From the NCBI RefSeq assembly GCF_014595885.1, contig NZ_JABUKC010000002.1, positions 558,001-622,000 on the forward strand: a stretch of DNA of 64,000 nt, in the 5' to 3' direction. Position 1 is the stretch's first letter. Each line of letters begins with the position of its first letter. The position numbers were made by a program, and so were the translations under genes. Below, piece by piece: positions 1-64,000 of this stretch. The notes under the pieces are model-generated. The model searched no databases and was not told where the DNA came from. It saw nothing but the letters and a program-made list of their open reading frames with translations. This DNA is from Microcella alkalica. Its GTDB lineage: Bacteria; Actinomycetota; Actinomycetes; Actinomycetales; Microbacteriaceae.

Positions 1-826
1 GCTGCGCCGCGAGCTCAGCGACCTCGAGCGAGAGCGCGCCCGGGTGGGCGAGCAGGGCGGCCGCGCTGAGCGCGACCGGCGCCAGCGGCAGATCGAGGGC
101 GTGCGACGCCGCATGCGCAAGCACCCCTGTCACGGCTGCGCCGACCGCGAGGCGCACGCCCGCTGGGCCGAGCGCTGGTGGCGCCTCAAGCGCGAGAGCG
201 ACAAGGTGAGCCGGCAGATCCGCGGCCGCACGGGCGCCGTCGCGCAGGTCTTCGACCGCGTCACCGAGGTGCTCGGCGAGCTCGGCTACCTCGAGAAGGA
301 CGAGCACGGTCGCACGGGCCTCACCGCCGACGGCCGCGCGCTGCGGCGCATCTACGGCGAGCGCGACCTGCTCGTGGCCGAGAGCCTGCGCCGCGGCTAC
401 TGGAACGACCTCGACGCCCCCGCCCTCGCCGCGATGGCGTGCGCGATCGTGTTCGAGGCCCGGCGCGACGACGGGCAGGCCCCCGAGTACGCCCTGCCGC
501 GCGGCCCGTTCCGCATCGCGCTCGAGCGCACCCAGCTGCTGTGGGCCGAGCTCGACGACCTGGAGCGCGAGCACCGCCTGCCCGGCTCCGACCCGCTCGC
601 GACGACGCTCGCGCTGCCCATGCACCAGTGGGCGAGCGGCAAGAGCCTCGAGGTCGTGCTGCGCGAGTCCGGCCTCGCCGCGGGCGACTTCGTGCGCTGG
701 TGCAAGCAGACCATCGACCTGCTCGACCAGGTCTCGCTCGTCGCCGACGGGCCGGTCGGGCGCACCGCGCGCACGGCCCTCGACGCGGTGCGGCGCGGCA
801 TCGTCGCCTACAGCTCGGTGGCGTGA
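1..826 (+). CDS. helY: HelY/Mtr4-type DEAD/DEAH RNA helicase, C-terminal part (5' end outside window)
   Basis: Open from the window edge (frame 2) to a TGA at 824-826, giving 274 C-terminal residues. The visible part is the DSHCT domain of superfamily II RNA helicases related to HelY/Mtr4: an Arg/Glu-rich helical arm, a KHPCHGCADREAHARWAERW segment that is typical of actinobacterial HelY, then a helical bundle with FDRVTEVLGELGYLE and a C-terminal VVLRESGLAAGDFVRWCKQ region. The ATPase core lies outside the window. The family acts in RNA turnover. The partner gene usually found upstream (Sec-independent translocation or proteasome-linked genes in actinobacteria) cannot be seen. Identification rests on the DSHCT features only. 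Confidence 0.8.
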   Translation, partial: LRRELSDLERERARVGEQGGRAERDRRQRQIEGVRRRMRKHPCHGCADREAHARWAERWWRLKRESDKVSRQIRGRTGAVAQVFDRVTEVLGELGYLEKDEHGRTGLTADGRALRRIYGERDLLVAESLRRGYWNDLDAPALAAMACAIVFEARRDDGQAPEYALPRGPFRIALERTQLLWAELDDLEREHRLPGSDPLATTLALPMHQWASGKSLEVVLRESGLAAGDFVRWCKQTIDLLDQVSLVADGPVGRTARTALDAVRRGIVAYSSVA

Positions 827-848
827 GCATCCGCCCGTTCGCGCTCTC

Positions 849-854
849 TAGGAT
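849..854 (+). promoter_or_regulatory. -10 hexamer TAGGAT of lnt, leaderless arrangement
   Basis: TAGGAT followed by six bases and then the GTG start at 861. This spacing would put transcription start at or next to the start codon. No clear -35 and no Shine-Dalgarno sequence are visible. Confidence 0.5.
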
Positions 855-860
855 CGAACC

Positions 861-2489
861 GTGATGGATGCTCCCGCCCGCCCGCGCGAGGCCGCACCGT
901 CACTCGCCGCCCCGCCGCTCGCGCTCGCCGCGCCCGCCCCGGCCGTGCCGCGACTCGGCGTCGCCCTGCTCGCCGCCGCCCTCGGTGGCTGGACGATGGA
1001 TCTCGGGTTCCCCGACCGCGGCTGGTGGCCGCTGACGATCGTCGGCACCGCGCTCGTGCTGTGGAGCCTGCGCGGCCGCTCGATCGGCGGCGCCCTGCTC
1101 GTCGGTGCGGTCGCCGGCTTCACCTTCTACGGCGTGCTCATCGAGTGGCTGACGGTGTACCTCGGCATCGTGCCGTGGCTCGCACTGACGCTCGCGCAGG
1201 TCTTCTTCGTCGCGCTCGGCGCCGTGCCGATCGCGCTCGCCTGGCGGTGGATGCCCGTGGCCTTCCCCGGCGTCGCCGGCCGCCTGCTGCTCACCCCCGT
1301 CGTGATCGCGGGGCTGTGGACGGCGCGCGAGGGCATCTCGAACGTGTGGCCGTGGGGCGGGTTCGCGTGGGGGAGGCTCGCGATCTCGCACGCCGGGGGC
1401 CCGCTCGCGCACTGGGCCGCGTGGGTGGGGGTCTCGGGGCTGAGCTTCCTGCTCGCGCTGCTGGCCGCGGTGCTCGCGGCGGTCGCGGTCGAGCGGCGCA
1501 CGCCGGTCGTCGCGCGCGGCGCGCTCGTGACGGGGCTCGCCGCGACGATGCTCGTCTGGCCGGCGTTCCCGACCGTGACGAGCGGCTCGGCGCGCGTCGC
1601 CGCGGTGCAGGGCAACTCGCAGACGGGGCTCTTCGCGCAGTACGAGCGCGGCGACATCCTGCAGGATCACCTCGATGCGAGCGTGCCGCTGTACGACCTC
1701 GGCGGGGGAGAGGGCGCCGCGGCCGGCGCCGAGCCGCCGCTCGACGTCGTCGTCTGGCCCGAGAACGCCTCCGACCTTGACCCGCTGCGCGAGCCCTACG
1801 CCGCCGGCGCGCTCGACTCGGTGTCGAATCGACTGCAGGCGCCCGTCGTCGTCGGCACGATCACCGCCGACGGCGAGCGCACCTACAACTCGGTGCTGCT
1901 GTGGCAGGCCGGCGAGGGCGCAGTCGACCAGTACGACAAGATCCATCCCGTGCCCTTCGCCGAGTACCTGCCCGAGCGCGAGGTCTTCTACCCGCTCGCG
2001 CCCGACCTGTTCGACCTCGTGCCGCGCGACTACTCGATCGGGCAGCGCGACACGGTGCTTGAGCTCGACGACCTCGTCGCCGGCATCGCCATCTGCTACG
2101 ACATTGTCGACGACGACCTGCTCGCCCGTATGATCGACGAGGGCGCGACAGTGCTCTTCGCGCCGACGAACAACGCCGACTTCGGGCGCACCGATCAGGC
2201 CCTGCAGCAGCTCTCGATCGCCCGCCTGCGCGCCATCGAGTCGGGGCGCAGCGTCGTGCAGGCCTCGACGGTCGGCTCGAGCGCGATCATCGCGCCCGAC
2301 GGGTCGACGGTCGACGAGCTGCCCCGCTTCGAGCCGGGCGTCATGGTGCAGGAGGTCGCGCTGAGCGAGGTCGTCACGCCCGCGCACGCGCTCGGCCGCA
2401 CCCCGGAGTGGTTCGTCTGCCTGCTCGGCGCGTCCGCCCTCCTGCTCGCCGGCCTCGCGGTGCGCGGCTCGCGGGGGCGGCGAGCGTGA
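861..2489 (+). CDS. lnt: Apolipoprotein N-acyltransferase
   Basis: 542 aa membrane enzyme that N-acylates the N-terminal cysteine of lipoproteins. The N-terminal half (about residues 30-230) has several hydrophobic segments, followed by a nitrilase-type domain. The catalytic triad can be placed: Glu in VVWPENAS, Lys in QYDKIHPVPFAEYLP, and Cys in AGIAICYDIV. A last transmembrane helix (WFVCLLGASALLLAGLAV) closes the protein, as in the family. The start is GTG 861 with an ATG immediately after at 864; the -10 hexamer close upstream favours 861. The stop codon overlaps the start of the Ppm1 gene. In Mycobacterium the two activities are fused in one protein, and here they are separate but translationally coupled genes. 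Several lipoproteins in this window (CtaC and the 9916 product) are plausible substrates. Confidence 0.93.
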   Translation: MMDAPARPREAAPSLAAPPLALAAPAPAVPRLGVALLAAALGGWTMDLGFPDRGWWPLTIVGTALVLWSLRGRSIGGALLVGAVAGFTFYGVLIEWLTVYLGIVPWLALTLAQVFFVALGAVPIALAWRWMPVAFPGVAGRLLLTPVVIAGLWTAREGISNVWPWGGFAWGRLAISHAGGPLAHWAAWVGVSGLSFLLALLAAVLAAVAVERRTPVVARGALVTGLAATMLVWPAFPTVTSGSARVAAVQGNSQTGLFAQYERGDILQDHLDASVPLYDLGGGEGAAAGAEPPLDVVVWPENASDLDPLREPYAAGALDSVSNRLQAPVVVGTITADGERTYNSVLLWQAGEGAVDQYDKIHPVPFAEYLPEREVFYPLAPDLFDLVPRDYSIGQRDTVLELDDLVAGIAICYDIVDDDLLARMIDEGATVLFAPTNNADFGRTDQALQQLSIARLRAIESGRSVVQASTVGSSAIIAPDGSTVDELPRFEPGVMVQEVALSEVVTPAHALGRTPEWFVCLLGASALLLAGLAVRGSRGRRA

Positions 2490-3244
2490 GCGGGACCGGC
2501 GCGAGCGCGCTCATCGTGCTGCCGACGTACAACGAGGCCGAGAGCATCCGCAGCATCGTCGCACGCATCCGCGTCGCGGTGCCGGAGGCCGCCGTGCTCG
2601 TCGTCGATGACGCCTCGCCCGACGGCACCGGCGCGATTGCCGACGAGCTCGCCGCCGCCGACCCGGGGGTGAGCGTCCTGCACCGCCCGGGCAAGGCGGG
2701 CCTCGGCGCCGCCTACCTCGCGGGCTTCGCGATCGCGCTCGAGCGCGGCTACCGCTTCGTCGTCGAGATCGACGCCGACGGCTCGCACGACCCCGCCGAG
2801 CTGCCGGCGATGCTCGGCCTCGCCGAGCGCGAGGGCGCTGACCTGGTCATCGGCTCGCGCTGGGTGCCCGGCGGCGCGGTCGTGAACTGGCCGTGGCTGC
2901 GGCGCGCGATCTCGCGCAGCGGCAACGCCTACGCCCGGTGGATGCTGCGCTCGCGCGTGCAGGACCTGACGGCCGGATTCCGCGTCTACCGCGCCGCCGT
3001 GCTCGCGGGCCTCGACGGCTCGGTCGTGTCGTCGCACGGCTACTGCTTCCAGGTCGAGCTCGCCTGGCGGCTCGAGCGCGCGGGCGGGCGCATCCTGGAG
3101 CACCCGATCGCCTTCGTCGAGCGCGCCACGGGCCGCTCGAAGATGCACGCCGGCATCGTCGCCGAGGCGCTGTGGCGCGTCACCGCGTGGGGCACGAGCG
3201 CGCGACTCGGCCGCGAACCGCTGCCGTCGACGTCGCGCGTCTGA
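2486..3244 (+). CDS. ppm1: Polyprenol-phosphate mannosyltransferase (Ppm1-type GT2 glycosyltransferase)
   Basis: 252 aa family 2 glycosyltransferase. The N-terminus reads IVLPTYNEAESI, the GT2 nucleotide-sugar binding start. VVDDASPDGTG follows, then the catalytic EIDADGSHDPAELP segment with the metal-binding DxD-like motif. The domain matches dolichol/polyprenol-phosphate mannose synthases, which transfer mannose from GDP-mannose to polyprenyl phosphate as donor for lipoglycans and glycoproteins. There are no obvious transmembrane helices, so membrane attachment may depend on Lnt. The GTG start at 2486 overlaps the lnt TGA (GTGA), which fixes the start. The reading frame is open further upstream inside lnt, but that part is not homologous to the family. 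The adjacency to lnt and the nearby rbpA matches the mycobacterial ppm1-rbpA region. Confidence 0.9.
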   Translation: MSGTGASALIVLPTYNEAESIRSIVARIRVAVPEAAVLVVDDASPDGTGAIADELAAADPGVSVLHRPGKAGLGAAYLAGFAIALERGYRFVVEIDADGSHDPAELPAMLGLAEREGADLVIGSRWVPGGAVVNWPWLRRAISRSGNAYARWMLRSRVQDLTAGFRVYRAAVLAGLDGSVVSSHGYCFQVELAWRLERAGGRILEHPIAFVERATGRSKMHAGIVAEALWRVTAWGTSARLGREPLPSTSRV

Positions 3245-3273
3245 GCGCCGCCGCGTCGAGTCGCGTGCGGCGC
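3245..3273. terminator. Possible bidirectional hairpin between convergent genes
   Basis: GCGCCGC at 3245-3251 pairs with GCGGCGC at 3267-3273, and the loop contains a further CGCG/CGCG pairing. It sits exactly between the convergent ppm1 and alanyl-tRNA editing genes. There is no T-tract. Confidence 0.4.
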
Positions 3274-3277
3274 GCGG

Positions 3278-4147
3278 TCAGCGCATCGTCGCCGTCGTCG
3301 TCATGACGAGCTCGAGCCCGCCCTCGACCTCGCGCCGCTCGAGCGCGACCTTCAGGCTCGCGAACACGGCGAGGTCATCGACGTGGGTGCCGCCGCAGGG
3401 GATGCGCACCTCGCCCTCGGGTAGCGCGCACACCCAGGTCCGGCGTGCCGTGATCGCCTCGTCGTCGCGTTCGATGCGTACCGCGCCGCCCGCGGCGACC
3501 CAGGTGGCGAGCGCGGCGTTCGCGCGCTCCTCGACCGCCGCGAGCGCGTCGAGCGCCGCGGGCGCAAAGCCCTTCCGACGCAGCGACTTGCCGATGCGGT
3601 AGGTGTCGATCGAACCGTGCTCGTGGATGCGCGAGGTCACGATCGCGAGCTGGTCGAACGCCGGATGCCCGAGCGCGTCGCGCGGGGCATCCTTCGTCCA
3701 GGCGTCGGCGAGCGCGCCGTCGAGCGCGAGCGAGGCGAGGTGGCAGGCCGTGTGCCCGGCACACAGCGCCCCGCGCAGCTCGGCGTCGACGACGACCTCG
3801 ACGACCTCGCCCTCGGCGGGCGGCTCGCCCTCGATGACGTGGGCGACGACAAAGACCCACCCCTCGGTGCCGGTGCGCACCGGCAGGTCGCGCCCGAGCA
3901 GCAGCGTGCCGTCGTGCACGCCGCCCATGACGGCGTCGACGACGGGCAGCGCGCGGTCGGCCAGGCGCAGCTCTCCGCGGTCGGCCGGCTGGTCGGGCCA
4001 CGCGGTATCGACGGGGTGCAGCGCCGTGCGGTCGAGGATGACGGCCGAACGGCCGTCCACGAGGGGTTCGACGTGCACGACGGTGCCGGTGGAGCCGATT
4101 GCGCCGTCGGGGTAGCTGACGAGGGTGTCGTGCTGGGGGAGCGCCAT
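3278..4147 (-). CDS. Alanyl-tRNA editing protein (AlaX-like, AlaRS editing-domain family)
   Basis: 289 aa free-standing relative of the AlaRS editing domain, which hydrolyses Ser-tRNA(Ala) or Gly-tRNA(Ala). A beta-rich N-terminal part (FPDGAIGSTGTVVHVEPL-like) precedes the zinc-site motifs: HTACH (HxxxH) near the middle and CGGTHV (CxxxH) near the C-terminus, both intact. This arrangement is the AlaX type II form. The ATG at 4147 is the right start: the frame continues upstream but without family-like sequence, and a TAGGCT hexamer lies eight bases before this ATG. The gene is convergent with ppm1. Substrate preference (Ser or Gly) cannot be told from the sequence. Confidence 0.85.
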   Translation of the reverse strand: MALPQHDTLVSYPDGAIGSTGTVVHVEPLVDGRSAVILDRTALHPVDTAWPDQPADRGELRLADRALPVVDAVMGGVHDGTLLLGRDLPVRTGTEGWVFVVAHVIEGEPPAEGEVVEVVVDAELRGALCAGHTACHLASLALDGALADAWTKDAPRDALGHPAFDQLAIVTSRIHEHGSIDTYRIGKSLRRKGFAPAALDALAAVEERANAALATWVAAGGAVRIERDDEAITARRTWVCALPEGEVRIPCGGTHVDDLAVFASLKVALERREVEGGLELVMTTTATMR

Positions 4148-4155
4148 GATCCTCG

Positions 4156-4161
4156 AGCCTA
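4156..4161 (-). promoter_or_regulatory. -10 hexamer TAGGCT of the alanyl-tRNA editing gene
   Basis: Reverse-strand TAGGCT eight bases before the ATG at 4147, suggesting a leaderless or nearly leaderless transcript. Confidence 0.45.
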
Positions 4162-4229
4162 GGCGCTCGTCACGCGGGGGCACGGGAGGGAGGCGTCGGC
4201 GGCCGACGGAGGGGGATGCGCGGCGGGCG

Positions 4230-4598
4230 CTACGCGCCGAGGCGCTCGTCGGTGCCGCGGCGCTGGCGCAGCAGCTGCAGGCGCTCCTTGAGCAGCTCTT
4301 CCAGCTCGGCGATGGTGCGGCGCTCGAGCAGCATGTCCCAGTGGGTGCGCGCGGCCTTGACCTCACCCTGCTCGATGTCGACGGGAGTGCCGTCGGGCGA
4401 GAGCAGCACGCCCTCGCGGCCCGACTTCGGCGACTCCCACGTCTCGGGCAGTTCCGCGTCGGCGGCGAAGACGACCTCGAAGGTCTCGCCGTCGCTCGTG
4501 CGGTACTGCGCACGCTGCCGGGAGGCGAACTCGACACCCTCTTCGCTCTGCATGCTCTGCGAGCCGAGGCGCATGCCCCGGAGCGTTCGATCGGCCAT
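4230..4598 (-). CDS. rbpA: RNA polymerase-binding protein RbpA
   Basis: 122 aa actinobacterial general transcription factor that binds the primary sigma factor and stabilises the open complex. The N-terminal tail (MADRTLRGMRLGSQSM) is the family's core-contacting segment. The central beta-domain (YRTSDGETFEVVFAADAELP, then ETW) follows, and the C-terminal sigma-interaction domain contains the diagnostic ARTHWDMLLERRTIAEL. No zinc-ligand cysteines are present, as in the mycobacterial protein. ATG start with a GGAAGGGG ribosome site upstream. A palindrome over the likely -10 suggests regulation. The gene lies near ppm1 as in Mycobacterium. Confidence 0.95.
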   Translation of the reverse strand: MADRTLRGMRLGSQSMQSEEGVEFASRQRAQYRTSDGETFEVVFAADAELPETWESPKSGREGVLLSPDGTPVDIEQGEVKAARTHWDMLLERRTIAELEELLKERLQLLRQRRGTDERLGA

Positions 4599-4629
4599 GA
4601 TGCACCCCTTCCGCGTCGCGTTTCCATGA

Positions 4630-4645
4630 AAAGGTATAGACCTTT
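4630..4645 (-). promoter_or_regulatory. rbpA promoter region with palindrome AAAGGT-ATAG-ACCTTT
   Basis: A perfect 6-4-6 inverted repeat that contains the reverse-strand hexamer TATACC (4638-4633), about 28 bases plus Shine-Dalgarno upstream of the rbpA ATG. The overlap of palindrome and -10 suggests an operator. The regulator is unknown. Confidence 0.4.
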
Positions 4646-4728
4646 CCGCCCGCGTCGGCGAGTGCGAGAGCGGCTTTCCCAGACCTTTGCCAGTGTCCCC
4701 CGATTCACGTCACCGGGGTACAGAATCG

Positions 4729-5496
4729 CTAGGTGCGGGAGCGCAGCACCTCGAGCGCGAGATCCGCGCGGTCGGTGACGATGCCGTCGACGCCGCGATC
4801 GAGCAGCGTGTGCATCGTCGCGGGATCGTTGACCGTCCAGACGTGCACTTCGACGCCCGCGGCGCGGAAGGCCCGCAGCACGCGGGGAGCGGTCGTCTCG
4901 CCGCCGAGCGCGCGCTCGGGCATCTGCACCGCGTGCACGCCCGCGAGGGCCGCCCGCACGAGCGGCACGGCGCCGAGGCGCGCGGCGAGCAGGGCAGCGG
5001 CGAACCGTGGTGCCGAGGCGCTCGTCGCGACCTCCGGCAGCAGGCGCAGGGCCGCGGCGCGCCGCCGTTCGCTGAACGACGTCAGCAGAACGCGATGCTC
5101 GGCACGCAGCTGCCGCACCGCGTCGACCGCGGGCGCGACCGCCTCCGCGCTCTTGAGGTCGATGTTGAAGCGCGCCTCCGGGAAGGCCTCGAGCGCCTCG
5201 GCGAGCGTGGGGAAACCCTGCCCCTCACCGAGCGGCACCTGCGCGAGCTCGGCCGCCGTGCGCTCACCGACCCGGCCCGGGATGCCCGCGACGCGATCGA
5301 GGTCGGCGTCGTGGGCGATCACCGCGACGCCATCGCGGCTCGCGTGCACGTCGGTCTCGAGATGCTCGACCCCGATCGCGAGCGCGTGCGCGAAGGCCAG
5401 GAGGGTGTTCTCGGGCGCGTCGACCGCGAGCCCCCGGTGCGCGAGCACGCGGGGGAGCGCGGGGGAGAAGTACGCCTCAGCCGCCTCCGACCGCAC
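4729..5496 (-). CDS. Glycerophosphodiester phosphodiesterase
   Basis: 255 aa GDPD-family TIM-barrel enzyme that hydrolyses glycerophosphodiesters to glycerol-3-phosphate and an alcohol. The signature is clear: VLAHRGLAVDAPENTLLAF (first catalytic His and the Glu-Asn pair), HLETDVHASRDG (metal-binding Glu and Asp), then VIAHDADLDRV (second His). The C-terminus has VHVWTVNDPATMHTLLDRGVDGIVTDRAD, the barrel-closing motif. There is no signal peptide, so the protein is probably cytoplasmic. The start is GTG at 5496, directly abutting the stop of the SPFH gene (5497), so the two are likely cotranscribed with nfeD. Confidence 0.92.
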   Translation of the reverse strand: MRSEAAEAYFSPALPRVLAHRGLAVDAPENTLLAFAHALAIGVEHLETDVHASRDGVAVIAHDADLDRVAGIPGRVGERTAAELAQVPLGEGQGFPTLAEALEAFPEARFNIDLKSAEAVAPAVDAVRQLRAEHRVLLTSFSERRRAAALRLLPEVATSASAPRFAAALLAARLGAVPLVRAALAGVHAVQMPERALGGETTAPRVLRAFRAAGVEVHVWTVNDPATMHTLLDRGVDGIVTDRADLALEVLRSRT

Positions 5497-6459
5497 CTAG
5501 GAGGTCGCCCCCGGCACGATCGGCTCGGTGCGCGACTCGCCGCCGGGCGTACGACCGGCGGAGGGCCCGAGCCCGAAGCCGTTCGTGATGCCCTTGAGCG
5601 CCTCGGTGAGCTCGCTCGGGATGATCCACATCTTGTTCGAGGCGCCCTCGGCGAGCTTCGGCAGGGTCTGCAGGTACTGGTAGGCGAGCAGCTTCGAGTC
5701 GGGGTCGCCCTTGTGGATGGCGTCGAAGACGGTCTGGATCGCCTCAGCCTCGGCCTGCGCGCGCAGCACCTGCGCCTTCGCGTCGCCCTCGGCCTTGAGG
5801 ATCTCGGCCTGGCGGCGCCCCTCCGCCTCGAGGATCTGCGACTGCTTCGTGCCCTCCGCGGTGAGGATCGCGGCGCGGCGGTCGCGCTCGGCACGCATCT
5901 GCTTCTCCATCGAATCCTGGATGCTCGCGGGCGGGTCGATGGCCTTGAGCTCCACGCGGTTGACGCGGATGCCCCACTTGCCCGTCGCCTCGTCGAGCAC
6001 GACGCGCAGCTGGCCGTTGATGTTGTCGCGGCTCGTCAGCGCCTCCTCGAGGTTGAGGCCACCCACGACGTTGCGCAGCGTCGTGACGGTGAGCTGCTCG
6101 ACGGCGGCGAGGTAGTTCGCGATCTCGTAGGTCGCGGCACGGGCATCCGTCACCTGGAAGTAGACGACCGTGTCGATCGAGACGACGAGGTTGTCCTCGG
6201 TGATGACGGGCTGCGGCGGGAACGACACGACCTGCTCGCGCATGTCGACGAGCGGACGCAGCCGATCGATGAAGGGCACGAGGAGGTTGAGGCCCGGCTG
6301 GAGGGTCTTGTGGTACCGCCCGAGGCGCTCGACGACGCCGGCGTACGCCTGCGGCACGATGCGGATCGAGCGCAGAATGACGACGACGACGAAGATGCCG
6401 AGGACGACCAGCAGGCCGACCGTGAAGACTTGCCCGACGAAGTCGGTGAGGCTGATCAC
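5497..6459 (-). CDS. SPFH/band 7 (stomatin-like) membrane protein
   Basis: 320 aa QmcA/stomatin-like protein. One N-terminal transmembrane segment (FTVGLLVVLGIFVVVVILRSI) precedes the SPFH domain (VERLGRYHKTLQPGLNLLVPF). The conserved RVELKAIDPPASIQDSMEKQ leads into a long Ala/Glu/Gln-rich coiled coil, followed by a C-terminal LPKLAEGASNKMWIIPSE motif. Such proteins form large membrane-bound assemblies linked to membrane microdomains and protein quality control. Its start overlaps the nfeD stop by four bases. The SPFH-NfeD pairing is a well known conserved gene pair. Confidence 0.93.
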   Translation of the reverse strand: MISLTDFVGQVFTVGLLVVLGIFVVVVILRSIRIVPQAYAGVVERLGRYHKTLQPGLNLLVPFIDRLRPLVDMREQVVSFPPQPVITEDNLVVSIDTVVYFQVTDARAATYEIANYLAAVEQLTVTTLRNVVGGLNLEEALTSRDNINGQLRVVLDEATGKWGIRVNRVELKAIDPPASIQDSMEKQMRAERDRRAAILTAEGTKQSQILEAEGRRQAEILKAEGDAKAQVLRAQAEAEAIQTVFDAIHKGDPDSKLLAYQYLQTLPKLAEGASNKMWIIPSELTEALKGITNGFGLGPSAGRTPGGESRTEPIVPGATS

Positions 6460-6938
6460 GACGTGGTGCTCCTCTCATGCGGGGCGACCTCGGCGGTCGC
6501 TCCGTCGATGCGCGTGACGACGACGCGATCGCCCTCGCGCAGGGTGGTGGTCTCATGCTCGGGGGCGAGCCTGGCCGTCCAGGTCTCGCCGTTGGCGAGC
6601 CGCACGTAGCCGGTGTCGCCGGAGAAATCAGCTGTCACGCGCCCCTGCATGCCCTGCAGGGCGTCGACGTTGGTGCGCGCGCCGCGCTCATCGGCGCCGC
6701 GCCGCAGCGTCTTCAGCAGCAGCGGCCTGATCGTGAACAGCAGCAGGGCCGAGACGATGGCCGCCGCGCCGATCTGCAGCCACCACGGGCCGCCGGCGAG
6801 GTTCACGCCGAGACCGCCGATGAGGCTGCCGGCGCCGATCATGAGGAAGGTGAACTCGAGCGTCAGCAGCTCGATGATCACGCACACGAGCACGAAGACC
6901 AGCCAGATGATCCAGAGGTACTGGGTGAGGTCGGGCAT
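6456..6938 (-). CDS. NfeD-family membrane protein
   Basis: 160 aa. Short N-terminus, then transmembrane helices (IIWLVFVLVCVIIELL; FLMIGAGSLIGGLGVNL; LQIGAAAIVSALLLFTI) and a C-terminal OB-fold NfeD domain containing LQGMQGRVTADFSGDTGYVRL and GDRVVVTRIDGATAEV. NfeD proteins partner with SPFH/stomatin proteins. The ATG at 6938 (MPDLTQYLWI) is chosen because the longer frame upstream is low in hydrophobicity and unlike the family. Stop and SPFH start overlap (ATGA), indicating translational coupling. Confidence 0.9.
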   Translation of the reverse strand: MPDLTQYLWIIWLVFVLVCVIIELLTLEFTFLMIGAGSLIGGLGVNLAGGPWWLQIGAAAIVSALLLFTIRPLLLKTLRRGADERGARTNVDALQGMQGRVTADFSGDTGYVRLANGETWTARLAPEHETTTLREGDRVVVTRIDGATAEVAPHERSTTS

Positions 6939-7021
6939 CGGCGCCTTCCTGGGTCGACTGATGCTCACGCTATCACCGGCCCCCGACGCCCCAGGGCGCC
7001 CGACACGGCGGGCATCCGCGG

Positions 7022-7027
7022 TAGGGT
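7022..7027 (+). promoter_or_regulatory. -10 hexamer TAGGGT of the SDR gene
   Basis: TAGGGT with eight bases to the GTG at 7036, supporting that start codon and a leaderless transcript. Confidence 0.45.
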
Positions 7028-7035
7028 CGGGAGTC

Positions 7036-7812
7036 GTGAACAGCCCCCTGCAGCCCGGCTCGCTCGCCGGCAAGACCGCCCTCGTCACCGGCTCCTCCCG
7101 CGGCATCGGCGCCGACACCGTGCGCTACTTCGCCGCCGCCGGCGCGAACGTCGTCATCAACTACCGCTCGAAGGCGCCGCGGGCTGAGAAGCTGCTCGCC
7201 GAGCTCGAGGCAAACGGCACGCAGGGTCTCGCGATCGGCGCCGACCTCACCGACCCCGCTTCCGTCGAATCGATGATGGATGCTGTGCGCGAGCGCTTCG
7301 GCGCCCTCGACATCCTCGTGCTCAACGCCTCCGGCGGCATGGAGGCCGGCATGGGCGAGGACTACGCGCTGCGGCTCAACCGCGACGCCCAGGTGAACGT
7401 GCTGACGAAGGCGCTGCCGCTGCTGCACGAGGGCTCGCGCATCGTGTTCGTCACCAGCCACCAGGCCCACTTCATCCGCACCGTGCCGACGATGCCCGAG
7501 TACGAGCCCGTCGCGCTCTCCAAGCGCGCTGGCGAGGATGCCCTGCGCGAGTTCATCCCGCAGCTGCAGGCCGCCGGCATCGGCTTCACGGTCGTCTCGG
7601 GCGACATGATCGAGGGCACCGTCACCGCGACGCTGCTCGACCGCGCCAACCCCGGCGCCATCGAGGCGCGCAAGGAGGCCGTCGGCAAGCTGTACAACGT
7701 CGCCGAGTTCGCCGCCGAGGTCGCGCAGGCCGCGGTCGACCCCGTGCCGGCCGACAACACGCGCCTCGTCGGCGACGTCGGCTACTTCACCGAGTACGCC
7801 GCGGGGGAGTAG
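7036..7812 (+). CDS. Short-chain dehydrogenase/reductase family protein with non-canonical active site
   Basis: 258 aa Rossmann-fold SDR. The NAD(P) glycine motif is intact (TALVTGSSRGIGADT), the NNAG-like position reads LNASGG, and a Ser is present in VTSHQAHF. The catalytic YxxxK position is abnormal: the Lys in VALSK has Val, not Tyr, four residues before it. The nearest Tyr is seven residues before the Lys. The protein is therefore either a divergent SDR using other residues or a non-catalytic NAD(P)-binding protein. GTG start at 7036 is supported by a -10 hexamer just upstream; the longer open frame before it lies antisense to nfeD. Substrate unknown. Confidence 0.85.
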   Translation: MNSPLQPGSLAGKTALVTGSSRGIGADTVRYFAAAGANVVINYRSKAPRAEKLLAELEANGTQGLAIGADLTDPASVESMMDAVRERFGALDILVLNASGGMEAGMGEDYALRLNRDAQVNVLTKALPLLHEGSRIVFVTSHQAHFIRTVPTMPEYEPVALSKRAGEDALREFIPQLQAAGIGFTVVSGDMIEGTVTATLLDRANPGAIEARKEAVGKLYNVAEFAAEVAQAAVDPVPADNTRLVGDVGYFTEYAAGE

Positions 7813-7816
7813 CACC

Positions 7817-8284
7817 GTGGCCCCGACGCCGGGCCTGCGCCGGTCATCCCGCATCATCCTCCTGGACGACGCAGGGGCCGCACTGCTGTTCTTCACGGCC
7901 TCGCCCGACTCCAGCCGGTGGGCCCGGTGGATCACTCCGGGCGGCGGCGTCGACCCGGGCGAGACGCACGAGCAGGCGGCGATCCGCGAGCTCTTCGAAG
8001 AGACCGGGCTCGTCGTCGAGAGCGTCGGCACGCCCGTCTGGTCGATCGACTTCGAGGTGGCGTGGGATGCCGCGGACCACGACCGCGGCCACGCCGAGTA
8101 CTACCTCGTGCGCTGCGAGCGCTTCGAGCCGGTGTCGACGAACTGGACCGATGACGAGCACATCGACGTGACCGCCCACGGGTGGTTCACCGCGGACGAG
8201 CTGCTCGCCACCGGCCAGCCGTTCGAGCCCTACGACCTGCCGCGGCTGCTGCGGTCGTTCGCGTCAGCCGCGCCGCTCGACTGA
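7817..8284 (+). CDS. NUDIX hydrolase
   Basis: 155 aa. The Nudix box is complete: GGVDPGETHEQAAIRELFEE followed by TGL (GX5EX7REUXEEXGU), so a metal-dependent pyrophosphohydrolase acting on a nucleoside diphosphate derivative is expected. WITPGGGVD precedes the box. The GTG start at 7817 lies four bases after the SDR stop, so the two genes are probably cotranscribed. Its last 55 bases overlap the convergent terC gene. The specific substrate cannot be assigned. Confidence 0.88.
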   Translation: MAPTPGLRRSSRIILLDDAGAALLFFTASPDSSRWARWITPGGGVDPGETHEQAAIRELFEETGLVVESVGTPVWSIDFEVAWDAADHDRGHAEYYLVRCERFEPVSTNWTDDEHIDVTAHGWFTADELLATGQPFEPYDLPRLLRSFASAAPLD

Positions 8285-9360
8285 GCGCCCGGGCCCGCGG
8301 GCTCGTCGCCCTCGTGGAACCGCGAGGGAGCATCCGCCGCGATGCCGGCCGCGATCGGCCGCTTGCCGAACACGGGCTCGGCCTCGGCCATCTCCTCCTC
8401 GCTCGCGATGCGGAACGGGGGAGCGTTCTCGACGTGCACCTCGTGCCGGCCCTCGCCCTTCGTGGCGCGCAGGCTCGCGACGATCGACACGGTGATGATG
8501 ATCGCGACGACGGCGAGCGAGACGCTCGTGGGGATCTTGTAGACGTCGAGCAGCAGCATCTTGATGCCGACCCAGATGAGCACGAACGCCAGGCCGAGCT
8601 TGAGGTAGATGAAGCGGTGGATCAGGTCGGCGAGCAGGAAGTACATCGCCCGCAGGCCCAGGATGGCGAAGGCGTTCGCGGTGAACACGATGAACGGCTC
8701 GCTCGTCACGCCGAAGATCGCCGGGATCGAGTCGACCGCGAAGATGATGTCGGTCACCTCGACGAGCACGAGCACCGCGAGCAGGGGAGTGGCGACGATG
8801 ACGCCGGCCTTGCGGATGAGGAACTTCTGGCCGTGGTAGGCGTCGGTCATCGGCACGAAGCGCTTGAAGGTCTTGAGGATCTTCGAGTTCGCGACGTCCA
8901 TGTGCTCGTTGCGCTTCCGGATCATCATCCAGCCCGTGTAGAGCAGGAAGGCCGCGAAGACGTAGAGGATCCACGAGAACTGGTCGATGAGCACCGCGCC
9001 GAGAGCGATGAAGATGGCGCGGAACACGAGGGCGCCGAGCACGCCGAGGAAGAGCACGCGGTGCTGGAACTCGCGGGGCACGCCGAAGAAGGCGAAGATG
9101 ATCGCCCACACGAACACGTTGTCGACGGCGAGCGACTTCTCGATGAGGTAGCCGGCGTAGTACTGCTGGCCGAGCTCGGCCCCGTACTCCCACCAGATGT
9201 AGCCGCCGAAGGCGACGCCGAGCGTCACCCAGACGACCGACCACGCGGCCGCCTCCTTGACGCTGATGACGTGGGCCTTGCGGTGCGCGACGAGGTCGAT
9301 CGCGAGCATGACGAGGATGCCGCCGATGACGGCGAACCACAGCCAGAGGGGAACGTCCAT
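8230..9360 (-). CDS. TerC-family integral membrane protein (putative metal exporter)
   Basis: 376 aa. The N-terminus is MDVPLWLWFAVIGGILVM, followed by the TerC hallmarks: EKSLAVDNVFVWAIIF in an early transmembrane segment, FVPMTDAYHGQKFLIRK in the middle loop, and VEVTDIIFAVDSIPAIFGVT. Seven or more hydrophobic helices alternate through residue 310, then a polar tail. TerC/Alx proteins are implicated in manganese efflux and in metalation of exported proteins. The ATG at 9360 has AGGAG seven bases upstream. The long leader carries a probable yybP-ykoY Mn2+ riboswitch. The 3' end overlaps the convergent NUDIX gene by 55 bases. Confidence 0.93.
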   Translation of the reverse strand: MDVPLWLWFAVIGGILVMLAIDLVAHRKAHVISVKEAAAWSVVWVTLGVAFGGYIWWEYGAELGQQYYAGYLIEKSLAVDNVFVWAIIFAFFGVPREFQHRVLFLGVLGALVFRAIFIALGAVLIDQFSWILYVFAAFLLYTGWMMIRKRNEHMDVANSKILKTFKRFVPMTDAYHGQKFLIRKAGVIVATPLLAVLVLVEVTDIIFAVDSIPAIFGVTSEPFIVFTANAFAILGLRAMYFLLADLIHRFIYLKLGLAFVLIWVGIKMLLLDVYKIPTSVSLAVVAIIITVSIVASLRATKGEGRHEVHVENAPPFRIASEEEMAEAEPVFGKRPIAAGIAADAPSRFHEGDEPAGPGAQSSGAADANDRSSRGRS

Positions 9361-9500
9361 GACGTGACTCCTGAAAGGTCGTTGAGGCGATTCAGGAGGT
9401 CTTTCCCGGCCGAGATGGTCTGAGATCGGCCCGTGGCGCCGGATCCGTGCGGACGGATCGTAGTGACGACGCGACGCGGGTCGGGGATACTCCCCCCCGC
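9361..9500 (-). promoter_or_regulatory. Probable yybP-ykoY (Mn2+) riboswitch in the terC leader
   Basis: Read on the reverse strand, three family-conserved blocks occur in order: GGGGAGTA (about 9495-9488), CGTCGTCACTACG (about 9470-9458), and GGGAAAGACCTCC (about 9407-9395). Between them are a GATCCGT/ACGGATC hairpin (9459-9442) and a GGCCGA/TCGGCC hairpin (about 9430-9408). CTCCTGAA (9398-9391) is exactly complementary to TTCAGGAG (9375-9368), which holds the terC Shine-Dalgarno sequence. The same CCTCC could instead pair with the 5' G-run to form P1. This gives a simple translational on-switch: Mn2+ stabilises P1 and frees the ribosome site. Assignment is by recognising the motif; no covariance search was run. 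Confidence 0.75.
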
Positions 9501-9505
9501 CGACA

Positions 9506-9514
9506 AGTGTACCA
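9506..9514 (-). promoter_or_regulatory. Extended -10 (TGGTACACT) for the terC riboswitch transcript
   Basis: The reverse strand reads TG-G-TACACT with TTGGCA at 9536-9531 as a weak -35 at 19-base spacing. It predicts transcription start near 9500, exactly at the 5' end of the riboswitch. Confidence 0.5.
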
Positions 9515-9607
9515 CACTTCACCCTTTACGTGCCAATGAAGGCAGCGGCGCGACGGAGGTGGAAGTTTTGCTCGACTTCGCGGGGGAGTCGCAGTAGCGT
9601 CACGATC

Positions 9608-9919
9608 ATGCCCCCGCGCGCCGCCGAGATCATGAACCCCGCGGTGCCAGCCGCCTTCGACGTCTTGTTCGCGATCGCGTGGCTCGTGCCCATCGGCGCG
9701 CTGCTCTGGCTGTTCGCCGGCGCGCTCGTGTCGATCCATCGCCGAGCAGCGGCGATGACGGGGCTCGAAGAGCTCGGCTGGTACGCCTTCGTCGTGATCG
9801 CCCAGTTCGTCGGCCCGCTCGTGTGGTTCCTCTGGGGCCGCGATCGCTACGACCGAGGTCGCGGGCTCGCCGCGGCGGCATCCGCCCGGCAGGGCGATCA
9901 GGCCGAAGGAGCCCGATGA
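9608..9919 (+). CDS. PLDc_N-domain small membrane protein
   Basis: 103 aa with two transmembrane helices: VLFAIAWLVPIGALLWLFAG and AFVVIAQFVGPLVWFLWGRD. The second has the aromatic-Pro/Gly pattern seen at the N-terminus of phospholipase D/cardiolipin synthases (PLDc_N domain), but no HKD catalytic domain is present. Proteins with this domain alone are common small actinobacterial membrane proteins of unknown role. Start could be ATG 9608 or ATG 9632 (MNPAVPAAFD). Stop overlaps the start of the next gene (ATGA), so the two are coupled. Confidence 0.7.
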   Translation: MPPRAAEIMNPAVPAAFDVLFAIAWLVPIGALLWLFAGALVSIHRRAAAMTGLEELGWYAFVVIAQFVGPLVWFLWGRDRYDRGRGLAAAASARQGDQAEGAR

Positions 9920-10686
9920 CCGCGCACCGTCACCTCCGTCGCATCACCGCACTCGCCGCTGTGGCGGCGGGCATCGCCCTGAGCGGATGCTCCGCCGCGG
10001 CCAGCCCCGAGGTCGAGCCGGTCGCGGCCGAACCCGCCGAGTCCACGGCGTCGACCCGCGCGCTCGACCCGGTGAGCGGCGAGGGGCCGACGGGTTTTCC
10101 GGGCGTGGCGTTCCCCATCCCGGAGGACGCTCGTTCCGTGAGCATCGCGTTCCACTGCGACGGTGACGGCGCCTTCAGTGTCGAGCTGGGCGACTCGATG
10201 ATGCTCGGCCAGTCGCCGCTCAGCGGCACGTGCGGCGAGCCGCACAGCCTGTCGTGGCCGATCGAGAGCCGCACGGCACCGACGCTCGCCGTGCAGCTCG
10301 ACGCCGGCGCGATCTGGACGGCGGAGCCGACGTTCTCGACCGCGGAGTTCGCGGTCGACGAGGCGCTCGTGGCGGAGTGCGCGGCGTTCTCCGAGGTCTC
10401 CAGCGCGCTCATGAACGCCGACGTGGGGCTCACGCAGTACGCAGCCTTCGACGAGACGGCGTGGCGCGAGCGCGTGCAGGGCGCGACGGTCGAGCTCGGC
10501 GAGCTCGCCGCGGCATCGACGACAGAGCTGTCCGCGGCGCTGACTCAGCTGCACGGCGAGCTCAGCGCAACCACGCCAGCGCCCGGCACGGCCTACCGGG
10601 CGCTGGAGCCCGGGTTCGTCGTGATCGGCGCCGCCTGCGCCGAGAATCAGAGTCCGATCGTGCTCCACGGCGAGTTCGGCGGCTGA
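9916..10686 (+). CDS. Putative lipoprotein, function unknown
   Basis: 256 aa. The N-terminal signal (RHLRRITALAAVAAGIALSGC) ends in a lipobox ALSGC with the lipid-accepting Cys at residue 25. The mature part starts with an Ala/Glu/Pro-rich linker, then an FPGVAFPIPEDARSVSIAF segment and a helical C-terminal region (TELSAALTQLHGELSAT). Three or four Cys residues in the mature part could form disulfides. I recognise no family. The ATG at 9916 overlaps the preceding stop, suggesting the lipoprotein and the PLDc_N protein work together at the membrane. Confidence 0.75.
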   Translation: MTAHRHLRRITALAAVAAGIALSGCSAAASPEVEPVAAEPAESTASTRALDPVSGEGPTGFPGVAFPIPEDARSVSIAFHCDGDGAFSVELGDSMMLGQSPLSGTCGEPHSLSWPIESRTAPTLAVQLDAGAIWTAEPTFSTAEFAVDEALVAECAAFSEVSSALMNADVGLTQYAAFDETAWRERVQGATVELGELAAASTTELSAALTQLHGELSATTPAPGTAYRALEPGFVVIGAACAENQSPIVLHGEFGG

Positions 10687-10718
10687 GGCGGCTCCGGAGC
10701 CCCCTCCCGCATCGGGAC

Positions 10719-10745
10719 TGACATCCGATAATCATCATTATGTCA
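10719..10745. promoter_or_regulatory. AT-rich inverted repeat, possible Fur/Zur-type operator
   Basis: Perfect outer arms TGACAT (10719-10724) and ATGTCA (10740-10745), and an inner GATAATCATCATTAT (10727-10741) that resembles Fur-family boxes. It stands out as an AT-rich island in 70 percent GC DNA. It lies about 75 bases upstream of the ATG at 10817, which suggests control of that gene. Confidence 0.4.
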
Positions 10746-10816
10746 ACTCGAACGCACCGCAGCGCGGCGTGGATCCACTGGGCGGAATGTCCGCGCATCA
10801 TGGCAGAGTCCCCCGC

Positions 10817-11119
10817 ATGACCTTCGCGAACGTCGGCCGGCTGGGCGCGCGGCCTGGCCGTCGCGACGAGCTCCTGTCGATCCTGACCCGGCCCAGCGCC
10901 GAGCTCGCCGGCGCTGGCTGCCTGCTCTACGAGGTCGGCGTCGCGGACGACGACCCCGACGCCGTGCACGTGCTCGAGCTGTGGACCTCGCCTGAGGCGC
11001 ACGCCGCGTCGCTCGCGCTGCCGAGCGTGCGCGCCGCGATCGGCGAGGCGATGCCGCTCCTCTCGGGTGAGATGAGCGGTGCTCGATTCCGCGTGGCAGG
11101 GTCGCCCCTGCGCGGCTAG
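10817..11119 (+). CDS. Antibiotic biosynthesis monooxygenase (ABM)-fold protein
   Basis: 100 aa dimeric alpha+beta ferredoxin-like ABM protein. It has FANVGRLGARPGRRDELLSI at the N-terminus, then GCLLYEVGVADDDPDAVHVLELWTS-type strands and an EAHAASLALPSVRAAIGE helix, the usual ABM order. The family includes small cofactor-free monooxygenases and heme-degrading enzymes, and no heme-ligand signature can be assigned. A Fur/Zur-like inverted repeat upstream would fit a metal-linked role, but that is only an inference. ATG 10817 gives the standard family length. It converges on the YCII gene with a four-base overlap of stops. Confidence 0.75.
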   Translation: MTFANVGRLGARPGRRDELLSILTRPSAELAGAGCLLYEVGVADDDPDAVHVLELWTSPEAHAASLALPSVRAAIGEAMPLLSGEMSGARFRVAGSPLRG

Positions 11120-11451
11120 CCCTCGAAGGGCCAGAGCTCGCGCACCTCGACCGCTCCGAAACGCGCCATCGGGTGGCGCGCGGCGATCTCGATCGCCGCG
11201 TCACGGTCGGCGGCCTCGATGACGTCGAACCCTGCGAGCGACACCGGACCGGCCGAGAAGGGCGCCTCGGTCACCGCCGCCTCTCCCCCGCGCACCCGCA
11301 CGGTGCGCGCCTCGACGACCGGCCGGAGGCGATCACCGACGACGTAGGCGCCCGAGTCCTCGAGCGAGCTCACCCACTCCTCGATGTTGTCGCCGTCGGG
11401 GTCGTACGGCTCGGCGCTCGGGTCGTCGCAGATCAGCAGCAGATAACGCAC
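11116..11451 (-). CDS. YCII-related domain protein (first of two)
   Basis: 111 aa YciI-like protein: MRYLLLICDDPSAEP start, a LEDSGAYVVGDRLRPVVEARTVR strand region and GFDVIEAADRDAAIEIAARHP near the end, as in the actinobacterial YCII proteins often found beside ECF sigma factors. No sigma gene is adjacent here. GTG start at 11451 with GAGGA a few bases upstream; the longer open frame before it is unlike the family. Biochemical role unknown. A paralogue follows upstream on the same strand at 11579. Confidence 0.75.
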   Translation of the reverse strand: MRYLLLICDDPSAEPYDPDGDNIEEWVSSLEDSGAYVVGDRLRPVVEARTVRVRGGEAAVTEAPFSAGPVSLAGFDVIEAADRDAAIEIAARHPMARFGAVEVRELWPFEG

Positions 11452-11578
11452 GGAATCCTCGTTCCTCGGTCGGCAGTCGTCGGTTCGAGCATCCTCCTCC
11501 ACGCTCGCGGTCGAGCGCCGCAGTCGGCCACAGGTGCCGTGCGACGCGGATGCGATCGCGATCGGAGGAACGGCGCGG

Positions 11579-11902
11579 TCACAGGAATGGGCGGAGCTCG
11601 ACGCGGCGGTTGCAGGCGCGCGAGCCCTCCGTCGCGAGCGCGAGCGCGGCATCCCGGTCGGTCGCCTCGATGATCCAGAATCCGGCCACGTAGTCGGCCG
11701 TGTCGGCGACGGGCCCTGAGCGGATGACCGGCTCGGGTCCGCGCGCATCGATCACCGTCGACTCCGCCGGCGCGGCGAGACCCGCCGCCATGACCCAGTG
11801 CCCGGCATCCCGCAGCGAGGCGTTGAAGGCGTCGATCGCGGCCATCTCCCCCACGTCCGCCGTGCCCGTGCTGACGTCGATGACGCCGATGAAGAATCTC
11901 AT
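11579..11902 (-). CDS. YCII-related domain protein (second of two)
   Basis: 107 aa, same fold and size as the neighbour at 11116. It begins MRFFIGVIDVSTGTAD, has FNASLRDAGHWVMAAGL in the middle and GFWIIEATDRDAALALA near the C-terminus. The two proteins are clearly divergent from each other, so this is an old duplication or two independently kept members. A 127-base gap with nothing recognisable separates them. ATG start at 11902. Function unknown. Confidence 0.72.
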   Translation of the reverse strand: MRFFIGVIDVSTGTADVGEMAAIDAFNASLRDAGHWVMAAGLAAPAESTVIDARGPEPVIRSGPVADTADYVAGFWIIEATDRDAALALATEGSRACNRRVELRPFL

Positions 11903-11979
11903 GGGGCGGCACAGTATCGCCGGACGAGGGCGAGCGACACCCCCGCGCGCGCAGCGCCCTCGCGGCCGAGCATGGTCGG

Positions 11980-12366
11980 ATGTCGCTGCGAGAGATCATC
12001 GACCTCGTCGGCACGGTGATCGACATCGCGGGCGTCGCCGTCATCGCCGCCGGCGTCGTGCTGGCCGTCATCCTCGCCGGGCGTGACGCGCGACGAGGAG
12101 CGACCGACGTCTACGGCGCGACGCGTCGCCGGTTCGGCCGCGCCATCCTCCTCGGGCTCGAGCTGCTCGTCGCCGCCGACATCATCCGCACCGTCGCGAT
12201 CGAGCCCACGCTCGACTCCCTGGCGGTGCTCGGGGTCATCGTGCTCATCCGCACCTTCCTGAGCTTCACGCTCGAGGTCGAGCTCGACGGCCGGTGGCCG
12301 TGGCAGCAGTCGCACCCGGCCTCGGAGCCGCACCCCGACCCGGACGGTCCGCGACCCGCCCGCTGA
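11980..12366 (+). CDS. DUF1622 membrane protein
   Basis: 128 aa. Three hydrophobic segments (IIDLVGTVIDIAGVAVIAAG; FGRAILLGLELLVAADIIRT; LAVLGVIVLIRTFLSF) and the short motif FTLEVELDGRWPW match the DUF1622 family of small integral membrane proteins. The C-terminal tail is polar and proline-rich. It is divergent from the YCII gene with only 77 bases between starts. ATG at 11980; no strong Shine-Dalgarno sequence. Role unknown. Confidence 0.75.
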   Translation: MSLREIIDLVGTVIDIAGVAVIAAGVVLAVILAGRDARRGATDVYGATRRRFGRAILLGLELLVAADIIRTVAIEPTLDSLAVLGVIVLIRTFLSFTLEVELDGRWPWQQSHPASEPHPDPDGPRPAR

Positions 12367-12389
12367 CGGCGCGACCGCATCGGCGCCGG

Positions 12390-12395
12390 TAGCCT
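12390..12395 (+). promoter_or_regulatory. -10 hexamer TAGCCT of the YchJ-like gene
   Basis: TAGCCT, six bases, then ATG 12402, predicting a leaderless mRNA. Confidence 0.45.
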
Positions 12396-12401
12396 GCGAC
12401 G

Positions 12402-12770
12402 ATGCGCTGCCCCTGCTCCACCGGTCTCCCCTACGACGAGTGCTGCGGCCCGCTGCACCGCGGTGAGCGGGCGGCGCCGACCGCCGAGCAGCTCATGCGC
12501 TCGCGGTTCTCGGCCTTCGCGGTCGGCGATGCCGCGTACCTGCTCGCGACGTGGCATCCGTCGACCAGGCCCGCGGCGCTCGAGCTCGATCCCGAGCTGC
12601 GCTGGTATCGCCTCGACGTGCTGCGCACCGAGCGCGGCGGCCCGCTCGACCGCGACGGCGTCGTCGAGTTCGTCGCGCATCACCGCTCCCCCGACGGCGT
12701 CGGCGAGCTCCACGAGGTGAGCCGCTTCGTGCGCGAGGGCGCTCACTGGCTCTACGTCGCGCCGATGTGA
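12402..12770 (+). CDS. YchJ-family SEC-C-like zinc protein (UPF0225)
   Basis: 122 aa. The N-terminal metal motif CPCSTGLPYDECCGPL (C-x-C...CC) is the SEC-C-like site of YchJ/UPF0225. LMRSRFSAFAVGDAAYLLAT and WYRLDVL follow, and the NTF2-like part ends VVEFVAHHR...LHEVSRFVREGAHWLYV. Family members are small cytoplasmic proteins of unknown function with an NTF2-like fold. Length and motif order match the family well. ATG start lies six bases after a -10 hexamer. Confidence 0.85.
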   Translation: MRCPCSTGLPYDECCGPLHRGERAAPTAEQLMRSRFSAFAVGDAAYLLATWHPSTRPAALELDPELRWYRLDVLRTERGGPLDRDGVVEFVAHHRSPDGVGELHEVSRFVREGAHWLYVAPM

Positions 12771-12851
12771 GCGCGACCCCCATCCGGGGGGCACTCGGCT
12801 CCGAAAAAGCGGTGCGAGCACTCCCGCTCCCCCACTCCCCCGGAGGTTTCG

Positions 12852-13109
12852 ATGAAGAAGGTCCTCTCCTCGGCGTTCGCGACGGCCATCGTCGCGAGCG
12901 CGATCGTGCTCGGCAGCGCCGGCGCCGCATCCGCCGCCCACTGCCTCGACAGCACCGGCACGTCTCCCGGCTTCTCGTGGTTCGGCGCCCACGCGCGCGC
13001 CACGACCGATGCCGAGGGCAGCAAGGCGGGCCCGCACATGGGCACGTCGGGCGCGTCGAACTGCCTCGAGACGACGGGCAACCCGTCCGAGCGGTCCTCC
13101 AGCCGCTGA
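12852..13109 (+). CDS. Small secreted protein, function unknown
   Basis: 85 aa. MKK N-terminus, a hydrophobic core (FATAIVASAIVLGSAG) and a cleavage-type ASAAHC site predict Sec export, leaving a mature chain of about 55 residues. The mature part has two cysteines (CLDSTG and NCLETTG), which may form one disulfide, and is rich in Gly, Ser, Thr and His. A good GGAGG ribosome site lies seven bases before the ATG, so the gene is probably expressed. I recognise no family. Confidence 0.7.
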   Translation: MKKVLSSAFATAIVASAIVLGSAGAASAAHCLDSTGTSPGFSWFGAHARATTDAEGSKAGPHMGTSGASNCLETTGNPSERSSSR

Positions 13110-13120
13110 CGCAGCCCGTC

Positions 13121-13156
13121 GAGGGCCCGCCACGCGTCGGGCGCGCGCGGGCCCTC
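13121..13156. terminator. Bidirectional hairpin terminator
   Basis: GAGGGCCCGC (13121-13130) and GCGGGCCCTC (13147-13156) form a perfect 10-bp stem between the convergent small secreted protein gene and glycerate kinase gene, touching the latter's stop codon. Confidence 0.55.
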
Positions 13157-14285
13157 ACCCCCTCGATTTCGCGATCCGCGAACCCGCCTCGCGCAGCCAC
13201 CGCTCCGGCTCGGTGATCGCCGCGGTCGTCCCGCCGGCGAGCTGATCCAGGGCGAGGGATGCCGCAAACGCGTCGACCGGTGCGGCGATCGCCCCTGAGA
13301 CCAGCACGACGGGCACCGCGGCGTCGGCCGCAAGGCGAGCAACCTCGCCCACCGCCTTGCCGGCGCTCGAGGTCGCGTCGAACCGCCCCTCCCCGCAGAC
13401 GACGAGGTCGGCGGTAGCGATCCGCTCGTCCAGCCGCACCGCCTCCGCGACCGCGCGGGCACCCGATCGCAGGGTCGCTCCCCACGCGAGCAGACCGAAG
13501 CCGGTGCCGCCGGCCGCGCCGGCGCCGCGGTGCGCCGCGAGATCGGCCTCGGCACCGGTCGCCCGAACGAGCAGCCGGGCCCAGCGGCCGAGCGCGCGCT
13601 CGGCGAGCTCGGCATCGGCGCCGACGAGCCCCTTCTGCGGCCCGAAGACCGTCGCTGCGCCCTGCGGGCCGAGCAGCGGATGCGCCACGTCGCTCAGCAC
13701 GACGGCGCCGCCCGGCGGCGGCGGCCGCATCGCCGAGACCGAGACCGCCGCGAGCTGCGCGAGCCCGCGCGCCCCGCCGCCGATGGGCGCCCCGTCGTGG
13801 TCGAGCAGTCGTGCGCCGAGGGCAGAGAGCGCGCCAGCCCCGCCGTCGGTCGAGGAGCTGCCGCCGATCGCGAGCAGCAGCCGGTCGACCCCGTGGTCGA
13901 GCGCGGCGCGCACCGCCTCCCCGAAGCCGATCGTGTGCGCGTCGAGGGGCCGCGGGCGCTCGAGCAGTTCCATGCCCGAGCAGGCGGCGAGCTCGACGAC
14001 GCCGGTCGAGCCGCCCGCGGAGTCTGCGAGCAGCAGCCAGTGCGCGGCGACGCGGCGGCCGTCGGGGCCCGTCACCCCGAGGGGCATGCGCCGAGCATCC
14101 GGCAGCGCGGTCTCAAGCGAATCGAGCGTGCCCTCTCCCCCGTCGGCCATCGGCACGAGGTCGAGCTCGTCCTGCGGGCGCTCAGCTCGCCACCCCGCCG
14201 CGATCGCTCGAGCGACGCCGCTCGCACGCAACGAACCCTTGAACGAGTCGGGTGCGATGACGACGCGCAACGGTGCGGAGCCCAC
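13155..14285 (-). CDS. Glycerate kinase
   Basis: About 376 aa, GlxK/GarK family, phosphorylating glycerate with ATP. The N-terminus LRVVIAPDSFKGSLRASGVA and LVPMADGGEGTLDSL are diagnostic, as are LLAIGGSSSTDGGAGALSALGARLLD and GFGLLAWGATLRSGARAVAEA. The start is uncertain: GTG 14285, GTG 14300 and TTG 14270 are all in frame and close together. TTG 14270 would give the usual family N-terminus directly, while the AGGAG upstream is too near GTG 14285 and rather far from TTG 14270. It is followed upstream by the PLP lyase on the same strand, 26 bases away. Confidence 0.9.
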   Translation of the reverse strand: MGSAPLRVVIAPDSFKGSLRASGVARAIAAGWRAERPQDELDLVPMADGGEGTLDSLETALPDARRMPLGVTGPDGRRVAAHWLLLADSAGGSTGVVELAACSGMELLERPRPLDAHTIGFGEAVRAALDHGVDRLLLAIGGSSSTDGGAGALSALGARLLDHDGAPIGGGARGLAQLAAVSVSAMRPPPPGGAVVLSDVAHPLLGPQGAATVFGPQKGLVGADAELAERALGRWARLLVRATGAEADLAAHRGAGAAGGTGFGLLAWGATLRSGARAVAEAVRLDERIATADLVVCGEGRFDATSSAGKAVGEVARLAADAAVPVVLVSGAIAAPVDAFAASLALDQLAGGTTAAITEPERWLREAGSRIAKSRG

Positions 14286-14311
14286 GCTCCTGTCTAGCAC
14301 CCGGGCAGCGC

Positions 14312-15487
14312 TCAGCGCGTCGCCGCGAGCCCCCGCTCGAGGTCGGCCCACAGGTCCTCGAGGTGCTCGAGCCCGATCGACAGGCGCAGGATGCCCGCGC
14401 CGGGCCGCGCCTCGGGCGCCACCGGGCGGTGCGTGAGCGAGGCTGGATGCTGCACGAGCGAGTCGACGCCGCCGAGCGACACGGCGTGCGTGAAGAGCTG
14501 CAGCTCGCGGATCATCTCCTCCGCCGCCGGCAGTCCGCCGGCGAGCTCGAGCGAGACCATGGCGCCGCCGCCGCGCATCTGGCGCCCGACGAGCCCGGTC
14601 GGGTCGCTGTCGCCGAGGCCCGGGTAGAAGGCTCGCGTCACGGCCGGATGCTGCGCGAGACGCTCGGCGAGCATCCGCGCCGTCGCCTGCTGCGCGCGCA
14701 CCCGCAGGGCGAGCGTCGGCAGGCCGCGATGCAGCAGGTACGCGGCGAGCGGGTGCAGCAGTCCGCCCGTGAGGGCGCGAACGGGGCGGATGCTCGTGGC
14801 CCACTCCCCCGAGCCCGCGAGCACGCCGCCGATGACGTCGCCGTGGCCGCCTAGGTACTTCGTGGCGCTGTGCATGACCAGCTGCGCCCCGAGCGCGAGC
14901 GGGTTCTGCAGCACCGGGGTCGCGAAGGTGTTGTCGACGAGCACGGGCGCGTCACCCGCCGCCTCGACGGCCGCCGCGATGTCGACGAGCTCGAGCGTCG
15001 GGTTGGCCGGCGTCTCGATGACGACGAGGCACGTGTCGGGCCGCACGGCGGCGGCGATGCCGTCGGCGGTCGTGAACGTCGTCTCGACGCTCAGCATGCC
15101 CGAGGCGAGCACGTGGTCGGTGCCGCCGTAGAGCGGCCGCACGGCGACGACGTGACGACCGCGGCCGCGGCCGGCGGCCGCCATGACGGCGGCGCTGAAG
15201 GCCGCCATGCCGGAGGCGAAGGCGACGGCCTCCTCGGCGCCCTCGAGCTGGGCGAGCCCCTCCTCGAACCGGGCGACGGTGGGGTTCCAGAGGCGGGCGT
15301 AGACGTTGCCGCCCTCGGTCGGGTGATGGCCCGTGGCCAGCGATTCATAGGATGCCCCGCCGAGCTCGATGTCGGGCAGCGGGTTCGTCGACGACAGGTC
15401 GAGGGGCGGCGCGTGCACCCCCAGCGCGGTGAGGTCACCGCGTCCCGCTCGAACGGCCAGAGTCTCGAACGCCACATCGTCGTGCAT
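14312..15487 (-). CDS. Cys/Met-metabolism PLP enzyme (cystathionine gamma-synthase/lyase or methionine gamma-lyase type)
   Basis: 391 aa fold-type I PLP enzyme. The cofactor Lys is in MHSATKYLGGHGDVIGG; the early GNVYARLWNPTVARFEEGLAQLEG and the AFASGMAAFSAAVMA segments are family signatures, and VLVDNTFATPVLQNPLALGA carries the PLP-binding Asp. The C-terminus SLGGVDSLVQHPASLTH includes the substrate-carboxylate region. Sequence alone does not separate gamma-synthase, gamma-lyase and methionine gamma-lyase. It is divergent from an Lrp/AsnC regulator, an arrangement typical of amino-acid catabolism, which favours a lyase. ATG 15487 is preferred over an ATG six codons upstream. Confidence 0.88.
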   Translation of the reverse strand: MHDDVAFETLAVRAGRGDLTALGVHAPPLDLSSTNPLPDIELGGASYESLATGHHPTEGGNVYARLWNPTVARFEEGLAQLEGAEEAVAFASGMAAFSAAVMAAAGRGRGRHVVAVRPLYGGTDHVLASGMLSVETTFTTADGIAAAVRPDTCLVVIETPANPTLELVDIAAAVEAAGDAPVLVDNTFATPVLQNPLALGAQLVMHSATKYLGGHGDVIGGVLAGSGEWATSIRPVRALTGGLLHPLAAYLLHRGLPTLALRVRAQQATARMLAERLAQHPAVTRAFYPGLGDSDPTGLVGRQMRGGGAMVSLELAGGLPAAEEMIRELQLFTHAVSLGGVDSLVQHPASLTHRPVAPEARPGAGILRLSIGLEHLEDLWADLERGLAATR

Positions 15488-15494
15488 GCGCCGA

Positions 15495-15527
15495 TCTTCG
15501 CGCACTCTGCGCCGTGATGGGCGAAAG
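15495..15527. promoter_or_regulatory. Possible Lrp/AsnC operator in the divergent intergenic region
   Basis: Between the PLP lyase and its divergent Lrp/AsnC neighbour, an imperfect inverted repeat CTTCGC...GCGAAAG spans this interval, and the word CACTCTGCG occurs twice (about 15503 and 15534). Both could serve a dimeric Lrp protein; weak evidence. Confidence 0.3.
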
Positions 15528-15582
15528 CACGCACACTCTGCGTTCTCTGGCGCTCTGGCCGCGCATCCTGCATCCTGAGGAC

Positions 15583-16083
15583 ATGCCCGAGCCCTCTCGC
15601 CCGCAGATCGCGCGACCCGCGCTCGACCCCACCGACCTCGCCCTGCTCGCCGAGCTCGAGCGCAACGGCCGTCTCACGAACGCGGCGCTCGCCGAGCGCG
15701 CCGGCATCGCCGAGTCGACGTGCAGCCAGCGCCTGCGCGCGCTGCGCGACTCGGGCACGATCCGGCGCTTCACGACCGAGATCGATCCCGAGGCGCTCGG
15801 CCTCGGCATCCAGGCGGTCATCACCGTGCGGCTCGCGAGTCACGGGCGAGAGCAGGTGCGCGCGTTCCAGTCCCGACTGCGCGACATCCCGAACGTTGTG
15901 CGCATCTTCCACGTCGCCGGCGCCGACGACTACCTGCTCCACGTCGCGGTCTCGTCGACGACCGCGCTGCGCGACCTCGTGCTCGAGCACCTGCAGGGCC
16001 ACCCGGGCGTGCGCCACACCGAGACGCAGCTCGTGTTCGAGGTCATCGACGGAGCAGGTCTGCTCCCCCGCGCCGAGCCCTAG
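15583..16083 (+). CDS. Lrp/AsnC-family transcriptional regulator
   Basis: 166 aa. N-terminal winged helix-turn-helix: LDPTDLALLAELERNGRLTN, then AALAERAGIAESTCSQRLRALRDSGTIRRF. The C-terminal RAM (ligand-binding alpha-beta sandwich) domain contains VRIFHVAGADDYLLHVAV. These proteins bind amino acids and regulate neighbouring metabolism genes, so it probably controls the divergent PLP lyase and itself. ATG 15583, preceded by TGAGGA, gives the normal length; an in-frame ATG at 15514 would add 23 residues unlike the family. Confidence 0.9.
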   Translation: MPEPSRPQIARPALDPTDLALLAELERNGRLTNAALAERAGIAESTCSQRLRALRDSGTIRRFTTEIDPEALGLGIQAVITVRLASHGREQVRAFQSRLRDIPNVVRIFHVAGADDYLLHVAVSSTTALRDLVLEHLQGHPGVRHTETQLVFEVIDGAGLLPRAEP

Positions 16084-16289
16084 CGCCGGCGCAGCGCCTC
16101 CGGGCGGTGCACGGCCTCGCCGCCGCTCTTCTCGCTGCGCACGAGGTACTGCGGGTCGTCGGCGGATGCCCGCACCATCCGCCCCGCCACTTCGCCATCG
16201 CTCGTGATGCGTCGCACCACCTCGCCGACGGCCTCGCCGCCGTGCGAGTTCCACGCCACCCGGTCGCCCGCCTCGAATCGCTTCGTCAT
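16080..16289 (-). CDS. DUF2945 (hypervirulence-associated TUDOR-like) small protein
   Basis: 69 aa. MTKRFEAGDRVAWNSHGGEA start and GEVVRRITSDGEVAGRMVRASADDPQYLVRSEKSGGEAVHRPEAL are typical of DUF2945, a small beta-barrel domain found in bacteria and fungi. The ATG at 16289 fits the family length. It lies in a block with DUF3140, and these two small families often sit together in actinobacterial genomes. Function unknown; general stress or DNA-associated roles have been suggested for such genes, but nothing here shows this. Confidence 0.78.
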   Translation of the reverse strand: MTKRFEAGDRVAWNSHGGEAVGEVVRRITSDGEVAGRMVRASADDPQYLVRSEKSGGEAVHRPEALRRR

Positions 16290-16410
16290 GCCGGTGAGGC
16301 TAGGCGCCCCGCGCGCCGCCGGCCGTCGTTCTCGGGGAACGCCCTCCGAACGGCCTGGGAGCTGCCAGGATGCTCGGGCGCGGGCACGGCGGGCGCGCGA
16401 GGCTGGGGCG

Positions 16411-16737
16411 ATGGGCGACGACGACACCACGTACCGCGAGTTCCGCGAGGCCATCACAATGGCACCCGCCGAGCTGGAGCGCTGGCTCGAGACCGACGAG
16501 AGCCGCGCCGTCGGCGACTCCTCCGGCGGCGGGGAGTCGACCGGTCACCGCAGCGGCCGCCGCATCGTGACGCTGCTGCGCACGCGCAAAAGCGATCTGA
16601 CCGCCGACGACTACGCCCACATGCGGAAGGTGGTCGGCTTCGTGCGCCGGCATTCCGCGCAGCGACCGAAGGGCGACGTTCGCGAGACCCCGTGGCGGTA
16701 CTCGCTCATGAACTGGGGGCACGACCCGCTGGCGTGA
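16411..16737 (+). CDS. DUF3140 small protein
   Basis: 108 aa. MGDDDTTYREFREAITMAPAELERWLETDES is followed by a flexible SSGGGESTGHRSGRRIVTLL and DYAHMRKVVGFVRRHSAQRP, ending in WRYSLMNWGHDP, the usual DUF3140 C-terminus. Highly charged and cytoplasmic. It is divergent from the DUF2945 gene, 121 bases apart. Start ATG 16411 follows GGCTGGGGCG, a weak ribosome site. Function unknown. Confidence 0.78.
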   Translation: MGDDDTTYREFREAITMAPAELERWLETDESRAVGDSSGGGESTGHRSGRRIVTLLRTRKSDLTADDYAHMRKVVGFVRRHSAQRPKGDVRETPWRYSLMNWGHDPLA

Positions 16738-16750
16738 TCGCGGCGCTCCG

Positions 16751-17173
16751 TCACTCGGCGGGCGATGAGCTCTCGGCCGCCGTCTGGTCCATCCACGCGA
16801 TCTCCCAGAGGTGCCCGTCGGGGTCGTGGAAGCTGCGCAGGTACATGAAGCCGAGGTCCTCAGGCTCGCGCGCGGCCGAGCCGCCCGCGTCGATCGCCCG
16901 GTCGGCGATGGCGTCGACGTCGGATCGCCGGTCGACCCCGAGGGCGTAGATGCCCGTCGCGTGCGCCCGGGCGTCGGCGAGCGGTCGCCGATCGAAGCGC
17001 TCGTACGACGAGGGCGCGTGCAGCATCGCGAAGATCGTCGGGCCGAGCACGATGCAGGCGCTCTCCTCGCCCGTGTAGCGCGGCTCGATCTCGAACCCGA
17101 GCCCCTCGAAGAACGCGCGCGACCGCGCGAGGTCGCGCACCGGCAGATTGAGGAAGACCATCGACGCGGTCAT
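16751..17173 (-). CDS. VOC (glyoxalase/bleomycin-resistance fold) protein
   Basis: 140 aa vicinal-oxygen-chelate protein. MVFLNLPVRDLARSRAFFEG opens the first beta-alpha-beta-beta-beta unit; GFEIEPRYTGEESACIVLG and FMYLRSFHDPDGHLWEIAWMD close the second, with a Glu at the usual metal-ligand position. No particular substrate can be named; many such proteins are lactoylglutathione lyase-like or of unknown function. ATG 17173 is chosen since the additional upstream residues are not family-like. Confidence 0.82.
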   Translation of the reverse strand: MTASMVFLNLPVRDLARSRAFFEGLGFEIEPRYTGEESACIVLGPTIFAMLHAPSSYERFDRRPLADARAHATGIYALGVDRRSDVDAIADRAIDAGGSAAREPEDLGFMYLRSFHDPDGHLWEIAWMDQTAAESSSPAE

Positions 17174-17240
17174 GGGCCCGGCTCCTTCCGCGGCGCCGCG
17201 CGCCGACCGGTCGCCAGCATCCACCCCCCGGATGCCCGGG

Positions 17241-18314
17241 TCAAGCCCCGAGGCGGCTCGCCTCCTGCGTCGCCGCCGCCCACTCCGCGAGCTTCCGCTC
17301 GGCGCGACCCGAGTCGATGACGTCGGCGGCCACCTGCAGCTGCTCGCGCAGCCGCTCCGCGATGGACCGGGTGAGCTGCGTGGGATCCTGCGCGAGTCGG
17401 AACGACACGAGGCCCGCGGCCGCGTTCAGCAGCACGATGTCGCGCACCGGGCCAGCCTCGCCGGCGAGCACCGCTCGTGCGAGGCCAGCGTTGTGCGCGG
17501 GGCCGGCGCCGAGGATCGCCTCGACGGGGCTCGTGGCGATGCCGAGCTCGCGCGGGTCGATGTCGTGCTCGGTGACGGAGCCGCGCGAGACCTCCCACAT
17601 GTGGCTGTGCCCCGTCGTCGTCAGCTTGTCGATGCCGTCATCGCCTCGATAGACCAGCGCGGTCGCTCCGCGGGTGCGGAAGACGCCGACCACGAGGGGC
17701 ACCCGGTCGAGGTGCGCGACGCCGACGGCGGAGGCCTCCGGCCGCGCCGGGTTCACGAGCGGGCCCAGCACGTTGAACAGGGTGGAGACGCCCAGCTCCC
17801 GGCGGACGGGGCCGGCGTGCCGGAACCCCGGGTGGAAGGTCTGAGCGTGCAGATAGGTGAGCCCGACCTCTCGGAAGACGTGCGCGACCCCCTCCGGCGA
17901 CAGGTCGAGGTCGATGCCCAGCTCGCTCAGCACGTCGGAGGCGCCCGAGGCGCTGGAAGCGCCGCGGTTGCCGTGCTTGGCGACCGGCACACCCGCCGCG
18001 GCGACCACGATCGAGGCGATCGAGGAGACGTTCACGACCGCGCCGAACGGGTCGCCGCCCGTGCCGACGATGTCGAGCGCCATCGGATCGATGTCGACCG
18101 AGCGGGCGTGCGCGAGCGCCGCGTCGCGGAAGCCGACGAACTCGTCGACCGTCTCGCCCTTCGCCCGCAGCGCCACCAGGAAGGCGGCGAGCTGGGCCGC
18201 GGTGGCCTCGCCCGCCATGACCTGCTCCATGGCCCAGGAGGCCTCGGAGATCGAGAGGTCCTCGCCCTCGAGCAGTCGAGCGAGCAGGCCGGGCCAGGTC
18301 GGGGCGGTGGACAT
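17241..18314 (-). CDS. trpD: Anthranilate phosphoribosyltransferase
   Basis: 357 aa, second step of tryptophan synthesis: anthranilate + PRPP to phosphoribosylanthranilate. PRPP-binding GTGGDPFGAVVNVSSIAS and KHGNRGASSASGASDVLSELG are intact, as is the N-terminal helical domain (WAMEQVMAGEATAAQLAAFLVALRAKG). Near the C-terminus PVEAILGAGPAHNAGLARAVLAG is typical. It stands alone, not in a trp operon, as is common in Microbacteriaceae. The ATG at 18314 is six bases from a TAGCCT hexamer. It is divergent from ctaE, with 78 bases between starts. Confidence 0.95.
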   Translation of the reverse strand: MSTAPTWPGLLARLLEGEDLSISEASWAMEQVMAGEATAAQLAAFLVALRAKGETVDEFVGFRDAALAHARSVDIDPMALDIVGTGGDPFGAVVNVSSIASIVVAAAGVPVAKHGNRGASSASGASDVLSELGIDLDLSPEGVAHVFREVGLTYLHAQTFHPGFRHAGPVRRELGVSTLFNVLGPLVNPARPEASAVGVAHLDRVPLVVGVFRTRGATALVYRGDDGIDKLTTTGHSHMWEVSRGSVTEHDIDPRELGIATSPVEAILGAGPAHNAGLARAVLAGEAGPVRDIVLLNAAAGLVSFRLAQDPTQLTRSIAERLREQLQVAADVIDSGRAERKLAEWAAATQEASRLGA

Positions 18315-18320
18315 GGGTAA

Positions 18321-18326
18321 AGGCTA
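18321..18326 (-). promoter_or_regulatory. -10 hexamer TAGCCT of trpD
   Basis: Reverse-strand TAGCCT six bases before the trpD ATG (18314), leaderless pattern. Confidence 0.5.
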
Positions 18327-18380
18327 GTGAATCACCGCGAGAAGGCATGTCGGCGGGCAAGAAGTGGCCGCGGCATCCGT

Positions 18381-18386
18381 CATAAT
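18381..18386 (+). promoter_or_regulatory. -10 hexamer CATAAT of ctaE
   Basis: CATAAT with six bases (GATCAG) to the GTG at 18393. This drives the ctaE-qcrCAB operon and predicts a leaderless first cistron. Confidence 0.55.
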
Positions 18387-18392
18387 GATCAG

Positions 18393-19022
18393 GTGACCAG
18401 TACCTCTCTGTCGAGATCTCTCACCGCACCCACGATCAACCGGCCGAACACCGTCGCGGTCGGCACGATCGTCTGGCTCGGCAGCGAGGTCATGTTCTTC
18501 GCAGGCCTGTTCGCGATCTACTTCACGCTGCGGTCCACCTCTCCCGAGCTGTGGGAGGCCGGCACGGAGGTGTTCAACATCCCGTTCGCCGCGGTGAACA
18601 CGACGATCCTGGTGCTCTCGAGCGTGACCGCGCAGTTCGGCGTCTTCGCCGCCGAGCGCCTCCAGGCCCGCCGCACCGGCTGGAAGCCCACCCAGTGGGG
18701 CATGGTCGAGTGGTTCTTCCTGACCTACGCGATGGGCGCGATCTTCGTCATCGGCCAGGTCTACGAGTACGCGATCCTCGTCAGCGAGTACGTCACGCTC
18801 ACCTCCGACGCCTTCGGCTCGGCCTTCTACCTCACGACCGGCTTCCACGGTCTGCACGTGACCGGCGGTCTCATCGCCTTCCTCCTCGTCATCGGCCGCG
18901 CGTACGCGGTCAAGGTCTTCACCCACCGCGACGCCACGAGCGCGATCGTCGTCTCGTACTACTGGCACTTCGTCGACGTCGTCTGGATCGGCCTCTTCCT
19001 CGTCATCTACGTCCTCCAGTAA
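18393..19022 (+). CDS. ctaE: Cytochrome c oxidase subunit III
   Basis: 209 aa actinobacterial CtaE, aa3 oxidase subunit with five transmembrane helices. Visible segments include [42 protein letters not shown] with the conserved Glu, [20 protein letters not shown] and [21 protein letters not shown]. These are all family hallmarks (GLHVxxG and YWHFVDxVW). The GTG start at 18393 is fixed by the adjacent -10; upstream residues are not family-like. First gene of ctaE-qcrC-qcrA-qcrB, so subunit III is made together with the bc1 complex, consistent with a bcc-aa3 supercomplex. Confidence 0.97.
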
Positions 19023-19048
19023 GCAAGCGAATCGAGACGCAGCACACC

Positions 19049-19846
19049 ATGGCACCCACCTCCCCCGCAGCACGCCGCTCCGGCCGCCGGCACCCCCTGG
19101 CGACCGCGGCCCTGCTCGTCGTCGGCCTCCTCGCGACCGGCGGCGCCTACGCCCTCGCCACGACTTCGGCGACCGCTGAGACGACCGCGGCCAGCGAGCA
19201 GCTGGTCGAGGAGGGCGGCAAGCTCTTCGCCGCCAACTGCGCCAGCTGCCACGGCCTCCAGGCCGCCGGCACCGAGGCAGGTCCGTCGCTCATCGGCGTC
19301 GGCGCCCTCGCCGTCGACTTCCAGGTCGGCACCGGTCGCATGCCCATGGCGGCCTCCGGCCCGCAGGCCGAGGTCAAGCCCGTGCAGTTCACGCAGGAGC
19401 AGATCGACGCGATGGCCGCCTGGGTCGCCGAGCTGGCTCCCGGCCCCGCCGTGCCGCCGGAGCGCTACCTCGCCGGCGACGGCGACGCTGCGATCGGTGC
19501 CGAGCTGTTCCGCATCAACTGCGCCATGTGCCACAACGTGGCCGGCGCCGGCGGTGCCCTGACCGAGGGCAAGTACGCCCCCGGTCTTGCGGGCGTCGAC
19601 CCCGTGCACATCTACGGCGCGATGGCGACCGGTCCGCAGAACATGCCGGTCTTCAACGACCTCAACCTCACCCCCGAGGAGAAGAACGACATCATCACGT
19701 ACCTGAAGTACGTGGAGGAGAACCCCTCGGTCGGCGGCTTCGACCTCGGCTCGCTCGGCCCGGTGTCGGAGGGTCTCTTCATCTGGATCTTCGGCCTCGG
19801 CGGACTCATCGCAGTGACCATCTGGCTCACCGCGAAGTCGAACTGA
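19049..19846 (+). CDS. qcrC: Cytochrome bc1 complex di-heme cytochrome c subunit
   Basis: 265 aa. The N-terminal signal-anchor (ATAALLVVGLLATGGAYAL) is followed by two c-type heme domains: CASCH at residues 64-68 and CAMCH at 158-162, with probable axial Met residues in GRMPMAASGP and QNMPVFNDLNL. A C-terminal transmembrane helix (GLFIWIFGLGGLIAVTIWLT) follows. The di-heme form replaces soluble cytochrome c in actinobacteria and hands electrons directly to the CuA centre of CtaC in the supercomplex. ATG 19049, 26 bases after ctaE. Heme attachment enzymes are not in this window. Confidence 0.97.
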   Translation: MAPTSPAARRSGRRHPLATAALLVVGLLATGGAYALATTSATAETTAASEQLVEEGGKLFAANCASCHGLQAAGTEAGPSLIGVGALAVDFQVGTGRMPMAASGPQAEVKPVQFTQEQIDAMAAWVAELAPGPAVPPERYLAGDGDAAIGAELFRINCAMCHNVAGAGGALTEGKYAPGLAGVDPVHIYGAMATGPQNMPVFNDLNLTPEEKNDIITYLKYVEENPSVGGFDLGSLGPVSEGLFIWIFGLGGLIAVTIWLTAKSN

Positions 19847-19878
19847 CGGCCCGAGCAGCAGGCTAGGAAAGGACCATA

Positions 19879-20958
19879 ATGGCGGACGTTCACGACGGCG
19901 CGACCGGCGGCGAGGCCCCGGAGACGGCTGTCGAGAAGCACTCGAGCAGCGCACCCTCCCCCGGGGTCGCCGTCGAGCGCGCCGATCGCATCCAGAACCC
20001 GGGCTTCCCGCCCGAGCGCCTCCGGGTCACCGATCTCGACCCCAAGAAGGAGAAGGCCGCCGAGCGCACCGTCTCGGGCCTGTTCCTGCTCTCTGTCGTC
20101 GGCAGCGTGCTCGCGGTCGTCGCGTACGTCGCCTTCCCGATCGTGGAGGGTCAGCCGGAGACGATCCGTCTGAACAACCTCTTCCTCGGCCTCGGCATCA
20201 CGCTCGGCCTGCTCGGCATCGGCATCGGCGCGGTGCACTGGTCGAAGGCCCTCATGCACGGGCACGAGCTCGTCGAGGAGCGCCACCCGACCCGCGGCTC
20301 CGACGAGACGCGCGCGAAGGCCGTCGAGATCTTCCAGGCCGCCAACAAGGAGTCGGGCTTCACGCGCCGCAGCCTCGTCCGCAACACCCTCATCGGCGCG
20401 CTCGTGGCCACGCCGATCCCTGCGATCGCGATCTTCCGCGACCTCGCGCCCGCGGAGGACCCGGTCGCGCTGCTCAAGCACACGATGTGGGAGGAGGGCG
20501 TGCGACTGACGCGCGACCCCTCCGGCACGCCCATCAAGGCCTCCGAGGTCACCATCGGATCGGCCTTCCACGTCATCCCCGAGGGGCTCGCCGAGCTCGA
20601 GTCGCACAAGCTGGAGGAGAAGGCGAAAGCGGCCGTGCTGCTCATGCGTCTCCCCCTCGACCGACTCAACGAGCGCGAGGACCGCAAAGACTGGTCCTAC
20701 GACGGCATCGTCGCCTACTCCAAGATCTGTACGCACGTCGGCTGCCCCGTCGCGCTGTACGAGCAGCAGACCCACCACCTGCTGTGCCCCTGCCACCAGT
20801 CCGAGTTCGACGTGGCCAACCACGCCGAAGTCATCTTCGGACCGGCGGCGCGCCCGCTTCCCCAGCTCCCGATCACTGTGGATGAAGAGGGTTACCTCGT
20901 CGCCAAGAGCGACTTCACCGAACCTGTGGGTCCGAGCTTCTGGGAGCGTGCACTGTGA
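19879..20958 (+). CDS. qcrA: Cytochrome bc1 complex Rieske iron-sulfur subunit
   Basis: 359 aa. Disordered N-terminus, then three transmembrane segments (SGLFLLSVVGSVLAVVAYVAF; LFLGLGITLGLLGIGIGAV; LIGALVATPIPAIAIF), the actinobacterial form with extra helices. The C-terminal Rieske domain has both cluster motifs: CTHVGC and CPCHQS, each giving Cys and His ligands and the disulfide Cys pair. It oxidises menaquinol together with QcrB. AGGAAAGGACC lies before the ATG. Stop overlaps the qcrB start (GTGA). Confidence 0.97.
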   Translation: MADVHDGATGGEAPETAVEKHSSSAPSPGVAVERADRIQNPGFPPERLRVTDLDPKKEKAAERTVSGLFLLSVVGSVLAVVAYVAFPIVEGQPETIRLNNLFLGLGITLGLLGIGIGAVHWSKALMHGHELVEERHPTRGSDETRAKAVEIFQAANKESGFTRRSLVRNTLIGALVATPIPAIAIFRDLAPAEDPVALLKHTMWEEGVRLTRDPSGTPIKASEVTIGSAFHVIPEGLAELESHKLEEKAKAAVLLMRLPLDRLNEREDRKDWSYDGIVAYSKICTHVGCPVALYEQQTHHLLCPCHQSEFDVANHAEVIFGPAARPLPQLPITVDEEGYLVAKSDFTEPVGPSFWERAL

Positions 20959-22574
20959 GTACCGCCACTGAGCCCGCCGCCCCGGCTGTCGCAGCCGCGC
21001 CGTCGCGCGGCATGCGGTTCACCGGGTGGGCGGCGAACTACATCGACGAGCGCACGAGCGCGTCGACCGCCGTCAAGGCGCTGGGTCGCAAGATCTTTCC
21101 CGACCACTGGTCGTTCATGCTCGGCGAGGTGGCGCTGTACAGCTTCGTCGTCATCCTCCTCAGCGGCACGTTCCTCACCTTCTTCTTCGACCCGTCGATG
21201 ACCGAGGTCGAGTACGAGGGCTCGTACGTGCCCCTCCAGGGCATCCCGATGTCGGTCGCCTACCACTCCTCGCTCGACATCTCGTTCGAGATCCGCGGCG
21301 GCCTGCTCATGCGTCAGGTGCACCACTGGGCGGCGCTGCTCTTCGTCGCCTCGATCGGCCTGCACATGCTCCGCGTGTTCTTCACGGGCGCCTTCCGCAA
21401 GCCGCGCGAGCTCAACTGGGTCATCGGCTTCCTGCTCTTCGTGCTCGCGATGGCGCTCGGCTTCACCGGCTACTCGCTGCCGGACGACCTGCTCTCGGGC
21501 AACGGCCTGCGGATCATCGACGGCATGATCAAGGCCGTGCCGGTGGCCGGCGCCTGGATCTCCTACCTGCTGTTCGGCGATGAGTTCCCCGGCACCGACA
21601 TCATCCCGCGCCTCTACGTGCTGCACATCCTCCTGCTGCCGGCGATCCTCGTCGCGCTCATCGGTGCGCACATGGTGCTGCTCATCGTCAACAAGCACAC
21701 TCAGTTCGCCGGCCCCGGCCGCACGAACGACAACGTCGTGGGCGCTCCGGTCATGCCGGTGTTCGCCGCGAAGGCCGGTGGGTTCTTCTTCCTGGTCTTC
21801 GGCGTCATCGTGCTCATCGCGTCGCTGTTCACGATCAACCCGATCTGGAACTACGGCCCGTACGACCCCTCGCCGGTGTCGGCAGGCACGCAGCCCGACT
21901 GGTACATCGGCTTCGCCGACGGTGCCCTCCGTCTGATCCCGCCGCACCTCGAGACGGTGATCTTCGGCTACACCTGGTCGTGGAACGTACTCATCCCGCT
22001 CGTCGGTCTCCTGGTGTTCCTCGCCGCCGCCGCCCTCTACCCGTTCCTCGAGGCGTGGGTCACGGGCGACAAGCGCGAGCACCACATCGCCGAGCGCCCG
22101 CGCAACAACCCGACCCGCACCGCGATCGGCGCCGCCGGCGTGACCTTCTACGCCGGCCTGTGGGCCGCGGCGAGCTCCGACCTCATCGCGACGCACTTCC
22201 GCCTCTCGATCGAGGGGGTCATCCACGCGCTGCAGTTCGTCACTGTGGTCGGCCCGTTCATCGCGTACTTCATCACCAAGCGCGTGTGCCTCGCGCTCAT
22301 GCGGAAGGATCGCGAGATCGCGCTGCACGGCTACGAGTCCGGCCGCATCGTGCGCCTGCCCGGTGGCGAGTACATCGAAGTGCACGAGCAGCTCGACGAC
22401 TTCGAGCGCTGGAAGCTCGTCAGCTACGAGGAGTACCAGCCGCTCATGGTGCGCCCCGACGCGCGCGGTCGCATCACCGCTCGCCAGCGGGTGCGTGCCG
22501 GCCTGTCGCGCTGGTTCTTCGAAGACCGCATCGCGCCGGTCACGCAGAAGGAGCTCGAGTCGCAGCGCCACTAG
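20955..22574 (+). CDS. qcrB: Cytochrome bc1 complex cytochrome b subunit
   Basis: 539 aa cytochrome b. Helix with heme ligands GGLLMRQVHHWAALLFVASIGLHMLRVF (His pairs; second pair in LHILLLPAILVALIGAHMVL). The quinol-site region has the PDWYIGF segment, a variant of the usual PEW. A long C-terminal extension follows (FITKRVCLALMRKDREIALHGYESGRI and a cytoplasmic tail), which is normal for actinobacteria. GTG start at 20955 overlapping the qcrA TGA. A strong hairpin terminator follows. QcrB is the target of known bc1 inhibitors in related bacteria. Confidence 0.97.
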   Translation: MSTATEPAAPAVAAAPSRGMRFTGWAANYIDERTSASTAVKALGRKIFPDHWSFMLGEVALYSFVVILLSGTFLTFFFDPSMTEVEYEGSYVPLQGIPMSVAYHSSLDISFEIRGGLLMRQVHHWAALLFVASIGLHMLRVFFTGAFRKPRELNWVIGFLLFVLAMALGFTGYSLPDDLLSGNGLRIIDGMIKAVPVAGAWISYLLFGDEFPGTDIIPRLYVLHILLLPAILVALIGAHMVLLIVNKHTQFAGPGRTNDNVVGAPVMPVFAAKAGGFFFLVFGVIVLIASLFTINPIWNYGPYDPSPVSAGTQPDWYIGFADGALRLIPPHLETVIFGYTWSWNVLIPLVGLLVFLAAAALYPFLEAWVTGDKREHHIAERPRNNPTRTAIGAAGVTFYAGLWAAASSDLIATHFRLSIEGVIHALQFVTVVGPFIAYFITKRVCLALMRKDREIALHGYESGRIVRLPGGEYIEVHEQLDDFERWKLVSYEEYQPLMVRPDARGRITARQRVRAGLSRWFFEDRIAPVTQKELESQRH

Positions 22575-22586
22575 CGCCGCTCTCAC

Positions 22587-22621
22587 CGACGGCCCGCTCC
22601 CCTCGTCGGGGCGGGCCGTCG
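22587..22621 (+). terminator. Rho-independent-like terminator after qcrB
   Basis: CGACGGCCCG (22587-22596) pairs perfectly with CGGGCCGTCG (22612-22621), followed by CCGTTTCCCC. It lies 12 bases after the qcrB stop. Confidence 0.6.
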
Positions 22622-22641
22622 CCGTTTCCCCGGCGAGCGCG

Positions 22642-22647
22642 TAGCGT
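22642..22647 (+). promoter_or_regulatory. -10 hexamer TAGCGT of the HAD gene
   Basis: TAGCGT, six bases, ATG 22654: leaderless pattern. Confidence 0.4.
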
Positions 22648-22653
22648 GAGCGC

Positions 22654-23346
22654 ATGACCGAGCACCCCACGCGGCTCTCCGACGTCACGACCGTGCTGCT
22701 GGACGTCAACGAGACACTGACCGATCTGGGCCCCCTCGAGGCGTGGATGCGCGAGCAGGGCCTCGGCCCGGGCTCCGCGAGCGCGTGGCTGGCTTCCGTG
22801 CTGCGCGACGGCCTCGCGGCGAGCCTCGCGGGCGTACCGGCGCGCTTCGGCCCGCTCGGCCGCACGGCCCTGCGCGACCTCCTCGCCGCCGCGGCCGGCG
22901 GCGAGGCCGACGAGGAGCGCGCCGCGGCTCTCGCCGAGCAGCTGCCGACGGTGGTGGCGGGGCTGCCGGCTCATGAGGACGTCGAGCCGGGCATCCGGCG
23001 GATGCTCGACGCGGGTCTGCGCGTCGCGACCCTCACGAACGGCGGCGTGGGCGTCGCACGTGCCCTGCTGCAGCGGCTGGGCCTCGAGGGCGACGTCGAG
23101 ACGCTCAGCGTCGACGGCACCCGCACCTGGAAGCCGCACAGCGAGGCCTACCTCGGGGCGTGCGACCGGCTCGGCACGACGCCGGAGCGCACGGCGCTCA
23201 TCGCGTGCCACCCGTGGGACGTGCTCGGCGCCCAGCGCGCCGGTCTCGTCGCCGTCTGGGTGCCGCGAGGGCGCAGCTGGCCCGAGAGCTATCCCGCCGC
23301 CCAGCGCACGGCCGCGCGCCTGACCGAGGTTCTCGAGGCGCTCTGA
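22654..23346 (+). CDS. HAD-superfamily hydrolase (haloacid dehalogenase type II-like)
   Basis: 230 aa. Motif I VLLDVNETLTDL (nucleophile Asp, with the acid/base position occupied by Asn as in many type II HADs), motif II VATLTNGG, motif III Lys in TWKPHSEAYLGA, and motif IV ACHPWDVLGAQRAGL. The alpha-helical cap lies between motifs I and II (about residues 20-100). This is the layout of L-2-haloacid dehalogenase-like proteins in actinobacteria, but most have no known substrate. Monocistronic by position: terminator before it, convergent GNAT after it. Confidence 0.85.
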   Translation: MTEHPTRLSDVTTVLLDVNETLTDLGPLEAWMREQGLGPGSASAWLASVLRDGLAASLAGVPARFGPLGRTALRDLLAAAAGGEADEERAAALAEQLPTVVAGLPAHEDVEPGIRRMLDAGLRVATLTNGGVGVARALLQRLGLEGDVETLSVDGTRTWKPHSEAYLGACDRLGTTPERTALIACHPWDVLGAQRAGLVAVWVPRGRSWPESYPAAQRTAARLTEVLEAL

Positions 23347-23349
23347 GGG

Positions 23350-23916
23350 CTAGCGCGCCGACCACTCCCGGCGCAGGAGCGCGAAGCGCTCTAGCGTGGT
23401 CCACTCCCCCTTGAACCAATCCCCCTCGAAGATGCTGCCCTCGTGCCGCAGGCCGAGCCGGCGCATCAGACGCAGCACCGGCTCGTTGCGGGCGTCGCCC
23501 TGCATGAGCACCCGGTGCGCGCCTCGCGCGAAGAAAAGATGCTCGATCGCGGCCTCGAGGGCTTCCCGAGCGAGACCCGCGCCCTGATGCGCCGGTGCGA
23601 TCGTGACGCCGAGTTCGAAGGTGTCCGGCTGCACAGCGTCACCCCCGATCGCGATGTCGCCCAGCAGGACCGGCGACGCATCACCCGCAGGCCCCCGTGG
23701 GCGGAGCGCCAGCTGCACCCACTGACCGGGCAGCGGGAATGTTGCCGGCTGACCGGCGATGAGCGCCTCGGCGTCGGCGACCGAGAAGTCGTCGCCCCAC
23801 GACTGGTATCGAGCGACCGCGGGGTCGCGACGGTACGCGACGAACGTGGGGATGTCGGTCTCGACCAGCGGTTCGATGACGAGCCGGTCCGTCTCGAGCC
23901 GCACCGACCCGGTCAT
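23350..23916 (-). CDS. GNAT-family N-acetyltransferase (RimJ/RimL-like)
   Basis: 188 aa. VRLETDRLVIEPLVETDIPTF is the typical RimJ/RimL opening; ELGVTIAPAHQGAGLAREALEA holds the acetyl-CoA pyrophosphate loop (Q-G-A-G-L-A), and NEPVLRLMRRLGLRHEGSIFEGDWFKGEW the C-terminal strand. Acceptor substrate unknown; relatives acetylate ribosomal protein N-termini or small molecules. ATG start at 23916. It lies seven bases downstream of another GNAT gene on the same strand. Confidence 0.85.
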   Translation of the reverse strand: MTGSVRLETDRLVIEPLVETDIPTFVAYRRDPAVARYQSWGDDFSVADAEALIAGQPATFPLPGQWVQLALRPRGPAGDASPVLLGDIAIGGDAVQPDTFELGVTIAPAHQGAGLAREALEAAIEHLFFARGAHRVLMQGDARNEPVLRLMRRLGLRHEGSIFEGDWFKGEWTTLERFALLRREWSAR

Positions 23917-23923
23917 CGGTGGA

Positions 23924-24352
23924 TCAGAAGACTCGACGCATGTACTCGGCGTTCTGGCTGTAGCCGAGGCGGTCGTAGAACCCGCCGGCGCGGCGGCTGG
24001 CGACCGTGATCTGGCGCACGCCGCGACGGATGCACTCGGCCTCGACGGCGTGCACGAGCTGCGTGCCGAGATCCTGCCCGCGCACCGCCTCGTCGACCGC
24101 GATCTCCTGCAGCTGCGCGGAGGGCCCGTTCGTGGAGAGCAGGCGCGCGATCGTCGTCAGGGCGTAGCCGGCGACGCGACCCTGCTCGTCCTCGGCGACG
24201 AGGAGGAGCGTGTCCGCGTCCTCCGGCGCCTCGACCAGCTCGGCGTAGCTCGCGTCGAACGCCGCGCGCACGGGGATGAACGCGGCCCCCAGCTGCTGGA
24301 CGAGTCCGAAGACGGCGTCGGCGTCGCCCGCCAGAGCGCGTCGAACCGCCAC
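23924..24352 (-). CDS. GNAT-family N-acetyltransferase
   Basis: 142 aa compact GNAT domain. AVRRALAGDADAVFGLVQQL opening, LQEIAVDEAVRGQDLGTQLV with the acetyl-CoA loop (R-G-Q-D-L-G), and AGGFYDRLGYSQNAEYMRRVF at the end. Unrelated in detail to the neighbouring GNAT at 23350. GTG start at 24352, one base before the ctaF stop region (24354), so it probably reads through from the cta operon. Substrate unknown. Confidence 0.82.
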   Translation of the reverse strand: MAVRRALAGDADAVFGLVQQLGAAFIPVRAAFDASYAELVEAPEDADTLLLVAEDEQGRVAGYALTTIARLLSTNGPSAQLQEIAVDEAVRGQDLGTQLVHAVEAECIRRGVRQITVASRRAGGFYDRLGYSQNAEYMRRVF

Positions 24353-24353
24353 G

Positions 24354-24770
24354 TCAGCGCCCGAAGTTGCCGCGGTAGTACTCGTACACCCAGCCGACGA
24401 TGCCGACGAGGGCGAGCGGCACGGCGTAGAACACGATCCAGATGCCCGCAGCGAGGCCGAGGAAGGCCAGGCTCACGCCACCGGCGAGGAAGATCGGCCA
24501 CCAGCTCCACGGCGAGAAGTGACCCAGCTCCGGGTCGCCGTCGTCGATGTCGGCGTCGAGGCGGTCCTCCGGCAGCAGACCGCCGCTGGAGCGGTCGACG
24601 AGCTGCAGATAGAACGCGATGAAGGCCGACAGCACCGCGCAGAGGCCGATGGCGACGGTGCCGACCCACTCGACCTCGTTCGTGTCGATCAGGGCCCAGG
24701 TCGTGTAGACCGCCGTGAGGAGGGCGAAGAAGCCGACGAGGATCCAGAAGATGTTGATGTTGGTCTTCAT
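24354..24770 (-). CDS. ctaF: Cytochrome c oxidase subunit IV (actinobacterial CtaF)
   Basis: 138 aa. Four hydrophobic segments: INIFWILVGFFALLTAVYTTWAL, TVAIGLCAVLSAFIAFYLQL, then a LGHFSPWSWWPIFLAGGVSLAFLGLA block that is the family signature, and WIVFYAVPLALVGIVGWVYEYYRG. CtaF is the small actinobacterial aa3 subunit. Third gene of ctaC-ctaD-ctaF, eight bases after ctaD. ATG start. Confidence 0.95.
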   Translation of the reverse strand: MKTNINIFWILVGFFALLTAVYTTWALIDTNEVEWVGTVAIGLCAVLSAFIAFYLQLVDRSSGGLLPEDRLDADIDDGDPELGHFSPWSWWPIFLAGGVSLAFLGLAAGIWIVFYAVPLALVGIVGWVYEYYRGNFGR

Positions 24771-24778
24771 GGCGAGGG

Positions 24779-26515
24779 CTACTTCACCTTCTGGTCGTCG
24801 AGGTCGAAGGTGGGCGCGTCAGGGGCGTCCTTCGCCGGGCCGATGCCGACGGGAATGCCCGCCTCCGGGTGGTTGAGGTCGAACGCCGGCGACTCGCTGC
24901 GGATGCGCGGGATCGAGGTGAAGTTGTGGCGGGGCGGCGGGCACGACGTGGCCCACTCGAGCGAGCGGCCGTAGCCCCACGGGTCGTTGACCGTCACCTT
25001 GGGCGCACGACGCGCCGTGATGTACACGTTCAGCAGGAACGGGATCATCGAGGCGGCGAGCAGGAACGAGCCGAACGTCGACAGCTGGTTCATCCAGGTG
25101 AAGCCGTCCTCGACGAGGTACGTGGCGTAGCGGCGTGGCATGCCCACGACGCCGAGCCAGTGCTGCACGAGGAAGGTCGTGTGGAACCCGATGAAGAGGG
25201 TCCAGAAGTGGATCTGGCCGAGGCGCTCGTTGAGCATCTTGCCCGTCCACTTCGGCCACCAGAAGTAGAAGCCGGCGAACATCGCGAAGACGACCGTGCC
25301 GAACACCACGTAGTGGAAGTGCGCCACGACGAAGTACGAGTCGGAGACGTGGAAGTCCAGCGGCGGCGAGGCGAGGATGACGCCGGTCAGACCGCCGAAG
25401 ACGAAGGTGATGAGGAAGCCGATCGTCCAGATCATCGGGTTCTCGAAGGTCACCGAGCCGCGCCACATCGTGCCGATCCAGTTGAAGATCTTCACGCCCG
25501 TCGGCACCGCGATGAGCATCGTCATGAGCGCGAAGAACGGCAGCAGCACCGAGCCGGTGACGTACATGTGATGCGCCCACACCGTCATCGACAGGGCGGC
25601 GATGGCGATCGTCGCGTAGACGAGGGTCTTGTAGCCGAAGATCGGCTTGCGGCTGAACACCGGGATGATCTCCGAGACGATGCCGAAGAACGGCAGGGCG
25701 AGGATGTACACCTCGGGGTGCCCGAAGAACCAGAACAGGTGCTGCCAGAGGATCGCACCGCCGTTGGCGGCGTCGAAGAAGTGCGAGCCGAAGATGCGGT
25801 CGGAGCCGAGCGCGAAGAGCGCCGCGGCGAGCACCGGGAACGCCATGAGCACGAGGAGCGAGGTCACCAGGGTGTTCCAGGTGAAGATCGGCATCCGCCA
25901 CATCGTCATGCCCGGGGCGCGCATCACGATGATCGTCGTGATGAAGTTGACGGCGCCGAGGATCGTGCCGAAGCCGCTCATGGTGAGGCCGAAGACCCAG
26001 AGGTTGCCGCCGATGCCCGGCGAGAAGGTCTGACTCGACAGGGGTGCGTAGGCGAACCAGCCGAACGACGCGGCGCCCTGCGGGGTGAAGAAGCCGGCGA
26101 CCGCGATGAGCGAGCCGAAGGAGTACAGCCAGTACGCGAACGCGTTCAGGCGCGGGAAGGCTACGTCCGGCGCGCCGATCTGCAGCGGCATGAGCACGTT
26201 GGCGAAGCCGGCGAAGAGCGGCGTCGCGAACATCAGCAGCATGATCGTGCCGTGCATCGTGAACAGCTGGTTGTACTGCTCCTTCGTGGCCACGATCTCG
26301 AGGCCCGGCGCGAAGAGCTGCGCGCGGATCACGAGCGCCATCGCGCCACCGATGAGGAAGTACGCGAACGAGGTGATCAGGTACATGTACCCGATCGTCT
26401 TGTGGTCGGTGGAGGTGATCCAGCCGACGAAGACGTTGCCCTTGCGGGCCACCTTGGGGCTGCTGTAGCCGGGCTCGGTGGTGCCGAGCGAGGGGCGGGG
26501 TGCGGTCGTCGTCAT
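24779..26515 (-). CDS. ctaD: Cytochrome c oxidase subunit I
   Basis: 578 aa heme-copper oxidase catalytic subunit with 12 transmembrane helices. Heme a ligand His in [19 protein letters not shown]; CuB/heme a3 region with the cross-link motif [15 protein letters not shown] and [10 protein letters not shown]; the last His pair in [13 protein letters not shown]. Proton-channel features of the A-type oxidases (GHPEVY and the Lys in the [13 protein letters not shown] helix) are present. The short polar C-terminal tail is normal for actinobacteria. The ATG at 26515 ([16 protein letters not shown]) is chosen; the frame is open far upstream into ctaC in another frame. Eight bases after ctaC. Confidence 0.97.
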
Positions 26516-26523
26516 GATGCCGC

Positions 26524-27384
26524 TTACTCCTCTTCGCTGGAGCCGGTGGTGCCCGGCAGGTTGGAGTTCGTGTTGAGCGACTCGTCGGCCTGGCCCTCGA
26601 AGCCGGCCGCGCGCAGCGACTCGATGTAGGCGTCGTACTCGTCCTGGGAGACGACCTCGACGTTGAAGAGCATGAGGGAGTGGTACTCGCCGCAGAGCTC
26701 GGCGCACTTGCCGACGTACGAACCCTCCTTCTCGGGGATGAAGTACCAGTAGTTGGACTTCGCCGGGATCATGTCCTTCTTGTAGAGGAAGTCGACGATC
26801 CAGAAGGAGTGCAGCACGTCGCGCGACTCGATCTTGACCTCGACCTTCTGGCCGACCGGGAGGTAGAGGGTCGGCACGGTCGAGATGTCGAGCTGGCCAT
26901 CCTCGCGCTCCTGCGCCTGGATGCCCTGGTAGTAGACGTTCTCGTTGACGTAGTTGAAGTCCCACGCCCAGCGCTTGCCGTACACCTCGATCGTGACATC
27001 GGGGTCGGCGAGGGGCTCCTCGATGGCCTGCTGGTCGCGCGCGGTGAAGGCGAAGAAGCCGATGATGAGGATGAGCGGGATCACCGTGTAGAGGATCTCG
27101 ATCGGCATGTTGTAGCGCAGCTGCACCGGCAGCCCGGTCTGCCCCTTGCGGCGGCGGTAGACGACCGCGGCCCAGATGATGAGGCCCCAGGTGATGACGC
27201 CGACGCCGAGCAGGACGATCCACGAGGTCACCCAGAGGCCGATGACGCGGTCGACCTGGTTGGTCGTTCCGGGCTCCGTGGGGAGCCAGCCCAGCTGCAT
27301 CTGCGGCGTGCACGCCGCGAGCACGAGCGAGGTGACGACGGCGAGGGGGATCGCCGCCAATCGAAGACGTCGGTTGGAACGCAC
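26524..27384 (-). CDS. ctaC: Cytochrome c oxidase subunit II (lipoprotein)
   Basis: 286 aa. Signal peptide with lipobox LAAC, modified Cys at residue 25, which links it to the lipoprotein pathway (Lnt in this window). Two transmembrane helices ([21 protein letters not shown] and [19 protein letters not shown]) and the periplasmic CuA domain with [12 protein letters not shown], both Cys, His and Met ligands intact, preceded by [11 protein letters not shown]. It accepts electrons from QcrC. GTG start at 27384, with GAGAGG upstream and a TAGACT hexamer about 47 bases before it. First gene of ctaC-ctaD-ctaF. Confidence 0.96.
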
Positions 27385-27430
27385 CGGTGGGCCTCTCGAG
27401 GGAGTGGAAGCAGGACGTGAATCGCTTGTC

Positions 27431-27436
27431 AGTCTA
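27431..27436 (-). promoter_or_regulatory. -10 hexamer TAGACT of ctaC
   Basis: Reverse-strand TAGACT, predicting a leader of about 40 bases with a GAGAGG ribosome site, unlike the leaderless ctaE transcript. Confidence 0.45.
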
Positions 27437-27537
27437 CGTCACCGGCACCGGTCGGATTGCCCTCCGACGCTCCGGGGAACCTGCGAGATCGGCGCTGAAC
27501 GACGCTTGCGACGACCGTTTCCGCGTCGAACGACGAC

Positions 27538-27573
27538 GGCGCGGGCATCCTCTCGAAGGGGGATGCCCGCGCC
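27538..27573 (-). terminator. Strong hairpin between erpA and ctaC
   Basis: GGCGCGGGCATCC (27538-27550) pairs perfectly with GGATGCCCGCGCC (27561-27573), a 13-bp stem with a 10-base loop. It lies about 60 bases after the erpA stop in a 248-base intergenic region and should end erpA transcription before the ctaC promoter. The following sequence is only moderately T-rich. Confidence 0.6.
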
Positions 27574-27632
27574 GGTCGATCTGCGGGTCGCGATCACCGC
27601 GGGGAGGCCTGCTCCCCCGGCTCGCGTGCGGC

Positions 27633-27980
27633 TCAGTGGAAGCTGTCGCCGCACGCGCAGGAGCCCTGCGCGTTGGGGTTGTCGATCGTGAAGCCCTGCT
27701 TCTGGATGCTGTCCTCGAAGTCGATCGAGGCGCCGTCGAGGTAGGGCACGCTCATCTTGTCGACGACGACCTCGACCCCGTCGAAGTCGCGCGTGACGTC
27801 GCCGTCGAGGAGGCGCTCGTCGAAGTAGAGCTGGTAGATCAGGCCCGAGCAGCCGCCGGGCTGCACCGCGAGCCGCAGTCGCAGATCGTCGCGGCCCTCC
27901 TGCTCGAGCAGCGACTTGACCTTGGCGGCGGCCGCGTCGGTGAGGGCGACGCCGTGCGTGTCGAGAGCGGTGTCGGTCAT
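27633..27980 (-). CDS. erpA: A-type iron-sulfur cluster carrier (ErpA/IscA family)
   Basis: 115 aa. HesB/IscA fold with three conserved cysteines: one in QPGGCSGLIYQL and two in the C-terminal GSCACGDSF. Such proteins receive Fe-S clusters from the SUF machinery and deliver them to apo-proteins; nearby qcrA (Rieske) needs a cluster, though dependence is not shown. ATG at 27980 with GGGAGGAAC upstream and a TACACT hexamer at 28019-28014. Monocistronic by its own promoter and terminator. Confidence 0.93.
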   Translation of the reverse strand: MTDTALDTHGVALTDAAAAKVKSLLEQEGRDDLRLRLAVQPGGCSGLIYQLYFDERLLDGDVTRDFDGVEVVVDKMSVPYLDGASIDFEDSIQKQGFTIDNPNAQGSCACGDSFH

Positions 27981-28013
27981 GGGGTTCCTCCCGGAGTCGA
28001 TGGGACTGCTGCC

Positions 28014-28019
28014 AGTGTA
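28014..28019 (-). promoter_or_regulatory. -10 hexamer TACACT of erpA
   Basis: Reverse-strand TACACT about 33 bases before the ATG (27980), with a normal Shine-Dalgarno sequence between. Confidence 0.45.
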
Positions 28020-28024
28020 CGTCG

Positions 28025-29452
28025 CTAGGCCGAGAGCTCGACCGCTCCGCCGAGGCGCGCCAGCAGCACGGCCTCGCTGAGGATCGCGCGCTGCAGCACG
28101 CCGAGGTGCAGCGACTCGTTGGGGCTGTGCGCGCGCGTGTCGGGGTCCTCGACGCCCGTCACGAGCACGTGCGCCTCGGGGAAGGTCTCCTTCAGCTCGG
28201 CGATGAACGGGATCGAGCCGCCCACGCCCACCATCACCGGGTCGGCCTCCCATGCCTCGCGCATCGCCGTGAGCGCCTCGTCGACCGCCCACGCGCTCGT
28301 ATCGACCAGGAACGGGTTGCCGAGGTCGACGGCGCCGAAGCTCAAGTGGGCGCCGTACGGCGCATGCGCCTCGAGGTGGCGGCGGATGGCGGCGAAGGCC
28401 TCCTCCGCCGACTGCCCGGGCGCGACCCGCGCGCTGATCTTCACCGACACGCTCGGCAGCAGGGTGTTGGAGGCGTTCTGCACGCTCGGCGCGTCGATGC
28501 CCGTGACGGTCACCGTGGGCTGCGCCCAGAGTCGGCTCAGCACGGGGCCGCGACCGATCGGGCGCACGCCCTCGAGCAGCGCCGCCTCCTCGCGCAAGCG
28601 CTCCTCCGAGTACTCCGGCACCTCCTGGTCGTGCGAGCGCAGGCCCTCCACGGCGACCGAGCCGTCCGCGTCATGCAGCGTCGCGAGCAGCTGGATCGCG
28701 GCGAGCATCGCATCGGGCGCCGCCCCGCCGAACATGCCGGAGTGCGAGGCGTGCCCGAGGGTCGAGATCGTGAGCGTGAAGGCCGCGTTGCCGCGCAGCC
28801 CGACCGTGAGCGACGGGGTGCGGGCATCCCAGTTGTCGGAATCGGCCACGACGATCACGTCGGCGGCCAGCAGCTCGCGGTGCTTCTCGAGCAGGGCGGT
28901 GAACGAGCGGGAGCCGAACTCCTCCTCCCCCTCGATGAAGAGGACGATGCCGAGCTCGGGGTCGCCGACCGTCTCGAGCAGGCTGCGGATCGCGGCGACG
29001 TGCGCGATGACACCGGCCTTGTCGTCGGCGGCGCCGCGGCCGTAGAGCCGGTCGCCGATGACCGTCGGCTCGAAGGGCGGCGTCGACCAGTCCTCATCGC
29101 GACCGGGAGGCTGCACGTCGTGGTGCGCGTAGAGCAGCACGGTGGGCCGGCCCGCCCTCGGCTCGCGGCGGGCGAGCACCGCGGGCTGGCCGAGCACGCC
29201 CGTGCCGGGGATCTCGACCCGGTCGACGAGGACCTCGTCGAACACGCCGAGCTCGCGCACGAGGCGCGCGACCTCGTCGGCGGAGGCCAGCACGTGGGCC
29301 GGGTCGAAGCCGTCCCACGAGACCGAGGGGATGCGCACGAGCCGCGACAGGTCGGCCACGGCGGCGGGGAAGCCGTCGCGCACGCTGCCGCGCAGCTGCT
29401 CGAGGAGGTCGGTCGGGGTGGCGGGCCTCGTGGGCCGATCGTGGAGCGTCAT
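28025..29452 (-). CDS. M20-family metallopeptidase (dipeptidase)
   Basis: 475 aa M20/M25/M40 peptidase. Metal ligands: His and bridging region in VLLYAHHDVQPPG, Asp in GRGAADDKAGVIAHVAA, the catalytic Glu and metal Glu in FIEGEEEFGSRSF, and late His in DTRAHSPNESLHLG. The lid/dimerisation domain lies in the middle (about residues 210-340). The sequence most resembles actinobacterial dipeptidases (CNDP-like) rather than DapE. No signal peptide, so cytoplasmic peptide utilisation is likely. ATG at 29452 lies six bases after a TAGATT hexamer. Confidence 0.9.
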   Translation of the reverse strand: MTLHDRPTRPATPTDLLEQLRGSVRDGFPAAVADLSRLVRIPSVSWDGFDPAHVLASADEVARLVRELGVFDEVLVDRVEIPGTGVLGQPAVLARREPRAGRPTVLLYAHHDVQPPGRDEDWSTPPFEPTVIGDRLYGRGAADDKAGVIAHVAAIRSLLETVGDPELGIVLFIEGEEEFGSRSFTALLEKHRELLAADVIVVADSDNWDARTPSLTVGLRGNAAFTLTISTLGHASHSGMFGGAAPDAMLAAIQLLATLHDADGSVAVEGLRSHDQEVPEYSEERLREEAALLEGVRPIGRGPVLSRLWAQPTVTVTGIDAPSVQNASNTLLPSVSVKISARVAPGQSAEEAFAAIRRHLEAHAPYGAHLSFGAVDLGNPFLVDTSAWAVDEALTAMREAWEADPVMVGVGGSIPFIAELKETFPEAHVLVTGVEDPDTRAHSPNESLHLGVLQRAILSEAVLLARLGGAVELSA

Positions 29453-29458
29453 GCCGGT

Positions 29459-29464
29459 AATCTA
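29459..29464 (-). promoter_or_regulatory. -10 hexamer TAGATT of the M20 peptidase gene
   Basis: Reverse-strand TAGATT six bases before the ATG, leaderless pattern. Confidence 0.5.
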
Positions 29465-29497
29465 GTGCGCGCCCCTCACCCGGAAGGATGTGCCGCC

Positions 29498-30094
29498 GTG
29501 GCCCCCCGAGACAACGCTGACGCCGCCGCGACCGCCGCGAACGGCAGCGCGCCGAGCGCCGACGCGAGCGCGGCCTCCACGCTCGCCGGCAAGGGCCGCC
29601 CGACCCCGTCGCGCAAGGAGCGCGAGGCCGCGCGCAAGCGCCCGCTCGTGCCGAACGACCGCAAGGAGGCGGCCAAGGCGGCCCGCGCGAAGATGAACGA
29701 GGCGCGCGAGCGCGCCCGCATCGGCATGGCCAACGGCGAGGAGCGCTATCTGCCGACGCGCGACAAGGGCCCGCAGAAGAAGTTCGTGCGCGACTACGTC
29801 GATGCGCGCTGGGGCGTGGGCGAATTCATGATCCCGGTCATGTTCGCCGTCATCATCTTGAGCTTCGTGCCCGGTCTCGACGTCTACGCGATCCTCGCGC
29901 TGTGGGCGTTCTTCCTCGTGGCCGTGCTCGACGCCACGATCCTCGGCTTCCTCGTCAAGCGGCGCCTCGCCGAGAAGTTCGGCGCCTCGAAGGTCGAGCG
30001 CGGCGTGCGCTGGTACGCCGCGATGCGCTCGCTGCAGCTGCGCGTGCTGCGCCTGCCGAAGCCGCAGGTGAAGCGCGGCGAATTCCCGGCCTGA
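29498..30094 (+). CDS. DUF3043 membrane protein
   Basis: 198 aa. Highly charged N-terminal half (KGRPTPSRKEREAARKRPLV, the DUF3043 signature; KFVRDYVDARWGVGEFMIP) and two transmembrane helices (FMIPVMFAVIILSFVPG; AILALWAFFLVAVLDATIL), then a basic tail. Conserved actinobacterial protein of unknown role. GTG start at 29498, with GGAAGGA upstream. It is divergent from the M20 peptidase, 45 bases apart. Confidence 0.88.
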   Translation: MAPRDNADAAATAANGSAPSADASAASTLAGKGRPTPSRKEREAARKRPLVPNDRKEAAKAARAKMNEARERARIGMANGEERYLPTRDKGPQKKFVRDYVDARWGVGEFMIPVMFAVIILSFVPGLDVYAILALWAFFLVAVLDATILGFLVKRRLAEKFGASKVERGVRWYAAMRSLQLRVLRLPKPQVKRGEFPA

Positions 30095-30129
30095 GCCGCG
30101 GCGGACCGCAGCGCGACCGCCTGCGGCTC

Positions 30130-30166
30130 GCGCGTCGGTCCTAGCGCGTCGGTCCTAGCGCGTCGG
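30130..30166. repeat. 14-bp tandem repeat at the 3' end of pyrD
   Basis: The unit GCGCGTCGGTCCTA occurs at 30130-30143 and 30144-30157, with a partial third copy GCGCGTCGG at 30158-30166. The pyrD stop codon (30155-30157) is inside the second copy, so a short slippage duplication has copied the stop region. Confidence 0.85.
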
Positions 30167-31204
30167 CGCCGCGGCGCGGTGGCTGGCGAGGCCCCGAGTG
30201 ACCTGCCGAGCCCAGCCCGGGCCCCGGTACAGGAACGCGGTGTAGCCCTGCACGAGCGTCGCACCCGCCTCGAGCCGCTCCGCCGCGTCCTGTGCGGTGT
30301 CGATGCCGCCGACGGCGATGACGCAGTAGTCGGCGGGCACGGCGGCGCGCACGCGGCGCAGCACCTCGAGCGCGCGCGCCTTCAGCGGTGCGCCGCTGAG
30401 TCCGCCGGCTCCCGCCGCCTCGACGGTCGCGGCGTCGGTCGCGAGACCCTCGCGGCCGATCGTGGTGTTGGTGGCGATAATGCCGCGCAGGCCCTTCTTG
30501 ACCGCGAGGCGGGCAACGGCGTCGATCGCCTCGTCGTCGAGATCGGGCGCGATCTTCACGAGCACGGGCGTCGAGCCGGCCTCCTCGAGCACGGCGTCGA
30601 GCAGCGGGCCGAGCAGCGCCTCGTCCTGCAGGCCGCGCAGCCCCGGCGTGTTCGGTGAGGAGACGTTGACCGCGAGGTAGTCGGCGACGGGGGCCAGCAG
30701 GCGCGCCGACGCGCGGTAGTCGGCCACGGCATCCTCCACCGCGACGACGCGGCTCTTGCCGATGTTGGCGCCGATGATCGGGCGGGGGCTGCGCGCGGCC
30801 TCGCGACGCACGTTCCGGGCGGCGTGCTCGGCCCCGCGGTTGTTGAAGCCCATGCGGTTGATGACCGCGCGGTCGGCGATGAGGCGGAACAGCCGCGGCC
30901 GCGGGTTGCCCTCCTGCGCGATCGCGGTCACCGTGCCGATCTCGACGTGGCCGAATCCGAGCGCCCAGAGCCCGCGGATGCTCTCCGCATCCTTGTCGAA
31001 GCCCGCGGCCATGCCGAAAGGCGACTCGAAGCGCAGCCCCATGGCCTCAACCGCGAGGCTCGGGTCGGGCGCGGTGAACCGGCGCACGAGGCGCGTGAGC
31101 CCGAGCCGCGGGATCGCCCGGATGACCGAGACCGCGAGGTGGTGGGCGCGCTCGGGATCCAGGCGCGCGAAGACCTGGCGGAACAGCAGGTCGTAGGCGG
31201 TCAC
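30155..31204 (-). CDS. pyrD: Dihydroorotate dehydrogenase (quinone), class 2
   Basis: 349 aa, fourth step of pyrimidine synthesis, passing electrons to menaquinone at the membrane. N-terminal membrane-associating helices ([24 protein letters not shown]) mark class 2. FMN and substrate motifs: [35 protein letters not shown], catalytic Ser in [15 protein letters not shown], and the C-terminal [30 protein letters not shown]. The GTG start at 31204 overlaps the nrdR stop by four bases, so nrdR and pyrD are translationally coupled. Confidence 0.95.
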
Positions 31205-31674
31205 TCCGCCGCCCCGGCAGCCCGCTGCTCGTCCTCGATGCGCAGCTGGCGGATGGCCGACTCGAAGTCGTCGAGGTTCTCGAAGGCCTGGTAGACGCTC
31301 GCGAAGCGCAGGAACGCGACCTCGTCGAGCTGGCGCAGCTCGGGCAGGATCGCCAGCCCGATGTCGTTCGCCTCGAGCTGCGACGCGCCCGTCGCGCGCA
31401 GGTTCTCCTCCACCTTCTGGGCCAGCAGCGCCAGATCCGTGTCGGTCACCGGGCGGCCCTGGCACGCCTTGCGCACGCCGGCCACGATCTTCTCACGCGA
31501 GAACGGCTCGACGACGCCGGTGCGCTTGATGACCGAGAGGCTCGCGGTCTCGGTCGTCGAGAAGCGGCGACCGCACTCGGGGCACTGCCGACGGCGGCGG
31601 ATGGAGAGCCCGTCGTCGCTCGTGCGCGAGTCGATGACGCGGCTGTCCGGGAACCGGCAGAAGGGGCAGTGCAT
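31201..31674 (-). CDS. nrdR: Transcriptional repressor NrdR
   Basis: 157 aa. N-terminal zinc ribbon with CPFC and CPECGRRF Cys pairs, then the ATP-cone ([24 protein letters not shown] and [15 protein letters not shown]). NrdR senses ATP/dATP and represses ribonucleotide reductase genes. No nrd genes are in the window, so its targets lie elsewhere. ATG at 31674 with a TAGGCT hexamer eight bases upstream. Confidence 0.96.
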
Positions 31675-31682
31675 GGTGCCTC

Positions 31683-31688
31683 AGCCTA
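31683..31688 (-). promoter_or_regulatory. -10 hexamer TAGGCT of nrdR-pyrD
   Basis: Reverse-strand TAGGCT eight bases before the nrdR ATG, leaderless pattern. Confidence 0.45.
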
Positions 31689-31700
31689 CCGGCCGAGCCG

Positions 31701-33017
31701 CTAGCGCTGCTCGCCGCGGAAGCGTGCCCGCACCGCGTCGCCGTGCGCCGGGAGCGCCTCGGCGTCGCTCAGCACCCCGACCTGCTCGGCGACCTGCCGC
31801 AGCGCGGCGCGGTCGTACTCGATGATCTGCTGCGGGCGGAGGAAGCTGTAGGCGCCGAGCCCCGCGGCGAAGCGCGCCTGGCCACCGGTCGGCAGCACGT
31901 GGTTGGAGCCGGCGATGTAGTCGCCGAGGCTCACGGGCGTGGAATCGCCGACGAAGATCGCGCCCGCGCTCGTCAAGCGGGGCACGAGCGGGTCGGGCTC
32001 GCTCACGTGCACCTCGAGGTGCTCGGGGGCGTAGGCGTTGCTGAAGCGAGCGCCCTGCTCGAGGTCGTCGACGAGCACGAGCGCCGACTGCGGGCCGCGC
32101 AGCGCCGTCTCGACGCGCTCGCGGTGGTGCGTGCCGGCGACCGCCGCGGGCAGGCGCTCGGCCACGGCGGCCGCGAGCTCGGGCGCGTCGGTCACGAGCA
32201 CGGCCCCAGCGAGCTCGTCGTGCTCGGCCTGGCTCACCAGGTCGGCGACGATGAGGTCGGGGTCGGCGCTTGCGTCGGCGATGATGAGGATCTCGGTCGG
32301 GCCGGCCTCCGAGTCGATGCCGACGACGCCCTTCACGGCGCGCTTCGCGGTCGCCACGAACAGGTTGCCCGGCCCCGTGATGACCTGCACCGGCTCGAGC
32401 CCCAGGTCGGCGACGCCGTACGCGAGCGCCCCGATGGCGCCCGCCCCGCCCATCGCGTAGACCTCGTCAACGCCGAGCAGGGCGGCCGCGCCGAGGATCG
32501 TCGGGTGCACCGAGCCGCCGAAGGCTGCCTGCGGTGGGCTCGCGAGCGCGATCGACGCCACTCCGGCGACCTGCGCGGCGACGACGTTCATGACGACGCT
32601 CGAGGGGTACACGGCCTTGCCGCCCGGCACGTACAGGCCCACGCGGTCGACCGGCTGCCAGCGCTGCACGATGCGCGCGCCGGGCGCGATCGCGGTCTCC
32701 ACGGTCGGCGGCACCTGGGCGGCGGTGCCGCGGCGCACGCGGTCGATCGCCTCCACGAGGGCGGCGCGCACCGCGGGGTCGAGCGCGGCCTCGGCCTCGC
32801 GCAGCGCGCCGAGCGGCACGCGCACGTGCGGCGGGCGGACGCGATCGAAGCGCTCGGCCTGATCGAGGAGGGCCGCGGAGCCGCGCTCGCGGACATCCGC
32901 GATGAGGGCGTCGACGGCATCGACGGCGGAGCCGACGTCGCTCGCGGAGCGGGGCACGAGGGCCAGCAGCTCAGCGGTGGAGAGGGCGCGGCCGCGGAGG
33001 TCGAGGGTCTGCATCAT
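31701..33017 (-). CDS. hisD: Histidinol dehydrogenase
   Basis: 438 aa zinc enzyme oxidising L-histidinol to histidine in two NAD-dependent steps. Signature regions: GLYVPGGKAVYPSSVVMNVV, GVDEVYAMGGAGAIGALAYGV, GIDSEAGPTEILIIADASADP, VSQAEHDELAGAVLVT with zinc/catalytic His, and NAYAPEHLEVHV. Adjacent ATGs at 33017 and 33014; 33017 is nine bases from a TAGGCT hexamer. No other his genes are adjacent in the window; it is transcribed towards nrdR. Confidence 0.96.
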   Translation of the reverse strand: MMQTLDLRGRALSTAELLALVPRSASDVGSAVDAVDALIADVRERGSAALLDQAERFDRVRPPHVRVPLGALREAEAALDPAVRAALVEAIDRVRRGTAAQVPPTVETAIAPGARIVQRWQPVDRVGLYVPGGKAVYPSSVVMNVVAAQVAGVASIALASPPQAAFGGSVHPTILGAAALLGVDEVYAMGGAGAIGALAYGVADLGLEPVQVITGPGNLFVATAKRAVKGVVGIDSEAGPTEILIIADASADPDLIVADLVSQAEHDELAGAVLVTDAPELAAAVAERLPAAVAGTHHRERVETALRGPQSALVLVDDLEQGARFSNAYAPEHLEVHVSEPDPLVPRLTSAGAIFVGDSTPVSLGDYIAGSNHVLPTGGQARFAAGLGAYSFLRPQQIIEYDRAALRQVAEQVGVLSDAEALPAHGDAVRARFRGEQR

Positions 33018-33026
33018 GGCCCGCTC

Positions 33027-33032
33027 AGCCTA
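33027..33032 (-). promoter_or_regulatory. -10 hexamer TAGGCT of hisD
   Basis: Reverse-strand TAGGCT nine bases before the first ATG. Confidence 0.4.
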
Positions 33033-33082
33033 ATCGCGGCCAGCCTCGGGAATAGCCGGGCGAGGGCGGTGTTGGATCGAGC

Positions 33083-33586
33083 GTGATGACCGCAGCAGCC
33101 GACGCCACCGGATTCGACGCCTTCGCGCAGGCCTTCCGCCGCCACGCGGCCGGGGTCGCCGTGATCACGGCGCGCACGCCCGACGGCCGACCCGTCGGCT
33201 TCACGGCGACCTCGCTCGCCTCGCTCGCGGCGACTCCCCCGCTCGCGACCTTCAACATGGCGCGCACGGCGAGCAGCTGGCCCGCGATCGAGGGCACCGA
33301 CCACGTCGCGATCCACATGCTCGGCCTCGACGACCTGGAGGTCGCGCGCATCATGGCCGGCGACCACGACCGCCGCTTCGACGGCGACCACTGGGAGGAG
33401 GGGCCGCACGGCCTGCCCGTGCTGCGCGGCGTCACGGCGTGGATGGTCGGCCGCATCGTGGCCCGCACCCACGTCGCCGAGAGCGCGATGATCGCCGTGC
33501 AGATCGAGCAGGGCTCGCTCGGCGAGCCCGATGAGCCGCTGCTCTACCACGAGCGCCGCTACCGCGCCCTCGGCGACGAGCTCTAG
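33083..33586 (+). CDS. Flavin reductase-like FMN-binding protein
   Basis: 167 aa split-barrel flavoprotein. FRRHAAGVAVITARTPDGRPVGFTATSLASLAATPPLATF is the flavin-binding opening of the NADH:flavin reductase family (HpaC-like), with HVAIHMLGLDDLEVARIMAG and a C-terminal LLYHERRYRAL. It may supply reduced flavin to a monooxygenase, but no partner is next to it. GTG 33083 or the following ATG 33086 is the start. Divergent from hisD; stop overlaps the convergent antitoxin-like gene by four bases. Confidence 0.88.
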   Translation: MMTAAADATGFDAFAQAFRRHAAGVAVITARTPDGRPVGFTATSLASLAATPPLATFNMARTASSWPAIEGTDHVAIHMLGLDDLEVARIMAGDHDRRFDGDHWEEGPHGLPVLRGVTAWMVGRIVARTHVAESAMIAVQIEQGSLGEPDEPLLYHERRYRALGDEL

Positions 33587-33810
33587 GAGGCCGCTCCCCC
33601 GCGGTCGGTGCCGATCGCGCCGTCGATGTTCGCCTTCACGTCGTCGATCTGCTCAGTGAACCGACCTCCCGTGACCCTGTCGGCCACGTCGGCGACGCCG
33701 TCGAGCACCGTGTCACTGATGTTCTCGGCTTGCTCGCTCTCGAGCATCCCCTTGACCTGCTCGCTGTCGAGGAACTCCTTGGCCTTGCCGGTGATGTCGT
33801 CGATGCCCAT
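33583..33810 (-). CDS. MT0933-type antitoxin family small protein
   Basis: 75 aa. MGIDDITGKAKEFLDSEQVKG, then ENISDTVLDGVADVADRVTGG and FTEQIDDVKANIDGAIG: the Gly/Asp/Lys-rich repeated amphipathic helices of the MT0933/Rv0909-type antitoxin family. The start codon ATG 33810 has AAGGAGAT upstream. In Mycobacterium such a protein pairs with a neighbouring toxin, but no toxin-like gene is next to it here (neighbours are flavin reductase and dnaE). The family is also found without toxins in actinobacteria and may have a stress role. Confidence 0.75.
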   Translation of the reverse strand: MGIDDITGKAKEFLDSEQVKGMLESEQAENISDTVLDGVADVADRVTGGRFTEQIDDVKANIDGAIGTDRGGAAS

Positions 33811-33920
33811 CGCGATCTCCTTCTGCGCTGCGCGCAATCGTGCCGCCTCCTCGTCGAGGCGTCGCCAACATTCTGGTGCGACCGACGGCGCGGCCGAGCG
33901 ATTCTCAGCGGATGCCCGGC

Positions 33921-36900
33921 TCAGGCGAGCGCGCGGGGCCCCAGCAGGCTCTTCACCTCGCCGAAGAAGCCCGCCGTGGGCTCGATGCGGTGAGGCAGCT
34001 CGAACACCCGCGCGGCCTCGTCGCGCACGAGCCGCAGCCGCACCTCGGTCGAGCCGCGGTGGCGGCGCAGCACCGCTTCGAGCTCGGTGACGACGTCGAC
34101 GGTGGCGCGCTGCTCGCGCAGCGAGAGCACGAGCGGGCCCGTCTCGCTCGCGACTCCGAAGTCGGGCGTCTGCAGCGTCATGGCCTGCAGGGTGATGCCG
34201 TCGTCGCGGTGGTTGACGCGACCGCGGATGACGACGATCGAGTCGGCCTGCAGGCGCGGACCGAACTCCTGGTAGGTCTTGCCGAGGAACATCACGGTGA
34301 GCTCGCCGCCGAAGTCCTCGATCGTCACCATGCCGTAGGGGTTGCCGGAGTTGCGCGCCACGCGGTGCTGCACGCTCGTGATGAGCCCCGCGACGGTGAC
34401 CTGCTCGCCGTCGTCGGGCGGATTGTCGTTGAGCTCGGCGATCGGCGCGCCCGCGTGCTTGGCGAGGGCGATCTCGAGCCCGGCGAGCGGGTGGTCGCTC
34501 ACGTAGAGGCCGAGCATCTCGCGCTCGAAGGCGAGCTTGTCCTTCTTCGCCCACTCCGGCCGGTCGGGCACCTGCTCGGTCGCCGTCGGCTCGTCGAAGA
34601 GGCTGTCGAAGTCGAAGCCGAAGTCGCCGTTGTCCTCCGCGCGCTTCTCCTTCACGGCGGCCTCGACGGCGCTCTCGTGGATCTCCATGAGCGCGCGCCG
34701 CGTGGCGCCGAGCGAGTCGAAGGCGCCGGCCTTGATGAGCGACTCGATGGCGCGCTTGTTGGCCACGGGCGTCGGCACCTTCTTGAGGAAGTCGTGGAAG
34801 CCGGTGAAGCGGCCCTTCTCCTCGCGCGCCTGCCGGATGCCCTCGACGACGTTGTGCCCGACGTTGCGCACGGCGCCGAGCCCGAAGCGGATGTCGTCGC
34901 CGACGGCGGCGAAGAACCCGATCGACTCGTTGACGTCGGGCGGCAGCACCGTGATGCCCATGCGGCGGCACTCGTTGAGGTACACCGCCATCTTGTCCTT
35001 CGAGTCGCCCACGCTCGTCAGCAGGGCGGCCATGTACTCGGCCGGGTAGTGCGCCTTGAGGTAGGCCGTCCAGTACGACACGACGCCGTAGGCGGCCGAG
35101 TGCGCCTTGTTGAAGGCGTAGTCGGAGAACGGCAGCAGAATGTCCCACAGCGTCTTCACCGCGTCGGCCGAGTAGCCGTTCGCCTGCATGCCGGCGCTGA
35201 AGTTCTCGAACTGCTTGTCGAGCTCGCTCTTCTTCTTCTTGCCCATCGCGCGCCGCAGCAGGTCGGCCTGCGCGAGCGTGTAGCCCGCGAGCTTCTGCGC
35301 GATCGCCATGACCTGCTCCTGGTAGACGATGAGGCCGTAGGTCGTGCCGAGCACCTCCTCCAGCGGCTCGGCGAGCTCCGGATGGATCGGCGTGATCGGC
35401 TGGCGGCCGTTCTTGCGCAGCGCGTAGTTGGTGTGCGACTCCGCACCCATCGGGCCGGGGCGGTAGAGCGCGAGCACGGCCGAGATGTCTTCGAAGTTGT
35501 CGGGCTTCATCATGCGCAGCAGCGAGCGCATGGGGCCACCATCGAGCTGGAAGACGCCGAGCGTGTCACCGCGCGCCATGAGCTCGTACGCGGCCGGGTC
35601 GTCGAGGGCGAGATCCTCCAGCACGAGCTCGATGCCGCGGTTGGCGCGGATGTTGTCGAGCGCGTCGTCGATGATCGTGAGGTTGCGCAGCCCCAGGAAG
35701 TCCATCTTGATGAGGCCGAGCGACTCGCACGCGGGGTAGTCGAACTGCGTGACGATCTGGCCGTCCTGCTCGCGCTTCATGATCGGGATGATGTCGATGA
35801 GCGGCTCGCTCGACATGATCACGCCCGCCGCGTGCACGCCCCACTGGCGCTTGAGGTTCTCGAGCCCGAGGGCCGTGTCGAACACGCGCCGAGCATCCGG
35901 ATCGACCTCGATGACGGCGCGGAAATCGCCCGCCTCCTTGTGACGCGGATGCGCGGGGTCGAGGATGCCCGACAGCGGCATGTCTTTGCCCATGATTGCC
36001 GGGGGCATCGCCTTCGTGAGCTTCTCGCCCATGCCGAAGGGGAAGCCGAGCACGCGCGAGCTGTCTTTCAACGCCTGCTTGGCCTTGATGGTGCCGTAGG
36101 TGACGATCTGCGCGACGCGCTCGTCGCCGTACTTCTCGGTGACGTAGCGGATCACCTCGCCGCGGCGACGGTCGTCGAAGTCGACGTCGAAGTCGGGCAT
36201 CGAGACGCGGTCGGGGTTGAGGAAGCGCTCGAACAGCAGGCCGTGCTCGATCGGATCGAGGTCGGTGATGCGCATCGCGTAGGCGGCCATCGAGCCGGCG
36301 CCCGAGCCGCGGCCGGGGCCGACGCGGATGCCGTTGCGCTTGGACCAGTTGATGAAGTCGGCGACGACGAGGAAGTAGCCCGAGAAGCCCATCTGCGTGA
36401 TGACGCCGATCTCGTACTCGGCCCGCGCTCGTACCTCGGCCGACACGCCGCCCGGGTAGCGCTGCTCGAGGCCCTTCTCGACCTCCTTGATGAACCAGCT
36501 GTTCTCGGTCTCGCCCTCGGGCACCGGGAAGCGCGGCATGTAGTTGGCGGCCGTGTCGAAAGCGACGTTCACGCGCTCGGCGATGAGCAGCGTCGAGTCG
36601 CAGGCCTCGGGGTGGTCGCGGAAGAGCTCACGCATCTGCGCCGGGGTCTTGAGGTAGAACTCGTCGGCGTCGAACTTGAAGCGGTTCGGGTCGTCGAGGG
36701 TCGAGCCGGACTGCACGCACAGCAGGGCCGCGTGCGAGCTCGCGTCGCCCGGGTGCGTGTAGTGCAGGTCGTTCGTCGCGACGAGCGGTAGCCCGAGGTC
36801 TTTCGCGAGGCGGATGAGGTCGCTCATGATGCGGCGCTCGATGCCGAGGCCGTGATCCATGATCTCGGCGAAGTAGTTCTCGCGGCCGAAGATGTCGCGG

Positions 36901-37427
36901 AACTCCGCTGCCGCCTCGCGAGCCTTCTCGTACTGGCCGAGCCGCAGGCGCGTCTGCACCTCGCCGCTCGGGCAGCCCGTCGTGGCGATGATGCCCTCGC
37001 TGTACCGGCTCAGCAGCTCGCGATCCATACGAGGTTTGAAGTAGTAGCCCTCGATCGAGGCGAGCGACGACAGGCGGAACAGGTTGTGCATGCCAGCGGT
37101 CGTCTCGGCGAGCAGGGTGATGTGGGTGTACGAGCCGGCGCCCGACACGTCATCCTCGCCGCCCGTGCCCCACTTCACGCGGGTCTTGTCGGTGCGGTGC
37201 GTGCCCGGGGTGAGGTACGCCTCGGTGCCGATGATCGGCTTGATGCCGGCCTCGGTCGCGGTGCGCCAGAAGTCGAAGGCACCGAACATGTTGCCGTGGT
37301 CGGTAACGGCGATCGCCGGCATGCCCTGGGCGACCGCCTCCTCGATGAGCGGCTTCACGCGGGCCGCTCCGTCGAGCATCGAGTACTCGCTGTGCACGTG
37401 GAGGTGGACGAACGAGTCGGTGGTCAC
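33921..37427 (-). CDS. dnaE: DNA polymerase III alpha subunit
   Basis: 1168 aa replicative polymerase. The N-terminal PHP domain begins FVHLHVHSEYSMLDGAARVK (about residues 5-270). The palm has the catalytic aspartates in MPDFDVDFDDRRRGEVIRYV (about 400). GVHAAGVIMSSEPL and FLGLRNLTIIDDALD follow, then the tandem HhH region, the OB domain (EQVTVAGLITSVQHRVARNSG, about 990) and a short C-terminal region. Length is normal for DnaE1. A TAGACT hexamer lies about 65 bases before the ATG. It follows rluD on the same strand after the divergent GNAT gene. Confidence 0.97.
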   Translation of the reverse strand: MTTDSFVHLHVHSEYSMLDGAARVKPLIEEAVAQGMPAIAVTDHGNMFGAFDFWRTATEAGIKPIIGTEAYLTPGTHRTDKTRVKWGTGGEDDVSGAGSYTHITLLAETTAGMHNLFRLSSLASIEGYYFKPRMDRELLSRYSEGIIATTGCPSGEVQTRLRLGQYEKAREAAAEFRDIFGRENYFAEIMDHGLGIERRIMSDLIRLAKDLGLPLVATNDLHYTHPGDASSHAALLCVQSGSTLDDPNRFKFDADEFYLKTPAQMRELFRDHPEACDSTLLIAERVNVAFDTAANYMPRFPVPEGETENSWFIKEVEKGLEQRYPGGVSAEVRARAEYEIGVITQMGFSGYFLVVADFINWSKRNGIRVGPGRGSGAGSMAAYAMRITDLDPIEHGLLFERFLNPDRVSMPDFDVDFDDRRRGEVIRYVTEKYGDERVAQIVTYGTIKAKQALKDSSRVLGFPFGMGEKLTKAMPPAIMGKDMPLSGILDPAHPRHKEAGDFRAVIEVDPDARRVFDTALGLENLKRQWGVHAAGVIMSSEPLIDIIPIMKREQDGQIVTQFDYPACESLGLIKMDFLGLRNLTIIDDALDNIRANRGIELVLEDLALDDPAAYELMARGDTLGVFQLDGGPMRSLLRMMKPDNFEDISAVLALYRPGPMGAESHTNYALRKNGRQPITPIHPELAEPLEEVLGTTYGLIVYQEQVMAIAQKLAGYTLAQADLLRRAMGKKKKSELDKQFENFSAGMQANGYSADAVKTLWDILLPFSDYAFNKAHSAAYGVVSYWTAYLKAHYPAEYMAALLTSVGDSKDKMAVYLNECRRMGITVLPPDVNESIGFFAAVGDDIRFGLGAVRNVGHNVVEGIRQAREEKGRFTGFHDFLKKVPTPVANKRAIESLIKAGAFDSLGATRRALMEIHESAVEAAVKEKRAEDNGDFGFDFDSLFDEPTATEQVPDRPEWAKKDKLAFEREMLGLYVSDHPLAGLEIALAKHAGAPIAELNDNPPDDGEQVTVAGLITSVQHRVARNSGNPYGMVTIEDFGGELTVMFLGKTYQEFGPRLQADSIVVIRGRVNHRDDGITLQAMTLQTPDFGVASETGPLVLSLREQRATVDVVTELEAVLRRHRGSTEVRLRLVRDEAARVFELPHRIEPTAGFFGEVKSLLGPRALA

Positions 37428-37490
37428 GGCACCTCCGGGTGCGGTCGGCGGGTCGGTCGCGAGGGTCGGCCCTGGTCGTGCGGGGTCACC

Positions 37491-37496
37491 AGTCTA
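37491..37496 (-). promoter_or_regulatory. -10 hexamer TAGACT of dnaE
   Basis: Reverse-strand TAGACT, giving a leader of about 60 bases. The 200-base gap 37428-37627 holds nothing else I recognise. Confidence 0.4.
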
Positions 37497-37627
37497 GGTC
37501 GGTCGGAGGGGGCGCTCGGCGTGTCGTGGGCGTGGCGCGCGAGCCGCGCATCCGCGCTCGGAGACGGCCGTCGGGAGAGCCATCGGGAGCGGCGCCGGGA
37601 GGCGCCCGAGCGCGCTGGCCTCCCGGC

Positions 37628-38134
37628 ATGACGGCACCCCGGATCGAGCTGACGCGACTCACGGGCGTGCCCGTCGAGGAGGTCGCGGCGCTGCTCAACG
37701 AGCCGGGCAACGCCCGGCACATGCCGCTCGTCGGCGAGCCCTTCACCGTGCCGGCGGCCGAGGCCTGGGTCGGTGCGAAGGATGCCCAGTGGGCCGAGCA
37801 CGGCTACGGGCCATGGGCGGTCATGGTCGACGACCGGTTCGTCGGCTGGGGCGGCTTCCAGCACGAGGAGGCCGGCGCGGATCTCGCGCTCGTGCTCGAC
37901 CCGGCGCACTGGGGCCTCGGGGCGGCCGTCGCGCGGCGGATGCTGCAGGTCGGCTTCGAGCAGCTCGGGCTGCCGGTCGTGCTCGTGGCGCTGCCGCACT
38001 CGCGGACGTCGCCCGACCGCGCGCTCGCCCGCTGGGGCTTCGAGCCCGCGGGCGAGACGACCTTCGGCGAGGTGGTCTTCCGGCAGTACCGCCTCACGGC
38101 CGACGACTGGCGCGCGGCGCTGGGCGGCCGCTGA
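37628..38134 (+). CDS. GNAT-family N-acetyltransferase
   Basis: 168 aa. PWAVMVDDRFVGWGGFQHEEAGADLALVLDPAHWGLGAAVARRML contains the acetyl-CoA loop (W-G-L-G-A-A), followed by VVLVALPHSRTSPDRALARWGFEPAGET, the typical late strand and helix. It resembles RimJ/RimL-like proteins; acceptor unknown. The only forward gene between dnaE and rluD. ATG 37628 chosen since the upstream frame is not conserved; no clear ribosome site. Confidence 0.82.
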   Translation: MTAPRIELTRLTGVPVEEVAALLNEPGNARHMPLVGEPFTVPAAEAWVGAKDAQWAEHGYGPWAVMVDDRFVGWGGFQHEEAGADLALVLDPAHWGLGAAVARRMLQVGFEQLGLPVVLVALPHSRTSPDRALARWGFEPAGETTFGEVVFRQYRLTADDWRAALGGR

Positions 38135-38138
38135 ACAC

Positions 38139-39062
38139 TCAGGCGGCGCGGAGCACGTCGAGCGCGTGCTGCAGGTCGTCCGGGTAGACGGAGGAGAACT
38201 CGACCTCGGCGCCGCTGCCCGGGTGCCGGAACCCGAGTCGCATGGCATGCAGCCACTGCCGCGTGAGGCCGAGTCGCGCGCTCAGCACGGGGTCGGCGCC
38301 GTACATCGCGTCGCCCACGCAGGGGTGGCGCTGCGCGGCCATGTGCACGCGGATCTGGTGGGTGCGCCCGGTCTCGAGGTGGATCTCCAGCAGCGTCGCG
38401 GCGGGGAAGGCCTCGAGCGTGTCGTAGTGGGTGACGCTCGGCTTGCCGCCCGCGACCACGGCGAATTTCCACGCCGAGCCGGGGTGCCGGCCGATCGGGG
38501 CGTCGATCGTGCCCGAGAACGGGTCGGGGTGCCCTTGCACGACCGCGTGGTAGATCTTCGACACCTCGCGGTCGTGGAACTGCCGCTTGAGCTCGCGATA
38601 GGCCGACTCGCTCTTCGCGACGACCATGAGCCCGCTCGTGCCGGCGTCGAGCCGGTGCACGATGCCGGCCCGCTCGGCGGGACCGGAGGTGGCGATGCGG
38701 AACCCTGCGGCGGCGAGGGCGCCGAGCACGGTCGGTCCCTCCCACCCGACGCTCGGATGGGCGGCGACGCCGACGGGCTTGTCGATCACGACCAGGTCGT
38801 CGTCGTCGTGCACGATGCGCAGGCTCTCGACCGCGACCGGCTGGATGCTCGGCTCGCGTCGCGGCTGCCACGAGACCTCCAGCCACGCGTCGCGCGGCAG
38901 TCGATCGGACTTGCCGACCGTGCGGCCGTCGACCGTGACCCCGCCGGCCTCGGCGACCTCCGCCGCGAAGGAGCGGGAGAACCCGAGCAGTTTCGCCAGG
39001 GCTGCGTCCACGCGCTCGCCGGACAGACCGTCGGGGACGGGAAGAGCGCGCGACTCGGTCAC
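38139..39062 (-). CDS. RluA/RluD-family pseudouridine synthase
   Basis: 307 aa. N-terminal S4 domain ([25 protein letters not shown]) and the catalytic domain: [14 protein letters not shown], the catalytic Asp in [32 protein letters not shown] and GDAMYGAD. Matches RluD, which modifies 23S rRNA. GTG start at 39062. In most actinobacteria lspA (signal peptidase II) lies between divIVA and this gene; here the gap to divIVA is 34 bases and lspA is absent. Confidence 0.93.
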
Positions 39063-39096
39063 GGCGCTCCTCCCGTCCCCGACGAGAGGCTGAGGC

Positions 39097-39888
39097 TCAG
39101 GAGCCGTAGCCCGGGTACTGGCCCGGGGTCTGCTGCGGCTGGCCGAAGCTCGGCGCGGAGCCCGGGAACTGGGCGGAGCCGGGGGCACCGACCGGTGCCG
39201 AGCCGATGGGCGCCGCGGCCGAGCCCGGGGCCGCGGCCGAGCCCGGCTGCGCCACCGAGGCGGTCGAGCCCTCGAGCTCGCGCAGCTGGCCCTGGATGTA
39301 GGTGCGCAGCTGGTTGCGGTACTCGCGCTCGAACACGCGCAGCTCTTCCACGCGCGCCTCGAGCGAGGTCTTCTCGGCCTGCAGCTGCTCGACGATCTGG
39401 CGCTGCTGGCCCTCGGCCTCGCTCACGAGTCGAGCGGCGGTCGCCTGGCCCTCGGCGATGAGCTCGTCGCGCTTGGCGATGCCCTCGCGCACGTGCTCCT
39501 CGTGGAGGCGGCGCGCGAGCTGCAGCAGGTTGTTCGTGCTCGTGGTCTCGAGCGAGGCGTCGGTCGCGGCGGGAGCCGACGCCGGCGCGGGCGCCGAGTA
39601 CGCGGGAGCCGAGACCGCGGGAGCCGAGGGGGCGGGAGCGGAGACCGCGGGCGTCGGGGCCTGCGGGGCCTCGGCGGCGGGCGCTGCGCCCCCGCTGCGC
39701 TGCAGCTCGGCGATGCGGGCGTCGGCCGCGACGAGACGCTGCTTCAGCTCGTCGTTCTCCTGATTGAGGCGGCGGAACTCGACGACGATCTCATCGAGGA
39801 AGTCATCGACCTCGTCCTGGTCGTATCCCTCGCGGAACTTGGTCGACTGGAAGCGCTTGTTGACGACGTCTTCGGGAGTGAGGGCCAT
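39097..39888 (-). CDS. divIVA: Cell-division/polar growth protein DivIVA (Wag31)
   Basis: 263 aa. The N-terminal membrane-binding domain is canonical ([33 protein letters not shown], about residues 3-36), followed by a first coiled coil, an Ala/Pro/Ser-rich linker with SAPA repeats (about 75-125), a second long coiled coil ([20 protein letters not shown] onward) and a GSA/P-rich tail. It marks negatively curved membrane at poles and directs apical growth. ATG 39888 with CGAGGT upstream. The last of the division genes; a Ser/Thr kinase (60450) is a possible regulator by analogy with Wag31. Confidence 0.95.
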
Positions 39889-40020
39889 GCCGTCTACCTC
39901 GAAACTTTCTGGAGAGCGGTCGGATAACGATGAGGTAACGCTAGCAACAGCGGACCTCACGCGTCACATCGGTGCCCCCACCCTATCCACTCGGAGGGCG
40001 GTGCGGCAGAGCCTTCCGGC

Positions 40021-40317
40021 CTAGCGCGGCCCGACGATCGACATGAGGATGAACAGCACGATCATGACGATCGTCCAGGCCAGGTCGAGCTGGATCGCGC
40101 CGAGCCGGATCGGCGGGATGACGCGACGCACCGCGCGGATCGGCGGGTCGGTGATCGTGTAGCTCACCTCGGCGGCGATGACCACGGCACCCTGCGGCCG
40201 CCAGGACCGGTTGAGCGCCTGAATCCAGTCGAAGACGAACCGGGCCCACATGGCGATGAAGACGATGAGCAATGCGACGTAGATCACGCCGAACACGATG
40301 GAGAGAGCGGCCTGCAC
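40021..40317 (-). CDS. YggT-family membrane protein
   Basis: 98 aa, two transmembrane helices (SIVFGVIYVALLIVFIAMWA and LDLAWTIVMIVLFILMSIV) and the conserved YggT core TDPPIRAVRRVIPPIRLGAIQLD. The gene is a standard member of the sepF-yggT-divIVA group and is thought to aid division or membrane homeostasis. GTG start at 40317, 52 bases after sepF. Confidence 0.93.
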   Translation of the reverse strand: MQAALSIVFGVIYVALLIVFIAMWARFVFDWIQALNRSWRPQGAVVIAAEVSYTITDPPIRAVRRVIPPIRLGAIQLDLAWTIVMIVLFILMSIVGPR

Positions 40318-40369
40318 GGTTCCTAGTCTTCCAGGTCACGCTGGGAGCACGACCCGGCGAGGCCGCCGC

Positions 40370-40840
40370 TCAGGAGAGGAACGAGGCGTCGACGCCCGGC
40401 TCGGGCTCCGCCTGCTCGCCGCTCACCGCGACGTGGGCCGGCGAGAGCAGGAAGACCTTGCTCGTGACGCGCTCGATCTTGCCGTAGAGGCCCTGAGAGA
40501 GGCCGCTGGCGAAGTCGACGAGACGACGGGCCTCCGACTCGGTCATCTGCGAGAGGTTGATGATGACGGGGATGCCCTCGCGGAAGCTCTCGGCGATGAC
40601 CTGCGCGTCCTTGTAGTGACGCGGGTGGACGGTGAGGATCTCATTCATGTCGGCAGGAGCGGCGTTCCGGGTCGGGGCGGGGCGACGCAGGGGCGTCACG
40701 GGGGCGCGCTGCGGGCCCGGAGCGGGCACGGCGGCGACGGAGGGCGCGGGCTGCGCGCGCTGCTCGGCGGGCGCGTCGTACTCGACCTCTTCATCGGCGA
40801 GGCCGAGGTAGACCATGGTCTTGCGAAGCGGGTTCGTCAT
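40370..40840 (-). CDS. sepF: Cell division protein SepF
   Basis: 156 aa. N-terminal amphipathic membrane helix ([18 protein letters not shown]), proline-rich linker, and the globular SepF core: [32 protein letters not shown] and [31 protein letters not shown]. SepF anchors FtsZ to the membrane where FtsA is missing, as in actinobacteria; no ftsA is seen in this cluster. ATG with AGGACG upstream. It lies between yggS and yggT. Confidence 0.96.
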
Positions 40841-40873
40841 GAGGCGTCCTTCGAGTCGTGGTGCGCTTGCAGG

Positions 40874-41554
40874 CTAGTGCGGGGCCGGGCGTTTTCCGGT
40901 GATTGCGGTGCCGATGCGCAGGTGTGTCGCCCCCTCGGCGATGGCCTCGGCGTAGTCGCCCGACATGCCGGCCGAGAGGTCGGTGGCGTGGGGTGCGATC
41001 GTGCGCACCCGCTCGCCGATCGCGCGGAGCCTCGCGAACGCGCTGCGGGCATCCTCATCGAGGGGCGCGACACCCATGACGCCGCGCAGGCGCAGGCGCT
41101 CGGTCGCGAGCACCTGCTCGGCGAGGCGCTCGACCTCGCTCGGCGCGACGCCGCCGCGGCCGGGGTCGTCGGTGAGGTTCACCTCGAGGAAGACGTCGAC
41201 GGCGCGCTCGGCCCCCGCGAGCGCCGTGACGAGGGATGCGCGGTCCACCGAGTGGATGACGTCGGCGTAGCGGGCGACGGCCTTCGCCTTGTTCGACTGG
41301 AGCTGGCCCACGAAGTGCCAGGTGAGCGGCAGGTCGGCGAGCTCGGCGGCCTTCGGCGCGGCGTCCTGGTGGCGGTTCTCGCCGACGTGCCGCGCGCCGA
41401 GCTCGACGAGCTCGCGGATGAGTTGCGCGGGGTGGAACTTCGTCACGACGACGAGCGTGATCTCCTCCGGGGCGCGGCCTGCGGCGGCGCACGCTTCGGC
41501 GATGCCCGCCGTGACCGCCGCGTACCGCTCGGCGAGCTCGGGTGCCGCGCTCAC
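40874..41554 (-). CDS. YggS-family PLP homeostasis protein
   Basis: 226 aa alanine-racemase-like barrel. The PLP Lys is in LVVVTKFHPAQLIRELVELGARHVGENRHQD; WHFVGQLQSNKAKAVARYADVIHSVDR and MGVAPLDEDAR are family signatures, and LSAGMSGDYAEAIAEGATHLRIGTAI closes the barrel. YggS/PLPBP proteins buffer pyridoxal phosphate. GTG start at 41554, only four bases after ftsZ; the laccase-domain gene (pgeF/ylmD) that often lies between them is absent. Confidence 0.94.
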   Translation of the reverse strand: MSAAPELAERYAAVTAGIAEACAAAGRAPEEITLVVVTKFHPAQLIRELVELGARHVGENRHQDAAPKAAELADLPLTWHFVGQLQSNKAKAVARYADVIHSVDRASLVTALAGAERAVDVFLEVNLTDDPGRGGVAPSEVERLAEQVLATERLRLRGVMGVAPLDEDARSAFARLRAIGERVRTIAPHATDLSAGMSGDYAEAIAEGATHLRIGTAITGKRPAPH

Positions 41555-41558
41555 GTCG

Positions 41559-42692
41559 TCAGCGCAGGAACTCGGGGATGTCGAGGTCGTCGTCGTCGGC
41601 CTCGACCTCGAGCGGGTCGATCGGCGCGGTCGCGGCGAGGTCGTGGCCCGCGTCGGGCGCGGACTCCCCCGGCTGCGCCGTGACGCGCTCGCCCGGGGCC
41701 GCCGGCACGAACGACGAGCGGCGATCCTTGGGCACCGTCGTGGGCTCGCCGCCGTCGAAGCCGGCCGCGATGACCGTCACGCGCACCTCGTCGCCGAGGG
41801 TGTCGTCGATGACGGCGCCGAAGATGATGTTGGCCTCGGGGTGCACAGCCTCCTGCACGAGCTTCGCGGCGTCGTTGATCTCAAAGATGCCGAGGTTCGA
41901 CCCGCCCTGGATTGACAGCAGCACGCCGTGCGCGCCGTCGATGCTCGCCTCGAGCAGCGGGCTCGCGACGGCGAGCTCGGCGGCCTTGATGGCGCGGTCG
42001 GCTCCCCTGCTCGAGCCGATGCCCATGAGCGCGCTGCCGGCGCCCTGCATGACGCTCTTGACGTCGGCGAAGTCGAGGTTGATGAGGCCGGGGGTCGTGA
42101 TGAGGTCGGTGATGCCCTGCACGCCGGCGAGCAGCACCTGGTCGGCGGTCGCGAAGGCCTCGAGCATGCTGATGCCGCGGTCGCTGATCTCGAGCAGGCG
42201 GTCGTTGGGCACGACGATGAGCGTGTCGACCTCGTTCTTGAGGGCCGCGACGCCGTCCTCCGCCTGCGCCTGGCGGCGCTTGCCCTCGAAGCTGAAGGGC
42301 TTCGTGACGACGCCGATCGTGAGGGCGCCGATCGATTTCGCGATGCGCGCCACGACGGGAGCGCCGCCCGTGCCCGTGCCGCCGCCCTCGCCCGCGGTGA
42401 CGAAGACCATGTCGGCGCCCGCGAGGGCCTCCTCAATCTCCTCCGCGTGATCCTCGGCGGCGCGTCGGCCGACCTCGGGGTCGGCACCCGCGCCGAGCCC
42501 GCGCGTGAGCTCTCGGCCCACGTCGAGCTTGACGTCGGCGTCGCTCATGAGCAGCGCCTGGGCGTCGGTGTTGATCGCGATGAACTCGACGCCGCGCAGG
42601 CCGAGCTCGATCATGCGGTTGACCGCGTTGACACCGCCGCCGCCGATGCCCACGACCTTGATCACGGCGAGGTAGTTCTGGTTGCTGGTCAC
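41559..42692 (-). CDS. ftsZ: Cell division protein FtsZ
   Basis: 377 aa tubulin-like GTPase that forms the Z-ring. [22 protein letters not shown] start, [11 protein letters not shown], the tubulin signature [15 protein letters not shown], and [11 protein letters not shown]-like T7 loop ([17 protein letters not shown]). The C-terminal peptide [11 protein letters not shown], which binds SepF and FtsW, is intact after a proline/serine-rich linker. The GTG at 42692 has GGAGG seven bases before it; a TTG further upstream is less likely. It has its own AT-rich upstream region. Confidence 0.98.
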
Positions 42693-42770
42693 GTCCGGCC
42701 TCCGCGTCAAACCTTAAACCTTCAGTTGAGGTCTAAAGTTATGCTCAGTATGTACTCCTGAGCGATCACG
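42693..42770 (-). promoter_or_regulatory. AT-rich ftsZ upstream region with tandem AAGGTTT and a small hairpin
   Basis: The reverse strand holds AAGGTTTAAGGTTT (two exact 7-base copies, 42722-42709), a CATAAC -10-like hexamer near 42742, and a CTCAG/CTGAG inverted repeat (42762-42744). It is much less GC-rich than its surroundings and probably contains a promoter giving extra ftsZ expression. Exact elements are uncertain. Confidence 0.4.
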
Positions 42771-42825
42771 GTATGGGTCGCGGCCGCAGCGCCTCAGCAG
42801 GCGCCCCGCGTGTCGGCGAATGCCA

Positions 42826-43923
42826 TCAGAGACGACGGACGATCACGCTGTCCGGCGCCGACACGTCGAACTGCCACGACACCGCCGGGTCGTTCACGGC
42901 GATCGCCGCCTCCAGCACGCGCGTCTTGTACGCCGAGCGCTCCGCGCTGCCCCACACGACCCGATGACCCGCGTCACGGATGGTGAACGCCACGTCGTCG
43001 CGCGTCGACGCCGTCACGACGTCGACCCGCGCCGCCAGCTCGTCCGGCAGCGCCTCGAGCACCTCCGCGACCGAGCGGAAGGCCGCCTCCTCCGGCGACG
43101 CTTCCCCCGCCCTGATGAGCGGCACACCCGCCGGACGCTCCCGCGACGACTCCACCACCACGCCCGCCGCGTCCACCAGATCGAACGACGACCCGCGCTC
43201 CACCGCCCCGATCGGCGCCCGCTCGACGATGCGGACCAGCAGCGAATGCGGCGGCACCACCTCCAGCGAGTACGAGCGGATCAGCGCGAACTCCTCCAGA
43301 TCCGACCGGATACCACCCTCGTCGAGCAGCGCCAGCGGGGTCTCCCTGTGCCGCTCCAGCGCCTGCGAGATCGCCGCAGGATCCAGCCGCACCGTCCCCG
43401 TCACGCGGATGTCCGTGAGCGCCATGAGCGGCGACAGCGACACCGCCACCACCGTCAGCAGCAGCACCGACAGCGTGCCCACCGACCCCCACGTCAGCAG
43501 CCGACGACGACGCGAGCGCCGTGTGAAGCGCCGCGCCTCCGCCCGCTCCGCCCGACGAGCCGCCCTCGCCGCCGCGCGCTCGGCGCGGTCCGCGCGCCGA
43601 CGCGCCTCCACCGCCGGATCCACCGAACGCGCCGGCAGCAGGCGACCCACGCCACCGCCGGAGCGACCCGGATCCGCCTCCGCGCTCCCCCGGCCGCCGG
43701 CGACCGGCGGGCGCGACGCGGCCGCCGGCTCCGCAGCCGCGGCGGGCGCCGACGGGCGCACGACGCGCGACCCGCGCGGGGCACGGCCCGACGCCGGCGA
43801 CGGCGGAGCGGCCGGGCCCGGCGCACCGACGCGACCCGCCGGCCGCGACGCCGCGGAGCCGGAACCCGCAGGAGCCCCCGACCCGGGCTGGCGCCCGCGA
43901 TCGAAGCCCTCGGGGCGCTTCAC
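42826..43923 (-). CDS. ftsQ: Cell division protein FtsQ
   Basis: 365 aa. Long disordered, Pro/Arg/Ala-rich cytoplasmic N-terminus (about residues 1-155), one transmembrane helix ([21 protein letters not shown]), a POTRA domain ([20 protein letters not shown], then [22 protein letters not shown]) and the FtsQ beta-domain ([24 protein letters not shown]). It connects late divisome proteins. ATG 43923 overlaps the murC stop (ATGA). Confidence 0.92.
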
Positions 43924-45383
43924 CGCAGCGGCTCCTCGGCGGCGTCAGGGGCATCCGCCGACACCGATGCGGAGGGCGCCGCGGCGAGAATCGCCTCGCG
44001 CACCTGCGGCAGAATGCGGTACACGTCGCCGCATGACAGCGTCATCACGATGTCGCCGGGACGCGCGATCTCCGCGACGCGCTCGGCCGCCTCCGCCCAG
44101 TCGGGCCGGTAGTCCACGTGGGAGGGCTCGGCGAAGGCCTCGCTCACCAGGGCGCCCGTCACACCGGGGATCGGATCCTCCCGGGCGCCGTACACGTCGA
44201 GCACGACCGTGTGATCGGCGAGGCGCTCATAGACCGCCGCGAACTCGCCCGCCATCGCCTGCGTGCGGCTGAACAGGTGCGGCTGGTGGATCGCGATCAC
44301 CCGGTGCTCGCCCACGACCGAGCGAGCCGTCTGCAGCGCCGCCGCGACCTCCGTCGGGTGGTGGGCGTAGTCGTCGTAGAGCCGCACCCCCGCGGCCTCG
44401 CCGTGCGACTCGAAGCGCCGCAGCGTGCCCGCGAAGCCGTCGAGCGCGGCGACCGCCTCGCCGAGGGGGATGCCGATGCCCAGCAGCACCGCGACCGCGC
44501 CCGCGGCGTTGAGCGCGTTGTGCCGGCCCGGCACGCCCAGCTGCCCGTGCGCCGCGACGCCGTCGGCGACGATCGTGAAGGCGATCGGCCCGGACTCGCT
44601 CACCGCCGTCAAGCGCACATCGGCGTCGGCGGCCTCGCCGAAAGTCAGGATGCGCGGCGCCGAGCCGCGCGCGACGAGCGCCTCCCGCAGCGCACGCGTG
44701 CCGGCGTCATCCGCCGAGAGCACCACGAGCTCGCCCGCGGCGCGCGCGAAGTCGACGAAGGCCTCGGCGATCGCCTCCGCCGAGCCGTAGTGGTCGAGGT
44801 GGTCGGAGTCGATGTTCGTGACGAGCGCGATCGCGGTGTCGTAGAGCAGGAACGAGCCGTCCGACTCGTCGGCCTCCACCACGAACAGATCCCCCTCACC
44901 CCACGCCGAGGAGGTGCCCGCGCCCTGGATCACCGCGCCGTTCACGAACGAGGGGTCGCGGTCGAGGGCGCGCAGCGCCGTGACGAGCATCCCCGTCGAC
45001 GTCGACTTGCCGTGGGCGCCCGCGACCGCCAGCAGCCGCTCGCCGCGCACCAGCCAGGCGAGCGCCTGCGAGCGGTGCAGCACGGGCAGGCCGCGCCGCA
45101 GCGCCTCCTGGTACTCCGGGTTCTCCACCCACAGGGCACCGGTCACCACGAGCGTGTCGGCGTCGCCCACGTGGGCGGCATCGTGCCCGATCGAGACGGG
45201 GATGCCCAGATCGCGCAGCGCCTGCACCGTCGCCGAATCGGAGCGGTCGCTGCCGGTCACCGCGAAGCCCCGCTCGTGGAACAGCCGGGCGATGCCGCTC
45301 ATGCCGGAGCCGCCGATGCCGACGAAGTGGAGGCGGCCCAGGTCATCGGGCAGCACGAGCGAGAGGTCGGGCTTGATCGTCAT
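43920..45383 (-). CDS. murC: UDP-N-acetylmuramate--L-alanine ligase
   Basis: 487 aa. [20 protein letters not shown] binds the UDP-sugar; the ATP loop is [19 protein letters not shown] (a Ser in place of the usual Thr after GK); [22 protein letters not shown] and [11 protein letters not shown] are the other Mur-ligase motifs, all present, unlike in the short murF-like gene of this cluster. First cytoplasmic ligase step of peptidoglycan synthesis. ATG 45383, six bases after murG. Confidence 0.97.
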
Positions 45384-45389
45384 CGCCGA

Positions 45390-46475
45390 TCACCCTACGC
45401 GCTCGGCGCCGAGCGCCTCGCGCACCAACGCGAGCAGCGCCGCACTGCCGTCACGGCGCCCCACCGACTGCGCCGCCGCTGCCATGCGCGCCACCTCGGC
45501 GCGGCCCGTCAGCAGCGGCACGAGCTCGTCGGACACGAACGCGGGCGTGAATGCCGCGTCGTCGACCAGGCGCGCACCGCCCGCCGCGACCAGCTCGCGC
45601 GCGTTCAGCCGCTGCTCGCCGTTGCCCACCGGGTACGGCACGAGGATCGCCGGCAGGCCCACCGCGGCGAGCTCGCTCACCGTCGCCGAGCCCGAGCGGC
45701 ACACCACGAGATCGGCGGCCGCGAACGCCAGATCCATGCGGTCGCAGTACTCCAGCACGCGATAGCCCGGCAGCCCCGGGTCGTCGCCGCCGCGGTCGCG
45801 GCCCGTGATGTGCAGCACGTTCCAGCCCGAGCCGAGCAGGTGCGCGATCGACGCCGACACCGTCTCGTTGAGCCGGCGCGCCCCCGTCGAGCCGCCCGTC
45901 ACGAGCAGCGTCGGCCGCGAGCCGTCGAGGTCGAAGAACGCCATGGCCTCCGGCCGGGCCGCCGCCCGGTCGAGCTCGACGATCTCGCGTCGCAGCGGCA
46001 TGCCGACCACGCGCGCGCCGCGCAGCGGCGTGCCGGGGAAGGTCGTGCCCACGCGCCCGCCCAGCCAGCCAGCCAGCCGATTCGCGATGCCGGGCCGCGC
46101 GTTCGCCTCGTGCGCCACGATCGGCACGCGCTCGAGGCGTGCGGCGACGTACGCGGGGGCCGAGGCGTACCCGCCGAAGCCGACCACGACATCCACCCCC
46201 CGATCGCGGATGATGGCACGCGACTGCGCCACCGCGCCCCGGAACGCTGACGGGAACCGCAGGGCCGCCGCGTTCGGCCGGCGCGGGAACGGCACGCGCG
46301 CGATCGTCAGCAGCTCATAGCCGCGCGCCGGCACGAGGCGCTCTTCGAGACCGCCCGCCGTGCCCAGCGCGAGGATGCCCACCTCGGGCTCGACCGCTCG
46401 CCAGTGATCGGCGAGCGCGAGCAGGGGGTTCACGTGACCGGCGGTGCCCCCGCCGGCGAGCAGCGCCGTCGTCAC
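45390..46475 (-). CDS. murG: UDP-GlcNAc--undecaprenyl-PP-MurNAc-pentapeptide transferase
   Basis: 361 aa GT28 enzyme making lipid II. The N-terminal GGGTAGHVNPLLALADHW holds the lipid-I-binding glycine loops; GFGGYASAPAYVAARLERVPIVAHEANARPG and the UDP-binding CRSGSATVSELAAVGLPAILVPYP are hallmarks. GTG start at 46475 overlaps the ftsW stop. No transmembrane segments, with peripheral membrane binding expected. Confidence 0.97.
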   Translation of the reverse strand: MTTALLAGGGTAGHVNPLLALADHWRAVEPEVGILALGTAGGLEERLVPARGYELLTIARVPFPRRPNAAALRFPSAFRGAVAQSRAIIRDRGVDVVVGFGGYASAPAYVAARLERVPIVAHEANARPGIANRLAGWLGGRVGTTFPGTPLRGARVVGMPLRREIVELDRAAARPEAMAFFDLDGSRPTLLVTGGSTGARRLNETVSASIAHLLGSGWNVLHITGRDRGGDDPGLPGYRVLEYCDRMDLAFAAADLVVCRSGSATVSELAAVGLPAILVPYPVGNGEQRLNARELVAAGGARLVDDAAFTPAFVSDELVPLLTGRAEVARMAAAAQSVGRRDGSAALLALVREALGAERVG

Positions 46476-47710
46476 GACGGCAGCCCCGGTCGCACATCGC
46501 GCGCGAGCGACAGCACCACGCCGATCGCGATGAGCGTCGCCACGAGCGCCGTGCCACCCGCCGACATGAGCGGCAGCGGCACGCCCAGCACCGGCAGCAT
46601 GCCGAGCACCACGGCGACGTTGACGAAGGCCTGGCCGACGATCCAGACCAGCACCGCCCCCGTCGCGATGCGCCGGAACGGGTCGGTGTGGGCCCTCATG
46701 AGCCGCACCATGCCGATCGCGAGCACCGCGAACAGCACGAGCACGACCATCGCGCCGATGAGCCCCAGCTCTTCGCCGATGATCGCGAAGATGTAGTCGC
46801 TCTCGGCGTGCGGCAGCCACGACCACTTCAGCGCCGAGTTGCCGAGGCCGACCCCGAACACGCCGCCCGAGCCGAGCGCCCACATGCCGTGCATCGGCTG
46901 CCAGCAGACGTCCTCCAGCTGGTCGGGGGTGCAGCCGTTCAGCCAGGCGCTGATCCGGTCGGAGCGCGACGCGCCCGTCAGCGCGAACAGCACCGCCCCG
47001 CCGACCCCGAGAGCGACGAGCCCAAGAATGTACCGCAGCGGCGCCCCCGCGAAGAACAGCGCGGCGAGCACGATCGAAGCCATGATCGTCACGGTGCCGA
47101 GATCCTGACCGAGCAGCACGAGGCCGATCGCGGCCGCCGAGATCGGCAGCGCCGGCATCGCCACGCTGCGCCAGTCGGTGAAGGCGTCGGCGCGCGGTGC
47201 GAGCACCGTCGCGAGCCACACCACGAGCGCGAGCTTCAGGAACTCGCTCGGCTGGGCGCTGATGCCGCCGATGTTGATCCAGTTCTGGTTGCCGCCGTAC
47301 CCCCAGCCGATGCCGGGCACGAAGACCAGCAGCTGCAGGCCCAGACCCAGCAGCACCGCGTTGCGCGCCCAGCGCCGCCAGAAGACGGCGGGAAGGCGCG
47401 AGACGAGCAGCATGAGCGGGATCCCGATCGCGGCGAAGATGCTCTGCCGCAGGAAGATGCCGAAGAAGTCGCCGCCGCCCTTGCCGGACTGCACGAACGA
47501 GCTCGAGAGCACCATGACGAGCCCGAACAGCACGAGGAAGACCGTCGTACCGAGCACGAGCATCCAGTCGGCGCTCTGCGCCGTGAACAGGCGGCGGACC
47601 GCGACGACCGCGGCGGCACCGTGCGCCGGCCTGGTCGGCTCGGCGATGGGCGACGAGGGATGCTGCGCTCGCGTCCCCGGCGCGCGGTGCGGCGGGCGGG
47701 TGGTGGTCAT
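46472..47710 (-). CDS. ftsW: Lipid II polymerase FtsW (SEDS family)
   Basis: 412 aa SEDS glycosyltransferase, polymerising lipid II at the septum with FtsI. About ten transmembrane segments starting at WMLVLGTTVFLVLFGLVMVLSS; FVPGIGWGYGGNQNWINIGG, QPSEFLKLALVVWLA and IGEELGLIGAMVVLVLFAVL are family signatures, with the catalytic Asp region around AQPSEF...LGQDLGT. Cytoplasmic N-terminus of about 50 residues. ATG 47710; it overlaps murG and follows murD after a 38-base gap. Confidence 0.96.
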   Translation of the reverse strand: MTTTRPPHRAPGTRAQHPSSPIAEPTRPAHGAAAVVAVRRLFTAQSADWMLVLGTTVFLVLFGLVMVLSSSFVQSGKGGGDFFGIFLRQSIFAAIGIPLMLLVSRLPAVFWRRWARNAVLLGLGLQLLVFVPGIGWGYGGNQNWINIGGISAQPSEFLKLALVVWLATVLAPRADAFTDWRSVAMPALPISAAAIGLVLLGQDLGTVTIMASIVLAALFFAGAPLRYILGLVALGVGGAVLFALTGASRSDRISAWLNGCTPDQLEDVCWQPMHGMWALGSGGVFGVGLGNSALKWSWLPHAESDYIFAIIGEELGLIGAMVVLVLFAVLAIGMVRLMRAHTDPFRRIATGAVLVWIVGQAFVNVAVVLGMLPVLGVPLPLMSAGGTALVATLIAIGVVLSLARDVRPGLPS

Positions 47711-47748
47711 GCGATCCCCTCCCCCGGGTGCTCGCGCCGTACGACGGT

Positions 47749-49239
47749 CTAGGTGCGGCTGTGCCGCTCGCGCACCGCCTCCTGGAAGCGACGGCCGCGG
47801 TCGGCGTAGTCGGTGAACTGGTCCATGGATGCGGCCGCAGGAGCCAGGAGCACGGTGTCGCCATCGAGCGCCACGGCTGCCGCCTGCTCGACGGCCGCCC
47901 GCATCACCTGCCCAGTGTCGTCGGCGGCGACCTCGAAGACGGGGAGCCCCGGCGCGTGTCGCTCGAACGCCGCGACGACCGCCGCCCGCTCGACGCCGAT
48001 CACGACGGCCGCCCGCAGCCGCGCGCGGTGCGCCTCGACGAGCGCGTCGAGCTCGACGCCCTTCAGGAGGCCGCCGACGATCCACACGATCGAGCGGAAG
48101 GCGCTCAGCGCCGAGTTCGCGGCGTGCGGGTTCGTCGCCTTCGAGTCGTCGACCCACATGACGCCGCCGGCCTCGAGCACAATCTCGGTGCGGTGGTGGT
48201 CGACGCGGAAGCGGCGCAGGCCGTCGCGGACCGCGAGGGGCGAGGCGCCCGCCGCGCGCGCGAGCGCCGCCGCCGCGAGCGCGTTCGCGAGACCGTGCGG
48301 CGTCGCGAGCCCCGCGAGGCGCACGTCGTCGAGGGTGCCGAGCTCGAGCGCGGAGCGATGGCGGTCGTCGAGGAAGGCGCGGTCGACGAGGATGTCGTCG
48401 ACGAGCCCCACATCGCTCGGGCCCGGCGTGTCGGCCCCAAAGCCGATCGCGCGGGCGCCGTCGTGCACGTCGGCCTCCTCGACCATGCGCATCGTCGCGT
48501 CGTCGGCGCGGTTGTAGACGCACGCGAAGCGCGTGTTCGCGTACACCTTCGCCTTCGCGTCGCGGTACGCCTGCGCGCCGCCGTGCCAGTCGTAGTGATC
48601 CTCCGCGAGGTTGAGGCAGACGCTCGCGAGCGGGTGCAGCGCGCCGGGGCCCTCCGTCGGCAGCTGGTGCAGCTGGAAGCTCGAGATCTCGACCACGAGC
48701 ACGTCGAAGCCGGCCGGATCGCGCACCGCGTCGAGCACGGGCACGCCGATGTTGCCGCACGGGGCGACGCGCAGCCCCCCCTCCTGCAGCATCGCCGCCG
48801 TCAGCTGGGTCGTCGTGGTCTTGCCGTTCGTGCCCGTGATGAGCACCCACTCGGCGGCCGGCTCGACCTTGTCGCGCACGCGCCAGGCGAGCTCGATGTC
48901 ACCCCACATCGGCAGCGCGCGGTCGGCGGCCCACCCCACGATCGGATGATCGGGGCGGAACCCGGGCGAGACGATGACGAGCTCGGGCTCGAGGGCGGCG
49001 AGCTGCGGCAGAGCATCCTCATCGGAGCCCTCGAGCTCGATCAGGTCGACGCCGATGACCGGCAGGATGCGCGCGCGATCGGCGTCGGGGTTGCGTGCGG
49101 CGACCGTGACGCGGCAGCCGAGCTCGGCGAGCGTGTCGGCGGCCGCGAAGCCCGTCACGCCGAGCCCCAGCACGAGCACGCGCAGGCCCGACCAGTCGGC
49201 GCGCCAGCTCGTCAGCCCGTCGAGCCGGCTCGGCGTCAC
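47749..49239 (-). CDS. murD: UDP-N-acetylmuramoylalanine--D-glutamate ligase
   Basis: 496 aa. [21 protein letters not shown] begins the UDP-binding domain; the P-loop is [49 protein letters not shown] and [16 protein letters not shown] (catalytic region of domain 3) are intact. Adds D-Glu to UDP-MurNAc-L-Ala. The GTG start at 49239 overlaps the mraY stop (four bases). Slightly longer than the average MurD. Confidence 0.97.
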
Positions 49240-50333
49240 TGGCTGACCCACTCGAGGTAGAACAGCCCGACGCCCACGGCGACGAAGAGGCCCGCGATGA
49301 GCCAGAAGCGCACGACGACCGTGACCTCGGCCCAGCCCTTGAGCTCGAAGTGGTGGTGCAGCGGGCTCATGAGGAAGATGCGCTTGCCCTTGGTGATCTT
49401 GAAGTACAGCCGCTGCACGATGACCGAGCCCGTCACGATGAGGAAGAGCCCGCCGATGAGCACGAGCAGCAGCTCGGTGCGCGTCACGATCGCGAGGCCC
49501 GCGATCGCGCCGCCGATGCCGAGCGAGCCGGTGTCGCCGAGGAAGATCTGGGCGGGCGAGGTGTTCCACCACAGGAACCCGATGAGGGCGGCCGCGATCG
49601 CCGCCGACACGACGGCGATGTCGAGCGAATCGCCGCGCACCTCGTAGCACTTGTACGCCAGCTCGGGGTCGAGGTTCGGGTTGAAGCAGTTCTGGTTGAA
49701 CTGCCAGAAGGCGATGATGATGTACGACGCGATCGCGAGGATCGCCGAGCCCGTCGCGAGGCCGTCGAGGCCGTCGGCGACGTTCACGGCGTTCGAGGTG
49801 CTGACGACGATGAGGTTGATCCAGACCACGAACAGCACGATGCCGACGGCGCCGAGCGCGGCGAAGTCGAGCCAGTCGATGTCGCGCACGCCCGACACCA
49901 TCGTCGAGGCGGGCGTCTGGCCGTCGGCGTCGGGGAACGAGATCGCGAGGATGGCGAAGCCGGAGGCGACGATCACCTGCCCGGCGACCTTCGCCCAGCC
50001 GGTCAGGCCGAGGCTGCGCTGATTGCGCACCTTCATGAAGTCGTCGATGAAGCCGACGACGCCGAGCCCGACCATGAGCAGCAGCACGAGCATCGCCGAC
50101 TGCGTCGGCGCGGTCTGGTCGACGAGGTGGCCGAAGAAGTAGCCGAGGGTCGCACCGGCGATGACGACGATGCCGCCCATCGTGGGCGTGCCGCGCTTGG
50201 TGTGGTGCGTCTGCGGGCCGTCGTCGCGGATGAACTGGCCCCACTCCAGGCGCCGGAAGAGGCGGATGAACAGCGGCGTCAGCAGGAGGGTGAAGGCGAG
50301 CGCGAAGGCGCCGGACAGCAGCAGGGCTCTCAT
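49236..50333 (-). CDS. mraY: Phospho-N-acetylmuramoyl-pentapeptide transferase
   Basis: 365 aa polytopic membrane enzyme with about ten helices. [23 protein letters not shown] near the N-terminus, [18 protein letters not shown] with catalytic aspartates, [21 protein letters not shown], and the late His motif [17 protein letters not shown] are all diagnostic. It makes lipid I. ATG 50333 overlaps the stop of the short murF-like gene (four bases). Confidence 0.98.
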
Positions 50334-50980
50334 GCCGTCTCCTCCGTCAGGCGGTCGATCAGGGGTGCCAGGGGCGTGACGCCCGCGGCGGTCACGAGCA
50401 CCGCATCCCCCGGGCGGAGCCGGGCGCGAAGCTCATCGTAGGCGGCGTCGAGGTCGTCGACGAGCAGCGACTCCCCGCTCCACGAGCCCTCGAGCCCAGC
50501 CGCGGTGGCCGTGTGGCGGGCGCCGTGGCCGACCACGACGAGCTGCGAGATGTCGAGGCGCACGACGAGCCGGCCGAGCTGGTCGTGGTCGTCGAACCAC
50601 GACGTCGGCTCGCTCACGAGCTCGCCGACGACCGCGAACGAGCGCGTGACGCCCCGCGTCGCGTCCGCGAGCACCTTGAGCGAGCGACGCACCTCGTCGG
50701 CGGTCGTCGCGCCGGTGTCGTCGAGCACGATGAGGCCGTCGGCGGTGCGGATGCGCGCGCAGCGGCCCGGGACCTCCGCGGTCTGCCCCGCCGCGGTCGC
50801 GGCCTCGGCGAGACTCGCGCCGCGCGCGAGCGCCTCTCGCACTCGCGCCAGCGCCGCGTCGACGACGGCGTCGCCGAGCGCGTCGAGCGTCACGGTCGCG
50901 CGCTCCTGGGCGCACCGGAGGTGGATGCGGGCGCCGTCGAGCCGGTGCTCGAGGTCGTCGATGACGAGCGGCTCGCTCAT
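50330..50980 (-). CDS. Half-length MurF-like protein (probable pseudoenzyme) in the murF position
   Basis: 216 aa, against about 450-500 aa for MurF. It aligns only with the last part of the MurF middle domain and with domain 3: [75 protein letters not shown]. Absent are the UDP-tripeptide-binding domain and the GKT ATP loop. The remaining key motifs are changed: the usual G-x-H-N-V-x-N-A is [10 protein letters not shown]-x-Y-N-A-N-P is [12 protein letters not shown], and the late K-x-S/G is TAAG. The frame is intact, its ATG overlaps the murE stop (ATGA) and its stop overlaps mraY, so no sequence is missing by frameshift. It may be a structural or regulatory relic of MurF; the catalytic MurF must be encoded elsewhere. 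Identity as MurF-derived is by position and alignment by eye. Confidence 0.75.
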
Positions 50981-52530
50981 CGCGTCGGCCAGCCGGCCTC
51001 GCGCAGCGCCGCGCGCGCCTCGTCGCGCGCCGAGTACTCGGTGCGCACGCCGCGGATGTCGCGGTAGTCCTGGTGCCCCGGCCCGGCCCACAGGATCGAG
51101 TCGCCCTCCTGCGCGAGGTTCACGGCCACGCGGATCGCCGCCTCCGGCGGGCTCACCTCGTGGATCTCCGGCCGGTTGGTCGCCATCGCGGCGCCCTCGA
51201 GCAGGGTCGCGCGGATGGACGCCGGGTCTTCGAAGCGCGGGTGGTGGTCGGTGATGACGAGCACGTCGCAGCCCTCGGCGGCGACCCGGCCCATGTCGTG
51301 CCGCTTCGTCGCGTCACGGTCGCCGTCGGCGCCGAACACCATGATGGTGCGGCCCGTCGTGAAGGCGCGCACGGCGCCGAGGGTCTGCTCGAAGGCGTCG
51401 GGGCTATGGCCGAAGTCGACGAAGACGCTCGGCCCCCGGTCGCCGGAGACGCGCTCGGTGCGGCCGGGCAGGTAGGCGTCGATGCCGGTCTCGCCGAGCG
51501 CCTGCTCGATCACGGCGAGCTCGAAGCCGGCCTCGACCATCATGACGATCGCGAGCGCGGCGTTGGAGGCCATGTGCCAGCCGATGAGCGGCACGCGCGT
51601 GGTGAGCGACTGACCGTCGGGGCCGGTGAGGCGGAACGCCGTGAACGCTGGGGTCTCCTCCGTCAGCTCCACGCGCCACTCGGCCTCGACGCCGGGCTTC
51701 GCCGTGATCGTCGTCACCGGGATGCGCGCCGACTCGACGACGCGCTCGCCCCAAGCCGTGTCGAGCGACACGACGCCGCGGCGCGCGCGGTCGGGCTGGA
51801 ACAGCGGCAGCTTCGCCTGGAAGTACTCCTCCATGTCGGCGTAGTCGTCGAGGTGGTCGTGGCTGAGGTTGGTGAAGCCCGCGACGTCGAAGACGATGCC
51901 GTCGACGCGGTGCCGGCTGAGCGCCTGCGCGCTGACCTCCACGGCGACGGCGCGCACACCGGCCTCGCGCATGCGCGCGAGCAGGGCGTGCATCTCGCTC
52001 GCCTCCGGAGTTGTGAGGCGGCTCACGACGGTGAGGTCGCCGATCTTGCGCTCGGCCGTGGACGACAGGCCCGTGACGAGCCCGAGCTGGCGCAGCACCG
52101 CGTCGAGCAGGTAGGCGGTCGAGGTCTTGCCGTTGGTGCCGGTGACGCCGAACAGAAGCGGGGGCTCCTCGTCGGTGCGGTACACCCACGCCGAGAGCGC
52201 GCCGAGGGCGGCCCGCGGATCGTCGACGACGAGCACGGGCACGCCAAGGCCCGCCGCGAGCTCGACGCCAGCGCGGTCGGTGACCACGGCGACGGCCCCC
52301 GCCTCGACCGCGGCGGCCGCGAACTCGGCACCGTGCCGGTGCTGCCCGCGCACCCCCACGTAGAGGTCGCCCGGCCGGAGGTCACCCGTGGCGAGCGTGA
52401 TGCCGGTGACCTCGACGCCGTCGACGCGACCATGCGCGGCCTCGAGCCCGAACGCCTCGACGAGCCCGCCCAGCGGGCGCGCGGAGGGGTGCTCGGGCCG
52501 CAGGACGGGGGGAACGCGACCGGACAACAC
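50977..52530 (-). CDS. murE: UDP-N-acetylmuramoyl-tripeptide synthetase
   Basis: 517 aa (526 if GTG 52557 is used). It adds the position-3 diamino acid to UDP-MurNAc-L-Ala-D-Glu. ITLATGDLRPGDLYVGVRG in the UDP domain, P-loop FGVTGTNGKTSTAYLLDAVL, FTNLSHDHLDDYADMEEYF (central motif), and FVDFGHSPDAFEQTLGAV in domain 3. The amino-acid specificity motif, DNPR in meso-diaminopimelate enzymes, reads HHPR here (TDHHPRFEDPAS), pointing to another residue, which would fit the B-type peptidoglycan of Microbacteriaceae. The start is uncertain: GTG 52530 or GTG 52557, the latter overlapping the ftsI stop. Confidence 0.94.
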   Translation of the reverse strand: MLSGRVPPVLRPEHPSARPLGGLVEAFGLEAAHGRVDGVEVTGITLATGDLRPGDLYVGVRGQHRHGAEFAAAAVEAGAVAVVTDRAGVELAAGLGVPVLVVDDPRAALGALSAWVYRTDEEPPLLFGVTGTNGKTSTAYLLDAVLRQLGLVTGLSSTAERKIGDLTVVSRLTTPEASEMHALLARMREAGVRAVAVEVSAQALSRHRVDGIVFDVAGFTNLSHDHLDDYADMEEYFQAKLPLFQPDRARRGVVSLDTAWGERVVESARIPVTTITAKPGVEAEWRVELTEETPAFTAFRLTGPDGQSLTTRVPLIGWHMASNAALAIVMMVEAGFELAVIEQALGETGIDAYLPGRTERVSGDRGPSVFVDFGHSPDAFEQTLGAVRAFTTGRTIMVFGADGDRDATKRHDMGRVAAEGCDVLVITDHHPRFEDPASIRATLLEGAAMATNRPEIHEVSPPEAAIRVAVNLAQEGDSILWAGPGHQDYRDIRGVRTEYSARDEARAALREAGWPTR

Positions 52531-52550
52531 GACCTCTTTCTCGGCGGGGC

Positions 52551-54323
52551 CTACCACGTCAGGGGCAGACGCGGCGGGGGCTGCGTCGAAGGCGGCACCC
52601 GGAACGTCTTGAGCACTTGCGTCATGATCGAGCGGAAGGTGGGCGCCGCGGCAGCCGACGTCTTCATCGTATCGGGACGAGCAAGCGTCACGACCACGAC
52701 GAACTGGGGGTCGTCGGCCGGAGCGATGCCGGCGAGCGAGACGATGCGCTGCCCGCCGTAGCGACCGTTCTCGGCGACCTCGGCGGTGCCGGTCTTCGCC
52801 GCGACGCGGTAGCCGGGGATGCTGAGCTGCGACGACAGGAACCCATCGGTCACCACCGATTCGAGGATCTGCACGGTCGTGTCTGCGGCCTCCTCCGAGA
52901 GGATGCGCTCGCCCTCGCCGCTCGGCTGCATGGTCGTCGTGCCGTCTGCGCGGGTGCACCCCGCCACGAGGGTGAGCGGCATGTGCACGCCCCCGTTGGC
53001 GATCGCCTGGTAGGCGCTCGCCACCTGCGCGCTCGTCGCCGTCATGCCCTGCCCGAACATCTGCGTGAAGGCGCTGTGCCCGTCGATCGAGGCGGGGTCG
53101 CGGATCGTGCCGCCCTCCTCGCCGAGGAAGCCGACGGCCGTCGGCTCGCCGAGGCCGTAGCGGGTGAGCATCTCGGCGCGCTGCTCGAGACTGGTGCGCT
53201 CGACCACCATCGAGGTGCCCACGTTCGAGGAGTTCATGAGGATGCCCGCGGTCGTGAGCGGCAGGTCGCCGTGCGCCCACGCATCCCCGATCGTGTAGTT
53301 CAGGATCGTCGCGTACCGGCCGGGCACCGTGAACTTCTCCAGCGGCGTCGTGACGCCCTCGTCGAGCAGCGCCGCGAAGGTCAGCGCCTTGATCGTCGAG
53401 CCCGGCTCGTAGGGGGCGGTGAAGCTGCGGGCGCCGAGATTGTCGACGGGCGTGCCGTTGACGTCGTTGGGGTCGACCGTCGGCCAGTCGGCGGCGGCGA
53501 TGATCGCGCCGTCGGCGACGCGCACGACGAAAGCCGTCGCCCAGTCGGCCCCGACCGCGGTGCCCTGCTCGGCGATCGCCTGCTGCGCGAACCACTGCAC
53601 GTCGGAATCGATCGTGAGCTGCAGGGTGCCGCCATCGATCGGCTCCTGCTCGACCACGGTCGTGCCGGGCAGCCGCACGCCGTCGGCGCCGCGCTCGTAG
53701 GTCGAGGTGCCGTCGGTCGCCTGCAGGCACTCGTTCGCGCTCAGCTCGAGCCCCGTCTGCGGGCCGTCGGTGCCGAGGAACCCGACGAGATTGCCGGCGA
53801 CCTGCCCGTTGGGGTACGCCCGGGCCGACTGACGCTCGAAGTAGACCCAGGGGATACGCAGCTCGCGCACCGCCTCGTACACGTCGGCCTCCACCCCGCG
53901 CACGAGGTAGGCGAAGTCGTCGTCGGGGTCGGCGGCGAGCTCGGCGTCGATGAGCGACTGCAGGGCGGCGGGATCCTGCCCCGTGATCGCGCCGAGCTGC
54001 GTGAGCGCCTCGAACACCGTGCGGGTGATGCGCTGGTCGGTCTCCTCGTCGAGGATCGTCGACGGCGCGACGAAGCGCGGCGAGACGGTGATGTCGTAGC
54101 GGTAGACCGTGTCGGCGAGCACGACCCCGTTGCGATCGACGATGTCGCCGCGCGCGCCCGGCAGCACCTGCGGGATCGAGCGACGCGCCTCCGACTGCTC
54201 CGCGAGCTCGCCCGCGCGCACGACTTGGATGTCGACCAGTCGGATGAAGAACGCCGCGAGGATGGCGGTCACGAGCAGCACCGTCACGGCGAGGCGGCGG
54301 CGAGTGCGTCGAACGGCGATCAC
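52551..54323 (-). CDS. ftsI: Peptidoglycan D,D-transpeptidase FtsI (class B PBP)
   Basis: 590 aa. Short cytoplasmic N-terminus, one transmembrane helix (AVTVLLVTAILAAFFIRLVDI), PBP dimer/pedestal domain starting GARGDIVDRNGVVLADTVYRYDI, and the transpeptidase domain with Ser in YEPGSTIKALTFAALLDEG (SxxK), SxN in ILMNSSNVGTSMV and KTG in RVAAKTGTAEV, all intact. Ends shortly after the domain; no PASTA repeats. GTG start at 54323. It works with FtsW, encoded a few genes downstream. Confidence 0.97.
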   Translation of the reverse strand: MIAVRRTRRRLAVTVLLVTAILAAFFIRLVDIQVVRAGELAEQSEARRSIPQVLPGARGDIVDRNGVVLADTVYRYDITVSPRFVAPSTILDEETDQRITRTVFEALTQLGAITGQDPAALQSLIDAELAADPDDDFAYLVRGVEADVYEAVRELRIPWVYFERQSARAYPNGQVAGNLVGFLGTDGPQTGLELSANECLQATDGTSTYERGADGVRLPGTTVVEQEPIDGGTLQLTIDSDVQWFAQQAIAEQGTAVGADWATAFVVRVADGAIIAAADWPTVDPNDVNGTPVDNLGARSFTAPYEPGSTIKALTFAALLDEGVTTPLEKFTVPGRYATILNYTIGDAWAHGDLPLTTAGILMNSSNVGTSMVVERTSLEQRAEMLTRYGLGEPTAVGFLGEEGGTIRDPASIDGHSAFTQMFGQGMTATSAQVASAYQAIANGGVHMPLTLVAGCTRADGTTTMQPSGEGERILSEEAADTTVQILESVVTDGFLSSQLSIPGYRVAAKTGTAEVAENGRYGGQRIVSLAGIAPADDPQFVVVVTLARPDTMKTSAAAAPTFRSIMTQVLKTFRVPPSTQPPPRLPLTW

Positions 54324-54377
54324 GCGGTCGTCCTCCCCTGGGTGCTGCTCGGTGGTGCTCGGTCGGTGCCCTCTGGG

Positions 54378-55055
54378 CTACTGGGTCACCGGCGACGGGA
54401 GCGTCGCCGGGCCCGCCGGCGGTGCGGCGGGGAGGTTCGGGGCGACACCGGAGGGCGCCTGCGGGGCGGCTCCGGGCGCGGTGGCGGTCGGTGCGGTCGG
54501 GCCCGAGGCTACCGATGGCGACGCATCACCCCCGGTCGCCACGCCCGGTTCGGCAGCGGCCGCTGCACCGGTCGCGGCGTCGGACACGAGCGGGACATCC
54601 GCCAGCAGCACGTTGCCGATCATGCTGTCGCGCCCGGCGAGCACGCCCGCGCCGCTGCCCGCGGCGACCGGTGCGCCGAGCACGGTGGCGTCGGCGAGCC
54701 GCAGGTAGGCGGGGCTCGCGTTCGCGACCATGCCGAGCGACTCGGCGTTCGCGGCGAGGTTCTGGGGCGAGCGCAGCGTGTCGAGGCTCTCGGTCAGCAC
54801 CTGGGCGCTGCGGTCGAGCTCGACCGCCTGCGACTGCAGGGCCGCGATGCGGTAGGCGCCCTCCGAGAGCGTGATCGACAGCAGCAGCTGGGCGAGGAGG
54901 ATCGCGAAGACGCCGGCCGTCGACACGACCGCGTAGACGGCGCGGGGGCGCGCACGCCGCTGGGAGCGGGTGGCGACGACCTCCACGGGTCGCGGCGCCC
55001 GGCGGGGACTCGAGGCCGCGACTCGCTGGGGGGTCGGGGCGAGGACGGCGCTCAC
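54378..55055 (-). CDS. ftsL: FtsL-like septum protein
   Basis: 225 aa. Basic N-terminus, one transmembrane helix ([22 protein letters not shown]), a short coiled coil ([28 protein letters not shown]) ending in [11 protein letters not shown], which is the FtsL/DivIC pattern, and then a long Ala/Gly/Pro-rich extracellular tail of about 100 residues that is not conserved. Assigned mainly by topology and its place between rsmH and ftsI. GTG start at 55055 overlaps the rsmH stop. Confidence 0.8.
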
Positions 55056-56002
55056 GCGGCCGCTCGCAGTCGCTCGGCCGCGCGCAGGCGCACGGGGATC
55101 GCTCGGGGGTTCGCGGCGCGCTCGGCCTCGTCGGCGAGCTCGGCGCCGCGCACCAGCAGGCGGAAGCGGGGGGCGTGCTCGGGCAGCTCCATCGGCAGGC
55201 CCGCGGGGACCGTCGAGCGGACGCGCGCGGCGAGCTCGCGCTTGACGATGCGATCCTCGAGCGACTGATACGCGAGCACGACGATGCGGCCGCCGACCGC
55301 GAGCGCGTCGAGCGCGGCCGGCAGCGCCGTCTCGAGCGCGGAGAGCTCGTCGTTCACCTCGATGCGCAGGGCCTGGTAGACGCGCTTCGCCGGGTGGCCG
55401 GTGCGCTGGGCCGACCGGGGCGTGGCGTCGAAGATGATCTGGTTCAGCTGCGCGCTGCGCTCGATCGGGGCGACGGCGCGCGCCTCGACGATGCGGCGGG
55501 CGTAGCGCGGCGCGAGCTTCTCCTCGCCGTAGGCGTAGAAGATGCGCCGCAGCTCCTCCTCCGGGTAGGTCGCGAGCACGTCGGCGGCGGTGCGCCCCGA
55601 CGTGCGGTCCATGCGCATGTCGAGCGGAGCATCCTGCGCGTAGGCGAAGCCGCGGTCGGCCTCGTCGAGCTGCATGGAGGAGACACCGAGGTCGAACAGC
55701 ACGGCGTCGACCTCGGCGATGCCGAGCGCGTCGAGGGCCGAGCGGATGCCGTCGTAGACGGTGTGCACGGGGCGGAAGCGATCCCCGAACGGCGCCAGGC
55801 GCTCTGTCGCCGCGGCGAGGGCGTCGGTGTCGCGGTCGAGGCCCACGATCGTCAGGTTCGGGAAGCGCTCGAGCGCGGCGGCGCTGTGGCCGCCGAGGCC
55901 GAGCGTCGCGTCGACCATGACCGCGCCCTCGCGCTCGAGCGCGGGGGCGAGCAGCTCGAGCGTGCGCTCGAGCAGGACGGGGATGTGGCGTGTCTCGGTC
56001 AT
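55052..56002 (-). CDS. rsmH: 16S rRNA (cytosine-1402 N4)-methyltransferase
   Basis: 316 aa. [40 protein letters not shown] contains the SAM loop; [45 protein letters not shown] and [17 protein letters not shown] are classic MraW/RsmH motifs. Methylates C1402 of 16S rRNA. The ATG at 56002 lies 103 bases after the mraZ stop region. Confidence 0.97.
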
Positions 56003-56105
56003 CGTGTTCCGGAGGTGGAGCGCGGGGCCCGGATCCCCATCCGTCGACCTGGCACCGGGGAAGTGATGTCAGGGCGATGACGGCTGGGAGTCCGACGCCT
56101 CGCGA

Positions 56106-56537
56106 TCAGAAGAGGCCCGGGATCACCTCCTCCTCGGTGGTGGAGAAGGCTTCTTCCTTCTCGGCGTAGTAGGCGTTCCAGGCCTCGGTGGCCCAGATCT
56201 CGGCACGGTCGCCCGCACCGATGACCGTGAGGTCGCGATCGAGCCCCGCGTACTCGCGCAGGGCCGGAGGGATCGTGACGCGGTGCTGCTTGTCCGGGCG
56301 CTCGTCGCTCGCGCCCGACAGGAAGATGCGCACGTAGTCGCGAGCGAGCTTGCTCGTGAGCGGCGCCTGGCGGATCTTCTCGACCTGCGCCGCGAAGCCC
56401 TCGGCGCTGAAGACGTAGATGCAGCGCTCCTGGCCGCGAGCGAGCACGAGGCCGTTCGCGAGCTCGTCGCGGAACTTCGCCGGCAGGATGATGCGCCCTT
56501 TGTCGTCGAGCTTGGGGGTGTGCGTGCCGAGGAACAT
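56106..56537 (-). CDS. mraZ: Transcriptional regulator MraZ
   Basis: 143 aa with two AbrB-like repeats: [26 protein letters not shown] and [28 protein letters not shown], the two DxxGR/RxxIP units of MraZ. MraZ binds tandem repeats in its own promoter and controls the dcw cluster. Here three GTGGAG repeats at 10-bp spacing lie just upstream. ATG 56537 with GGGGGAG seven bases before it; the longer frame upstream runs through the operator and is excluded. Confidence 0.97.
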
Positions 56538-56568
56538 CGTCCGCTCCCCCTTCCTTCGCCGGCCTGAA

Positions 56569-56606
56569 GTTCTAGGTGACCTCCACTTTACTCCACAATG
56601 CTCCAC
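56569..56606 (-). promoter_or_regulatory. mraZ promoter with MraZ-box array
   Basis: On the reverse strand GTGGAG occurs at 56606-56601, 56596-56591 and 56586-56581, exactly 10 bp apart, the arrangement of MraZ operator repeats. The middle copy overlaps a TTGTGG -35 (56598-56593), which is 18 bases from a TAGAAC -10 (56574-56569). Binding would therefore block this promoter, giving autorepression of mraZ and the division operon. Confidence 0.7.
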
Positions 56607-56679
56607 AACGCCATCTTTTCGACCCACTGTAGCTCGAAATGGGGGCACGACCTCCGCGAGAAATCGAGGCTGTCGCCCC

Positions 56680-56810
56680 GTGGAGCACCGTGGAGGGATC
56701 TCTTTGCTTCCCGAGCGCTCGGCGGCCGATCACGTCGAGCGCAGCATCCTCAACCCGCGGAATCGCGCGGAGGGCGCGCAGGGCACGGGTGGGGGTGGAG
56801 CGAAGTGGAG
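56680..56810 (+). repeat. Additional GTGGAG pairs, opposite orientation, upstream of mraZ
   Basis: Forward-strand GTGGAG at 56680 and 56690 (10 bp apart) and again at 56795 and 56805 (10 bp apart). They face away from the mraZ-proximal triple, in the otherwise empty 364-base region 56538-56901. They could be distal MraZ sites, permitting looping or control of another transcript. Confidence 0.5.
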
Positions 56811-56844
56811 CACGGCCAGCGCCGTAGCGGAAGCGCATGAAGAA

Positions 56845-56868
56845 GGGGCCGACCCGAAGGTCGGCCCC
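56845..56868 (-). terminator. Strong UUCG-capped terminator after the DUF3040 gene
   Basis: On the reverse strand GGGGCCGACC-TTCG-GGTCGGCCCC followed by TTCTTC: a 10-bp perfect stem with the very stable C(UUCG)G loop, 33 bases after the DUF3040 stop. It isolates that gene from the dcw cluster. Confidence 0.75.
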
Positions 56869-56901
56869 TGAAGGCTGCGTGCCGGGATGCCCGGCGGAGG
56901 G

Positions 56902-57291
56902 CTAGCGGCCCTGGTCGCCGTCCTGCCGGCGCTCCCAGCGCTCGTTGATCGTGTCCATGAACGAGGAGCGCTTGCGCTGCGGCGCGGGGCGAGCCGAACC
57001 GGAGGTCGAGGCGGTCGCATCCGCCTGCGCGGCCTTGCCGGGGGTGAGCACCAGCAGCACGCCTGCGAGCATGAGGGCGAAGCCGATGACGCCGACGATC
57101 GGCAGCTGCACGATGACGCCGGCGACGAGGGTGGCGACGCCCGCGATGGCGAGCAGCGAGCCGAGCACGATCTGCGTGTAGTTCGGTCGACCGCGACGAC
57201 CCGAGACGGTCGCCACGAAGTCGGCGTCGTTCTGATAGAGGCTGCGCTCCATCTCTTCGAGGAGGCGCTGCTCCTGCTCCGACAGCGGCAT
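56902..57291 (-). CDS. DUF3040 membrane protein
   Basis: 129 aa. PLSEQEQRLLEEMERSLYQNDADF is the DUF3040 signature, followed by two transmembrane helices (QIVLGSLLAIAGVATLVAGVIV; VGVIGFALMLAGVLLVL) and a basic polar tail. Conserved beside the dcw cluster in actinobacteria, function unknown. ATG at 57291 preceded by CAAGGGG; a TAGAAT hexamer lies about 50 bases upstream (57347-57342). Confidence 0.9.
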   Translation of the reverse strand: MPLSEQEQRLLEEMERSLYQNDADFVATVSGRRGRPNYTQIVLGSLLAIAGVATLVAGVIVQLPIVGVIGFALMLAGVLLVLTPGKAAQADATASTSGSARPAPQRKRSSFMDTINERWERRQDGDQGR

Positions 57292-57341
57292 GTGGACCCC
57301 TTGTTCGACAGATCGCGCGGGTGGGCTCCCGGCGCCTCCTC

Positions 57342-57369
57342 ATTCTAGGCTCGGCCCGCTGGATAGGCT
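57342..57369. promoter_or_regulatory. Divergent promoters: TAGAAT (reverse, DUF3040) and TAGGCT (forward, polyprenyl synthase)
   Basis: Reverse-strand TAGAAT at 57347-57342 serves the DUF3040 gene with a leader of about 43 bases. Forward TAGGCT at 57364-57369 is six bases before the GTG at 57376, a leaderless pattern. Confidence 0.5.
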
Positions 57370-57375
57370 AGGCGA

Positions 57376-58497
57376 GTGTCTGAGAGATTGCGGTTAGTCG
57401 ACCTGGTCAACGCCCGACTGGACGTCTTCCTGACCGAACGGGCCACCCACCTCGCCTCGATCGCCGACGAGCTCGAGGTCTTCATCGACGCCTCCCGCGA
57501 CCTCCTCCGCGGCGGGAAGCGCTTCCGCGCGCTCTTCGCGTACTGGGGCTGGCACGCCGTCATCGGCACGCAGCGGCCCGACGACCTGCTGGCCGACCTC
57601 GACGACCACGACGAGCTCGACGCGGTCATCGCCCTCGCGGCGGCGCTCGAGATCTTCCACGCCGCGGCGCTCGTGCACGACGACATCATGGACAACTCCG
57701 ACACCCGGCGCGGCATGCCGTCGATGCACCGCCGCTTCGAGACCGAGCACGCCTCGCGCGAGTGGGTCGGCTCGGCTGCCGGCTACGGCACCTCCTCCGC
57801 GCTCATGCTCGGCGACCTGCTGCTGGGGTGGAGCGACGAGCTGCTCGCCGAGGGTCTCTCCCTCGTCGCCGACCGCGCCTCGGCCCGCCGCGCGCGCAGC
57901 GAGTTCCACGTCATGCGCACCGAGGTCACGATGGGCCAGTACCTCGACATCCTCGAGGAGGTGGCCTGGCGCGAGTCGCCGGAGGAGGACCTGCTCCCCC
58001 GCGCCCACCGCGTCGTCACCTACAAGTCGGCGAAGTACTCCATCGAGGCGCCGCTCGCACTGGGCGGGCTCATGGCGGGAGGAACGGACGAGCAGGTGGA
58101 TGCCCTGCGCGCGTTCGGCCTGCCCCTCGGCGTCGCCTTCCAGCTGCGCGACGACCTGCTCGGCGTGTTCGGCGACCCCGAGGTGACCGGCAAGCCTGCC
58201 GGCGACGATCTGCGCGAGGGCAAGCGCACCGTGCTCATCGCCCTCGCCCGCCGCGCGCTGCCGGCCTCCGCCGTGCGCCTCATCGACGAGCTGCTGGGCG
58301 ACCCGGATCTCACCCCGCACCAGATCGCGACGCTGCAGGCGACGATCCGCGAGAGCGGCGCCGTCGACACGGTCGAGTCGATCATCGCCCGCTCGGTGCG
58401 CGAAGCGGTGACGGCACTCGACCACGCACCGCTCAGCCGCGCGGCGCGCGCCGAGCTGGTCGGTCTCGCCGATCTGGTGACCCGCCGCGCGCACTGA
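57376..58497 (+). CDS. Polyprenyl diphosphate synthase (trans-isoprenyl, IdsA-like)
   Basis: 373 aa. First Asp-rich motif in ALVHDDIMDNSDTRRGMPSMH (DDxxD), RGGKRFRALFAYWGW at the N-terminus (isopentenyl-PP binding) and the second Asp motif in FQLRDDLLGVFGDPEVTGKPAGDDLREGKRT. Makes geranylgeranyl or longer diphosphates; position matches the mycobacterial idsA2 region. Chain length cannot be fixed from the residues before the first motif. GTG 57376 start. Confidence 0.92.
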   Translation: MSERLRLVDLVNARLDVFLTERATHLASIADELEVFIDASRDLLRGGKRFRALFAYWGWHAVIGTQRPDDLLADLDDHDELDAVIALAAALEIFHAAALVHDDIMDNSDTRRGMPSMHRRFETEHASREWVGSAAGYGTSSALMLGDLLLGWSDELLAEGLSLVADRASARRARSEFHVMRTEVTMGQYLDILEEVAWRESPEEDLLPRAHRVVTYKSAKYSIEAPLALGGLMAGGTDEQVDALRAFGLPLGVAFQLRDDLLGVFGDPEVTGKPAGDDLREGKRTVLIALARRALPASAVRLIDELLGDPDLTPHQIATLQATIRESGAVDTVESIIARSVREAVTALDHAPLSRAARAELVGLADLVTRRAH

Positions 58498-58534
58498 TCT
58501 CGGCGCGCACTGACCTCTCCGCGCCCAGCGGCCG

Positions 58535-58870
58535 CTAGAGCAGCGCCTGCGCCACGCGCCGGACCTCAGCCTTGCGGCCGGCCCGCAGCGCCTCGACGGG
58601 GGCGACGCCGAGCGCGTCGTCGACCGAGAGCATCCACTCCATCGCCTCGTCGTCGGTGAACCCGTTGTCGGCCAGCAGCATGAGGGTGCCGCGAAGCTCG
58701 TGGAGGGGTTCGCCGTCGCGCAGGAACTCCTCCGGCACGACGAGCACCTTGTCGCGCCGCACGCCCAGCAGGTGGCGGTCTTCGAGCAGGCGGTGGATGC
58801 GGCCGGGCGAGACGCCGAGGATCTCGACCAGGTCGGGGACGGTCAGCCAGCGACGGGAGTCAGCGGTCAC
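58535..58870 (-). CDS. Rv2175c-like DNA-binding protein
   Basis: 111 aa. Helix-turn-helix LTVPDLVEILGVSPGRIHRLLEDRHLLGVRRDKVLVVPEEFL, then the conserved C-terminal domain GTLMLLADNGFTDDEAMEWMLSVDDALG. In Mycobacterium Rv2175c is adjacent to and phosphorylated by PknL; here a Ser/Thr kinase lies at 60450, supporting the same link. The start could be GTG 58870 (chosen, directly before the conserved region) or GTG 58903. Convergent with the polyprenyl synthase. Confidence 0.85.
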   Translation of the reverse strand: MTADSRRWLTVPDLVEILGVSPGRIHRLLEDRHLLGVRRDKVLVVPEEFLRDGEPLHELRGTLMLLADNGFTDDEAMEWMLSVDDALGVAPVEALRAGRKAEVRRVAQALL

Positions 58871-58917
58871 GCTTCCAGCGTGCCACGAACGGGGGCTCGG
58901 CACCGCGCAGCGCTCAT

Positions 58918-58982
58918 GTTACGAACGTGTTAACGCAAACCACATCCGCCACGATGATTGACACGAGTGTTAATGTGTAACC
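58918..58982 (+). promoter_or_regulatory. AT-rich regulatory region with repeated GTGTTAA/GTAAC words upstream of the LysM gene
   Basis: GTGTTAA occurs at 58927-58933 and 58967-58973, each beside a GTTACG- or GTAACC-type word (58918-58923 and 58977-58982), and a consensus -35 TTGACA is at 58958-58963. The half-sites resemble the GTAAC-type direct repeats bound by MtrA, a known regulator of actinobacterial cell wall hydrolases. No clear -10 at normal spacing. Inference only. Confidence 0.4.
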
Positions 58983-59044
58983 GGCGGACGGGGATCCGCT
59001 CGCGGCCGACGCTGGCCGCACCGGCGTCAGGAGGGGACGGCTTG

Positions 59045-60400
59045 ATGATCGAGCTCGACCGCAGCACCACCGCCCACGACGACGCGGAGGTCGTCCGCGA
59101 GCAGGAGGAGGCGCGGGAGCGCGCCCGCAGGGTGTTCGGCGGCCTGACCCCCCGCACGCCGGGCTCCACGGCCGCACCGACGCTCGCCGCCACCGGCGAC
59201 GCCTCCGCCCGTGCCGCCGCTCGCGCCCGCAGCGCGGCCCTCTCGACGATGCCGCTCGTGCTGACCGGCGCCCTGACCCTCGGCCTGGGCCTCACCGGCC
59301 CCGTCGACGCCGCCCACGCCGCGCCCCGCAAGCCGCTGAGCCCGAAGCCCCAGCAGGCCCTCGGCCCCGCCACCCTGCGCGCCGCACTCGCCCAGATCGG
59401 CACGGCGATCACGCCCGGTGCGATGCCGGCCACCGCCGTCGCGACCACCGCCGCCCCCGCCTTCTACACGGTCGAAGCGGGCGACACCGTCTCCTCCATC
59501 GCGGCGCGGTTCGGCCTCTCGACGGCCGGCGTGCTGGCCCTCAACGGGCTGAGCTGGAAGTCGGTGATCTTCCCGGGCCAGGTGCTCACCCTCACGAGCT
59601 CGCCGACGAAGGGCGCCGCGCCGTCGGCCCCCGTGTCGCCCGGCGGCGCCTATCAGGTGCGCAGCGGCGACACCGTCTCCGCGATCGCCGCGCGCTTCGG
59701 CGTCTCCACCCAGTCGATCCTTGACGCCAACGGCCTGACCTGGAAGAGCATCATCTACCCGGGCCAGACCCTCGTCATCCCCGGCACGACGAGCGCGCCC
59801 GCCGCTCCGGCGAGCGAGACGGTCTCGGCCGTCACGGCCATGCCGATCGCCGAGCGTCCCGTGCTCCCGGGCGGGCCCGCACCCGCGGCGGCGCCCGCAC
59901 CGGCTCCCGCGCCGGCGCCGGCACCGACCAGTCAGACTCCGGCTCCCGCCGCGCCGCCGGCACCCGCACCGGCCCCCTCCGCGCCTTCCGCCGGCACGAT
60001 CACGCCGCTCAACGCGGAGGGCCGCGCGCACGCCGCCACGATCATCCAGGTCGGTCGTCAGCTGGGCGTGCCGGACTACGGCATCGTCATCGCGCTCGCG
60101 ACTGCGATGCAGGAATCCTCGATGCGCAACCTCTCGTGGGGCGACCGCGACTCGGTCGGCCTCTTCCAGCAGCGGCCGAGCACCGGCTGGGGCACGGTCG
60201 CCGAGCTGCAGGATCCGGCCCACGCCGCTCGCCTGTTCTACGTCGGCCGCGAGGGCTACACGCGGGGCCTTCTCGACATCCGCGGCTGGCAGTCGATGAC
60301 CGTCACGCAGGCGGCGCAGGCGGTGCAGATCTCGGCGTACCCCGACCACTACGCCAAGTGGGAGGCCTCGGCCTGGGCCTGGCTCTACGAACTCACCTAG
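59045..60400 (+). CDS. Secreted LysM protein with lysozyme-like C-terminal domain
   Basis: 451 aa. Unusually long, charged N-terminus (about 70 residues) before a hydrophobic segment (STMPLVLTGALTLGLGLTGP) and an AHAAP cleavage-like site. Two LysM repeats, YTVEAGDTVSSIAARFGL and YQVRSGDTVSAIAARFGV, bind peptidoglycan. A Pro/Ala linker (about 59877-60000) leads to a domain with ALATAMQESSMRNLSWGD and SVGLFQQRPSTGWGT, in which the Glu after Gln matches a transglycosylase/lysozyme catalytic Glu. AGGAGGGG lies before ATG 59045 (TTG 59042 is also possible). Probably a muralytic enzyme or its recruiter. Confidence 0.85.
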   Translation: MIELDRSTTAHDDAEVVREQEEARERARRVFGGLTPRTPGSTAAPTLAATGDASARAAARARSAALSTMPLVLTGALTLGLGLTGPVDAAHAAPRKPLSPKPQQALGPATLRAALAQIGTAITPGAMPATAVATTAAPAFYTVEAGDTVSSIAARFGLSTAGVLALNGLSWKSVIFPGQVLTLTSSPTKGAAPSAPVSPGGAYQVRSGDTVSAIAARFGVSTQSILDANGLTWKSIIYPGQTLVIPGTTSAPAAPASETVSAVTAMPIAERPVLPGGPAPAAAPAPAPAPAPAPTSQTPAPAAPPAPAPAPSAPSAGTITPLNAEGRAHAATIIQVGRQLGVPDYGIVIALATAMQESSMRNLSWGDRDSVGLFQQRPSTGWGTVAELQDPAHAARLFYVGREGYTRGLLDIRGWQSMTVTQAAQAVQISAYPDHYAKWEASAWAWLYELT

Positions 60401-60436
60401 GCCGTGTGGCGCCCCGCCCGACGAGGGCCCGCGACC

Positions 60437-60442
60437 TAGACT
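60437..60442 (+). promoter_or_regulatory. -10 hexamer TAGACT of the kinase gene
   Basis: TAGACT with seven bases to GTG 60450, leaderless pattern. Confidence 0.45.
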
Positions 60443-60449
60443 GGGCCGG

Positions 60450-62396
<1,947 letters not shown>

Positions 62397-62443
62397 GGCT
62401 CTGCACCCCCTGACGACCGGGGCCCCTCCTGCGTGTATCGGCT

Positions 62444-63823
62444 CTACGCCCGCGGCGCGCGGCTGAGCTCCTCGGCGACGAGGAACGACAGCTCGAGCGA
62501 CTGCATGTGGTTCAGGCGAGGGTCGCAGAGCGACTCGTAGCGCGTGGCGAGGGTCGCCTCGTCGATCATCTCCGAGCCGCCGAGGCACTCGGTCACGTCG
62601 TCGCCCGTGAGCTCGACGTGGATGCCGCCGGGGTGCGTGCCCGCCTCGCGGTGCGCCTCGAAGAAGCCCTTCACCTCATCGACGACGTCGTCAAAGCGAC
62701 GCGTCTTGTAGCCGGTGGGCGTCGTGAGGCCGTTGCCGTGCATCGGGTCGGTGACCCACAGCGGCGTCGCGTCGAAGCGCTGGATGGCCTCGAGCAGCGG
62801 CGGCAGGGCATCCCGAATCTTTCCCGCGCCCATGCGCGTGATGAAGGTGAGGCGACCGGGCTCGCGATCGGGGTCGAGCACATCGATGAGGCGCTCCATC
62901 GTCTCGGGCGTCGTCGTCGGCCCGAGCTTCACGCCGATGGGGTTGCGGATGCGACGGAAGAAGTCGACGTGCGCACCGTCGAGGTCGCGCGTGCGCTCGC
63001 CGATCCAGAGGAAGTGCGCGCTCGTGTTGTACGGCGTGCCCGTGCGCGAGTCGATGCGCGTCATGGGGCGCTCGTAGTCCATGAGCAGGCCCTCGTGGCT
63101 GGAGTAGAACTCCACCCGCTTGAGCTCGTCGAAGTCGGCGCCCGCCGCCTCCATGAAGCGGATCGCGCGGTCGATCTCGCTCGCGAGGCCCTCGTAGCGC
63201 TGGTTGGCGGGGTTGGAGGCGAAGCCCTTGTTCCAGCTGTGCACCATCCGCAGGTCGGCGAAGCCACCCTGCGTGAAGGCGCGGATGAGATTCAGCGTCG
63301 CCGCGCTCGTGTGGTAGCCCTTCACGAGCCGCGCGGGGTCGGCCTGGCGCGACTCGGGCGTGAAGTCGTAGCCGTTGACGATGTCGCCGCGGTACGCCGG
63401 CAGCGTGACGTCGCCGCGGGTCTCCGTGTCGCTCGAGCGCGGCTTCGCGAACTGGCCGGCCATGCGGCCCATCTTGATGACGGGCATCGAGGCGCCGTAG
63501 GTGAGCACGACCGCCATCTGCAGGATCGTCTTCACGCGGTTGCGGATCTGGTCGGCGGTGGCCCCGGCGAAGGTCTCGGCGCAGTCGCCGCCCTGCAGCA
63601 GGAACGCCTCGCCGCGGGCGGCGCGCGCCAGCCGCTCGCGCAGCTGGTCGACCTCACCGGCGAAGACGAGCGGCGGCATCGAGGCGAGCTCGGCGGAGGC
63701 GGCGGCAACGGCGGCGGGGTCGGGCCACTCCGGCTGCTGCTTGATCGGGAGAGTGCGCCAGTGGTCGAGTCCCGCGAGCACGGCGGGATCGGCGGAGATG
63801 ACGGGCTCGGTCGCATCGACCAC
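62444..63823 (-). CDS. 3-deoxy-7-phosphoheptulonate synthase, class II
   Basis: 459 aa, first step of the shikimate pathway. AGLDHWRTLPIKQQPEWPDP opening, AFLLQGGDCAETFAGA, IKMGRMAGQFAKPRSSDTE, the substrate loop SSHEGLLMDYERPMTRID, HFLWIGERTRDLDGAHVDF and PIGVKLGPTTTPETM are class II (plant/actinobacterial) motifs; VTDPMHGNG and GGIHVELTGDDVTECLGG complete the metal site. In Mycobacterium this enzyme is allosterically controlled and partners chorismate mutase. GTG start at 63823 with AGGA upstream; a TAGGCT hexamer at 63892-63887 is the likely -10. Confidence 0.96.
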   Translation of the reverse strand: MVDATEPVISADPAVLAGLDHWRTLPIKQQPEWPDPAAVAAASAELASMPPLVFAGEVDQLRERLARAARGEAFLLQGGDCAETFAGATADQIRNRVKTILQMAVVLTYGASMPVIKMGRMAGQFAKPRSSDTETRGDVTLPAYRGDIVNGYDFTPESRQADPARLVKGYHTSAATLNLIRAFTQGGFADLRMVHSWNKGFASNPANQRYEGLASEIDRAIRFMEAAGADFDELKRVEFYSSHEGLLMDYERPMTRIDSRTGTPYNTSAHFLWIGERTRDLDGAHVDFFRRIRNPIGVKLGPTTTPETMERLIDVLDPDREPGRLTFITRMGAGKIRDALPPLLEAIQRFDATPLWVTDPMHGNGLTTPTGYKTRRFDDVVDEVKGFFEAHREAGTHPGGIHVELTGDDVTECLGGSEMIDEATLATRYESLCDPRLNHMQSLELSFLVAEELSRAPRA

Positions 63824-63943
63824 GGTGGAACGTCCTTCACAGCGACGGGGAACAGGGCAGGATGCGGCACCCTTGCCGCTGGGACGAGCCTAGCCGAGCG
63901 GCGAGAGGCCGCCGCGCGCGGTCGCGAGGCCCGCGAACGGCGC

Positions 63944-63966
63944 GACCCCGGGCATCCTTCGGGGTC
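63944..63966 (-). terminator. Possible hairpin terminator at the right edge
   Basis: GACCCCG (63944-63950) pairs with CGGGGTC (63960-63966), overlapping the stop of the partial gene at the window end. Short stem, no T-tract. Confidence 0.35.
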
Positions 63967-64000
63967 AGCGCAGGTGCGCCGGGCGCTTGTCCTTCACGGT
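63965..64000 (-). CDS. C-terminal end of an unidentified gene (rest outside window)
   Basis: Reading the reverse strand from the edge gives an open frame ending TVKDKRPAHLR and TGA at 63967-63965. Eleven residues are too few to identify. By mycobacterial order an acyltransferase (PlsC-like) could follow, but this is a guess from synteny only. Confidence 0.3.
   Translation of the reverse strand, partial: TVKDKRPAHLR

Follow-up and report, generated by a model that had tools for sequence, protein, structure and literature searches.

In the 64,000-nucleotide stretch of Microcella alkalica DNA analysed here (the window), the murF position between murE and mraY in the dcw cluster was found to be occupied by a 216-aa gene that corresponds to the C-terminal part of MurF and overlaps each of its neighbours by four bases. 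In all likelihood this short murF has been retained as a selected, non-catalytic protein (probability about 0.85). With a slightly better than even chance, its role would be docking to a partner of an assembly formed by MurE, MraY and the divisome, catalysis having been taken over by a second MurF-like protein, here termed MurF2.

The short murF (murF-C; 50330..50980, minus strand, 216 aa plus stop) is flanked by murE (50977..52515, minus strand, with a putative start codon) and by mraY (49236..50333, minus strand), and both the arrangement and the restriction to the C-terminal part of MurF were seen again as an earlier note on this DNA had described them. Residues 1-71 (50768..50980, minus strand) are what is left of the final part of the MurF central domain, with three strands and two helices in the structural model, and residues 72-216 (50333..50767, minus strand) make up the C-terminal domain (Mur_ligase_C). 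Against the MurF model TIGR01143 the protein scored 58.5 bits over positions 223-407, which is below the curated cut-off of 288.6 bits, and it matched PF02875 (Mur ligase C-terminal domain) with more than 28.4 bits and has the Mur C-domain fold. Compared with full-length MurF, the UDP-MurNAc-tripeptide:D-Ala-D-Ala ligase (e.g. 1gg4 from E. coli), the fragment has neither an N-terminal domain nor that half of the central domain which carries the P-loop, and YNxNP and VKSS are missing too. The absence of the ATP loop and of the UDP-MurNAc-tripeptide domain, as claimed previously, was confirmed by motif and domain scans: the P-loop G-x-x-G-K-S/T and the substrate loop D-x-Y-N-x-N-P are missing, and PF01225, the N-terminal UDP-MurNAc-tripeptide domain, had no match in this protein or in seven other scanned short proteins and was found in the full-length control (L119). 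The degenerate places of D-x-Y-N-x-N-P and VKSS are located at residues 87-97 (50690..50722, minus strand) and at residues 197-200, which read TAAG (50381..50392, minus strand); in the model, strands 84-88 and 193-197 precede these catalytic places. The structure was predicted with confidence (pLDDT 94.5) and its fold is that of MurF, as determined with VIA-align 2 on the ranked chains of Foldseek, so that the objection of a missing Mur ligase fold fails. The EGSWxxES loop (EGSWSGES, residues 164-171; 50468..50491, minus strand) joins helix 152-163 to strand 170-174 and, judged from the strand topology, probably lies away from the active site.

DAP-adding MurE enzymes carry D-N-P-R at a motif for which the MurE of the window reads T-D-H-H-P-R. 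The same reading was seen in most family members examined, and T-D-D-D-P-R in Pontimonas and its kin; T-D-H-H-P-R may be connected with the diamino acids other than DAP that occur in this family. A link between the fragment and T-D-H-H-P-R was ruled out, since most relatives with full-length MurF carry this motif too.

A candidate for the MurF encoded elsewhere, which the earlier note had envisaged, was found in the same genome (99.99% complete), where no MurF exceeds the cut-off and one strong partial match (C4:99337-100338) falls within MurF2 (L008:7263-9023, G000:C4:99265-100851, minus strand). This 529-aa protein scored 179.2 bits against TIGR01143 (model positions 63-388), under the cut-off, and is the sole MurF-like protein of the genome with an intact catalytic core, GSYGKTST and DTYNSNP being present. 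Four hydrophobic segments lie ahead of the P-loop (Kyte-Doolittle), and the Pfam scan returned Mur_ligase_M (98.1 bits), Mur_ligase_C (38.1 bits) and a sub-threshold YqgF, with no match to PF01225 or DUF1727. The search of the genome for a MurF with P-loop and NANP motif and for a Ddl-MurF pair, as the earlier note had proposed, thereby yielded a motif-complete protein adjoining ddl, with an alpha/beta hydrolase gene on its other side. The same cassette, with the hydrolase before and ddl after MurF2 on the same strand, was present in 58 of the 63 MurF2 loci examined, a set that forms part of 80 loci and in which some loci occur twice; the exceptions are L098, L141, L156, L160 and L161, several of which are cut short. 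The MurF2 loci span records of Microbacteriaceae, where gpsA mostly lies ahead of the cassette, Nocardioides, Acidimicrobiia, Chloroflexi, Porphyromonadaceae and Poribacteria. In a Poribacteria MAG (L237:2589-6534, in murE-forward orientation) the hydrolase-MurF2-Ddl cassette sits between murE and mraY, that is, in the murF slot. From the motifs, the Ddl neighbour, the absence of any other MurF and this murF-slot position we infer that MurF2 would be the active MurF. A loss of pentapeptide synthesis, with no other MurF in the genome, was not supported, as MurF2 is present.

MurT of MurT-GatD is a Mur ligase that has no N-terminal UDP-sugar domain of the usual kind, and its C-terminal domain is DUF1727. 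MurF2 resembles MurT in the lack of that N-terminal domain but differs from it in having Mur_ligase_C, no DUF1727 match, N-terminal hydrophobic segments and Ddl as neighbour. MurT chains matched a canonical MurF weakly; the MurF2 profile had no MurT match.

In the family survey MurF2 was called at E <= 1e-60 and was detected in 37 of 398 Microbacteriaceae genomes, from 7 of 78 genera; for the survey of full-length MurF, 398 genomes were drawn with the same settings, and 357 had a MurF over the cut-off. No full-length MurF was seen in 36 of the 37 MurF2 genomes. The only genome in both lists, G137, has its full-length MurF apparently outside the dcw cluster (C1:1908347-1909621) and a dcw copy of 219 aa. 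The dcw murF was read in all 37 MurF2 genomes and was short in each of them (G719, G725 and G728 through their counterparts G336, G339 and G333, which share the match coordinates). Among the murE-mraY junctions of MurF2 genomes, all 20 that were readable, including that of the window, held a short gene (gaps of 421-1010 bp, ORFs of 142-337 aa), the 21st (G024) being unreadable at a contig end; the 20 controls without MurF2 all held a full-length murF (gaps of 1390-1438 bp, ORFs of 465-481 aa). Overlaps of about four bases on both sides of murF were present at nearly every junction. Two further loci, L239 and L240, come from genomes already represented by L027 and L031. Five genomes of the family showed neither MurF2 nor MurF at these thresholds, among them G131, in which a full-length MurF (352.3 bits) appeared once the pieces were summed, and G712, which carries a 312-aa short murF (L250, G712:C96) with the P-loop-like GSVGKSTT and in whose assembly, only 90% complete, no MurF2 was found. 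As a separate observation, a canonical full-length MurF of G097 (C37:13873-15117) apparently lies outside the dcw cluster, and two copies over the cut-off were present in this genome.

The same short gene was looked for in relatives, as the earlier note had suggested, and in those of the genus murF was found to be short and not full length. The short protein was matched in 23 of the 24 other genomes of the genus (worst E-value 3.2e-34), the contig of the 24th (G024) stopping right after murE; these genomes together with related genera rule out an assembly deletion or sequencing error. The short murF proteins have graded lengths from about 140 to 337 aa. The 301-337-aa forms still show a recognisable start of the central domain but have lost the P-loop; in G110 a reading by eye gave VVGTVGRSSTSAML where relatives show a GSNGKTTT loop, and G712 is the only short form retaining a P-loop. 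The 210-220-aa forms, including that of the window, consist of the end of the central domain followed by the C-domain, and the forms of about 140-177 aa comprise mainly the C-domain. A 154-aa form, with a start codon picked by script, was present in G018 (L033) of the window's own genus.

Outside the family, in Actinotalea lenta and G571, the domain forms the C-terminal tail of MurE (L223:925-2955 with EGSWDAES and L246:509-2692 with EGSWGEES, respectively), which overlaps mraY by four bases, and the G571 fusion contains two Mur_ligase_C stretches according to Pfam. These fusions resemble the bifunctional MurE-MurF fusion of Bordetella pertussis, described in the accessible part of PMC6420597, in that MurE and a MurF domain are physically joined. 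They differ from it in that the B. pertussis protein combines two active enzymes, whereas here a non-catalytic MurF C-domain alone is attached to MurE or encoded as a separate gene.

The comparison of motifs drew on 50 short proteins: 24 came from the window's genus, 17 from further dcw loci and 4 and 5 from later loci. Duplicates of three genus genomes were removed, and L232 (EGSWGGES) was not included. EGSWxxES was present in all 50 short and all 20 full-length proteins and in none of 17 MurF2 proteins. The P-loop was found in one short protein (G712), in 20/20 full-length MurFs and in 17/17 MurF2s, Y-N-x-N/S-P in 0/50, 20/20 and 17/17, and VK[SGA]S in 4/50, 20/20 and 0/17, respectively. Ten residues (G119, G136, R141, G151, E164, G165, S166, W167, E170 and S171 in window numbering) do not vary in either of the two sets compared, one of 26 short or fused proteins and one of 20 full-length ones. 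EGSW or EGSY was also seen in all six full-length MurFs examined from other families of the order. The surface that the fragment retains thus goes back to an older feature of actinobacteria and did not arise with the fragment.

The pooled Nei-Gojobori dN/dS of six close genus pairs was 0.25 for the whole short murF, with 0.31 for residues 1-72 and 0.19 for residues 73-216; mraY (0.06) and the murE part (0.10) were both lower. Nonsynonymous changes in the C-domain were below the neutral expectation (binomial p 3e-21). The ratios of single pairs ranged from 0.09 to 0.44 in the five closest and reached 0.85 in more distant ones, in which dS is apparently saturated. The constraint on the short murF is thus real but weaker than that on murE and mraY. 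In 20 short genes the third codon positions of the EGSWxxES motif vary (for the first E, GAG in 10 and GAA in 10). It is hence the protein on which selection is acting, and this variation at synonymous sites gave no support to the idea that the conservation stems from a DNA or RNA element within the gene. The views of the earlier note that the gene is not a product of recent decay and that it encodes a retained non-catalytic protein are both borne out by the genus-wide presence, the purifying selection and the invariant non-catalytic motif.

In eleven MurF2 loci of other lineages no murF remnant was found between murE and mraY, and neither EGSW nor EGSY occurred in any frame. The murE-mraY gaps were 122 and 138 bp in two Nocardioides, 139 in a Propionibacteriaceae MAG, 102 in a Porphyromonadaceae MAG, 37 in an Acidimicrobiia MAG, -7 and -1 in the actinobacterial MAGs L229 and L236, and -4 in three g101 genomes, which belong to the order of the window's organism; a gap of 190 in a Modestobacter MAG holds a 65-aa ORF without visible resemblance. 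L238, with no mraY match, stands outside this count. These loci show that the C-domain is not generally needed beside MurF2: the fragment matters in Microbacteriaceae, is fused in two other genomes and is dispensable elsewhere.

In a tree of MurE, MraY and MurD from 44 loci the MurF2/short state needs six changes, of which five are forced by starred branches. In the C-domain tree the short proteins group in two changes, but they are long-branched. The topology tests on the C-domain, run after removal of eight rows with long branches and of the catalytic columns, gave a p-AU of 0.711 for all short proteins in one clade and of 0.342 for G138 beside its full-length relative G076. Since the locus tree needs six changes and the tests reject neither a single nor a local origin, replicated truncation is likely, though not proven. 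In the MurF2 tree (27 rows, without g101 and G571) the MurF2s of the family group with Actinotalea, and G165, which belongs to g90 by genus, falls inside an unresolved cluster with g50 MurF2s, a placement that would fit a transfer of MurF2 inside the family.

Taken as a whole, graded lengths of about 140-337 aa, relaxed selection that is worst in residues 1-72 and the complete loss in other MurF2 lineages are what would be expected if a functionless fragment had been disappearing slowly since the takeover by MurF2, the N-terminal half first and then the rest. Such slow decay is nevertheless improbable, given that EGSWxxES persists in 50/50 short proteins despite identities to the window protein that drop to 25% in one alignment, that the C-domain dN/dS is 0.19, that the overlaps on both sides are maintained at nearly every junction and that the fold is predicted with confidence. 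About as improbable is a role in which the fragment, as a MurF2 subunit or regulator, would bind MurF2 or Ddl and bring MurF2 to the MurE-MraY site. The fragment does accompany MurF2 within the family, EGSWxxES is missing from MurF2, and in the accessible part of PMC3605390 MurF was the one Mur ligase of M. tuberculosis to which DdlA bound; however, MurF2 occurs without the fragment in other phyla and in g101, and in the incomplete assembly of G712 a short murF was found without any MurF2.

The invariant surface of the fragment suggests a second, non-enzymatic job of MurF. Under the favoured docking interpretation, the ancestral MurF would have combined catalysis with docking; the former would have passed to MurF2, and the fragment would have been kept for the latter, via its EGSWxxES/AYD face. 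The first candidate partner would be MurE, because of the MurE fusions in A. lenta and G571, followed by MraY and the division proteins encoded in the dcw cluster. That the fragment is a scaffold or partner of MurE/MraY had been proposed in the earlier note as well, and the fusion of MurE to the MurF C-domain in these two genomes outside the family is the only direct hint at it. In the accessible parts of two studies, MurF was found with MraY in a two-hybrid assay in C. crescentus and the MurE-MurF fusion with MurG (PMC6420597), and the Mur ligases of M. tuberculosis bound FtsZ, FtsW, FtsQ, Wag31 and a SepF orthologue, with no Mur-Mur interaction seen (PMC3605390). MraY, MurG, these division proteins and DdlA would thereby be candidate partners as well. 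Against docking, EGSWxxES could instead be needed for the fold of the C-domain, the short murF evolves faster than murE and mraY, other lineages with MurF2 do without the domain, M. tuberculosis showed no Mur-Mur contacts, and the short form of G712 stands in a genome in which no MurF2 was found.

A further version, in which both the jobs were split and the order of the pathway was changed, is held to be quite unlikely: the sugar-nucleotide domain of MurF2 would have been replaced by membrane helices, MurF2 would work at the membrane, where the acceptor of D-Ala-D-Ala might be a lipid-linked tripeptide, and the fragment would hand UDP-MurNAc-tripeptide from MurE to MraY. Least likely of all is a translational relay, in which the gene would serve only to be read through, linking the expression of mraY to that of murE, and its product would be inert; overlaps of about four bases at nearly every junction agree with it, but the direct murE-mraY overlaps in the three g101 genomes and the MAGs L229 and L236 mean that no relay gene is needed, the synonymous sites of the motif vary and its residues do not, and the fragment is part of MurE in two genomes.

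It is known that an enzyme, once replaced, can leave a pseudoenzyme behind. In a literature search outside which most subscription journals lay, no description was found of a Mur-ligase pseudoenzyme left after replacement, of a truncated dcw MurF in Microbacteriaceae or of a membrane-anchored MurF without the usual substrate domain, and the word MurF does not occur in the main text of the Pontimonas salivibrio genome paper (PMC6106888), as far as that text was available. The present results point to a widespread membrane-anchored MurF of this type. MurF is usually treated as an enzyme and drug target; with the enzyme removed by evolution and a second surface left, the family would offer a natural separation-of-function experiment. 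Reports on an assembly of Mur ligases conflict, the accessible parts of PMC6420597 speaking for it and those of PMC3605390 against Mur-Mur contacts in M. tuberculosis. The fragment with its EGSWxxES loop may serve as a small, testable handle on the question of whether the cell-wall machinery of the cytoplasm depends on Mur ligases for its cohesion.
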